Shown here piece by piece: positions 1 to 39,444 of a DNA stretch of 39,444 bases. Each line of letters opens with the position of its first letter. Within the stretch, counting starts at the first letter, position 1. The notes under the pieces were generated by a model. It did no database searches and was not told the DNA's origin. It was given only the letters and a program-made list of their open reading frames with translations. The position numbers and the translations under genes are program-made. Origin of the DNA: a virus; IMG/VR virus record IMGVR_UViG_3300028393_000149, positions 1 to 39,444 of that record, one strand, 5' to 3'.

Positions 1-1
1 A

Positions 2-724
2 CAGATTGAGACCTTGGCACAATCTTGGATCAAGGCCAATGCCAAGCAAGCAGAAGCATTGGCTCAAGAATCTTTGACAAAATATGACCCGGCATCCTTG
101 AAAATCTTTAAGATCATTGGAATCACAGCACTGGTTGGCATACTCAATGTGAATCTGTATGCATTAGAGCAAATAGCCAAACAAGATTTGGAAACATTCA
201 GAGCCAGCAATCCTGCATTTGCCAACTACACACAAGAACAAAAAAATGAATATATTGACAATGCTCGTGATCAGTATTATGGAATAATCGCCACGCAGAT
301 TTTAATGAAGCCAATTATCATTTGGGTTCGCAATGGTACTCCTATGCTGAATAAATTAGTAGATGTGATCGAAAAAGGCCTTGGCAGTAAAGGAAAAATT
401 ATAGGGCATGCCGCTATACTTGCATTACAAGCATCTTTAAGTACAGAGTTTGTCCAAGGATTATTAGGACAGTCGTTGATGAAGCTGATTAGATTCGGCG
501 GCAAGGGTGTTGCAGGTTCCTGGGACTGGTTGGCTGGGCATATCGAAGACAAATTGCATATACCCATTAGCCAAATCAATCCCGCTACCGGCGCGGCTGT
601 TGCGGCTAACGGAGCCGCACAAGCTGGTCCAAAATTAGCCAGCTATGCTGACATGGAAAAAGCCAAAGCGGATATACAAAAAGATTTCAAACCTATGATA
701 GCGCCTACTGGATCTTTAAATTAA
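2..724 (+). CDS. Unrecognised protein, 5'-truncated by the window edge
   Basis: The frame is open from base 2 with no stop upstream. The TTG at 14 is therefore not a credible start, and this is the 3' part of a longer gene. About 240 residues are visible. They contain one clear hydrophobic segment (IIGITALVGILNVNLYAL, roughly 35-52 residues into the visible part) and a second amphipathic or hydrophobic stretch (AAILALQASLSTEFVQGLL). The C-terminal tail is rich in Ala, Asn and Gly and ends in Lys/Asp-rich sequence. I do not recognise the family. Its place beside tail-assembly genes makes a virion or tail protein plausible, for example one that inserts in the cell envelope, but that is context only. 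Its stop codon overlaps the end of the convergent minus-strand frame by 9 bases. Confidence 0.7.
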   Translation, partial: QIETLAQSWIKANAKQAEALAQESLTKYDPASLKIFKIIGITALVGILNVNLYALEQIAKQDLETFRASNPAFANYTQEQKNEYIDNARDQYYGIIATQILMKPIIIWVRNGTPMLNKLVDVIEKGLGSKGKIIGHAAILALQASLSTEFVQGLLGQSLMKLIRFGGKGVAGSWDWLAGHIEDKLHIPISQINPATGAAVAANGAAQAGPKLASYADMEKAKADIQKDFKPMIAPTGSLN

Positions 725-731
725 AGCCAGT
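707..731. terminator. Hairpin at the convergent gene ends (possible bidirectional terminator)
   Basis: ACTGG (707-711) plus CTTT (714-717) pairs with AAAG (723-726) plus CCAGT (727-731), with a 2-nt bulge and an AT loop. The hairpin covers the stop codons of both converging genes. There is no clean U-tract on the + side, only a T-rich stretch from 736, so termination is inferred and weak. Confidence 0.35.
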
Positions 732-949
732 CCGCTTTTCTTTGTAATTTCGATATTATTTTGTATTATAGAATTCATCATTTTGATGTCTTCTAAACTT
801 AAATCAAACAATAAATTATCTATAGTTACACCGCCACGCATGTACCAACATATTTGATACAGTTGTGTTTTGTAATTTTTAATGGCTTCTTCTAGCCTAG
901 TTAGATATTCTTCAATATCTGTGTTATCTAACCTAACTAGGCTGTCGCG
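716..949 (-). CDS. -1-frame extension of the gp26-like gene (gp51-like C-terminal part)
   Basis: This frame opens after a TGA at 989-991 and stops with TAA at 716-718. It has no ATG, GTG or TTG before an internal Met codon at 840-842, and no ribosome binding site. It is -1 relative to the upstream gp26-like gene, and the frames meet at the slippery heptamer. Read from 949 it gives 77 residues: a charged helical stretch (IEEYLTRLEEAIKNYK), then YQICWYMRGG and a helical end (NNIEITKKSG). The CWYMRGG and NIETTKK-type motifs resemble, from memory, short hub-assembly (gp51-like) proteins of aquatic T4-like phages; I could not verify this. Fused to the first 272 residues of the upstream frame it would make a protein of about 349 residues. 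Confidence 0.75.
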   Translation of the reverse strand, partial: RDSLVRLDNTDIEEYLTRLEEAIKNYKTQLYQICWYMRGGVTIDNLLFDLSLEDIKMMNSIIQNNIEITKKSGLALI

Positions 950-955
950 AAAAAA
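894..955 (-). promoter_or_regulatory. Programmed -1 ribosomal frameshift signal
   Basis: On the minus strand, zero-frame codons AGT TTT TTC form the canonical X XXY YYZ heptamer T TTT TTC (955-949). After a 5-nt spacer (948-944) comes a perfect 11-bp inverted repeat, AGCCTAGTTAG (943-933) and CTAACTAGGCT (904-894). It extends inward by a G-U and a U-A pair, around a 24-nt loop. The zero-frame stop TAG (939-937) lies in the 5' arm. Heptamer class, spacer length and stem are all typical of known -1 frameshift sites. Slippage would decode Phe-Phe in both frames and continue at CGC (949-947). Confidence 0.85.
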
Positions 956-1764
956 CTTGCTTGATCCAGGGTTATCGACACATTGTTTTCAGTTCCGCAA
1001 CTGTCGCACTTGGCAGAAATTTTAGGAATTTCCCATGCTATCCTATTTTTTTCAACTATAGCTTTTACAGCATCAAAAATAGTTTTGTCACAGTTAGCAA
1101 GCCATTCACTGATAAACTCTCGCTCTTCAACTATTTGATTGCCGGTATCAACGCTGGCAATTTGTAAAAATATAGCTTCTTTTTGTATAGACGTTATTTT
1201 AGTATACATTTCAGAAACCAGTGCAGTTTGTTGTGCTGGATCTGTTATTTCCATAATTTGTTTTAATTGTCTTTGTAGCTGAAAGTTTTTTACTTGAAAC
1301 TCAGTCCATTGTTTATAAGTCAACGGTTGTATCTTAACTGATAAATCTTTTAAAACAATCTTACTGTCGTATTCACATTTACTGTAGTGTTCAATAACGG
1401 TACCCAGTTCAACATCGTAGTCATTAATTGCGCCGCAATTTGTACAAGCATGTGATACCTGCATAGTGTTGCCTTGAGTTGCAATTCTAATAGCGGTGAG
1501 GATCATGTCAAGATCCAGCAAGCACAGATCCCACGCATCCTGTATGATTGGACAACAGCTTTCAATGACTTTTACAGTGGCTTCCCCGTTTAATAAAGCA
1601 TCTGGAGTTTTGATTAAAATTTCGTCCATGCCAGTCATTCCAAAAACAGGAATGTTTGTTGGATCGCCGTTCAACGCTCCGGGTTGATTGTAAATGCCTT
1701 TACTAGGTAATCCTATATAGACCTTTGGTTGTCTAAAATATTTCTTCAATGGGTTTGTGGCCAT
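937..1764 (-). CDS. 26: gp26-like baseplate hub / tail-assembly protein
   Basis: The 275-residue protein starts MATNPLKKYFRQPKVYIGLP and carries the FGMTGMDEI, KTPDALLNGEA and ESCCP segments that I recognise as the T4 gp26-like baseplate protein family. T4 gp26 is needed for assembly of the central hub of the baseplate. Two CxxC pairs (Cys107/Cys110 and Cys253/Cys256) look like a split zinc ribbon. The zero-frame product ends ...ASFFATA right after the slippery Phe-Phe codons, so a fraction of ribosomes probably makes a longer fusion (see 716-949). The ATG is preceded by GGAG at a good distance. It is the only gene here on the minus strand and is divergent from the tape-measure-like gene. T4 gene 26 is about 208 codons, so this version is longer. 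Confidence 0.88.
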   Translation of the reverse strand: MATNPLKKYFRQPKVYIGLPSKGIYNQPGALNGDPTNIPVFGMTGMDEILIKTPDALLNGEATVKVIESCCPIIQDAWDLCLLDLDMILTAIRIATQGNTMQVSHACTNCGAINDYDVELGTVIEHYSKCEYDSKIVLKDLSVKIQPLTYKQWTEFQVKNFQLQRQLKQIMEITDPAQQTALVSEMYTKITSIQKEAIFLQIASVDTGNQIVEEREFISEWLANCDKTIFDAVKAIVEKNRIAWEIPKISAKCDSCGTENNVSITLDQASFFATA

Positions 1765-1775
1765 TATTATCTCCA

Positions 1776-1783
1776 GATAAATA
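1776..1783 (+). promoter_or_regulatory. T4-like late promoter box (GATAAATA)
   Basis: GATAAATA matches 7 of 8 bases of the T4 late -10 box TATAAATA (recognised by gp55). It lies 44 nt before the ATG at 1828. It faces the minus-strand box at 1794-1801, so the predicted start sites lie between the two boxes. Confidence 0.55.
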
Positions 1784-1793
1784 TACTGTAAGG

Positions 1794-1801
1794 TATTTAT
1801 G
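1794..1801 (-). promoter_or_regulatory. T4-like late promoter box (CATAAATA), minus strand
   Basis: On the minus strand CATAAATA is followed by CC and lies 29 nt upstream of the gp26-like ATG (1764). Together with 1776-1783 it forms two face-to-face late boxes only 10 nt apart. Confidence 0.55.
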
Positions 1802-1827
1802 TACGCATATTTCTAGGAAAAAATAAC

Positions 1828-3873
1828 ATGACTGACGCTGAATTACGGCAAATCACTACCGCTATTACTGAAGGGTTTAAAACTGCGGGCGCAGGCTCGA
1901 ACAATTATAACGCACCTAGAAATGGCGGCAATGCCAGCCTTTTGGATATAGCCAAAGATGCATTTGACCCCATGAAGGCAATTTTCAGTGGGGCTATGAA
2001 CACTGCAAAACAAGCATCCAGTAATACCCTGTCGCTAGGCGACGCGGCTCAAACAGTCAAAGGCATCTTTGACAGCTTTGGTGAGCCTGGTAGATTAGTA
2101 GGTACAGTATTTGGTACATTGGCCGGTGTTGTGGTAGAATCTATAGACAATTGGAGAAAATTTAGTACAGAAGGATTGAACTTTGCAGGCAATGCTATTG
2201 GGTTCCGTGAAGCTGTTATGAAAACTGGCTTGTCATTTGGTGAGTTTGGCGACTCATTGGAAAAACTCAAACCTGCCATGTTTCAATTTGGAGGCGGACT
2301 CACAGCTGGCATGGATGCATTTGCCAACTATTCTAAAACACTTAACAGTCCTGAATTACAATCCATGCTTAACATCATGGGTATAATGCCTAAAGAAGCT
2401 AATGAAATATTGGCTTTGCAAATACGTATGGGCAGACAGAATCTGAATAGCAAAAGCGAAGAGGATATGAAAGCAGTGGTGAAAAGCGCCGTGAATTTAG
2501 CACAAGAAATGGACACCATGGCCAAGCTGACAGGTATCAGTCGCAGAGAATTGCAAAAAAATATTGAAACAATGGAAAACGATGCAAGGGTTCGTGCTAG
2601 GCTTGCTGTGTTAAACAATGATCCCGCCATGAGAGCAAGTGTACGGGCTGTGCAAAATGCAGGCGCGGCTTTACCTCCTGAAGTTGCAAAACTTCTAAAT
2701 GAAAGCATTGCTGGTAAAGGAGTTGTAACCAGCGAAAAAATGTCCGAGCTGGTATTAACTTATGGCCCACGAGCCGCACAACAAATGGTTGAAATTGGTA
2801 AACTTACCACTAGCAGTAGAAAAGAAGATCAAGATAGAGCGGCCGCAATGACTAAAGAGTTGTTTGGAATACTTGCACAAGATAGAAATAAAAATGCAGA
2901 ATTTGTTGCCATGCAAACAAACGGTAGTGCAATGGCGCTAGAAGCATTTGCAGAAAAAACTGGGGATGCATATACCAACTATACCAATCAACTTAACAAA
3001 TTGATGAGCAAAGAAGGTGGAGGAATGTCTGAGGCTCAAGCCAAAGATGAAATGGCAAAAATAGCACAGGCACAGAGCAGAGGCATGATAACAGAAGACA
3101 TGAAAGTCATGATAAATGGTGTGGAAGAAACTCTAAAAGCCACTAAGGATAATAAAGGTGAATACAACATGAAAGATCCTAGAAATATAGGAACTCAACT
3201 TGTTGCAGATGCCCAAGGCGTGTTGCGCACAGTGGGAGCAGAAACAAACAAAGTTATTACATCACTTAACAACTCTATACCTCAGTTTATTAAGGAAAAA
3301 GATGGCACAGTAAAATTACATCCGGATACAGAAAAAATGATTACGCAATCGCAACAGCCGGTTATAGATGCCAACGGTAATATACAAAGTGCTATACCTG
3401 GAATGCTTAAAGATGTACATGCATTGTTTACAACAACTAATACAACTTTTAAAGATCTCCCTGCAAATCTTGAAACTGCAATGACTAATGCATTTAAAAA
3501 GTTATTTCCTGGCAAAGCAGGTGGCGGCAGTGTTGATTCCGGAATGCCATATATTGTAGGCGAAGGTGGCGCTGAAATGTTCATGCCCAAAGTGGATGGC
3601 ATGATTCAAAACAACATATCTTCAGCACTGGGCAATCCCAATCTTAGTGCAATATTGAAAAATATTCCAGCCATGGTCAGCAGTGGAAGTCAGCAGGTGG
3701 AACAGGCAGTTGCGCAAATGGCTAGTGCTATGCCTGATTCTAATTTAATGATTGAAAAATTAGATCAGATAAGTAGTATTATGGCATCTGTTGATAGAAG
3801 TATGAAAGACGCAGTGGGTCATGCTAACGAAACAGCTAAGAATACTAGAGAAATTGGCGGCGTTGTCGCTTAA
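1828..3873 (+). CDS. Putative tail tape-measure protein
   Basis: The protein has 681 residues. It combines a Gly/Ala-rich hydrophobic region (about 75-105, LVGTVFGTLAGVVVES) with long helical, Gln/Ala/Lys-rich stretches. Near residues 565-590 is the segment GKAGGGSVDSGMPYIVGEGG followed by AEMFMP. The GGxVxxGxPYxVGExGxElFxP motif is typical of tail tape-measure proteins in many phages. At about 0.15 nm per residue, 681 residues predict a tail near 100 nm, similar to T4, whose ruler gp29 is about 590 residues. The neighbours fit: a frameshifting gp26-like gene diverges from it on the left and the portal gene follows after 14 nt. AGGAAA precedes the ATG. It could instead be another baseplate or hub structural protein; the assignment rests on motif and context. 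Confidence 0.65.
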   Translation: MTDAELRQITTAITEGFKTAGAGSNNYNAPRNGGNASLLDIAKDAFDPMKAIFSGAMNTAKQASSNTLSLGDAAQTVKGIFDSFGEPGRLVGTVFGTLAGVVVESIDNWRKFSTEGLNFAGNAIGFREAVMKTGLSFGEFGDSLEKLKPAMFQFGGGLTAGMDAFANYSKTLNSPELQSMLNIMGIMPKEANEILALQIRMGRQNLNSKSEEDMKAVVKSAVNLAQEMDTMAKLTGISRRELQKNIETMENDARVRARLAVLNNDPAMRASVRAVQNAGAALPPEVAKLLNESIAGKGVVTSEKMSELVLTYGPRAAQQMVEIGKLTTSSRKEDQDRAAAMTKELFGILAQDRNKNAEFVAMQTNGSAMALEAFAEKTGDAYTNYTNQLNKLMSKEGGGMSEAQAKDEMAKIAQAQSRGMITEDMKVMINGVEETLKATKDNKGEYNMKDPRNIGTQLVADAQGVLRTVGAETNKVITSLNNSIPQFIKEKDGTVKLHPDTEKMITQSQQPVIDANGNIQSAIPGMLKDVHALFTTTNTTFKDLPANLETAMTNAFKKLFPGKAGGGSVDSGMPYIVGEGGAEMFMPKVDGMIQNNISSALGNPNLSAILKNIPAMVSSGSQQVEQAVAQMASAMPDSNLMIEKLDQISSIMASVDRSMKDAVGHANETAKNTREIGGVVA

Positions 3874-3887
3874 GGACCACATATAAT

Positions 3888-5603
3888 ATGAGTTGGAAGA
3901 AATTTTTTACACCAGTACCTGTCGGTTCGCAAAATCGTAGTATAATCAGCAACGACAGAGGCCCAGGAATGGGCCCAGCCAAAACAAACTATTCAAGCTA
4001 TTTGCCAGATGTATACAGTGGCAGTCCAAATCGTATAGATCGTTATAATCAGTATGAAACAATGGATGCAGATCCTGAAGTTAATGCGGCTTTAGACATT
4101 TTAGCAGAATTTTGTACACAAAAAAACAAAGACGGACATAGTGCGGCCTTTAAAATTATGTGGCGCGGCAAGGCTACTAATGCAGAAACAAAGATTCTTG
4201 GTGAATATTTAAATCAGTGGGTTAAACTACAACAGTTTGATGTACGTATTTTCCGCATCTTACGTAACACATTCAAGTTTGGTGATAGTTTCTTTATTCG
4301 TGATCCTGAAACACAAAAGTGGTTTTATGTTGATCCAAGTAAAGTAGTTAAAATTATTGCCAACGAAAGCGAAGGCAAGAAGCCGGAGCAGTATATTGTA
4401 CGTGATATTAATCCTAACTTTCAAAATCTAGTAGCAACAGCAATCACACCTAACGTAAAAGATGTAAACCGTGGTGGTACTAACACAAATACAGCTACAG
4501 GTGGCATGGCCGCTCGCGGAATGACTGGAGCATATCCTACAACAGGCAGTCGCTGGGACAAACAAGAAAATGAAGTAGCAGTTGATGCAGAACATGTTAT
4601 TCATTTGTCACTAAGCGAAGGCTTAGATAACAACTATCCCTTTGGTAATAGTTTATTAGAAAACATCTTTAAAGTTTACAAGCAAAAAGAACTGTTAGAA
4701 GATGCGATTCTTATCTATCGTATACAACGTGCTCCAGAAAGACGCATCTTTCACATAGATGTGGGTAACATGCCCAGTCACCTGGCCATGGCGTTTGTGG
4801 AAAGAGTCAAAGACCAGATCCATCAACGTAGAATTCCTAGCCAAAATGGCGGCGGTCAAAACGTTATCGATTCAGCATACAATCCATTGTCAATTAATGA
4901 AGATTATTTCTTTCCTAAATCAGCAGACGGACGTGGATCGGATGTTACAACATTACCTGGTGGTACCAACTTAGGCGAGATCGACGACTTAAAATACTTT
5001 ACCAACAAGTTATTCCGTGGGTTACGTATACCAAGTAGCTATTTGCCAACTGGTGCAGACGACAGTAACAGCAGTTACAACGATGGTCGTGTTGGTACAG
5101 CATACATTCAAGAACTACGCTTTAACAAGTATTGCGAACGCTTACAAGCATTAATATCAACTTCATTTGATGTTGAATTTAAACGTTATTTGCACACACG
5201 TGGTGTTAATATTGATGCTACATTGTTTGATTTGATGTTTAATGAGCCATTAAACTTTGCAAGCAGTCGTCAAGCGGCATTAGATACAGAACGTATCAAT
5301 ACATTTAATACTATTCAAGCCATACCATATGTGAGTCATCGTTTTGCACTAAAACGTTTCCTAGGTTTAAACGACGACGAAATTGCAGAAAACGAACGCA
5401 TGTGGGCTGAAGAACAAGGTGAAGGCAGTCCTACAAATACAGATGCGGCTGGCGAATTACGCAGTGCAGGACTAAGTGCAGGCGGAATTGCAGGCGATGT
5501 AGAAGGAGCAAGCGACCTAAGTGCTCCTCCTGGTATGGAAAATCCTCTAGCTCCACCTCCTGGTATGGAACCACCAGCTGGTGTAACTCCTCCTCCAGCA
5601 TAA
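3888..5603 (+). CDS. 20: Portal vertex protein gp20
   Basis: The 571-residue protein is the T4-type portal, the dodecameric ring at one capsid vertex that nucleates prohead assembly and serves as the DNA-packaging channel and tail-joining site. Recognisable gp20 segments include RYNQYETMDADPEVNAALDI near the N-terminus, the FKFGDSFFIRDPE region, the RAPERRIFHIDVGNMPSH segment, GSDVTTLPGGTNLGEIDDL and FRGLRIPSSYLP. T4 gp20 is 524 residues. The extra length here is mostly a Pro/Gly-rich tail (PPGMENPLAPPPGMEPPAG) that is probably disordered. An AAGGA precedes the ATG by about 12 nt. A late-promoter-like box overlaps the stop codon, so the genes downstream may have their own late start. Confidence 0.97.
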   Translation: MSWKKFFTPVPVGSQNRSIISNDRGPGMGPAKTNYSSYLPDVYSGSPNRIDRYNQYETMDADPEVNAALDILAEFCTQKNKDGHSAAFKIMWRGKATNAETKILGEYLNQWVKLQQFDVRIFRILRNTFKFGDSFFIRDPETQKWFYVDPSKVVKIIANESEGKKPEQYIVRDINPNFQNLVATAITPNVKDVNRGGTNTNTATGGMAARGMTGAYPTTGSRWDKQENEVAVDAEHVIHLSLSEGLDNNYPFGNSLLENIFKVYKQKELLEDAILIYRIQRAPERRIFHIDVGNMPSHLAMAFVERVKDQIHQRRIPSQNGGGQNVIDSAYNPLSINEDYFFPKSADGRGSDVTTLPGGTNLGEIDDLKYFTNKLFRGLRIPSSYLPTGADDSNSSYNDGRVGTAYIQELRFNKYCERLQALISTSFDVEFKRYLHTRGVNIDATLFDLMFNEPLNFASSRQAALDTERINTFNTIQAIPYVSHRFALKRFLGLNDDEIAENERMWAEEQGEGSPTNTDAAGELRSAGLSAGGIAGDVEGASDLSAPPGMENPLAPPPGMEPPAGVTPPPA

Positions 5604-5606
5604 ATA
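5599..5606 (+). promoter_or_regulatory. T4-like late promoter box (CATAAATA)
   Basis: CATAAATAC overlaps the gp20 stop codon. With T4 spacing, transcription would start near 5612, after the first possible ATG (5611) of the next gene. That ATG would be lost, while the in-frame ATG at 5635 would be kept. Confidence 0.5.
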
Positions 5607-5610
5607 CAAG

Positions 5611-5847
5611 ATGATTCTTAGAGAACTTTTTAATATGTCCGACTCTGGTCGCAATGTCAATGACTTGCGATACGATCCCCAGCGTGACCAAACAGTCATG
5701 CGCAAATCCGACACACGCAAAACAAGATTAACTCTATCACAAATTAATGAACTTCGTAAAGGTAGCGAAGCACATATATTAGAACAAGAACACGAATTAG
5801 CTTTTATTAACAAAATGTACGCTAAACCGCCGCCTCAACCGGCATGA
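5611..5847 (+). CDS. Small conserved head-cluster protein between portal and core genes
   Basis: The protein is 78 residues from the ATG at 5611, or 70 from the in-frame ATG at 5635. The first ATG has no Shine-Dalgarno site and would lie upstream of the start site expected from the late box at 5599, so 5635 (MSDSGRN) is at least as likely. The sequence is charged and mostly helical, with KTRLTLSQINELRKGSEAHI in the middle and a Pro-rich end (KPPPQPA). Many aquatic T4-like phages have a short protein with an RLTLxQxNxLRK core at this place, as I remember it. In T4 the position holds gene 67, a prohead core protein, but this one is not strongly acidic like gp67. The function is unknown and a head-assembly role is inferred from position. 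Confidence 0.8.
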   Translation: MILRELFNMSDSGRNVNDLRYDPQRDQTVMRKSDTRKTRLTLSQINELRKGSEAHILEQEHELAFINKMYAKPPPQPA

Positions 5848-5884
5848 TACGCAGTTTAGTATAAAATGGCCTGATTTTGCACTA

Positions 5885-5907
5885 TATCAGCATGTATTTT
5901 GCTGATA
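5885..5907. other. Perfect 8-bp hairpin in the leader of the core-protein gene
   Basis: TATCAGCA (5885-5892) and TGCTGATA (5900-5907) flank a 7-nt loop. No T-run follows, so an intrinsic terminator is unlikely. It could protect an mRNA end or act in processing. Confidence 0.4.
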
Positions 5908-5909
5908 CG

Positions 5910-5917
5910 TGTAAATA
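5910..5917 (+). promoter_or_regulatory. Possible late promoter box (TGTAAATA)
   Basis: TGTAAATA keeps the TAAATA core and lies 37 nt upstream of the ATG at 5955, which has a strong AGGAG site. It deviates more from TATAAATA than the other boxes. Confidence 0.35.
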
Positions 5918-5954
5918 TCTTACAGCCTTGTAATTATATTCACAGGAGACAAAC

Positions 5955-6926
5955 ATGACTGACCGTACACAATTCGAGCACATGCTCGAGGCTTTGATCA
6001 ACGAAGATCAACAAACAGCCAAAGATATATTCCACAACATCGTAGTAGCAAAATCTCGTGAAATCTACGAAGAATTGCTAGCCGAAGATTTCGGTAAAGA
6101 CAAAGACGAAGATGAAGACAAAAAATTAGATGATTCAGCAGATGACTCTGCAGATGATTCAGCAGAAGGCGATGATTTCAGCGACAAAGACAGCACAGAC
6201 GACATGGTAAGTGACGTTGATGCAGATAGCGATGATAGCGATTCAGAAGAAGGTGAAGGCGATGTAGAAGATCGCGTACAAGATTTAGAAGATGCTTTAG
6301 AAGATCTAAAAGCAGAGTTCGAACAGCTAATGGCCGGCGAACAAGGCGAAGAGCACATGGGCGGTGATGACATGGGCGGTGACGAATTTGGTTCCGAAGA
6401 GCCAGCAGGTGACGAATTTGGTGCAGAGCCAGGCGTAGAAGACGAAAGCTATGACGAGCCTATGGACATGGAAAGCGGCAACAATCTAACAGTAACACAT
6501 AAGTTTGCTGAAGATGACGAGCGTTTGATCCGTGAGTACATTGAAAAAGTTAATGGTGGCTTTGGTGCTAACATTGGCGGCGACAACGGTGTAAACACCA
6601 AGTCAATCGTAGCCAGCAAGAACGACATGGGCGGCACAGCTTCTAACATTGCTCAAGGCCATCGTGAAGTCAGTGCTGATATCGGCGCTAAGTCAACAGT
6701 TCAAGGCAATGGCGTAATTAAGCCAAACGTAGTTCCTAATCCAGATGCCAAAGGCAATGTGAATGTTCCAGGCGGCAAAGCTGGCAAGACTGCATTTAAA
6801 ACTTCACAACCAGGTCACGGTGCAGAGAAGCAAGCTCAGAAGGGCGACGGTAAGCACGTAGGTGCTCAAGCTGGATCAGTAACTGGTTCAACTAATACTC
6901 GTAGCCCACTTAATGCACGTAAGTAA
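5955..6926 (+). CDS. Acidic prohead core protein (gp67/gp68-like position)
   Basis: The protein has 323 residues. Residues 1-45 form a folded-looking helical domain (QFEHMLEALINEDQQTAKDI, then FHNIVVAKSREIYEELLAEDF). Residues 46-180 are extremely acidic, with DDSA repeats, a short coiled coil (VEDRVQDLEDALEDLKAEF) and Gly/Asp/Glu repeats (GGDD, GDEFG). Residues about 195-205 (ERLIREYIEKVNGG) look helical. The last 120 residues turn basic and low in complexity, rich in Gly, Lys and Asn. Position between portal and protease, acidity and helical N-terminus fit an internal prohead core component, removed by the gp21 protease in T4-like maturation. No exact T4 counterpart can be named from sequence alone. 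Confidence 0.75.
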   Translation: MTDRTQFEHMLEALINEDQQTAKDIFHNIVVAKSREIYEELLAEDFGKDKDEDEDKKLDDSADDSADDSAEGDDFSDKDSTDDMVSDVDADSDDSDSEEGEGDVEDRVQDLEDALEDLKAEFEQLMAGEQGEEHMGGDDMGGDEFGSEEPAGDEFGAEPGVEDESYDEPMDMESGNNLTVTHKFAEDDERLIREYIEKVNGGFGANIGGDNGVNTKSIVASKNDMGGTASNIAQGHREVSADIGAKSTVQGNGVIKPNVVPNPDAKGNVNVPGGKAGKTAFKTSQPGHGAEKQAQKGDGKHVGAQAGSVTGSTNTRSPLNARK

Positions 6927-6949
6927 TTAAAAAGAGACTATACTAAAGT

Positions 6950-7579
6950 ATGTCACTATACCTCCGAGAGAATCTCAGTTTCAACGAAGCAAAAATGGTC
7001 GTTGAGTCTGATGACAAAGATGGGAAAAGTTTATACATGTCCGGGATTTGCATCCAGGGCGGTATAAAAAACGCTAACCAGCGTGTATATCCTGTTCAAG
7101 AGATTGGCAAGGCTGTCAAAACCCTTAACGATCAGATTCAAAACGGCTATTCAGTTCTCGGGGAAGTGGATCATCCAGATGATCTAAAAATAAATTTGGA
7201 CCGTGTGAGTCACATGATAACAAACATGTGGATGGACGGCCCAAATGGTTATGGTAAACTTAAAATTTTACCAACTCCTATGGGGCAACTAATTCGCACA
7301 ATGCTGGAAAGCGGCGTGAAATTAGGTGTCTCCAGCAGGGGATCCGGTAACGTCAAGAGTGACGGATCGGGTGAAGTATCGGATTTTGAGATCATCACAG
7401 TAGATATGGTGGCTCAACCTAGTGCTCCAGGGGCATACCCTACACCAATTTATGAAGCCTTGATGAATAATCGCGGCGGATTCAATGCCTTGCGCATAGC
7501 GCAAGAGGTGAAAGGTGATCCTAAGGCACAGAAATATCTCAAAGAGAGCTTATTGTCAATAATAAGCAAACTCCAATAA
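6950..7579 (+). CDS. 21: Prohead core protease gp21
   Basis: The 209-residue protein is the T4-type prohead maturation protease, a serine protease with the herpesvirus-assemblin-like fold. It sits in the prohead core and cleaves the scaffold and the capsid N-termini. The visible family marks are GEVDHP with catalytic His75, the GVSSRG box with Ser128/Ser129 (nucleophile), and VDMVAQPSAP containing Asp152. The segment INLDRVSHMITNMWMDG between them is also typical. T4 gp21 is about 212 residues, so the length is normal. It follows the core protein gene by 23 nt and precedes the scaffold gene by 12 nt, as in T4 (21-22-23). Confidence 0.96.
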   Translation: MSLYLRENLSFNEAKMVVESDDKDGKSLYMSGICIQGGIKNANQRVYPVQEIGKAVKTLNDQIQNGYSVLGEVDHPDDLKINLDRVSHMITNMWMDGPNGYGKLKILPTPMGQLIRTMLESGVKLGVSSRGSGNVKSDGSGEVSDFEIITVDMVAQPSAPGAYPTPIYEALMNNRGGFNALRIAQEVKGDPKAQKYLKESLLSIISKLQ

Positions 7580-7591
7580 AAGGAGAATCAC

Positions 7592-8692
7592 ATGTTGGAA
7601 GCACTTAAAAGTTTATTTGAAAACAACGTGATTTCTGAAGAGATCCAAGCTGAACTTGAAAAGGCTTTCGAGACTCGTTTATCCGAATCTCGTCAAGTAC
7701 TGACTCAAGAACTACGCGAAGAATTTTCCAAAAAATACGAACATGACAAACAAGTGATGATTGAAGCTGTGGACACAATGATCAGCGAACAATTAGCACA
7801 AGAAATTGTTGAATTTACAGAAGATCGTAATCAACTTGCAGAAATGAAAGTCAAGTACGCTACTAAGATGAAACAAGACGCTGACACAATGAAGGAATTC
7901 GTTACACGTCAGTTGGCTAGTGAAGTATTAGAGCTACACGAAGATCAGAAAGTAATGGCAAGTAAATTTGGAATGTTAGAAACTTTCGTAGTGGAAGCAT
8001 TGGCTCGTGAAATTACAGAATTTTACAAAGACAAGCAGGACCTTGCTGAGACCAAGGTACGTTTAGTCCGTGAAGGACGTGAACAACTTGCAAAAGTTAA
8101 GGAACAGTTTGTACAAAGAGCGGCACAGATGGTCGACACATTGGTAACAGAAGGTCTAGCGACTGAACTTACCAGTTTGAAAGAAGACATCGAATCAGCT
8201 CGTCGTTCAGACTTTGGTCGTAAGATGTTTGAGGCTTTTGCTTCAGAATATCAAACCAGTTACCTAAATGAAAAATCAGAAACTGCAAAATTGCTCAAAG
8301 TCATAGACTTGAAAACAGCTGAATTATCTGAAGCGCAAGCTCATGTAATCATGGCACAAAAAGTAATAGAAAGCAAAAAAGCAGAGTCGCACAGGCTTCA
8401 AGAGAGCATTGAGCGTCAAAAAATCATGACAGAATTGCTAGCGCCACTTAACGGTGAACAAAAAGTAATTATGAGTGAATTAATGGAGAGCGTGAGAACA
8501 GCAAAGCTAGTCGATAGTTTTGACAAGTACCTACCAGCTGTTATAGCAGGTAAAGCTCCACAAAAACAAAAACAGGCACTAACTGAGGCAAAAGAAATCA
8601 CAGGAAACAAAGTTTCCAACACCAATCGTAGCAGTGAGAGCGAGAACAATAACATTATTGATATCCGCCGTCTTGCTGGACTAAAAATTTAA
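7592..8692 (+). CDS. 22: Prohead scaffolding core protein gp22
   Basis: The 366-residue protein is almost entirely helical and charged, with long Glu/Lys/Gln-rich heptad-like stretches predicting coiled coil. Phage scaffolds of this type form the internal core around which gp23 assembles, and gp21 then digests them to small peptides. Many LxE tripeptides are present, the kind of site gp21 prefers. The N-terminus MLEALKSLFENNVISEEIQA and the C-terminal NNIIDIRRLAGLKI match the pattern of T4-like gp22 proteins as I know it. T4 gp22 is about 269 residues. The longer middle is made of near-repeats of a LAxEIxEFxxDxxxLAexK unit. AAGGAG precedes the ATG, and gp23 follows after 11 nt. Confidence 0.9.
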   Translation: MLEALKSLFENNVISEEIQAELEKAFETRLSESRQVLTQELREEFSKKYEHDKQVMIEAVDTMISEQLAQEIVEFTEDRNQLAEMKVKYATKMKQDADTMKEFVTRQLASEVLELHEDQKVMASKFGMLETFVVEALAREITEFYKDKQDLAETKVRLVREGREQLAKVKEQFVQRAAQMVDTLVTEGLATELTSLKEDIESARRSDFGRKMFEAFASEYQTSYLNEKSETAKLLKVIDLKTAELSEAQAHVIMAQKVIESKKAESHRLQESIERQKIMTELLAPLNGEQKVIMSELMESVRTAKLVDSFDKYLPAVIAGKAPQKQKQALTEAKEITGNKVSNTNRSSESENNNIIDIRRLAGLKI

Positions 8693-8703
8693 GGAGAATT
8701 TAA

Positions 8704-9870
8704 ATGTCAGAACTACTAAACGGACGTTGGGCAGAAACTAAGGAAGCACTTTTAGAAGGCCTAAACGGCACTAAAAAATCAGTAATGTCGGTTACACTAG
8801 AAAATACTCGCAAGTATTTGATGGAATCCCCAACAGCTGGTGCTACCTCTGCCGGTAACGTTGCCACACTAAATCGCGTAATCCTTCCAGTGATTCGCCG
8901 CGTTATGCCTACAGTCATTGCTAATGAACTAGTTGGCGTACAACCAATGACTGGTCCAGTTGGACAGATCCACACATTGCGTGTGCGTTATGCAGATTCT
9001 TCAACCGCAACAGCGGCTGGCGAAGAGGCATTAAGCCCATTCAAGATTGCTGAAGCTTATTCAGGCAATGACTCTGCTACAGCTAAAGGTGCTTCAACAG
9101 CAACTTTAGAAGGTCAAGCTGGTAAGCGCATGTCAATTCAAATCTTGAAGCAAACTGTTGAAGCAAAGACTCGTAAGTTATCAGCTCGCTGGACTTTCGA
9201 AGCCGCGCAAGATGCACAAGCTCAACAAGGTATTGACGTAGAAGCAGAAATTATGGCCGCTTTAGCACAAGAAATTACTGCTGAAATTGACCAAGAAGTA
9301 TTGGCTAGCTTGCTTTCATTAGCAGGTACAGCTACTCAGACTTATGACCAAGCCGCTGTATCTGGTACAGCTACATTCGTTGGTGACGAGCATGCCGCAT
9401 TGGCAGTTCAGATCAACCGTGTTGCTAACTTGATCGCTCAGCGTACACGTCGTGGTGCTGGTAACTATGCTGTTGTTAGCCCATTTGCATTGACAATTCT
9501 ACAATCTGCTACTACAAGCGCATTTGCTCGTACAACAGAAGGTACATTCGAAGCACCAACAAACACCAAGTATGTTGGTACATTGAACAATGCAATGAAA
9601 GTGTATGTAAACAGCTATGCTGGTGACTCACAAGATGTATTGATTGGCTACAAAGGTGCTTCAGAATCTGATGCTCCAGCGTTCTATTGCCCATACATTC
9701 CATTGATGAGTTCAGGCGTTGTACTAGATCCATCAACATTTGAACCAGTCGTATCATTCATGACACGTTATGGTTATGTTGAGTTGTCTAACACAGCATC
9801 CAGCTTAGGTAATGCGGCTGACTATTTGGGTCGTGTTGCTATCACTTCAGGTAACGTTAAATTCAGTTAA
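8704..9870 (+). CDS. 23: Major capsid protein gp23 (short form)
   Basis: The 388-residue protein has the T4 gp23 (HK97-fold) landmarks: GVQPMTGPVGQIHTLRVRY, the EAKTRKLSARWTFEAAQD spine-helix region, EITAEIDQEVL, RRGAGNYAVVSP, VYVNSYAGDSQDVLIGYKG, and a C-terminus with DPSTFEPVVSFMTRYGYVEL. The N-terminal part before TAGATSAG is helical and probably removed by gp21. A likely site is after Glu41 in KYLME, matching the LxE preference. T4 gp23 is 521 residues. Most of the missing length lies between TLRVRY and the EAKTRKL helix, where T4 carries its insertion domain. The strong AAGGAGAATTTAAATG start and the terminator downstream fit high expression as the last gene of the head block. Confidence 0.97.
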   Translation: MSELLNGRWAETKEALLEGLNGTKKSVMSVTLENTRKYLMESPTAGATSAGNVATLNRVILPVIRRVMPTVIANELVGVQPMTGPVGQIHTLRVRYADSSTATAAGEEALSPFKIAEAYSGNDSATAKGASTATLEGQAGKRMSIQILKQTVEAKTRKLSARWTFEAAQDAQAQQGIDVEAEIMAALAQEITAEIDQEVLASLLSLAGTATQTYDQAAVSGTATFVGDEHAALAVQINRVANLIAQRTRRGAGNYAVVSPFALTILQSATTSAFARTTEGTFEAPTNTKYVGTLNNAMKVYVNSYAGDSQDVLIGYKGASESDAPAFYCPYIPLMSSGVVLDPSTFEPVVSFMTRYGYVELSNTASSLGNAADYLGRVAITSGNVKFS

Positions 9871-9898
9871 TCTGAATGTAGCATTATTGTTATAAGAC

Positions 9899-9924
9899 AA
9901 AGGACTTCTTCGGAAGTCCTTTTT
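9899..9924 (+). terminator. Intrinsic terminator after gp23
   Basis: AAAGGACTTC (9899-9908), a TTCG tetraloop (9909-9912) and GAAGTCCTTT (9913-9922) form a perfect 10-bp stem running into a T-tract (TTTTT, 9920-9924). The cUUCGg loop is exceptionally stable. It sits 28 nt after the gp23 stop and ends the head transcript. Confidence 0.93.
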
Positions 9925-9932
9925 CGTTTCCA

Positions 9933-9940
9933 GCTAAATA
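9933..9940 (+). promoter_or_regulatory. T4-like late promoter box (GCTAAATA)
   Basis: GCTAAATAC lies 9 nt after the terminator and 88 nt before the ATG at 10029. It restarts transcription for the tail/adhesin block. Confidence 0.6.
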
Positions 9941-9949
9941 CATAGTACG

Positions 9950-10012
9950 ATCCACATGGTGTGGATTTTATGCAGATATCCAACTGCGTACGGCCTAGAA
10001 CGCCGTTATTTC
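9950..10012 (+). other. Structured 5' leader with three small hairpins
   Basis: Three inverted repeats occur in a row: ATCCACA/TGTGGAT (9950-9956/9960-9966), GCAG/CTGC (about 9972-9987), and ACGGC/GCCGT (about 9990-10006). They lie between the late box and the AAGGAG of the 10029 gene. They may stabilise the mRNA or tune translation; no known riboswitch was recognised. Confidence 0.4.
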
Positions 10013-10028
10013 TTAAGGAGAAAATAAA

Positions 10029-11045
10029 ATGGGACGTCCTTTACATAAAAAATATTTTGGTAATCGCAACATTGGTTCATCAAGTGTAACAACTGATGAC
10101 GGTATTGGCGGTTTCCGTATCGGTAGTATTACATTAGGTGCCGCTAACAACTCATCTGGTTATACCGCAGGTGCTACACAGATCAGCATCGGTGCTCCAT
10201 CAGAGCCAGGTGGTGTAACAGCAGTAGGTAGCTTAGTAGTAGGCCCAGCAGGTGCATTGTTAACTATTGCGGCTGGTACTTCTGGTACTAACGTGACAAC
10301 ATTTGCTGGTTCTGGTACATTTGCTGGTGTTGCAGGTACAACATATACTGTGACACAAAAGGCTACAAACGGTTCTGGTTCAGGTGCTACTTTTACAGTT
10401 ACAGTAGCTAGCGGAACAAGCTATGCGGCCAACACAACAATCACAGCAACCGTAAAAGGTACTGGTTATACTTCAGGTAACACTGTTACTATTGACGGTA
10501 CATTATTAGGTGGTGTTACATCAACTAACGATCTTGTAATTACCTTAGGTGGTTCAGTTGCGGCCGCAGGTACAATCACTGGAATTACAATTACTGAACA
10601 AGGTTCTGGTTATACATCAGTTCCAACAGTAACATTGTCAACAGGTACACAAGGTACATTGACAGTAACAGCAGTAGCGGCCGCTGATACCGGCAATGTT
10701 GGTACAGCAACTAATCAAGAAAATGCAATAGTTATGACTGGTTTCTTAACTGGTGGTTCAGCTGTTACAGTTGATATTATTAAACAAGTTTCAACACGTC
10801 GTTATAAAGTTACAGACGGTACACGTACTGGTATCCTAACATTAAAATCTTCAGTTGCAACAGCGGCCGGCGAATGTAGTATTAAAGCTACTGATGCATC
10901 GGCTGGTACATATTTTGTTACTAAACTAACAAAAAATAATGCCACGTTGACACGCGGTACAGGTTCAATATATACTGATGGTGCGGCAGTTCCATGGACA
11001 TTTGGAACAGCAACAGCAACAACTTGTCAAATAGAAAACGCTTAA
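10029..11045 (+). CDS. Virion structural protein, Gly/Thr-rich, MGRPLxKKYFG family
   Basis: The protein has 338 residues. The N-terminus MGRPLHKKYFGNRNIGSS is one I associate with structural proteins of aquatic T4-like phages. The middle is beta-rich and repetitive. Residues about 107-172 (VTQKATNGSGSGATFTVTV through GGVTSTNDLVITLGG) are a copy of module D, also found in both giant adhesins. Residues 184-213 carry a GSGYTSVPTVTL-type repeat. The C-terminal part (about 223-338; DIIKQVSTRRYKVTDGT, then GTYFVTKLTKN) looks like a separate conserved domain. It is the first gene after the gp23 terminator, with AAGGAG before the ATG. The exact place in the particle (head surface, neck or tail) cannot be decided here. 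Confidence 0.82.
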   Translation: MGRPLHKKYFGNRNIGSSSVTTDDGIGGFRIGSITLGAANNSSGYTAGATQISIGAPSEPGGVTAVGSLVVGPAGALLTIAAGTSGTNVTTFAGSGTFAGVAGTTYTVTQKATNGSGSGATFTVTVASGTSYAANTTITATVKGTGYTSGNTVTIDGTLLGGVTSTNDLVITLGGSVAAAGTITGITITEQGSGYTSVPTVTLSTGTQGTLTVTAVAAADTGNVGTATNQENAIVMTGFLTGGSAVTVDIIKQVSTRRYKVTDGTRTGILTLKSSVATAAGECSIKATDASAGTYFVTKLTKNNATLTRGTGSIYTDGAAVPWTFGTATATTCQIENA

Positions 11046-11054
11046 TAACTAACA

Positions 11055-11076
11055 GGGGAGCGCAAGCTCCCCGTTT
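11055..11076 (+). terminator. GC-rich hairpin with GCAA tetraloop between adhesin genes
   Basis: GGGGAGC (11055-11061), GCAA (a GNRA loop, 11062-11065) and GCTCCCC (11066-11072) are followed by GTTTA. The stem is very stable but the U-run is short. It may be a leaky terminator or an RNA-stabilising hairpin, and it lies just upstream of the next gene's AGGA. Confidence 0.55.
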
Positions 11077-11086
11077 AGGATAACTA

Positions 11087-12352
11087 ATGTCAAGAATAGT
11101 AAAAATAAGTAACGGAGACTACAAAGTTGTTGTAGGATCTGCGACCACGTCTGCCAATATCACATTGGACACTGTGGGTCAATCAGCAACTCCTGTAAGT
11201 TATGGAACTGTAACTATCAAAGGAAACTTGGATGTTATAGGTACAACAACTTATCTTGAATCTGTAGACAGTTATGTAAAAGATGTTATTTTTGAATTAA
11301 ATTATAATCCGGGCGATGCTAATTCAGGTATCAGTGCGGCCAATAATTATCGTTCGGGTATTCAGATTAATCGCGGCATATTGTCAGCCGCTCAATTTAT
11401 TTTTGATGAATCTGTAACGCACTATGATCCTAACTTAGGAACTAGTGCGCCGGGTTCATTTGTAGCACGTACCGCAGACGGTGCGTTGACAAGTATTCAA
11501 CTGGCCGCAGTTGGTACACAAGCAGGTTTTGATATTAACTTTGACTTGAATAATAGTTTAAACGTATTAAACATTGCTCGCGGCACAGCTACAGTAGGAA
11601 GTGTTCCTTATTATGCTCGAGTAACATCAGATGATCATATTCCTAACAGAAAATTTGTTACTAATTATGTAGCGGCAGGAATATTCCAACCAGGTGTTGC
11701 AGATGTTAATCAACTTTACACTGCTGATACTCTTATCCGTGCGTTTGATTCTAGTGTCAGTGCTACACGTACTGCAACACTAACTAGCGCCAATATCTCT
11801 GGAGCTACTCCTGGCGTATTGACATTTACAGCTTCTACTGGCTCCCCAGTCCAGGTTGGTATGCTTTTAAGTGGTGGCAGTGTTACTGCTGGAACTTATA
11901 TTGTTTCTGGAAGCGGATTAACCTGGACTTTAAATCAAGCGGCCAGCGGAAATCCAACAACGGCCACTTACACTGAGCCATTTAGCCCGGCAGACCCAAC
12001 ACCTATAGCTGAAACTAGTCAATTAATATTCCAAGTTGACGGCACTATACAAGCCCAATTAAATAATAATGGTTTTTATATCAATAACATAAAAATCAAA
12101 ACAAACACTATTAAAAATTATGACGTGTCAAACGATTTAATATTAGGAGCAAATAACGGAAACGTAGCAGTGGCGGCCACACTAACTCTTAATAATCAAT
12201 CATTACCGACATATACATCGGGTGGAACTAAAGTATACTCAAATGTTACTCCAGGCCCGGGAAAGTCAGGAATATTTTTTGTAAATAGTACAAACTATGC
12301 CGACGAGTTAGTAGCAAAGAATCGAGCATTACTTTTAAGTATGATATTTTAA
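11087..12352 (+). CDS. Tail-fibre-like structural protein
   Basis: The protein has 421 residues and is rich in Thr, Asn, Gly and Ser. It begins MSRIVKISNGDYKVVVGS, followed by TVTIKGNLDVIGTTTYLES, a beta-repeat style common in phage fibre proteins. A DDHIPNRKFVTNYVAAG segment (about 183-199) resembles the NIIPTQKAIRSYL segment at the C-terminus of the giants. Residues about 225-300 hold a module A copy (VGMLLSGGSVTAGTYIVSGS, then LTWTLNQAASGN), which interrupts the surrounding fibre sequence. It is followed after 9 nt by the next gene. The role (fibre shaft or adaptor) is inferred from composition and neighbours. Confidence 0.75.
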   Translation: MSRIVKISNGDYKVVVGSATTSANITLDTVGQSATPVSYGTVTIKGNLDVIGTTTYLESVDSYVKDVIFELNYNPGDANSGISAANNYRSGIQINRGILSAAQFIFDESVTHYDPNLGTSAPGSFVARTADGALTSIQLAAVGTQAGFDINFDLNNSLNVLNIARGTATVGSVPYYARVTSDDHIPNRKFVTNYVAAGIFQPGVADVNQLYTADTLIRAFDSSVSATRTATLTSANISGATPGVLTFTASTGSPVQVGMLLSGGSVTAGTYIVSGSGLTWTLNQAASGNPTTATYTEPFSPADPTPIAETSQLIFQVDGTIQAQLNNNGFYINNIKIKTNTIKNYDVSNDLILGANNGNVAVAATLTLNNQSLPTYTSGGTKVYSNVTPGPGKSGIFFVNSTNYADELVAKNRALLLSMIF

Positions 12353-12361
12353 GGACAGAAT

Positions 12362-12964
12362 ATGGCATTAACTTGTACAGCAATTAACGCGGCAAATACA
12401 GTATTATATACTAGTAGTGGTAATACTGCCATTACCACTTTAATTGTTTCAAATGTAAACACATATAGTGCGGCAACCCCAACTGTTGGCCAAAGTAATT
12501 TAAATTTGTTCATAGTTCCAGGCGGCGGCACTCCCAATTTTGCCAACATGATTGTTAGCGCATTACCATTACCTGCAGGCGAAACATTTACATTTGACAA
12601 TGAAAAAATTATCATGAGTAACGGCGATACGCTGGTAGCTACTAGTAGCGCACCAACAGGTGTTACGCCGAACGCTGTTAGTCTAACAGTAACTAGCTAC
12701 AGTGCAAAAAGTGGAACGGGCCCATATCTTGTTACATTTAATATTCCAACAACAGCAAGTTTAGGAACTAGCGGCGGAGTTGGATTTTATTTTGCAATTA
12801 CTGGCAACGGTAATGCATTGTATAATGGCGTATATGCTTGCACAGCAAGTACAACTACCACAATTCAACTAAGTTACACAGCCGATCCTGGAACATACGG
12901 GTCCGGAACAACAATTATGAATATTAGTAGTCTTGTTGCTACTGTAAGCACATTGAGCGTATAA
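12362..12964 (+). CDS. Small beta-rich adhesin-cluster protein
   Basis: The protein has 200 residues. MALTCTAINAANTVLYTSSG, then TAITTLIVSN and ALPLPAGETFTFDNEKIIMSNGDTL define a beta-sandwich pattern (xxTVLYTxxGNxxIxxLxVSN ... LxxGxxLVxGxxDxL) that recurs in the genes at 17097 and 37932. Residues about 110-190 are an inserted Thr/Gly-rich stretch (SLTVTSYSAKSGTGPYLVTF ...), absent from the other two. It overlaps the next start codon by one base (TAATG), which suggests translational coupling. Proteins of this type are common among phage fibre genes. The function is unknown; a fibre adaptor or accessory role is plausible. Confidence 0.75.
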   Translation: MALTCTAINAANTVLYTSSGNTAITTLIVSNVNTYSAATPTVGQSNLNLFIVPGGGTPNFANMIVSALPLPAGETFTFDNEKIIMSNGDTLVATSSAPTGVTPNAVSLTVTSYSAKSGTGPYLVTFNIPTTASLGTSGGVGFYFAITGNGNALYNGVYACTASTTTTIQLSYTADPGTYGSGTTIMNISSLVATVSTLSV

Positions 12965-14118
12965 TGCGATTTTTAAGAAACATAAATCTTAACCCTAAAG
13001 CACCGCACGATCAGCGGCTGGTTATTACCAAAGCTGACGAAGTGCAATTTAATACTCCTGGTAGTTTAAAATTGCCAAGCGGTACTACAGCTCAACGTGC
13101 GGCAAGTCCTACGGCCGGCATGATGCGCCTTAATACAAGTACTAACGAAGTTGAAGTATATCAAAGTTCTAGTTGGCGTAGTCTTCGATATAAAGAATCA
13201 AACAGTATTTTACTACAGAGTTTAGGAGCCGGCGACGGTATCAGCACATTATACGGCCCATTAAGTCCTGCACCACCAGCGGTAGTACAAAGCGGTAGCA
13301 CTTGGACTGGCGCCAATTTGATGATTTATGTTGAAAACGTTTTTCAAATTTTTAATACCAACTATTTAATTGCACAAAATCCAACTGTTAATACAACAGT
13401 TAATACTTTGGCAAATAGCGGAGCCACTAGTATTATTTTAAACAGTGTTGCAGATATTATTGTTGGTTCAGCAATAGCAACTACAGCACCTACTACAACC
13501 GTATCGACAACAGTTAGCGCAACCAGCGTTACTGCTACTTATATTAGTGGCGGCGTTGCTAGTACAACTATGGTAGTTAGTACTAAATCTGGAACATTTG
13601 TTGACGGTCAAGCTATTGTTAATACAACAGGATTCCGTTCAGGACAATATATTGTTAGCGGTTCTGCTACTACAAGTTTTGTTTTAAATGCAGTGGCAAA
13701 TAGTACACCAAGTGGTACAATTACATTTGCATCATGGGGTGGCGGCACCAATTTAATTGTTGCTAGTACCACTAGTATTGTTGCAGGAATGTATGTAAAC
13801 GGTATTGGATTTAACAGCGGCCAAACTGTTGTTAGTGCTAGTGGAGTTGTTGTTGTTCTTAGCGCACCGCCAGATTCAACACCAACTGGAACTGTAATTT
13901 TTACCAGCAGTGCAAACGGAACAGTGTTTGCGGCCAGCACAACAGTTACAGCAGTTAACAGTTTTACCAACACAATTACCATTAATAATGCTACTACCGG
14001 CAATCTTGCTGTAGGTAGAGATATTACAATGACATTGCCTACGGGTTACTATGTTCGTTTCACAGGACCGGCGGCCGCAACAAAACCAATCACAGTTATC
14101 TCAGGTTTTGATAATTAA
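12964..14118 (+). CDS. Tail-fibre-like protein with two copies of module B
   Basis: The protein has 384 residues. Residues 37-75 (LPSGTTAQRAASPTAGMMRL, then NTSTNEVEVYQSSSWRSL) are a module common at ends of phage fibres and also present in the genes at 14129 and 15375. Residues 80-137 contain ANLMIYVENVFQIFNTNYLI. The closing YYVRFTGPAAATKPITVISG (about 362 onward) seems to complete that domain. Between them, residues about 203-318 contain two tandem copies of a GxGFxxGQxxVS...DSTPxGTxxF unit (module B), also found in the 18033 giant. The host domain is therefore interrupted by roughly 200 residues of inserted beta repeats. The ATG shares its A with the previous stop codon. Confidence 0.75.
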   Translation: MRFLRNINLNPKAPHDQRLVITKADEVQFNTPGSLKLPSGTTAQRAASPTAGMMRLNTSTNEVEVYQSSSWRSLRYKESNSILLQSLGAGDGISTLYGPLSPAPPAVVQSGSTWTGANLMIYVENVFQIFNTNYLIAQNPTVNTTVNTLANSGATSIILNSVADIIVGSAIATTAPTTTVSTTVSATSVTATYISGGVASTTMVVSTKSGTFVDGQAIVNTTGFRSGQYIVSGSATTSFVLNAVANSTPSGTITFASWGGGTNLIVASTTSIVAGMYVNGIGFNSGQTVVSASGVVVVLSAPPDSTPTGTVIFTSSANGTVFAASTTVTAVNSFTNTITINNATTGNLAVGRDITMTLPTGYYVRFTGPAAATKPITVISGFDN

Positions 14119-14128
14119 GGGGTAACGT

Positions 14129-15253
14129 ATGGCCCTTGATATTTCGCCAGAATATGCACAAAGTTTAGGCCGAATTGGCGGACAATTACTGTCTCCTAAT
14201 TTGCAATTCAACGGAGATGATGTTCAGTTTGATACTGATTTATTATACTTAGATGTTGTTAATAATCGCATTGGTATCAACAATTACGGTACTAGTCCTG
14301 AAGCATTATACCTAGGAACACTAGCCGGCGACCAAACAATAGAAACTGTTAATTTAATAGTTGACGGCGTAACTACTACTAATTCTACTTGGACTATTAG
14401 CAGTAATACTATTCAATTAGCCAGTACTTCTTTAAATGTAACTCCTAATCAATCAAGCAATCCAACCATTATAGCCAACGGCGTCGGCAGTGCAAATGTT
14501 AACATTACTGACAGATTAATTGCTACCAAAACTATAAACGAAAACATTTATATAACTCCGGATAACATTGGAATTGTTCAAGTTAACGGCAACATGCAAG
14601 TTACTGGAGTTGGCAGTTTAACCTATGTTACTGGTAATGTAACAGTTGACGGCAACTATATTGCAGGTAGTGTAATCAATTTAGGTGATGCAACAACTGA
14701 TACAATTGCGTTTACCGCAGACGAAAATTCAGATTTAATTCCTAAGACTACTAACACTTATAATTTAGGGTCGTCTAGTAAAAAGTGGAATAACATTTAT
14801 GCTAAAACGCTAAACGGTACTAGTATAAACACAACCGGAGCAGTGTTAGACGGAATCACGATCGCTAATAATAGCATTTACAGTACTAATATTGCTAATG
14901 ATATCACAGTCATTGCACAAGGCAATGGTAATATTGTATTCAATGGTCTTGTGCCGTTTACTGGTAGTAATCTAAACAATAATACTAACAGAATTTATAA
15001 TGCTCCGTATTATTTGCTTTCCACCAATGACGGCTATGTAAATTTTGCTGGTACAAACGGAGCTGTTTTTCCTTTAGGCACCACAGCCCAGCGTAATACT
15101 ACTATCACAGGCACTACTCGTTATAACACGGATCTAGGTTTCTTAGAAATCTATAACGGAACTGCTTGGCAGAATTCCAACGGAAATATTGCGCTTGCGG
15201 ATGCTCAATACATGAGCGACAATGCCGTAATTTACGACCTTATACTAGGTTAA
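14129..15253 (+). CDS. Tail-fibre-like protein, paralogue of the next gene
   Basis: The protein has 374 residues. It shares with the gene at 15375 an N-terminus (LGRIGGQLLSPNLQFNGDD, then DTDLLYLDVVNNRIGIN), a middle motif (about 174-230: GDATTDTIAFTADENSDLIP, then TYNLGSSSKKWNNIYAKT) and a C-terminal GTTAQR...TRYNTDLGFLEIYNGTAW module. The repeats are typical of trimeric beta-structured phage fibres. Unlike its paralogue it has no A-type insertions, so the pair shows where the insertion happened. AAGGGG precedes the ATG. A late-promoter box lies 12 nt after the stop. Confidence 0.78.
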   Translation: MALDISPEYAQSLGRIGGQLLSPNLQFNGDDVQFDTDLLYLDVVNNRIGINNYGTSPEALYLGTLAGDQTIETVNLIVDGVTTTNSTWTISSNTIQLASTSLNVTPNQSSNPTIIANGVGSANVNITDRLIATKTINENIYITPDNIGIVQVNGNMQVTGVGSLTYVTGNVTVDGNYIAGSVINLGDATTDTIAFTADENSDLIPKTTNTYNLGSSSKKWNNIYAKTLNGTSINTTGAVLDGITIANNSIYSTNIANDITVIAQGNGNIVFNGLVPFTGSNLNNNTNRIYNAPYYLLSTNDGYVNFAGTNGAVFPLGTTAQRNTTITGTTRYNTDLGFLEIYNGTAWQNSNGNIALADAQYMSDNAVIYDLILG

Positions 15254-15265
15254 AAATCCCAAACC

Positions 15266-15273
15266 GCTAAATA
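15266..15273 (+). promoter_or_regulatory. T4-like late promoter box (GCTAAATA)
   Basis: GCTAAATAC is followed by a leader of about 95 nt to the ATG at 15375. The same GCTAAATAC occurs at 9933. The leader (15281-15360) has only weak inverted repeats and no ORF that I can support. Confidence 0.58.
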
Positions 15274-15374
15274 CTATTACTGTAAGAACTGACCAAGTTT
15301 TTACGATACTCAACAGCGAGGCCCGCTATGCAAGGTGGCTATATCCGTGAAAGTCGGTGGTAAAGGAGAGGCAG

Positions 15375-17093
15375 ATGGCCCTTGGTCGAATTAGTGGTCC
15401 GCTCTTAAAGTCGAATCTACTTCGTAATGGTGTAGACTTGGCATTTGAGACGAATCTATTGTACTTAGATGTAACAAATCGCCGCGTTGGTATTAATACC
15501 GGTACTCCTTCACACGATTTACAAGTTAACGGAACAGTCCGTAGCTCTACCTTAAACGTAACTAATACCAGCACACTTGGGTTGATTAGTTTCACATCCA
15601 ACAGTATCACTAGTTCAAGCAATCAAATTAACTTAACTGCTGGCGGATCAAATCCAGTAGTTTATCAAGGTATCTTACAAGTTGGACAGTTACAATTAAC
15701 AGCCAACACTCTAAGTACAATTGCTACTAATCAAAATATTAGCTTGACTACAACTGGCACTGGTGCAGTAATTGTTAACAATAATTTAACTGTTACTGGT
15801 AACTTATATACACAGGGCAATTTAACAGTTGATGGTACCGTTACTATTAAAGGCAACATTACAATTGGTGATCAAACCACCGATACTGTGGCCATTACCG
15901 CAGGTATTAGCAGTGATTTAATTCCAGCCACAACTGCCACATACAACTTGGGTAGCAGTGCATCTAACTTATACTGGAACAATGTATATTCTACAACCAG
16001 TTATTTTGACACAATCAATGTTGCCAACTTTCAAACCAACAACTTAATTTTCAGCAGTAACACAATCACCGACTCAGTAAACAATGCAGATATACAATTT
16101 GCTACAACTGGTGTTGGCGGAATCATTATTGGTAATATCAAAGTCAATGCTAACAATATTACCAATACTGTTTCAAATGCAGTAACAACATTTAATCAAA
16201 CAACCGGTACTGCCAGTTTTACTGGATCCGTAGCAGTTGCTACAGCAGTGACTTTTACCGGTAGTGTCAGCGGGTCAACGCTAACAGTTACTAGCACTCC
16301 AACTGGTGCAGGATTAGTAGTGGGACAAAGTTTAAGCGGCGGATCTATCCCAACCGGAACTTATATTGTTGCCAATTTAACTGGCACAGGTACAGCATCG
16401 AGCAGTACTTGGACAATTAATAATTATTTTACACAAACAAGTACAACTGTGACAGCCCAGTTGGCAACGTTAACAGTTACCGCAGTTACAACAAGCCCAA
16501 TCAATTCTGGAATGGTGTTAACTGGAAGTGGAGTCACTGCAAATACTGTTGTCATCAGCCAAAATACAGCAACAACATCGGCCATAGCAAGCCCAACATT
16601 TTCTAGCGGGGGAGCACCGAGTGCATACACTTTTGTTGTAAGTTCAGCAACGGGAATTGTCAAAGGTCAATTTGTATCAGGAACTGGCATACCAAATAAT
16701 ACATTTGTTTCAATTGTATCTAGCACTAGTATTACTTTAACTAAAGCATTTACAGTTCAAGCAACTGGCACATATAATTTTTACACACCTGGTACACAAG
16801 GTACATACTATGTAAGTCCAGCACAAACAGCAAGTTCAACAACTATAACTGGAACAGTAACAGGATATGTTTATATTGGCGGAACTAACGGTGTTGTTAT
16901 TCCGGCCGGCACAACATTACAACGTCCAGGTAGTCCAACCACTGGAATGATTCGTTTTAACACTGATTCCAGTAGTTTAGCTGTTGAAGTTTATACAGGA
17001 AGTCAGTGGGCAGGCGTTGCTGGTGTATCAGCAGGTATTACAATTAATCAAGCAACGGATACTGCGGCGCAGTGGGCGTTAGCATTAGGATAA
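15375..17093 (+). CDS. Tail-fibre-like protein carrying inserted modules
   Basis: The protein has 572 residues from the ATG at 15375, which has AAGGAG at the right distance; an upstream in-frame GTG at 15357 has none and was not chosen. The N-terminus MALGRISGPLLKSNLLRNG, the segment at about 153-197 (GDQTTDTVAITAGISSDLIP, then ATYNLGSS) and the C-terminal VIPAGTTLQRPGSPTTGMIR module (about 507-546) align with the 14129 paralogue. Between them, residues about 281-362 are a module A copy (VGQSLSGGSIPTGTYIVANL). Residues about 363-496 are a composite A module with another unit nested in it (SGGAPSAYTFVVSSATGIVK). The composite reappears in the 26560 giant. The protein is probably a fibre or adhesin subunit. 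Confidence 0.78.
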   Translation: MALGRISGPLLKSNLLRNGVDLAFETNLLYLDVTNRRVGINTGTPSHDLQVNGTVRSSTLNVTNTSTLGLISFTSNSITSSSNQINLTAGGSNPVVYQGILQVGQLQLTANTLSTIATNQNISLTTTGTGAVIVNNNLTVTGNLYTQGNLTVDGTVTIKGNITIGDQTTDTVAITAGISSDLIPATTATYNLGSSASNLYWNNVYSTTSYFDTINVANFQTNNLIFSSNTITDSVNNADIQFATTGVGGIIIGNIKVNANNITNTVSNAVTTFNQTTGTASFTGSVAVATAVTFTGSVSGSTLTVTSTPTGAGLVVGQSLSGGSIPTGTYIVANLTGTGTASSSTWTINNYFTQTSTTVTAQLATLTVTAVTTSPINSGMVLTGSGVTANTVVISQNTATTSAIASPTFSSGGAPSAYTFVVSSATGIVKGQFVSGTGIPNNTFVSIVSSTSITLTKAFTVQATGTYNFYTPGTQGTYYVSPAQTASSTTITGTVTGYVYIGGTNGVVIPAGTTLQRPGSPTTGMIRFNTDSSSLAVEVYTGSQWAGVAGVSAGITINQATDTAAQWALALG

Positions 17094-17096
17094 AAT

Positions 17097-17651
17097 ATGG
17101 CAACCACATTTAAAAACGTTTTAAGTTCAGCATTAGGAACCAGTCCTACAATAGTTTATACATCAGCAGGTAACATTCGTGTGACAGTACTAGGTATTAG
17201 CCTAGCAAATTTAACAGCAGGATTCGTAACAGCAAGTGTTTATATTACAGATCCAGCACCATCGGGAACATTTACAGCTAATCAAAGTACAGTAACCAAC
17301 CCAACAATACTTACAAACGTAAGTACATTTAATAACGTAGCAGTTGGTGCCGCGCTTACTGGTACAAATATTCCAGCCAACACTACAATACAATCATTTG
17401 ATGCTGTAGCAAAAACAATTACGATGAATAATTCTGCTACACTAACACTAACAGCAAATACAATTACATTTGCGTCAACAGTAGCAGTTTCAAGTTATTA
17501 TATTAAAGATGTAGTTGTACCTCCTAATCAAAGTTTACGAGTTATTAACGGCGGCGAACGTTTGGTATTAGGATCGTCAAACAGTCTAGTACTAGTAACA
17601 AACACAGCGGCCAGTTGCGATGTTATCGTCAGTCTGGTTGAAATCGTTTAA
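17097..17651 (+). CDS. Small beta-rich adhesin-cluster protein
   Basis: The protein has 184 residues. SPTIVYTSAGNIRVTVLGIS near the start and DVVVPPNQSLRVINGGERLV, then LGSSNSLVLVTNTAASCDVI at the end form the same beta-sandwich pattern as the gene at 12362. Residues about 60-135 (TVTNPTILTNVSTFNNVAVG, AALTGTNIPANTTIQSF) are a module-like insertion between the halves. It starts 3 nt after the preceding stop, with AGGA overlapping that stop region. Function unknown; an accessory fibre or adaptor role is inferred. Confidence 0.72.
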   Translation: MATTFKNVLSSALGTSPTIVYTSAGNIRVTVLGISLANLTAGFVTASVYITDPAPSGTFTANQSTVTNPTILTNVSTFNNVAVGAALTGTNIPANTTIQSFDAVAKTITMNNSATLTLTANTITFASTVAVSSYYIKDVVVPPNQSLRVINGGERLVLGSSNSLVLVTNTAASCDVIVSLVEIV

Positions 17652-17662
17652 GGATTAATATT

Positions 17663-18022
17663 ATGAGTGGAAATAATTATGTAGGTGACGTATCGTTAAA
17701 CGATTTGCTTGGACAAGGTCAAAGTCGTTTCTTTTACGGACTTAGAAGAACAGAAGATGGTACTTTATATTTTGCCAAGGTAGATCAATTGACCAGTACA
17801 GACACTATTACTGTAAATGTACCCGGCCCAAATGCAAATAACTTTGAAGATTTTGAATACGGAGTAGATTATTTTGACGGCCGCAGTGCGGCAGATCATA
17901 GTCGTCCGTATGCAAATTTATATTATGATCAGTATCGTTGGGATACAAAAAATATGTATTATTATATCAATACAAACGGTGAATTGGTTGCACGTATTAA
18001 TCAAGTATACGTTTATAGTTAA
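17663..18022 (+). CDS. Small conserved protein before the giant adhesin
   Basis: The protein has 119 residues, is rich in Tyr, Asp and Asn, and has no repeats. It begins MSGNNYVGDVSLNDLLGQGQ and contains RFFYGLRRTEDGTLYFAKVD, DFEYGVDYFDGR and QYRWDTKNMYYYINTNGELV. I do not recognise a named family, though similar short proteins accompany fibre genes in aquatic T4-like phages as I recall. It lies 11 nt downstream of one adhesin gene and 10 nt upstream of the 2823-residue giant, with AAGGA before the ATG. It is probably a virion protein or assembly factor for the adhesin. Confidence 0.72.
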   Translation: MSGNNYVGDVSLNDLLGQGQSRFFYGLRRTEDGTLYFAKVDQLTSTDTITVNVPGPNANNFEDFEYGVDYFDGRSAADHSRPYANLYYDQYRWDTKNMYYYINTNGELVARINQVYVYS

Positions 18023-18032
18023 GGAATAAAAA

Positions 18033-21000
18033 ATGGCAGAGTTTAAGATAAACAGATTGCGTTATACATGGTTAGGTGCATGGGTAACCGCCACGGTTTA
18101 CGGAAAAGATTCCGTGGTACAATACAACGGTAAAACTTATGCATGTTTGACTGCGCATACAGCCAGTGCTAACTTCTATACCGATTTAAATTTTGTAGAT
18201 GGGTTAGGTGCATCCACGCCCTACTGGCAATTAATTGTCGATGGTAAAACATGGAAAAATACATGGGCAACCAATAGATTTTACAGTGCAGGCAATATTG
18301 TTGCATTCGGAGGCACACTGTATACTTGTGTAACTCCGCACACCAGCACCGCATTTGCGGCAAATTCTGCAAATTGGATTCAGTATTCACAATTCACAAG
18401 ATGGGATGCGGCTAATTCTAAAACCGACTGGGCTATTAATACTGTATATGGTATAAACGACGTAGTAAAATACGGCGGCATAGTATATGTATGTAATACA
18501 AATCACACTAGCTCTAGCGCAACAACTACAGGTTCCGATCCCGAAATTGCTTCAGGACTTGAAGCAGACCAGGCCAAATGGACTATTCTTAACAGCGGAA
18601 TAGATTACAAGCCAGCAGGATGGCAAAACGGTACACGTTATAAGTTAAATGACGTAGTAAAATATGGTGCTAATTTATGGAAATCCAATGCAGGTCATAC
18701 ATCTACAACAACATTTAATCCAGCTAGATGGACCATGTGGTTGCCTGGAGAATCATATAATCCTACCACTTGGTCGGCAAGCGGAGTATATCAAATAGGC
18801 GATATAGTAAACTATGGCGGCTATCAATATATCAATAACACCACTAATAATACCAATAATACACCTTCTACAGATGCAACTAATTGGACATTGTTTACTA
18901 AAAATTATAATTTTAGAAACGATTGGTTAACTGGAACTGCTTACAAAATTGGCGACACTGTTAGACGAAATGGTAGACTATACAATGCAACGTCTGACGT
19001 TAATGCAGGGGTTGATCCAAGTGCCGGACTAGTATACAAAACTTACACATTGTCTGGTAGCAGTGGAACTACATTAAAGGTAAATTCAACAACTAGCCTT
19101 GGTGTTGGAATGATCGTCATTGGAACAGGATTTTCACTAGGGCAATCTGTAATTTCTATTAGTGATTCAACTACAGTAATAATTGATAAAGGTCCAGACA
19201 GTACTCCTGCCAACGGCCAAACACTGTCATTTGTTGGAGTAAATACTGGCTGGGCATTAGTAGATACTGGAAATGCATATATTGGTCGTTGGACAACGTT
19301 TCCATCAAATTATACTATCGGCGATTTAGTAGTTTGGCAAAATGCCACTTACATGTGTATTCAAACTCATGCAAATACAAGTATGCTAGATTTCCAACGC
19401 CCTGACTTAGATACAACCAGGTCTTATTGGTCGTTGTTTATCAATCATGATAAAAATAATAGTCTAACAAGTCTAGGAGACATTGAAGCATTTAGTAGCG
19501 GACAGCCAACTGCTATTCCCGTTGGAACAGAATCCTATTCTTTAAGAGCTACAACAAATGCGTCTACTAAATTGACTACACCAACATGGTCACATTTGAA
19601 CGGCATTACAAAATTATTTTATGTAGCACCAACCGGTACAGACAGTTTAACAGGCGGTTGGGGGCTAACATGGGACAAACCTTTTAAATCTATTGCATTT
19701 GCGGCTAACTATGTTAACGGTGGCACACTGAATCCAAATGCTAAATTAAATTTGACCAACGCCAAATCTTGGATGATTACTGAAATGTACTATTGGATGC
19801 TGTATCAAAAGCAACAGTCGATATCTCCGTTCACTCCAAGTTCTGTATTTGACGCAACTAAAACTTTTAGAGATTCTCAATTTGTAATAGACTCATTAAT
19901 ATACGATTTAGCTCGCGGCGGCAACAGTCGAACAGTAAACACAGCGTTGGCATATTTCTCACAAGAATATGCAAATACTATTATTAATGCATCTACTGAA
20001 GCACAGTTGCCTTATTTTATTGCAGGACTCACCCAGTTGTTGGTATTAGTTGCCAACGGACTTTCTGGATCTGCTCCAGCACAAAGTTATCAAACACTAA
20101 TTGGAACAACTTCGTTCACCGGCAGTATCAGTGGAACTACTTTGACAGTTACCAGCGCACCTACAAAGGCAGGAATTTTAATAGGTCAAGTGATCTCCGG
20201 CGGCTCCATTCCAGCAGGAACTTACATTGTTGCTAACTTATCTGGCACTGGCACAGGATCCAGTAGTACATGGACCGTTAGCAATACAGTTACACAAGCC
20301 AGCATCACAATGACCAGCGTGCCTGTTACACAGCCAACAGCAGTTGGATCTGAGTTTAATGCATTGGCCGATGTTACAACGTTGTTTAATTTAATCATCA
20401 CAGCACTGAGCACAAAATCAACGGCCGCACTTCCAAGTCCTAATGCTGGATTAACGTCTACCATTCTTGTTAAAACAGGAACATACAGTGAAACACTTCC
20501 TATCATTATTGGTGAAAACGTTGCTATTTGCGGAGATGAACTGCGCGGCTCTGTAGTTCAACCAGCAACACGAATTATTATAACCATTACTGCGGCATCG
20601 GATACCAACAATACATTGATAACAGCATCCACAGCCATGTTGGCTGATAAAATGCCAATACAATTAGTAACAACATTTGGCGGATTAACTGCTGGTGTAA
20701 CTTATTATGTTATTGGAAGTAGCATTACATCAACACAGTTTAGTGTCAGTGCAACGTCAGGCGGCTCAGCATTATCATTGACTCTAGTTACCAGCGGTGC
20801 TGTCACTATGTACGCTGGAGATTGTTTAAAAGACATGTTCCGTATGCGTAACGGAAGTGGCTTAAGAAATTTCACACTTAACGGTTTGTTAGGAATACTT
20901 GGCCCAGTGAATGCATATTTGACACAACGTCCAACAGGCGGGGCATTCACAAGTTTAGATCCAGGAACTGGTCCTACTGATACTAGTGCGTGGATCTACA

Positions 21001-24000
21001 AACGCAGTCCTTATGTGCAAAACGTAACTAATTTTGGTGAAGGATGTACCGGATTAAAAATTGATGGTACATTGCATAACGGCGGAAACAAATCTATCGT
21101 ATGTAACGACTATACACAGATCCTTAGTAACGGTATTGGTATCTGGGTTACAGGCCCAAGTTCAGTATGTGAAGCAGTTTCAGTATTCTCGTATTATAAT
21201 TATGCAGGATATTTTGCAGAAGCAGGCGGACGTCTTCGCGCTACTAACGGAAATAGTTCATATGGCGTATATGGAGTTATTGCTGAAGGATATGACACAA
21301 CTGAAACTCCTATTTCGGGAATCGTATTCAACCAATCTAGTCAAGTACAAGCAACTGTACAAAGTAGCTTTGGATCCTCAGCCCAATTAGTACGAACATC
21401 ATATTCAAATGCAGGCGCGGCATACAACACAACAACAACAAATTTATTAAATTATAGTAATAATTTCCTTGGTGCGCCGTGGTCACAAACTAATATTTTA
21501 TTATCAAAAAATACAGTAGCCCCAACAGGATACGTAGAAGCATGGGCGCTCACATCATCAGGTACTTCCACTTCGATCAATCAATCAGTTACTGTTCCGC
21601 CAGCAGGAACAATATATTCTGCACTTTCAGGTATTGGCGGCTCGGGTTCCAACGCAACATTCGATGTAAGAGTCACTGGTACTGCTTATGTAGTTACAAC
21701 TAACTTTGGCGGCGCTGGATACATCGTTGGCGACCAAATTATCATTTCCGGTAGTTTGCTTGGCGGTGTAAACATTACAAACGATTGTACACTAACTGTA
21801 TTTTCATTATCAGGTAACGCAATTTTAACAGTTACACCTGCTGGAACAGTTCCTACGGGTAGTGCAAAACGTTATACAACAAGTGTATATGTTAAACAAG
21901 GTACAGCATCAACAGTTGCATTAGGTGCCGTATGGGCCGGTAATACGCTAGTAAATAACGGAATATCTTTTAACTTTGCATCGGGCGTTATTACTCCTTA
22001 CAATGACGGTATAATGCCATCTCCTACACAATACGGCGCTTTAGCATTGCCAAACGGATGGTATAGATTATGGTTTGCATCTTACGATTCAACGGGATTA
22101 AACTATTCTCTTTCAGCAAGTATTTTTCCAGTAGGTCTTAGTCCTGTTGTTGGTCAGTATAATTATTTCTACGGCTCGCAGTTGGAAAATTCTTCAACTA
22201 GCGGATCTCCTTCCTTCTATTTAGAAGTTGCAGGAACAACACGGTACACTGCATACGCAAATTATAATATTGTTGGTGCTGGAACCGGCGCCATCGCTGT
22301 CGGCGATGAAATTAGATCCAGTGCTGTCTTTGAAACCAGAGTTACTACTGACTCAATAGGAGTAACCGGTGGAGCAGGATATCTTACAGCAAGTAATAAT
22401 GCACAAGGTGGTAACGCTCAATATGCTCAGCTAGCACAATCAGATACAAATACAGCTCAAAATTATATTGGTATGCGATTGTTTATCAATAGCGGCACAG
22501 CTTCTGGTCAATATGGATATATTGCATCTTATGATGCAAGTACTAAAATTGCATATATCCTAAAAGAATCGTTCGATCCTTTACAAGTTATATCATCAAG
22601 CGCGGCTGACAACACTATGGTATTAGGAGTATCCTATGACACTACTACATTGTATACAGGTCAACCAGTTCAATTTATCCCTACATACTATACTACCACA
22701 GTTGCTACTATTGGTATTAGTAGTGTATCAGTTACAGCGGCTATCGGTGGAACTACAAATACGCTAACAGTTACCAGTACAGCTCAATTGCAAGACAATA
22801 TGGCTATAACATTTAGCGGTAGTCTTGTGTTTGGTAATATACTAGCTGGATTTACATACTATATTAGCAAAGTTGTTAATAGTACAACTATTAGAATTAC
22901 TAATTCATTATACGGAGCAGATTGGCAACTAACAACTGCCTCAGGCAATATGACGATGAACTTTCCATCGTATACAAATTATTTACAAGCCGTTACCAGC
23001 AATATGGTTGTTAATTATCCTATTCAGTTTACTGGAACTAGTGTGGGCGGACTTGTAGTAGGAACAACATATTACATCAATGATATAGTTGACGGTAGTA
23101 ATTTTACAATTTCAGGATCGTTAGTAACGATTTCTCCAACTGCTTCTAATTCTGTAACTACTAATACATATACTGTGGCAAGTACTTCTACGTTATCGCC
23201 GTTAACACCTATACTGTTTTCCGGCGGCGCAGGTGCAGTTTTTGGCGGTGTTGCTGAAGGTACAAAGTACTATATTAGTAAAATTAATAGTCCTACAGAA
23301 TTCAGCATTGCGTCAAGTCTTTTAACTGTAACAGTTAGTGCAACATCTGGTACAGGAAATAACTTGATTACATGTTCATCTACTACCGGATTTGTCTCTA
23401 ATAATCCTATACAGTTTGTTGGACTAACATTTGGCGGATTAAATTCCGAGCAAACATATTATATTTCGGCTATTAGCGTTGACGGAATTACGTTCACAGT
23501 CAGTAACTTACCAGGACAAGGCGCTGTAAACTTGACAGCTGGGTCTGGAATTTGCTATGGTAAGACTTGTCCTAGTCCGTTCTTGTTAAGCACTGTTGGA
23601 TCTGGAACAATGACCGGAACAAGCACTGCTAGCAAAACAAGATTAACTTACGGCTACTCAACTATTAACGGAACGTTCTCAACACAACTATTCAGTAATG
23701 TAGTGTTAGGTACAACTTACTACATTAACACAATTGATAGTTTAACTAGAAAGATAACAGTGGCTTCATCGTTAGCAAACGTTGGTGTTACAGCATTTAC
23801 CTTACTAACAAAAACAGGATCTATGAATTTGGCCGCGGTAGGTTGGGATCATGTAAATCCTGGAACACCAATTAGTCCTACTATAAATTCTTCAAGCGTA
23901 TATTTTATCGAACCTAGAACAACTTATCAAGAACCAGCATTCCTTCAAACAACAATGGCCGCTCCTATATCATTAGGATCTGGAACTTGGAGTTCTATAG

Positions 24001-26504
24001 CATATGGTGACGGCTATTGGATTGCACTTCCTAGCAGTAATGCCACAGCGGCTGGATCTAGCGATGGGTCATCGTGGGTTAGTTTAGCATTGCCATCGTC
24101 AGCTAGTTGGACAGGTATTGCTTATGGTAATGGGTATTGGATTGGTATAGCAACTGGTAGTAGCAATATTATTCGATCTGTATCAAACGGACAAGGATGG
24201 AGAACCACGTCATTAGGATCTAGTTCAACTTGGATCAGTATTGCTTATGGTAACGGTTTATTTGTTGCAATTCCATCAGATAATACTGCCACAGTATACT
24301 CAACAAACTTTGGAGCAACGTGGTCAGCAGGAGCACTTCCTGGCAAAACATCATTTATAGCATCGGGTACTGCTCAACTCAGCACAGCACAGAAACAATT
24401 TGGTGCAACATCATTATACTTAGATGGTACTGCTAACGCTTATATCTCAACACCGTCAAACGCGGACTATGGTTACGGCACAGGAGATTTTACAGTTGAA
24501 TGTTGGGTCTATGTATCAGCTATCGGCGTAGCTCAAGCAATATTTGACCACCGTACTTCAGCAACAGAAGTATCGTTGCTAGCAGAAATTAGTGCAGTTG
24601 GCAATTTTAGATTATATGTGAACGGGTCATATGTAATTACAGGTAACAGTACAATAACTGCTAATACATGGACACACCTTGCAGTATCAAAAGCCGGCGG
24701 TACAACTAGATTGTTTGTAGGAGGCACTGTCCAGGGAACAACTTATACTGATAGTAACAACTATGCGGCCAAACCAGTTGTTATAGGTGCATACTATAAC
24801 GGCACAGCAAGATTTACTGGTTATATTGATGAATTTAGAGTTACAAAAGGCCTGTCGAGATATAGTGGAACATTCACACCAGCAGGCCCATTTACAAACG
24901 ATACCAATACTGTAGCACTATTACATTTTGACGGTGCAAATGCAAGCACAGTGATGTCAAATGCAATACCTGCCAGCACATATTCAAGTATGGCATACGG
25001 TTCTGGTAGATTTGTAGCTATTGCATCGGGAACAACAGCCGCATTTAGTACAGACGGTATAAGTTGGACTGCAAGCGTCTTGCCTGCATCCACCACATGG
25101 ACCAGCATCACATACGGTAATGGATTATTTGTGGCAGTTTCTAGTACTACAGCAATAACAGCTTATAGTGTAGACGGTGCTACATGGTACGGATCAAATT
25201 TAACTATTTCGGCTAACTATGTCAAGTACGGACAGGGAATATTCTTAGCACTAGCCAGCGGAAGTAACGTTGCATACACGAGTCCCGACGGCGCCAGTTG
25301 GAAAGTCAAATCTGTCAGCTCGAGTAATTATAGTACATTGGGTTTTGGATTCACTGCATCAAATGCTGGATTGTTTATAGCATTCCACGGCGCAACTGCT
25401 GGTAGTACAATTATTGCTGGTACAAAAACCAAAGGTAGGGCTAATGTGGTATCGGGTGTTATTACATCGGTCAGTGAATTTGAACCAGGCTCTGGTTATA
25501 ATCTAGGAGTAGCAAGTGTGACATTTACCGACCCTAATGTAACTACATTAGCTCAAGTAACAAGTCGCGTGGCCAACGGTGTACTATCAAGTCCAACATT
25601 TGTTAACAGAGGCTCGGGTTATAATACTAACTCAACAGCTATTACAATTTCTGGTAACGGTTATGCTGATGCATATCAAACAGGGCTGAGCATTATTTTA
25701 AATAATCTAAGTCGTTTACCGTTACCAGGCGATAACTTACAAATTACTGGAGTTAGTCAAAATTATAAAGTTACAAGTGCAACTTCAATATTTGGAACTG
25801 TTGCACCAAATATTGAAGCTAACGTTCAAATTGCTCCGGCGATGACAACTGCTAACAGTCCTGCGAATGGTGTAACAGTTAGTATTAGACAAAAATATAG
25901 TCAAGCACGTTTAACAGGCCACGACTTCTTAAACATCGGTTACGGAACACAAGCTCAATCAAATTATCCTGGAGTCCCAACAGATACTGCATTGCAACAA
26001 CAAAATCAAACAATTGAAACAAACTTTGGTCGCGTGTTCTTTACAAGTACTGACCAAGATGGAAACTTTAAAGTTGGTAACTTGTTTGGAGTACAACAGG
26101 CAACTGGTATTGTTACACTAAGCGCAAGTCAGTTTGGACTAACTGGTTTGAACACATTGAGTTTAGGAGGTATTGCTGTTGGTGGTTCTAGCGTAATTGT
26201 TAATCAGTTTAGTACTGACAGCACATTTGTTGCCAATAGCGATAACATAATTCCAACACAAAAAGCAATCAGGTCGTACTTAACTAGTCGTTTAAGTCAA
26301 GGCGGCGCAAACACGTTTACTGGACAGCTAACCGCAGGTACTGTTTTAGTCGGCGGCCCTGATAAAATTGGATCTACAATTCCTAACGGTGTTGCTGGAT
26401 CAGTAGTTGTAATGAAAAATCTTGTATATTTCAAGGCAATTTCAGGCTACAATGTAGTTGACGGTAATATGGCGGCACTAGACTTCTTCATGAGAAGAAG
26501 ATAA
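18033..26504 (+). CDS. Giant multidomain adhesin / tail-fibre protein (2823 aa)
   Basis: Domain order (residues approximate). 1-473: about seven W...Y..gD.V..gG..Y.c...H repeats resembling carbohydrate-binding modules, with a module B insert near 335-405. 529-690: start of a beta-helix (FYVAPTGTDSLTGGWGLTWD) with one FRDSQFVIDSLIYDLARGGN helical unit. 692-765: module A. 811-843: GTYSETLPIIIGENVAICGD. 847-930: module C. 933-1132: beta-helix (MFRMRNGSGLRNFTLNGLLG). 1133-1410: a CBM-like domain (NLLNYSNNF ... NGWYRLWFAS) with module D inside. 1563-1936: several module C copies. 1983-2430: propeller-like repeats (SIAYGNGLFVAI) interrupted by a LamG domain. 2610-2823: C-terminal domain shared with the next gene (RVFFTSTDQDGNFKVGNLFG). 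It has no cleavage or lytic active site that I can identify. It is presumably a glycan-binding host-recognition protein. Confidence 0.85.
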   Translation: MAEFKINRLRYTWLGAWVTATVYGKDSVVQYNGKTYACLTAHTASANFYTDLNFVDGLGASTPYWQLIVDGKTWKNTWATNRFYSAGNIVAFGGTLYTCVTPHTSTAFAANSANWIQYSQFTRWDAANSKTDWAINTVYGINDVVKYGGIVYVCNTNHTSSSATTTGSDPEIASGLEADQAKWTILNSGIDYKPAGWQNGTRYKLNDVVKYGANLWKSNAGHTSTTTFNPARWTMWLPGESYNPTTWSASGVYQIGDIVNYGGYQYINNTTNNTNNTPSTDATNWTLFTKNYNFRNDWLTGTAYKIGDTVRRNGRLYNATSDVNAGVDPSAGLVYKTYTLSGSSGTTLKVNSTTSLGVGMIVIGTGFSLGQSVISISDSTTVIIDKGPDSTPANGQTLSFVGVNTGWALVDTGNAYIGRWTTFPSNYTIGDLVVWQNATYMCIQTHANTSMLDFQRPDLDTTRSYWSLFINHDKNNSLTSLGDIEAFSSGQPTAIPVGTESYSLRATTNASTKLTTPTWSHLNGITKLFYVAPTGTDSLTGGWGLTWDKPFKSIAFAANYVNGGTLNPNAKLNLTNAKSWMITEMYYWMLYQKQQSISPFTPSSVFDATKTFRDSQFVIDSLIYDLARGGNSRTVNTALAYFSQEYANTIINASTEAQLPYFIAGLTQLLVLVANGLSGSAPAQSYQTLIGTTSFTGSISGTTLTVTSAPTKAGILIGQVISGGSIPAGTYIVANLSGTGTGSSSTWTVSNTVTQASITMTSVPVTQPTAVGSEFNALADVTTLFNLIITALSTKSTAALPSPNAGLTSTILVKTGTYSETLPIIIGENVAICGDELRGSVVQPATRIIITITAASDTNNTLITASTAMLADKMPIQLVTTFGGLTAGVTYYVIGSSITSTQFSVSATSGGSALSLTLVTSGAVTMYAGDCLKDMFRMRNGSGLRNFTLNGLLGILGPVNAYLTQRPTGGAFTSLDPGTGPTDTSAWIYKRSPYVQNVTNFGEGCTGLKIDGTLHNGGNKSIVCNDYTQILSNGIGIWVTGPSSVCEAVSVFSYYNYAGYFAEAGGRLRATNGNSSYGVYGVIAEGYDTTETPISGIVFNQSSQVQATVQSSFGSSAQLVRTSYSNAGAAYNTTTTNLLNYSNNFLGAPWSQTNILLSKNTVAPTGYVEAWALTSSGTSTSINQSVTVPPAGTIYSALSGIGGSGSNATFDVRVTGTAYVVTTNFGGAGYIVGDQIIISGSLLGGVNITNDCTLTVFSLSGNAILTVTPAGTVPTGSAKRYTTSVYVKQGTASTVALGAVWAGNTLVNNGISFNFASGVITPYNDGIMPSPTQYGALALPNGWYRLWFASYDSTGLNYSLSASIFPVGLSPVVGQYNYFYGSQLENSSTSGSPSFYLEVAGTTRYTAYANYNIVGAGTGAIAVGDEIRSSAVFETRVTTDSIGVTGGAGYLTASNNAQGGNAQYAQLAQSDTNTAQNYIGMRLFINSGTASGQYGYIASYDASTKIAYILKESFDPLQVISSSAADNTMVLGVSYDTTTLYTGQPVQFIPTYYTTTVATIGISSVSVTAAIGGTTNTLTVTSTAQLQDNMAITFSGSLVFGNILAGFTYYISKVVNSTTIRITNSLYGADWQLTTASGNMTMNFPSYTNYLQAVTSNMVVNYPIQFTGTSVGGLVVGTTYYINDIVDGSNFTISGSLVTISPTASNSVTTNTYTVASTSTLSPLTPILFSGGAGAVFGGVAEGTKYYISKINSPTEFSIASSLLTVTVSATSGTGNNLITCSSTTGFVSNNPIQFVGLTFGGLNSEQTYYISAISVDGITFTVSNLPGQGAVNLTAGSGICYGKTCPSPFLLSTVGSGTMTGTSTASKTRLTYGYSTINGTFSTQLFSNVVLGTTYYINTIDSLTRKITVASSLANVGVTAFTLLTKTGSMNLAAVGWDHVNPGTPISPTINSSSVYFIEPRTTYQEPAFLQTTMAAPISLGSGTWSSIAYGDGYWIALPSSNATAAGSSDGSSWVSLALPSSASWTGIAYGNGYWIGIATGSSNIIRSVSNGQGWRTTSLGSSSTWISIAYGNGLFVAIPSDNTATVYSTNFGATWSAGALPGKTSFIASGTAQLSTAQKQFGATSLYLDGTANAYISTPSNADYGYGTGDFTVECWVYVSAIGVAQAIFDHRTSATEVSLLAEISAVGNFRLYVNGSYVITGNSTITANTWTHLAVSKAGGTTRLFVGGTVQGTTYTDSNNYAAKPVVIGAYYNGTARFTGYIDEFRVTKGLSRYSGTFTPAGPFTNDTNTVALLHFDGANASTVMSNAIPASTYSSMAYGSGRFVAIASGTTAAFSTDGISWTASVLPASTTWTSITYGNGLFVAVSSTTAITAYSVDGATWYGSNLTISANYVKYGQGIFLALASGSNVAYTSPDGASWKVKSVSSSNYSTLGFGFTASNAGLFIAFHGATAGSTIIAGTKTKGRANVVSGVITSVSEFEPGSGYNLGVASVTFTDPNVTTLAQVTSRVANGVLSSPTFVNRGSGYNTNSTAITISGNGYADAYQTGLSIILNNLSRLPLPGDNLQITGVSQNYKVTSATSIFGTVAPNIEANVQIAPAMTTANSPANGVTVSIRQKYSQARLTGHDFLNIGYGTQAQSNYPGVPTDTALQQQNQTIETNFGRVFFTSTDQDGNFKVGNLFGVQQATGIVTLSASQFGLTGLNTLSLGGIAVGGSSVIVNQFSTDSTFVANSDNIIPTQKAIRSYLTSRLSQGGANTFTGQLTAGTVLVGGPDKIGSTIPNGVAGSVVVMKNLVYFKAISGYNVVDGNMAALDFFMRRR
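18060..19450 (+). repeat. Tandem carbohydrate-binding-like repeats at the N-terminus of the 2823-aa adhesin
   Basis: About seven degenerate units of 45-60 residues share W-x(3,8)-Y-x-(I/V/L)-(G/N)-D-x-V-x-x-(Y/G)-G-x-x-Y-x-C/N-x(3-5)-H and end in a Trp (for example VYGINDVVKYGGIVYVCNTN). They resemble small aromatic-rich chitin/cellulose-binding modules (CBM5/12 style). They are repeats at protein level; the DNA has drifted. Confidence 0.7.
23980..25330 (+). repeat. Propeller-like repeats split by a LamG domain
   Basis: Units of about 40 residues with W-x-S/G-I-A-Y-G-x-G-x-(F/W)-(V/I)-A-(I/V) and a following S-x-(D/N)-G-x-x-W (BNR/sialidase-like pattern) occur at about 23985-24350 and resume at about 24985-25330. 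The stretch 24350-24980 between them is a LamG (concanavalin-like) domain: FGATSLYLDGTANAYIS, DFTVECWVYV, THLAVSKAGGTTRLFVGG and GYIDEFRVTKGLSRY. The LamG stretch ends in VALLHFDGAN, which is normally the start of such a domain. Confidence 0.72.
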
Positions 26505-26520
26505 TTTGTTAAAGAACAAA
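26483..26520 (+). other. Two adjacent hairpins at the end of the 2823-aa gene
   Basis: CTTCTTC/GAAGAAG (26483-26489/26494-26500, ATGA loop) overlaps the last codons. TTTGTT/AACAAA (26505-26510/26515-26520, AAAG loop) follows the stop directly. No T-tract is present. They may slow transcription or protect the transcript end. Confidence 0.35.
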
Positions 26521-26532
26521 GAATTACAGTAA

Positions 26533-26540
26533 GATAAATA
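26533..26540 (+). promoter_or_regulatory. T4-like late promoter box (GATAAATA)
   Basis: GATAAATAC lies 19 nt upstream of the ATG at 26560, with GAGGAA between. The spacing would leave a very short leader of roughly 13 nt. Confidence 0.55.
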
Positions 26541-26559
26541 CTATCAGAGGAACAATAAA

Positions 26560-29500
26560 ATGGCAGAATTTAAACTAGGTAGAATTAAATTTGTATACCA
26601 AGGTGCTTGGGCAACTACAACAGCATACGCAGTTGATGACGTTGTTACGGTAGGCGGCAAAACTTATATTTGTGTGGTTAGTCACACATCGTCCGCATTA
26701 TTTGGAACAGACTTAAACTTCAACCCAACAAAATGGAACGTAGTGGCCGATGGAGCCAAATGGTTAGGCGCTTGGGCAAACAATACCTATTATAATCTCG
26801 GTGATCAAGTGCAATACGGTGGTATTGTGTATCAAGCCAATACTGCACATACCAGTATTGCTACCAATGCTCCGATTACTGTGACCGGTGCTAGCGGCAC
26901 AAGTTCCACAGTAACAATAACATTTACAGCACAAGCAGTTGCACCATTTTTAATTGGATCTACCGTTACTGTAGCAGGTATTGCTACATCTGCCAGCGGT
27001 TATAATCAAGTAGGTGCAACTGTAACAGCATGTACAACAACAAGCGTTAGCTATTCAAACGCTACTACTGCAACATATACAAGCGGCGGTACAATTGTTG
27101 GAACTTTACAAACAGCATTAGAAGCAGATCAATCTAAGTGGGATGCATTTGCATCTAATTTCTACTGGGCTGGCGCATGGGTTATTAATACACGATACAA
27201 AGTAAGAGATTTGGTAACATACGGCGGCATTACTTATGTTTGTAATACAGCCCATGTTAGTGCAAATACTTCTGCATTGGGTTTAGAAAACGATATTTCT
27301 AAATGGGATTCATTTAATTCAGGCATTACATATCTAAGCGCATGGAGTGGCAGTAGTTATCGCTATAAATTAAATGACGTTGTAAAATACGGTGCAGATC
27401 TTTGGATTTGTACAACACAACATACTAGTTCAGCTACTTTTGATAATACCAAATGGAGTATTTTTGTCAATGGTTTCCAGTTTGAAAGCAGTTGGGTAGG
27501 TGGCACAACTTATCAAGTTGGCGATATTGTTACATATGGCGGATATGCTTATATTTGTAAACAAAACCACGCTACAACACAAACTCCGACAGCAGTAAGT
27601 TCTGCATACTGGGATGTTTATACTACTGGTTTTAGTTTCCAGGGTGATTGGTCCAGCGCAGGAAATTATTATGTAGGTAGTGTTGTGCGCTTAGGTGGTT
27701 ATACCTATGTTGCTACAGCAGATAATAATACAAAAACACCAACAATCAATAGTACGGTTGTTACAACAAATTATATCAACGTAGACTCTGTAACAGGATT
27801 AGTTGATAGTTTACCAATTTCTGTTGCTACAACAGTTGGCGGTTTATCAAATACTAGCACATACTATGTGATTGGGGCAACTGTTGCTTCAACAACAGCT
27901 ACTTTAAATAATGCAAGTATTAGCAACGGTGCAAGTGGTGCAGGTACAACATTAGCTATTGGATCAGTGGGTGCTGGAACAGTAGTAGTTGGTATGTATA
28001 TTACCGGTTCAGGAGTTACTGCTGGAACATATATTGTTTCAGGAAGTGGATTATCATGGGTTGTTAGTGCAAGTCAATATGTTGCTGGCCCGATAACACT
28101 CACAGGAACTTTAAACCAATTTAAAGTTAGTGCAACACCAGGATCAGCAACCGCAGTAACATTATCAGCAACATCTGGACAATCCGTTGTAGCAACTACT
28201 AACCCAACACCTCCATTTGCAACATACTGGTCAAGATTAAATCCTGGTATTCGTTATAATTCTACTTCGGGAACATACACCGCGGTATCTGCTTCAAACG
28301 TAGTAAGTTCTGGTTCAAGTGCAACATTTAATATTACACGTAATAATTCTGTTTATGCGGTAACAGTTAACGGCGGTGGAACTGGCTATGCGGCCACAGA
28401 TACATTAAAGATTGTAGGTACAAGTGTTGGTGGTATTAGTCCAGCAAACGACATCAACATTACAGTCAACACAGTTAGTGGCGGAGTTATCCAAGCGGCA
28501 GGCATTACTACAACAGGTAATGCTGTTACTTGGACTACCGGTACAGCATACGTCTTAGGTGACGCAGTATATTTTGGTGCAAATAGTTATATTTGCGTAA
28601 ATGCTCATATTGGAGCTACTGGTAATCGTCCAGACAACGATTCAACAGGTGCATATTGGAACTTATTATCAGCAGGAACCAACAGTGCTGTTTTAACTAC
28701 GCAAGGCGATACATATTATTATGGCTCAACTGGTGCGCAACGTTTACCAATTGGAACAGACGGACAGATTTTACGTGTTACCAACGGATTACCTGCATGG
28801 AGTTACTATGGTATATTAAACAATATCGTGTATGTTGCTACAAGCGGTACTGATTCTGTAGGTGCTGGCCAAGGTCTAACTCTTGATAAGCCATGGAAGA
28901 CAGTGCGTTATGCGGCCAAACAAATTGAAGACGGCTATTTAAACGTCAATGCAAGGGACTTGCTAGCTAAAAATAAACAATTTATTCTTAAAGAAGTTTC
29001 TAATTATGTAAGTTATACATATCAAGTTAGTGTTACCGGAACTGCCAGTAATGCATTCTTAACCACAAGCACATCTGGTTTAATAGTTGGCATGCCAATT
29101 ACATTTACTGCCCAGACAGGCAGTTTAACCATTGCCGGCGCATCATTCGTATCTAGTACTGTATACTATGTTCAAGCTATCACCACAAACACAAGTTTCA
29201 CAGTGGCTACTAGCTATGGCGGTAATGCAGTTATCGCGGCTGGCACGGGTACTGCCACAGCAAAATATTATACAAGCCTAGGATCTGAAATTGAAAGAGA
29301 TGCAGGCTATGTATTAGAAGGCGTAATATTTGATTTGAGCCACGGCGGGACATCTAAATCGGTAACAAATGCAAGAGCATATTTAAATGCCAGTGGGTCT
29401 GCTTATATCAATACCGCAACTCAATCACAAGCCGGGGTTTTTGTTGGCGCAGATAGCTACATGTCAACTTTATTTGGTAACATATTGGCTAACACAGCTC

Positions 29501-32500
29501 CAACAAATAACTACCAATCACTTAATAGTGTGGCTTCTCCTGCTACTCAGATTTTTGATACAACAATACCTGCAGAATCGGGTTCGACTGCCACAGCACA
29601 AAGTTTAATTGCTATAGTTACTAGTGCAATAACTGCCGGGGTATCTACAAATATTCCCGTTGCAACACAACCACAATCTACCATTAGTGTTAAAACAGGA
29701 ACTTATAACGAAGTCTTACCAATTGTAATTCCTTCATACACAGCCGTAGTCGGAGACGAACTACGCAGTACAGTGATCCAACCACAAACAGCAATTGCTA
29801 ACTTAGCCAACGATAAACCAAAATCAGTTGCGGCACTTGGCCGAATTAAAGCATTAGTAAGTAGTTTAGTTGCTAATACTGCACTTACTGGTAGTGCTGG
29901 AAATACTCAAGTACTTGCCACAACTGGCGCAAGTAGCTCAAGCGGCACGAGTACTATTACATTTGCACTACAAACAACAATTCCGTTTGTAGTGGGACAA
30001 AAAATTACAGTTAGTAGTGTAACTCCAAGCGGATTTAATGGATCTAAAACTGTAACTGCTTGCACATTAACTAGCGTTTCATTTGCAGGATCTACAGCAG
30101 GCCCGCAAACAGTTGCAGGTATTGTATCAAGCCAAGATACTAGTATTACCGCAGGCGATACAGGTAGTTCAGCCGCAGTGGCAAGTATTGTAGCTAATAC
30201 TGATGCTATGCGCGATACTTTACAAAACGGTGTAGCTCAGATTGTAGCATACAGTTTTACAACACCGACAGGATACAATACTGCCAGTTTCTTAGCAGGC
30301 TACGGTGACGGAAAAACACAAATTATTCAAAATTATCAGTTTATTAAAGATGAAGTATCGGCTTTCTTAAACACAAACTATAATGCAGTTTGGACAGCAT
30401 TAGGTGGTACCGGACAAGCACTATGTCAGCGCGACGTTGGCTACATGCTTGATGCATTACAGCATGACATGACTTATGGTGGTAATACACAGAGTCAAAT
30501 TGCTGGCAGTACTTACTATTCTAATTATGCATTGACTATTGCGGCAACAGAAAAGATAGCAACAGTGGCGGCTTACAAGCGTTTACAGCAAGTTGTACAA
30601 CAAATTGTTCTTAAAACATCGGTAGCAGTTAGCGCAGGAAATGCCACATCACAAGTTGTAAGCGGTACTGCTGGTTCAGCAAGTGCGGCAACATTTGCGG
30701 CACAGCGTATTGGAGATGTAGTGTATTGGATTAATAATACTACAGCTAATACAACCACATTTAGTACAACTGGCTCTATTGCAACAACAAACGGCGGAAC
30801 ATTAACTGTAACCGCAGTTGGTTCAGGAACTGTTGTACCAGGTGCATTAGTAACCGGTACAGGAGTTAGCTCAAGTACATATATTACCGCACAAAATGGC
30901 GGAACTACTACTGTTGCATCAGGAACATATTCAAGCGGTGGCGCACCAACAAGTCAAACTTTTGTATTAGGATCTGCTACAAGCGTTGCGGCCGGGCAGT
31001 TAGTAGTTGGTACAGGAGTTCCAGCTGGTTCTTATGTTATTTCATCATACACAAGTGGTACGACGATTACTCTAGTTGACTACTGGGGAGCACCTGCGTA
31101 TTTGACACAACAAGCCGCTGGCACTTACAATTTCTACGTACCCGGCGCTACTGGAACTTATCTAGTAAACGTAAGTCAAACAGTAAGTTCAACTACAATC
31201 AACGGAGCAAATCAAATTACTCCTGTGACAAGCGGAGCTGTTGCATTGGCTACATCGGCACTACAGACTTCTTATAATGCTGTTGTAGCAAGAAAATCTG
31301 AAATACAAGCTGATACAGTAAGCTGGGTTAACAAATTTTATCAATCATTATATTTTAATAGTGCAACATGTAGTCGCGATGCTGGACTTATTGTCGATGC
31401 ATTAGCATATGACATGGTATTAGGTTCAAACTTTAACAGTATTATCGCGGCACGTTCATATTTTAGAGCAACTACAAGTGCTCAAGTGGTTTACAATAAC
31501 CAACTAGCCGCAGAAATTGGATCAATCGGGTTTATTGCGGCCAAAGTTAAAATGATTGCAGGTGCTGGTAGTATTGTACAAATTTCTACATTGATTGACG
31601 ATGCAACAGCATTTATCAATGGTGGATCAGTTCCACATTTGTTTACATGGCCAGATTATACTGGCATGAGTGCAAACCGTGCGGCCGCGGCAAAAGTTAT
31701 TTGGAGAAACAAGGCGTTTATCCAAGCTGAAATTGCAAGTTATCTAGGTACAAACTACGCAAGTGTTTGGAACTCAATTGTACAAGCAACTTGTACACGC
31801 GACATCGGTTACATTATTGATGCTATTCGTTACGATATGACGTACGGCGGCAACTCAATGTCTAAACGTGCAGGTATTGCATACTATTCACGTTTAACAA
31901 ACCAATTTGAAATTGCGGCAACAGAAAAAACAGCAACACTAGCGGCTTATACATTGTTAGGAACTTTAGTTTCAGCAATAGCACAAAACGGTGCATACTC
32001 CGCATTACAAGGTACTGTGACTCGTGTGAGTGCAAGTGCTTACGGTACTGGTACTGAAGGTACTGCGGCGTCTGCTTTAGTTACTGTTGTTTATAACTAT
32101 GTAAACAGCGGATTAACTACTGGCGCTCCACAAATTACAATCACAACGGTTGCAGGTACAACTACATTTACTAGCGGTACACACGGGTTAGCAATAGGCG
32201 ACGAAGTTATTCCACAGTCAACTGCTAACGGTTTAGTCGCAGGAACAATCTATTATGTTGCGTCAGTTCCATTAACAACAACATTTACTTTGGCCGCAAC
32301 ATGGGGCGGAGCGGCTATAACAACATTTACCAACGGTACAGGTTTAAGTATTGTTGCAGAAACAACTAATAACGCAACTACCACATGGGTAGCTAGCGGA
32401 CTTACTACAATCAATACTGCATTGTCTTTGGCAAAATCTACATTACAAACCAATGTGATTAGTTACATTACTACTAACTTCCCATCATTGTCTTATAACT

Positions 32501-35500
32501 CAACAACATGTTCACGTGACGTTGGATATCTAATAGATGCTATTGGTTATGATTTCATGGTTGGAAGTAACTACAGAACAGTCAGAGGTGCAATGAGTTA
32601 TTACCAAGCACAATCTGCATTGGTAATTGCTTCCCAGAAATCAGCAACAATTGCTTCGTTCCAATATCTACAAACACAATTGCAAATCACGTTGGCAAGT
32701 AATGCTACAGCATTGGCAAGCATGAATGCCAACATGACAACATTCTTAGCAATCTTAAATAACGGCATTGGAGAGACTCCTGAAGTTCACGGATCTTTAA
32801 CATATAATAATGCTCAAGCTCTTCAACAAGGCGCTGAAATACTACGTGCTAATAAGAAATTCCTAGCATACGAAGCAAGTGCTTTTATTAATGCAAGTTA
32901 TGGGGGTGCTGTTACTGGTACATCTAGTACTGGCAACACTATTACATTTACATCCAATCACAATCTTGCAGTCGGTGACCCGATACAATTTACTTCAGCA
33001 ACTGTAAAAACTACTTCGGCTACAACAGTAACAACTGGTGGGGTACTAACCGTAACTTCTGGCGGAACTAGCGGTATGGTAACTGGAATGCCAGTTTCGC
33101 TAACTGGTACAGCATTTGGCGGTTTATCAAACGTTTCTGTATATTACATTATCAACGTTAACGCTGGCTCAAATCAGATTACATTAAGCAGTTCATATGG
33201 AGGCAGTGCAATATCTATTGCAGGCGGTACAGGAACTATGACAGTGACAGCAGGCGGAATGATTGGTGGACTTGCGCTTAATACTGCATACTATGTATTA
33301 ACAGTTCCTAGTACAACAACAATTACAGTTTCAGCCACACAAACTGGATCAAGCGCAATAACATTAACTAATGGAAACGGTACCTTAACAATCAACTACT
33401 ATTATATTCTTTCAAGTTGTTTGCGCGATACAACTGCATTTATTGATGCAATGATATATGATTTACAATATACTGGTAACTATAAAACTTTAAGAGCGGC
33501 AGAACTATACTTAAATGCTGTACGTGGTTCAACTACTTCAGACATGTTCCGTGTACGTAACGGAACGGGCTTACGTAATTGCACATTGAATGGATTGACT
33601 GGAATTTTAACAGTTCCAAACAGCTACGGTACACGTCGCCCGACAGCCGGTGCGTTCGTTGCACTAGATCCTGGATTTGGTCCTAACGATAGTAACGTAT
33701 GGGTATCAAGTCGTTCACACTATTCACAAAACGTTACCATGTTTGGTTCTGCATGTACAGGTGCTAAGATTGATGCGGCACTACATAGTGGCGGCAACAA
33801 GTCGATGGTTAAAAATGACTTTACAACAATTCTAAGCGATGGTATTGGTGTATGGTGTACTGGTTCCGGTTCACTAACAGAATTAGTTTCAGTGTTTAAC
33901 TACTATGGATATGCAGGGTACTTAGCAGAACTAGGCGGACGTATTCGTGCTACTAACGGCAACAGCTCATATGGTACATATGGTGTTATAGCTGAAGGTG
34001 TCGATACATATGAAACACCAATCTATGCAAACTTAAACAATCGTTCAGCACAAGCACTAGTCGGTTCTGTAATTACAGATGCTGTTAACCAAATATACAG
34101 ATTTGAATATAGTAATGCTGGAAGTAACTATACAAATACAACACATAATGTCAGCTCATCTGGCTACGGAATTACAGTTGTTGCAGATGAATTCCGTGAT
34201 GCGGCAGTATTTGAAACACGCATTATTGACTTAAATGATACTAACGGATTTGGAGGCAAAGGATATATTACCGCGGCTAATACAGCACAGTTAAGTACTA
34301 TTGGTAATATTGTTATAGCGGCTACAGATACGGCACTATCAACAGCCTACGCCGGAATGCGTATACAAGTTACAGGCGGATCTGGTGTTGGTCAGTATGC
34401 TAACATATTAGCGTATGATAATGGTACTAAGGCCGCAAGAGTAATCAAGGATAGTTTTGTTACACTAACTATTACTGCTACTACAAATGGTACACCAAGT
34501 ACGGTTACCGTGGCTAGTACAGTAACATTATTTGCCACAATGCCATTCTACACAGCAAGCACTATTGGCGGACTAACTGTTGGCACATTGTACTATGTAC
34601 AAGCTATTTCATCAGCGACTACATTTACAGTATCATTGACTAGCGGCGGCGCGGCCTTAACAACAGCAATCACAACAACTACAAACACCGCGGCTTCACT
34701 AACTGGATCCAGCATTAGCAGTACAACATTGACAGTTGGTACACTAGCATCTGGTACAATTTATGTTGGTATGACTTTAACTGGCACTGGAGTTTCAGCA
34801 GGTACATATATTACTGCTAATATTTCCGGTAGCGGCACGGGCTCAACATGGACTGTTAATAATACACAAACCGTAAGTACTACAACTATTACTGGACAAA
34901 TTGGTATGCCATTGTACGCGGCAGGATGGGATCATGTAATTCCAGGTACTACAATCAACAATGCACCAGATTTAACTAGTACATATATTATTGAGCCGCG
35001 TATTAATTATACTGTTCCAGGATATACTGCTACAGCTAGAACATTAATTGGAACTGCAACATGGACTAGTATTGCCCACGGCGCAGGTCGATATGTAGCC
35101 ATAGCAAGTGCCGGTACAACAAGTAACTATTCAACTGATGGTAAAACTTTCCTAGCGGCGGGCGCATTACCATCGAGCTCAACATGGACTGACATTGTTT
35201 ATTCAGGCGGTCAGGGATCAGTTGCCACAGCGGTTCTAGGCGGTTTTGGCGGTCAAGGTGCAATACTAACCGCAGTTTTAGGAACTGGGGCGGTTGCTGG
35301 ACAAGTTGTCAGCGTAACTATTAATAACGGCGGTACTGGTTATACTACACCGCCGACTATTCTGTTTACTCCTGTAAGTGGCGGTTCGGGTGCTACTGGT
35401 ATCGCTACTGTATTAAACGGAGCAATTGCTACAATAACTATTACAATTCCTGGTTCAGGCTACGGTAACGGTGTAACGGTAACTGCTGTAACTGACAGAG

Positions 35501-37908
35501 TAACCGGCATCACAATGAACGCATGGGGGAAAAACTATTTTAGTACTCCTGTAGTGACATTTTCAACACCAAATAATATTTCAGCAACTGTATGGAGCTC
35601 AGGCGGATCAGCAACTTTAAGCAGTTACTATTCGTTTGTAAACGGTAGTACAACTAACTTCTATCTATGTACAGTTGCCGGAACATTCACATCTAGCGGC
35701 CCAATACACACAAGCGGTTCTACAACTAACGGTACTGCCACACTGCAATATTACGGTACGCTAGCAAGCGGTACTGCAACTTTAACTAACGCAGGAGTAA
35801 GCAGTATTACTATTGTTAACTCAGGCATAAACTACGGAAGTGTCCCAACTATTACAATTACTGATAGTGCTTCACGATTTGTGGCAATAGCTACAGGTTC
35901 AAATGCAATCGCATATAACTCACCAACAGCTATTACAAGTGCATGGAGCGGGTCAGGTGTAAGTAGTGGTAAAACTGATTTATTATCAATTGCATACGGT
36001 GCAGGATTGTTCATCGCCGTAGGCGGAACAACAAATACTGCTAGCGTAGTAAGTACTACAGACCCGGTATCAAGTGGTAACTGGATCGATCGTTCAGCGG
36101 CTACAAACGTAGCCACAAGTACAGGTTATTATACTGGTATTGCTTATGGTAATAACGTATTCCTTGCAATTAACGGTAACGGCGGCAATAAGACAATCAC
36201 ATGTGCCGGTAATCCAACAACATGGGTAATTGGCGGCAACTTACCAGCAAGTACAAACTGGACTAGTGTTGCGTTTGGTAATAACCGATTTGTAGCATTA
36301 GCAGTTAACGGTTCTGTTGCTTATACTGTAAACAACGGTACTACATGGACTGCATGTCCAAACTCAACAGGCACAACTACTAGCATATTAAGTTCAAGTT
36401 ATACCTGGAGCAAAGTATCATACGGTCAAGGTTTGTTTATGGCTATAGCAAAAGGCACAACTATTTGTGCTACTAGCCCAGACGGTCTTAACTGGACTGT
36501 TCAAGCAATGCCAAGTTCAAGTAACTGGCAAGGTTTGACATTTGGCAATGTATTAAACAATCCATTATGGGTAGCTGTAAGTAACACTAGTGGTACAGTA
36601 GCGGCTAGTATTCGTACTGGAGCACAAACATTAGGTCGTGTAAAAGTTGCATCAAATGCGGTAACTGAAGTACGTTTAGTCGAACCAGGAAGCGGTTATC
36701 CAAAAGGAGCCGTGACTGCTACAACAGTGACTACTAATATAATTACAACAGACGATACCACCAATTTAGTAGACAGCCAACCAGTTGAATTCACTGGTGC
36801 AACAACAGGCGGACTAGCATTAAACACAGTTTACTATGTAATTGGTTCAACCATTGTTACTAACACCAGCTTTAAAGTTAGTGCAACCGCAGGCTCGGCT
36901 ACAGCAGTTACATTGTCAACTACAACAGGTTTGTCAGGAACATATCGCGCAGGCCCGATAGTTACTCAAACAGATCCAAACAGAACAGTAACAGCGGCCC
37001 TGCGTGTGCGTTTAGGCGATGGCGCATTGGGTAATCCAAGTATCGCGGCTCGCGGAACAAACAACGCTACTGCTACTGCTACTACTTCTGGTGACGGCTA
37101 TAGCGATTTGTATCAAGCAAGTAGTTTTGTTTCTGTAAGTAATTTATACAGCGTACCAACTGCTGGAGCAAACGTGCAATTTGCAAGCATTACTGGAACT
37201 AGTCAGTGGTACAAACTAGTAAGTGTAACCATAACAGGCGGTATTGTTGGCAACTATCAAGCAACATTCCAAATTAATCCAGCATTGAGCGTATTACTTG
37301 CACCAGCACACAGTGATTTAATCACAACACGATTAAAATACAGTCAAGTCCGTTTAACTGGACATGACTTCTTGTATATCGGTACTGGAAACTATACACG
37401 TACTAACTATCCAAACGTTGATCCAACATTGGCAATTACTGCTAATCAACAATTGTTTAGTGGCGGAGGTCGTGTGTTCTTTACAAGTACTGACCAAGAC
37501 GGTAACTTCAACGTTGGTAACTTGTTTGGAGTCGCACAGGCAACAGGTACTGCTACGTTGAACGCTAGTGCATTTAACCTAGCTGGTTTACAGAGCTTGC
37601 AACTTGGCGCTGTAACATTAGGTGTCGGTAGTGCTATTATTACACAATTCTCAACAGACCCATACTTTACAGCTAATAGTGATAGTGTTGTTCCGACACA
37701 AAAAGCTATTAAAGCGTATATTACGGCCCAAATTGGTGGCGGATCTAGCACTTTGAACGTAAATACACTAACAGCAGGCCAATTAAAACTTTCTAATAAT
37801 CAAATAGAAAATACAACTGGCGGGCAAATTAACGTAATATCAAAGATGAATTTCACAGGTGGAATTGACGGAGCTCCAGTTGCTCTAGCATTCTTTGGTC
37901 AAAGATAA
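26560..37908 (+). CDS. Giant multidomain adhesin / tail-fibre protein (3782 aa)
   Basis: Paralogue of the 2823-aa protein with the same framework. Domain order (residues approximate). 1-700: W...Y..gD.V..gG..Y repeats with inserts F (about 104-185), C with A inside (about 400-545) and D. 708-740: LTTQGDTYYYGSTGAQRLPI. 758-820: start of the beta-helix (YVATSGTDSVGAGQGLTLDK). 800-2325: six CxRDxGYxxDAxxYDxxxGGN helical units with further inserts. 2328-2560: beta-helix (MFRVRNGTGLRNCTLNGLTG). 2650-2790: modules C and A. 2830-3360: propeller-like repeats with an inserted Gly-rich region (about 2886-3103). 3390-3468: module C. 3588-3782: conserved C-terminus (RVFFTSTDQDGNFNVGNLFG, SVVPTQKAIKAYITAQIG). 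It has its own late box. It is one of the longest phage ORFs I would expect to meet; the role is presumed host-surface binding. Confidence 0.85.
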   Translation: MAEFKLGRIKFVYQGAWATTTAYAVDDVVTVGGKTYICVVSHTSSALFGTDLNFNPTKWNVVADGAKWLGAWANNTYYNLGDQVQYGGIVYQANTAHTSIATNAPITVTGASGTSSTVTITFTAQAVAPFLIGSTVTVAGIATSASGYNQVGATVTACTTTSVSYSNATTATYTSGGTIVGTLQTALEADQSKWDAFASNFYWAGAWVINTRYKVRDLVTYGGITYVCNTAHVSANTSALGLENDISKWDSFNSGITYLSAWSGSSYRYKLNDVVKYGADLWICTTQHTSSATFDNTKWSIFVNGFQFESSWVGGTTYQVGDIVTYGGYAYICKQNHATTQTPTAVSSAYWDVYTTGFSFQGDWSSAGNYYVGSVVRLGGYTYVATADNNTKTPTINSTVVTTNYINVDSVTGLVDSLPISVATTVGGLSNTSTYYVIGATVASTTATLNNASISNGASGAGTTLAIGSVGAGTVVVGMYITGSGVTAGTYIVSGSGLSWVVSASQYVAGPITLTGTLNQFKVSATPGSATAVTLSATSGQSVVATTNPTPPFATYWSRLNPGIRYNSTSGTYTAVSASNVVSSGSSATFNITRNNSVYAVTVNGGGTGYAATDTLKIVGTSVGGISPANDINITVNTVSGGVIQAAGITTTGNAVTWTTGTAYVLGDAVYFGANSYICVNAHIGATGNRPDNDSTGAYWNLLSAGTNSAVLTTQGDTYYYGSTGAQRLPIGTDGQILRVTNGLPAWSYYGILNNIVYVATSGTDSVGAGQGLTLDKPWKTVRYAAKQIEDGYLNVNARDLLAKNKQFILKEVSNYVSYTYQVSVTGTASNAFLTTSTSGLIVGMPITFTAQTGSLTIAGASFVSSTVYYVQAITTNTSFTVATSYGGNAVIAAGTGTATAKYYTSLGSEIERDAGYVLEGVIFDLSHGGTSKSVTNARAYLNASGSAYINTATQSQAGVFVGADSYMSTLFGNILANTAPTNNYQSLNSVASPATQIFDTTIPAESGSTATAQSLIAIVTSAITAGVSTNIPVATQPQSTISVKTGTYNEVLPIVIPSYTAVVGDELRSTVIQPQTAIANLANDKPKSVAALGRIKALVSSLVANTALTGSAGNTQVLATTGASSSSGTSTITFALQTTIPFVVGQKITVSSVTPSGFNGSKTVTACTLTSVSFAGSTAGPQTVAGIVSSQDTSITAGDTGSSAAVASIVANTDAMRDTLQNGVAQIVAYSFTTPTGYNTASFLAGYGDGKTQIIQNYQFIKDEVSAFLNTNYNAVWTALGGTGQALCQRDVGYMLDALQHDMTYGGNTQSQIAGSTYYSNYALTIAATEKIATVAAYKRLQQVVQQIVLKTSVAVSAGNATSQVVSGTAGSASAATFAAQRIGDVVYWINNTTANTTTFSTTGSIATTNGGTLTVTAVGSGTVVPGALVTGTGVSSSTYITAQNGGTTTVASGTYSSGGAPTSQTFVLGSATSVAAGQLVVGTGVPAGSYVISSYTSGTTITLVDYWGAPAYLTQQAAGTYNFYVPGATGTYLVNVSQTVSSTTINGANQITPVTSGAVALATSALQTSYNAVVARKSEIQADTVSWVNKFYQSLYFNSATCSRDAGLIVDALAYDMVLGSNFNSIIAARSYFRATTSAQVVYNNQLAAEIGSIGFIAAKVKMIAGAGSIVQISTLIDDATAFINGGSVPHLFTWPDYTGMSANRAAAAKVIWRNKAFIQAEIASYLGTNYASVWNSIVQATCTRDIGYIIDAIRYDMTYGGNSMSKRAGIAYYSRLTNQFEIAATEKTATLAAYTLLGTLVSAIAQNGAYSALQGTVTRVSASAYGTGTEGTAASALVTVVYNYVNSGLTTGAPQITITTVAGTTTFTSGTHGLAIGDEVIPQSTANGLVAGTIYYVASVPLTTTFTLAATWGGAAITTFTNGTGLSIVAETTNNATTTWVASGLTTINTALSLAKSTLQTNVISYITTNFPSLSYNSTTCSRDVGYLIDAIGYDFMVGSNYRTVRGAMSYYQAQSALVIASQKSATIASFQYLQTQLQITLASNATALASMNANMTTFLAILNNGIGETPEVHGSLTYNNAQALQQGAEILRANKKFLAYEASAFINASYGGAVTGTSSTGNTITFTSNHNLAVGDPIQFTSATVKTTSATTVTTGGVLTVTSGGTSGMVTGMPVSLTGTAFGGLSNVSVYYIINVNAGSNQITLSSSYGGSAISIAGGTGTMTVTAGGMIGGLALNTAYYVLTVPSTTTITVSATQTGSSAITLTNGNGTLTINYYYILSSCLRDTTAFIDAMIYDLQYTGNYKTLRAAELYLNAVRGSTTSDMFRVRNGTGLRNCTLNGLTGILTVPNSYGTRRPTAGAFVALDPGFGPNDSNVWVSSRSHYSQNVTMFGSACTGAKIDAALHSGGNKSMVKNDFTTILSDGIGVWCTGSGSLTELVSVFNYYGYAGYLAELGGRIRATNGNSSYGTYGVIAEGVDTYETPIYANLNNRSAQALVGSVITDAVNQIYRFEYSNAGSNYTNTTHNVSSSGYGITVVADEFRDAAVFETRIIDLNDTNGFGGKGYITAANTAQLSTIGNIVIAATDTALSTAYAGMRIQVTGGSGVGQYANILAYDNGTKAARVIKDSFVTLTITATTNGTPSTVTVASTVTLFATMPFYTASTIGGLTVGTLYYVQAISSATTFTVSLTSGGAALTTAITTTTNTAASLTGSSISSTTLTVGTLASGTIYVGMTLTGTGVSAGTYITANISGSGTGSTWTVNNTQTVSTTTITGQIGMPLYAAGWDHVIPGTTINNAPDLTSTYIIEPRINYTVPGYTATARTLIGTATWTSIAHGAGRYVAIASAGTTSNYSTDGKTFLAAGALPSSSTWTDIVYSGGQGSVATAVLGGFGGQGAILTAVLGTGAVAGQVVSVTINNGGTGYTTPPTILFTPVSGGSGATGIATVLNGAIATITITIPGSGYGNGVTVTAVTDRVTGITMNAWGKNYFSTPVVTFSTPNNISATVWSSGGSATLSSYYSFVNGSTTNFYLCTVAGTFTSSGPIHTSGSTTNGTATLQYYGTLASGTATLTNAGVSSITIVNSGINYGSVPTITITDSASRFVAIATGSNAIAYNSPTAITSAWSGSGVSSGKTDLLSIAYGAGLFIAVGGTTNTASVVSTTDPVSSGNWIDRSAATNVATSTGYYTGIAYGNNVFLAINGNGGNKTITCAGNPTTWVIGGNLPASTNWTSVAFGNNRFVALAVNGSVAYTVNNGTTWTACPNSTGTTTSILSSSYTWSKVSYGQGLFMAIAKGTTICATSPDGLNWTVQAMPSSSNWQGLTFGNVLNNPLWVAVSNTSGTVAASIRTGAQTLGRVKVASNAVTEVRLVEPGSGYPKGAVTATTVTTNIITTDDTTNLVDSQPVEFTGATTGGLALNTVYYVIGSTIVTNTSFKVSATAGSATAVTLSTTTGLSGTYRAGPIVTQTDPNRTVTAALRVRLGDGALGNPSIAARGTNNATATATTSGDGYSDLYQASSFVSVSNLYSVPTAGANVQFASITGTSQWYKLVSVTITGGIVGNYQATFQINPALSVLLAPAHSDLITTRLKYSQVRLTGHDFLYIGTGNYTRTNYPNVDPTLAITANQQLFSGGGRVFFTSTDQDGNFNVGNLFGVAQATGTATLNASAFNLAGLQSLQLGAVTLGVGSAIITQFSTDPYFTANSDSVVPTQKAIKAYITAQIGGGSSTLNVNTLTAGQLKLSNNQIENTTGGQINVISKMNFTGGIDGAPVALAFFGQR
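26590..28670 (+). repeat. Carbohydrate-binding-like repeats with inserted modules, 3782-aa adhesin
   Basis: The repeat units (for example YNLGDQVQYGGIVYQ, YKVRDLVTYGGITYVCNTAH, YQVGDIVTYGGYAYICKQNH) follow the same pattern as in the 2823-aa protein. Two units are interrupted. Module F (about 26876-27115) splits one unit between AHTSIAT and TALEADQSKWDAF. A compound insert (about 27745-28195) and module D (about 28300-28500) lie within the last units. Confidence 0.7.
28954..33530 (+). repeat. Six helical CxRDxGYxxDAxxYD repeats in the 3782-aa adhesin
   Basis: The consensus is C/E-x-R-D-x-(G)-x-(I/V)-x-(D)-A-(I/L)-x-Y/F-D-(M/L)-x-x-G-(G/S)-N, preceded by a FIxxExxxxL helix and followed by YY and a Lys/Gln-rich helix. 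Core motifs lie at about 29290, 30425, 31370, 31793, 32510 and 33420. Units are roughly 90-110 residues before insertions. The 2823-aa paralogue has a single copy, at about 19868. Copies one and six are interrupted by module C between the two helices. Confidence 0.72.
35050..36560 (+). repeat. Propeller-like repeats with a large loop insertion, 3782-aa adhesin
   Basis: BNR-like units such as WTSIAHGAGRYVAIASAG, LLSIAYGAGLFIAVGG, TGIAYGNNVFLAINGN, WTSVAFGNNRFVALAV and WSKVSYGQGLFMAIAKG are visible. One unit is cut between WTDIVYSGG (about 35205) and SRFVAIATGS (about 35874). The inserted 220 residues contain several GxGY...PTITxT units. Confidence 0.7.
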
Positions 37909-37931
37909 CATAAAATTTTGGAGAAACAAAC

Positions 37932-38270
37932 ATGGCATCAGGACGCTTTTTAACACCCAACGCAAGTGGATCAGTCCAACTTGGAACAGGTAACACAACA
38001 TTGTACACAGTTCCCAACGGTTACTACAGTGTATTTTCAGTTAGCCTTACTAATATTACTACATCAGCAGTAACTATTCAGTTAGCACTATCAACAGGAA
38101 CTACACCAGGTACAAGTGATTGGATTGAGTACACAACAGTAATACAACCTAAAGGTGTGTTAGAACGCACTGGCTTAGTATTACAAGCAGGACAAAGTGT
38201 TGTAGCTTTAGCTAGTACCGGTAGTGCTGTTAATGGAACAGTGTACGGTATTGAAACAAGTACAAGTTAA
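37932..38270 (+). CDS. Small beta-rich adhesin-cluster protein
   Basis: The protein has 112 residues: TGNTTLYTVPNGYYSVFSVS, LTNITTSAVTIQLALSTG, DWIEYTTVIQPKGVLERTG and LVLQAGQSVVALAST. It is a compact version, without insertion, of the beta-sandwich pattern seen in the genes at 12362 and 17097. Similar short proteins lie next to fibre genes in many phages. GGAG precedes the ATG, 23 nt after the giant adhesin stop. No catalytic motif is visible. An adaptor or cap role for a fibre is plausible but unproven. Confidence 0.78.
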   Translation: MASGRFLTPNASGSVQLGTGNTTLYTVPNGYYSVFSVSLTNITTSAVTIQLALSTGTTPGTSDWIEYTTVIQPKGVLERTGLVLQAGQSVVALASTGSAVNGTVYGIETSTS

Positions 38271-38289
38271 TATTAAAGAGAGATAAAAT

Positions 38290-39396
38290 ATGGCACGATA
38301 TCAAACAGTTGTACCGCAAACTACAACAACCACAACGGCGTCAGTGGCGGCACCAGCTGGCGGACAGTTTACTAAAATTACAGGTAGCTCGACGTACGAT
38401 GTTACAATCGGTGACCCAGTTTTATACAGCGGACAGCAACAGGCATTTTATAATGCAAACACACAACCTGTAAACTTGAAATTTACCACCACTGGCGGCG
38501 GATTTTTTATAGGGCCTACACTTCCAGGCAACAGTACAACACTTGCAATGCCAACCAATTCAATTTTTAATTTATTTTCTGATGGTGTAAACTGGGTATA
38601 CGGTTACGAAGGCGGCGGACCGTTGGCCGCAAGTACTATAAGTGCATCAGGCGCAGTAACACTTAGTCCAGCCGCACTAGTTACCATTAGTCCAACAGGC
38701 GGATTGACTATTGCACCAACTACAACTGCTGGTACTATCAATAATACAAGTATTGGTGTAACAACACAAGCCGCAGGATCATTTACAACACTGGCATCAA
38801 GCGGTGCAACAACATTCACACGTAACGGTCAAGGTACAACAACCACTGATGCGGCACATTCTGTCCTAATTACAGGCGGCTTGGGTGTTAGTGGTACTGT
38901 TTATGCGGCATTTAACGGTGCGTTAACAGGTAATGCTAGCACAGCGACCACAGCAACCAATGCCACAAACATAGCAACAACTGGTGCTGTTAGTACAGCG
39001 AGTACATATTATGTTCCATTTGTGGCCAGCAACAGTAGTAGTAACCAAGGTGCTAGTACAACAGCCAACTTAAACTTTAATCCAAGCACTGGTACACTAA
39101 CCTCAACAATTGTCACAGCGTCATCGGATGCTAGATTAAAAGAAAATGTAAAACCCATTACTGGTGCTTTAGCACTGGTGCAACAATTGGAAGGTGTACT
39201 GTTCAATCGTATTGGACAAACACGCGAAGAGATTGGTGTTATTGCTCAGCAAGTGGAAGCAGTTGTTCCTCAGTTGGTATTTACTGACGAAGCAGGTATG
39301 AAGTCAGTTGCTTATGCCAACACCGTTGCTTTACTAATCGAAGCAATCAAAGAGCAACAAGTACAAATTGAAGAACTTAAGAAGAAGGTAGGATAA
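38290..39396 (+). CDS. Tail-fibre protein with C-terminal S74 intramolecular chaperone
   Basis: The protein has 368 residues. The N-terminal part (about 25-115: TKITGSSTYDVTIGDPVLYS, NSIFNLFSDGVNWVYGYEGG) is a compact domain seen in aquatic phage fibres. Residues 115-270 are Thr/Gly/Ser-rich shaft-like repeats (TLSPAALVTISPTGGLTIAP). Residues 278-368 form a peptidase S74 domain: SSDARLKENV with the Ser-Asp-x-Arg-Leu-Lys cleavage motif (Ser279, Lys284), then EEIGVIAQQVEAVVPQLV, SVAYANTVALLIEAIKEQQ and a coiled-coil end. S74 domains trimerise and fold beta-structured fibres and spikes, then cut themselves off. So the mature fibre probably ends near residue 278. GAGA precedes the ATG. Confidence 0.88.
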   Translation: MARYQTVVPQTTTTTTASVAAPAGGQFTKITGSSTYDVTIGDPVLYSGQQQAFYNANTQPVNLKFTTTGGGFFIGPTLPGNSTTLAMPTNSIFNLFSDGVNWVYGYEGGGPLAASTISASGAVTLSPAALVTISPTGGLTIAPTTTAGTINNTSIGVTTQAAGSFTTLASSGATTFTRNGQGTTTTDAAHSVLITGGLGVSGTVYAAFNGALTGNASTATTATNATNIATTGAVSTASTYYVPFVASNSSSNQGASTTANLNFNPSTGTLTSTIVTASSDARLKENVKPITGALALVQQLEGVLFNRIGQTREEIGVIAQQVEAVVPQLVFTDEAGMKSVAYANTVALLIEAIKEQQVQIEELKKKVG

Positions 39397-39399
39397 TAT

Positions 39400-39444
39400 A
39401 TGCCAACAAGTATAACAGGAACAGCGGTACAATACGGTGCTCCC
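39400..39444 (+). CDS. Start of a further fibre gene, cut by the window edge
   Basis: Only 15 codons are visible (MPTSITGTAVQYGAP), open to the end. AGGA lies 9 nt upstream of the ATG, 3 nt after the preceding stop. The MPTSITGTAVQY start is one I associate with short fibre-like proteins of aquatic phages. The rest of the gene is outside the window. Confidence 0.65.
   Translation, partial: MPTSITGTAVQYGAP

Follow-up and report, generated by a model that had tools for sequence, protein, structure and literature searches.

Modules nested in one another within a CBM_5_12-type domain of a giant tail-fibre-like phage protein

How one protein module comes to lie inside another is the question raised by a tail-fibre-like gene in the window, the whole stretch of 39,444 bases analysed here, which belongs to a virus record carrying a T4-like structural cluster. 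The initial annotation had proposed that a 74-residue module A was inserted in frame into an existing module C, and had compared the interrupted C with two uninterrupted copies elsewhere in the window. The encoded protein matched phrog_9851 (tail fiber protein) at 1.1e-141, and CBM_5_12 was detected in it by profile search at 1.9e-29 in six stretches. The gene, the parts of the nest and the two uninterrupted copies of C were located as follows.

26560-37908, + strand: tail-fibre-like protein of 3782 aa in one open frame, with a CBM_5_12 array at its N-terminus and the match to phrog_9851
27628-27741, + strand: host CBM_5_12-type domain, first part (GFSFQGDW...TADNNTKTP), by alignment to intact CBMs from cyanophages and other relatives
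27742-27894, + strand: module C, first part (TINSTVV...YYVIGATVAST), from the HMM, the splice test and an AF2 pLDDT of 83-95 over most of it
27895-28116, + strand: inserted module A, 74 residues (446-519), from the HMM (60 bits), the gap in homologues and AF2 of A alone
28117-28206, + strand: module C, second part (QFKVSATPG...ATTNP), from DNA identity to an intact copy and an AF2 pLDDT of 83-93 at model residues 161-200
28207-28257, + strand: host CBM_5_12-type domain, end (TPPFATYWSRLNPGIRY), unbroken with the first part in empty relatives, with a lower pLDDT (63 to 46)
36709-36948, + strand: module C, uninterrupted, in the 3782-aa gene (HMM, 65.6 bits)
20580-20813, + strand: module C, uninterrupted, in the 2823-aa neighbour gene (HMM, 63.3 bits)

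Residues 446-519 made up exactly 74 codons (TATLNN...TGTLN), and the module A profile was matched from end to end. Module C (27742-28206) flanked A, with YYVIGATVAST upstream and QFKVSATPG downstream. Removal of A restored a C of normal length, as had been claimed: with A spliced out, C scored 57.5 bits over the full model, compared with 25.4 bits for the best fragment. Further, when C-only homologues were aligned with nested ones by MAFFT, their gap fell on the same 74 residues. The spliced host C shared 56% identity over 75 aa with the C at 36709-36948; its identity was 58% with the L004 copy and 49% with the L078 copy, and its second part had 81% DNA identity over 54 bp to the intact copy at 36871-36924.

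The nesting of A in C stood, but one level had been missed, as C itself lies inside a CBM_5_12-type domain. In the empty relative L106 (NQTPPNTSYWARLNSG; GFSFQGDWNSGTSYKVGHVVRLGGYTYVATVDSLNQTPPNTSYWARLNSG) the host CBM was uninterrupted. The interrupted CBM copy alone scored only 7.3 bits against PF02839, while the whole protein passed the curated cut-off strongly. A interrupts C and C interrupts the CBM_5_12-type domain, all in frame, an arrangement written here as CBM[C[A]]. Pfam and NCBIfam gave no name for modules A, B or C. Compared with each other by hhalign, A and C were in register over 52 columns with an E of 0.01 (single comparison) and a probability of 4%, which hints at homology but was not significant; in the fold search, both resembled 9n71 and Uba1.

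The same site was then compared among relatives. The sites were gathered by IMG/VR scans with alignments of both flanks, together with phage records, giving 111 distinct orthologous sites. Seventy were empty, 20 held C alone, seven held C with B, five held C[A], and six held A and C; the singletons were one A alone (directly in the CBM), one C-C and one A-B-C. In the seven sites with B, this module occupied another loop of C, the first-strand loop, and in the six sites with A and C, A stood before C or within its start. The five C[A] sites were those of the window and of four IMG/VR sequences, which are close relatives. An empty site in related phages, which the initial annotation had suggested looking for, was present at the orthologous place in L078, L027, L039, L038, L032 and L117, the site of L078 being C-only. 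L004-L006, which had at first seemed empty, were dropped from this count because they are orthologous to the second C of the gene, at 36.8 kb. Among relatives, the same CBM site survives in empty, one-level and two-level form; the nested arrangement was not common to all distant homologues, and the predicted structure, described below, was not that of one continuous domain.

A flank tree was built by a quick search from the gene's own flanks, with seven marine relatives as the root. C[A] formed one clade of five sequences with an SH-aLRT of 99. The seven marine relatives were all empty, and so were the nearest outgroups (L106, L112 and L114). The tree needed 18 state changes, against 38.8 in shuffles. 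Accordingly, the insertion is a derived state, and filling or emptying of the site has occurred repeatedly. The proposed in-frame insertion of A into a C that is otherwise normal was thus supported by the empty orthologous sites, by the single five-sequence clade and by the models, which fit it.

Two-step nested domain insertion is very likely how CBM[C[A]] arose in this giant protein, a fibre or adhesin of a T4-like phage. The modules would be drawn from a pool of promiscuous modules shared by the structural proteins of phages, and would enter by illegitimate or short-homology recombination. An insertion would survive where it replaces a beta-turn and leaves the host fold intact, and a module might be retained by changing the exposed surface or the reach of the host-binding fibre.

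It is also conceivable, though somewhat unlikely, that C[A] was formed elsewhere and entered the CBM loop as a ready-made nested unit. Two observations would suit such an origin: the outgroups nearest to the clade are empty and not C-only, and the host C is at least as near to the C at 36.8 kb in the same gene as to the Cs of the same site. However, the loci retrieved contained no further C[A] of this type, and the sister group has C alone and C with B at the same CBM site. Moreover, tblastn with the nest gave no match among 50,697 phage records, and neither A nor C had a match in the phage collection, results that show little because the modules are short and of low complexity. No donor of A was identified. 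The host C was slightly closer to the C at 36.8 kb (56%) than to the C of the C-only site of L078 (49%), and by these identities C may have been acquired separately here.

An ancestral nest from which the C-only relatives deleted A is quite improbable. Losses would be compatible with parsimony, as the flank tree requires 18 state changes in all, but C[A] was confined to five of the 111 sites and to one clade, and the marine outgroups were without C and A.

The structure of the nest was predicted by AF2. The model of residues 357-599 (15 sequences) had a mean pLDDT of 65 and a pTM of 0.59. Host C was modelled with high confidence before and after the insert, its long strands lying at P0001 435-449 and 512-524. 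In this model of the whole CBM[C[A]] the insert itself fell below pLDDT 50, and we therefore infer where it sits on C; A had only five rows in the alignment, because adding A fragments had set A wrongly against C. Modelled alone (32 sequences), A reached a pLDDT of 92.7 and a pTM of 0.81, with end strands at P0001 446-455 and 508-518. These end strands overlap in sequence the host strands flanking the insertion, which would place A at the tip of a C hairpin that it may continue. In the fold prediction, which had been proposed for the nested unit, A is predicted to be a small all-beta domain that folds on its own, and C and the CBM are each predicted to close over their insert as single folds, while the insert was poorly modelled within the whole.

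Solved chitin-binding CBMs aligned across model residues 5-213, spanning the insert. For 2d49, 50/53 residues were superposed at 2.0 A with a Z of 5.0, and other CBM-bearing chains had Z of 5-6.5. Small beta barrels were matched as well: the Uba1 FCCH region aligned with model residues 34-195 (75 residues, 2.3 A, Z 6.3) and EF-Tu had a Z of 6.0, so that module C may be a barrel like E1 FCCH or EF-Tu domain 2. These values are moderate, a Z under 8 may mean only a common arrangement, and the fold names are leads only. The same reading applies to A, which resembled the Uba1 FCCH region, phage tail proteins and, at Z 7.4, 8eci chain 1 of Arthrobacter phage Bridgette. In BFVD, many structural proteins of phages had A-like folds, with matches reaching E 5e-5.

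These models also bear on the view that no insertion took place and that truncated tandem C modules flank A by chance. These proteins do hold tandem C, and such arrays give false positives of C in C. However, the two C parts are complementary without overlap, their join matches uninterrupted homologues without a gap, and AF2 and the solved folds treat both parts as one barrel, which makes a chance flanking very improbable.

The 8-bp repeat at the edges of A had been likened to a short homology or a target duplication, and this part of the initial annotation was not upheld. The repeat, ACTTTAAA, lies at 27901-27908 and 28108-28115, near both edges of A, and occurs in eight copies in the window against 3.9 expected. 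Equal or better edge repeats were obtained at 2.3%, 4.8% and 11.9% of in-gene positions within 15, 20 and 30 nt per edge, respectively. The edge repeat was absent in all four nested relatives; the nearest (L011) reads acactaaac/acattgaat there. The window and L011 differed at 49% of third positions in A and at 32-51% in four flanking segments. A is as diverged at third positions as its flanks, indicating that it was in place before the window and L011 split. The amino-acid difference in A was 12%, compared with 49% at third positions, which indicates purifying selection. Further, the nested A diverged faster between two subclades (58% identity) than the host C (81%), as is expected of an exposed tip. 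At L132:4475-4831, A is found directly inside the same CBM loop, which is empty in the close relatives L128, L140 and L174; compared with these, the joins of this comparatively recent insertion show no target duplication. An arrival of A in the manner of a mobile element with an 8-bp target duplication, to which the repeat at both edges would point, is therefore hardly credible, and the repeat was rejected as an insertion scar, because it is missing in the nested relatives, is a frequent 8-mer, would implausibly have survived the third-position divergence and has no counterpart at L132.

Further copies of the modules were found in the 3782-aa gene.

34693-34896, + strand: module A, non-nested (HMM, 67 bits)
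26875-27102, + strand: module B within the second CBM, another nest (HMM, 72 bits), with CBM halves read on both sides
32908-33396, + strand: candidate C-in-C, with the inner complete copy at 33010-33252 (66.2 bits spliced, 33.3 bits for the best fragment)

In the candidate C-in-C, the inner copy lies before the GGL loop; many relatives are alike, and tandem arrays can mimic such a nest. In the 2823-aa gene, an A-like stretch at 19035-19238 was seen by eye to interrupt a CBM. The splice test in relatives suggests B in C (six cases), A in A (seven) and C in A (one, L174), and a second method gave 26 split-hit candidates for nesting. The case in L174 (ORF from 3632, residues 1376-1458) is a reciprocal nest with C inside A, the spliced A scoring 57.1 bits against 35.6 for the best fragment. 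In the sliding null of the splice test, C-in-C was frequent but inflated by tandem arrays, and such cases were thus retained as candidates only. The case for C[A] and C[B] comes instead from comparing orthologous sites. A broader reading, which we consider unlikely, would be that the fibre modules of this lineage offer their loops as standing acceptor sites. Small beta modules of a shared barrel-like fold would be inserted time and again into one another (A in C, B in C, A in A, C in A and possibly C in C) and into CBMs. The fibre would then grow and diversify recursively, perhaps by recombination that the phage favours and not by rare accidents.

Domain insertions are reported in 20% of multidomain proteins, with nested A1-B1-C-B2-A2 cases (PMC13114784). 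Cellular nested insertions (PMC13114784; PMC2225427) are like the present case in that a domain lies in a domain within a third and the hosts still fold. However, viruses and phages are unmentioned in the survey text of PMC13114784, whereas here each level is a small beta module in a phage fibre. In addition, empty and intermediate states survive here at the same site in relatives. In the domain mosaicism described for phage tail spikes and fibres (Smug et al. 2023, PMC10684548), modules are likewise exchanged between receptor-binding and tail proteins. The main text of that study does not contain the words 'nested' or 'inserted', while the exchange seen here is insertion inside the loops of other modules. 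The hypervariable host-recognition cluster of pelagimyophages and cyanomyophages (PMC7029224) is similar in being T4-like, with a variable fibre region beside conserved structural genes; whole genes vary there, whereas single loops inside a gene vary here. In the open literature, no description of nested or inserted domains in phage fibres or tails was found.

Promiscuous Ig-like domains are reportedly found on phage structural proteins, as Fraser et al. are said to have described in 2006. The likeness to these is that of a small beta module on many unrelated virion proteins, probably surface-exposed. In contrast, A resembled small beta-barrel chains and not Ig folds in the fold search, and A lies both between domains and in loops. 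Insertion and nesting of domains are generally known; what is added here is the survival of intermediates at one site. The origin of a domain in a domain is usually inferred from one end state, whereas stepwise states are visible here at one site. The alternative modules and loops at this site make stepwise nested growth testable by phylogeny, structure and binding assays. This also suggests a route for the diversification of giant fibres that would be missed by comparisons at the level of genes or of domains aligned end to end.

With regard to the genomic setting, the marine counterpart of the 3782-aa gene in Prochlorococcus phage P-SSM2 adjoins the T4-like proximal tail fibre and hoc genes. 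The capsid protein of the window (8704-9870) was nearest to those of jumbo T4-like phages (350-470 kb), with identities of 71.5% to Sinorhizobium phage Phosso, 69.8% to Vibrio phage 2.275.O and 67% to Serratia phage BF and Erwinia phages. Judging from this capsid similarity, the 39-kb record probably represents part of a far larger genome. Downstream of the nest, a further module (SGSSATFNITRNNSVYAVTVN...) was present between two CBMs at 28300-28509; it was common in IMG/VR relatives and absent in cyanophage orthologues. In the 2823-aa protein, a Laminin_G_3 / concanavalin A-like domain was found (P0002 residues 2133-2271; 24429-24845; Pfam 1.6e-20).
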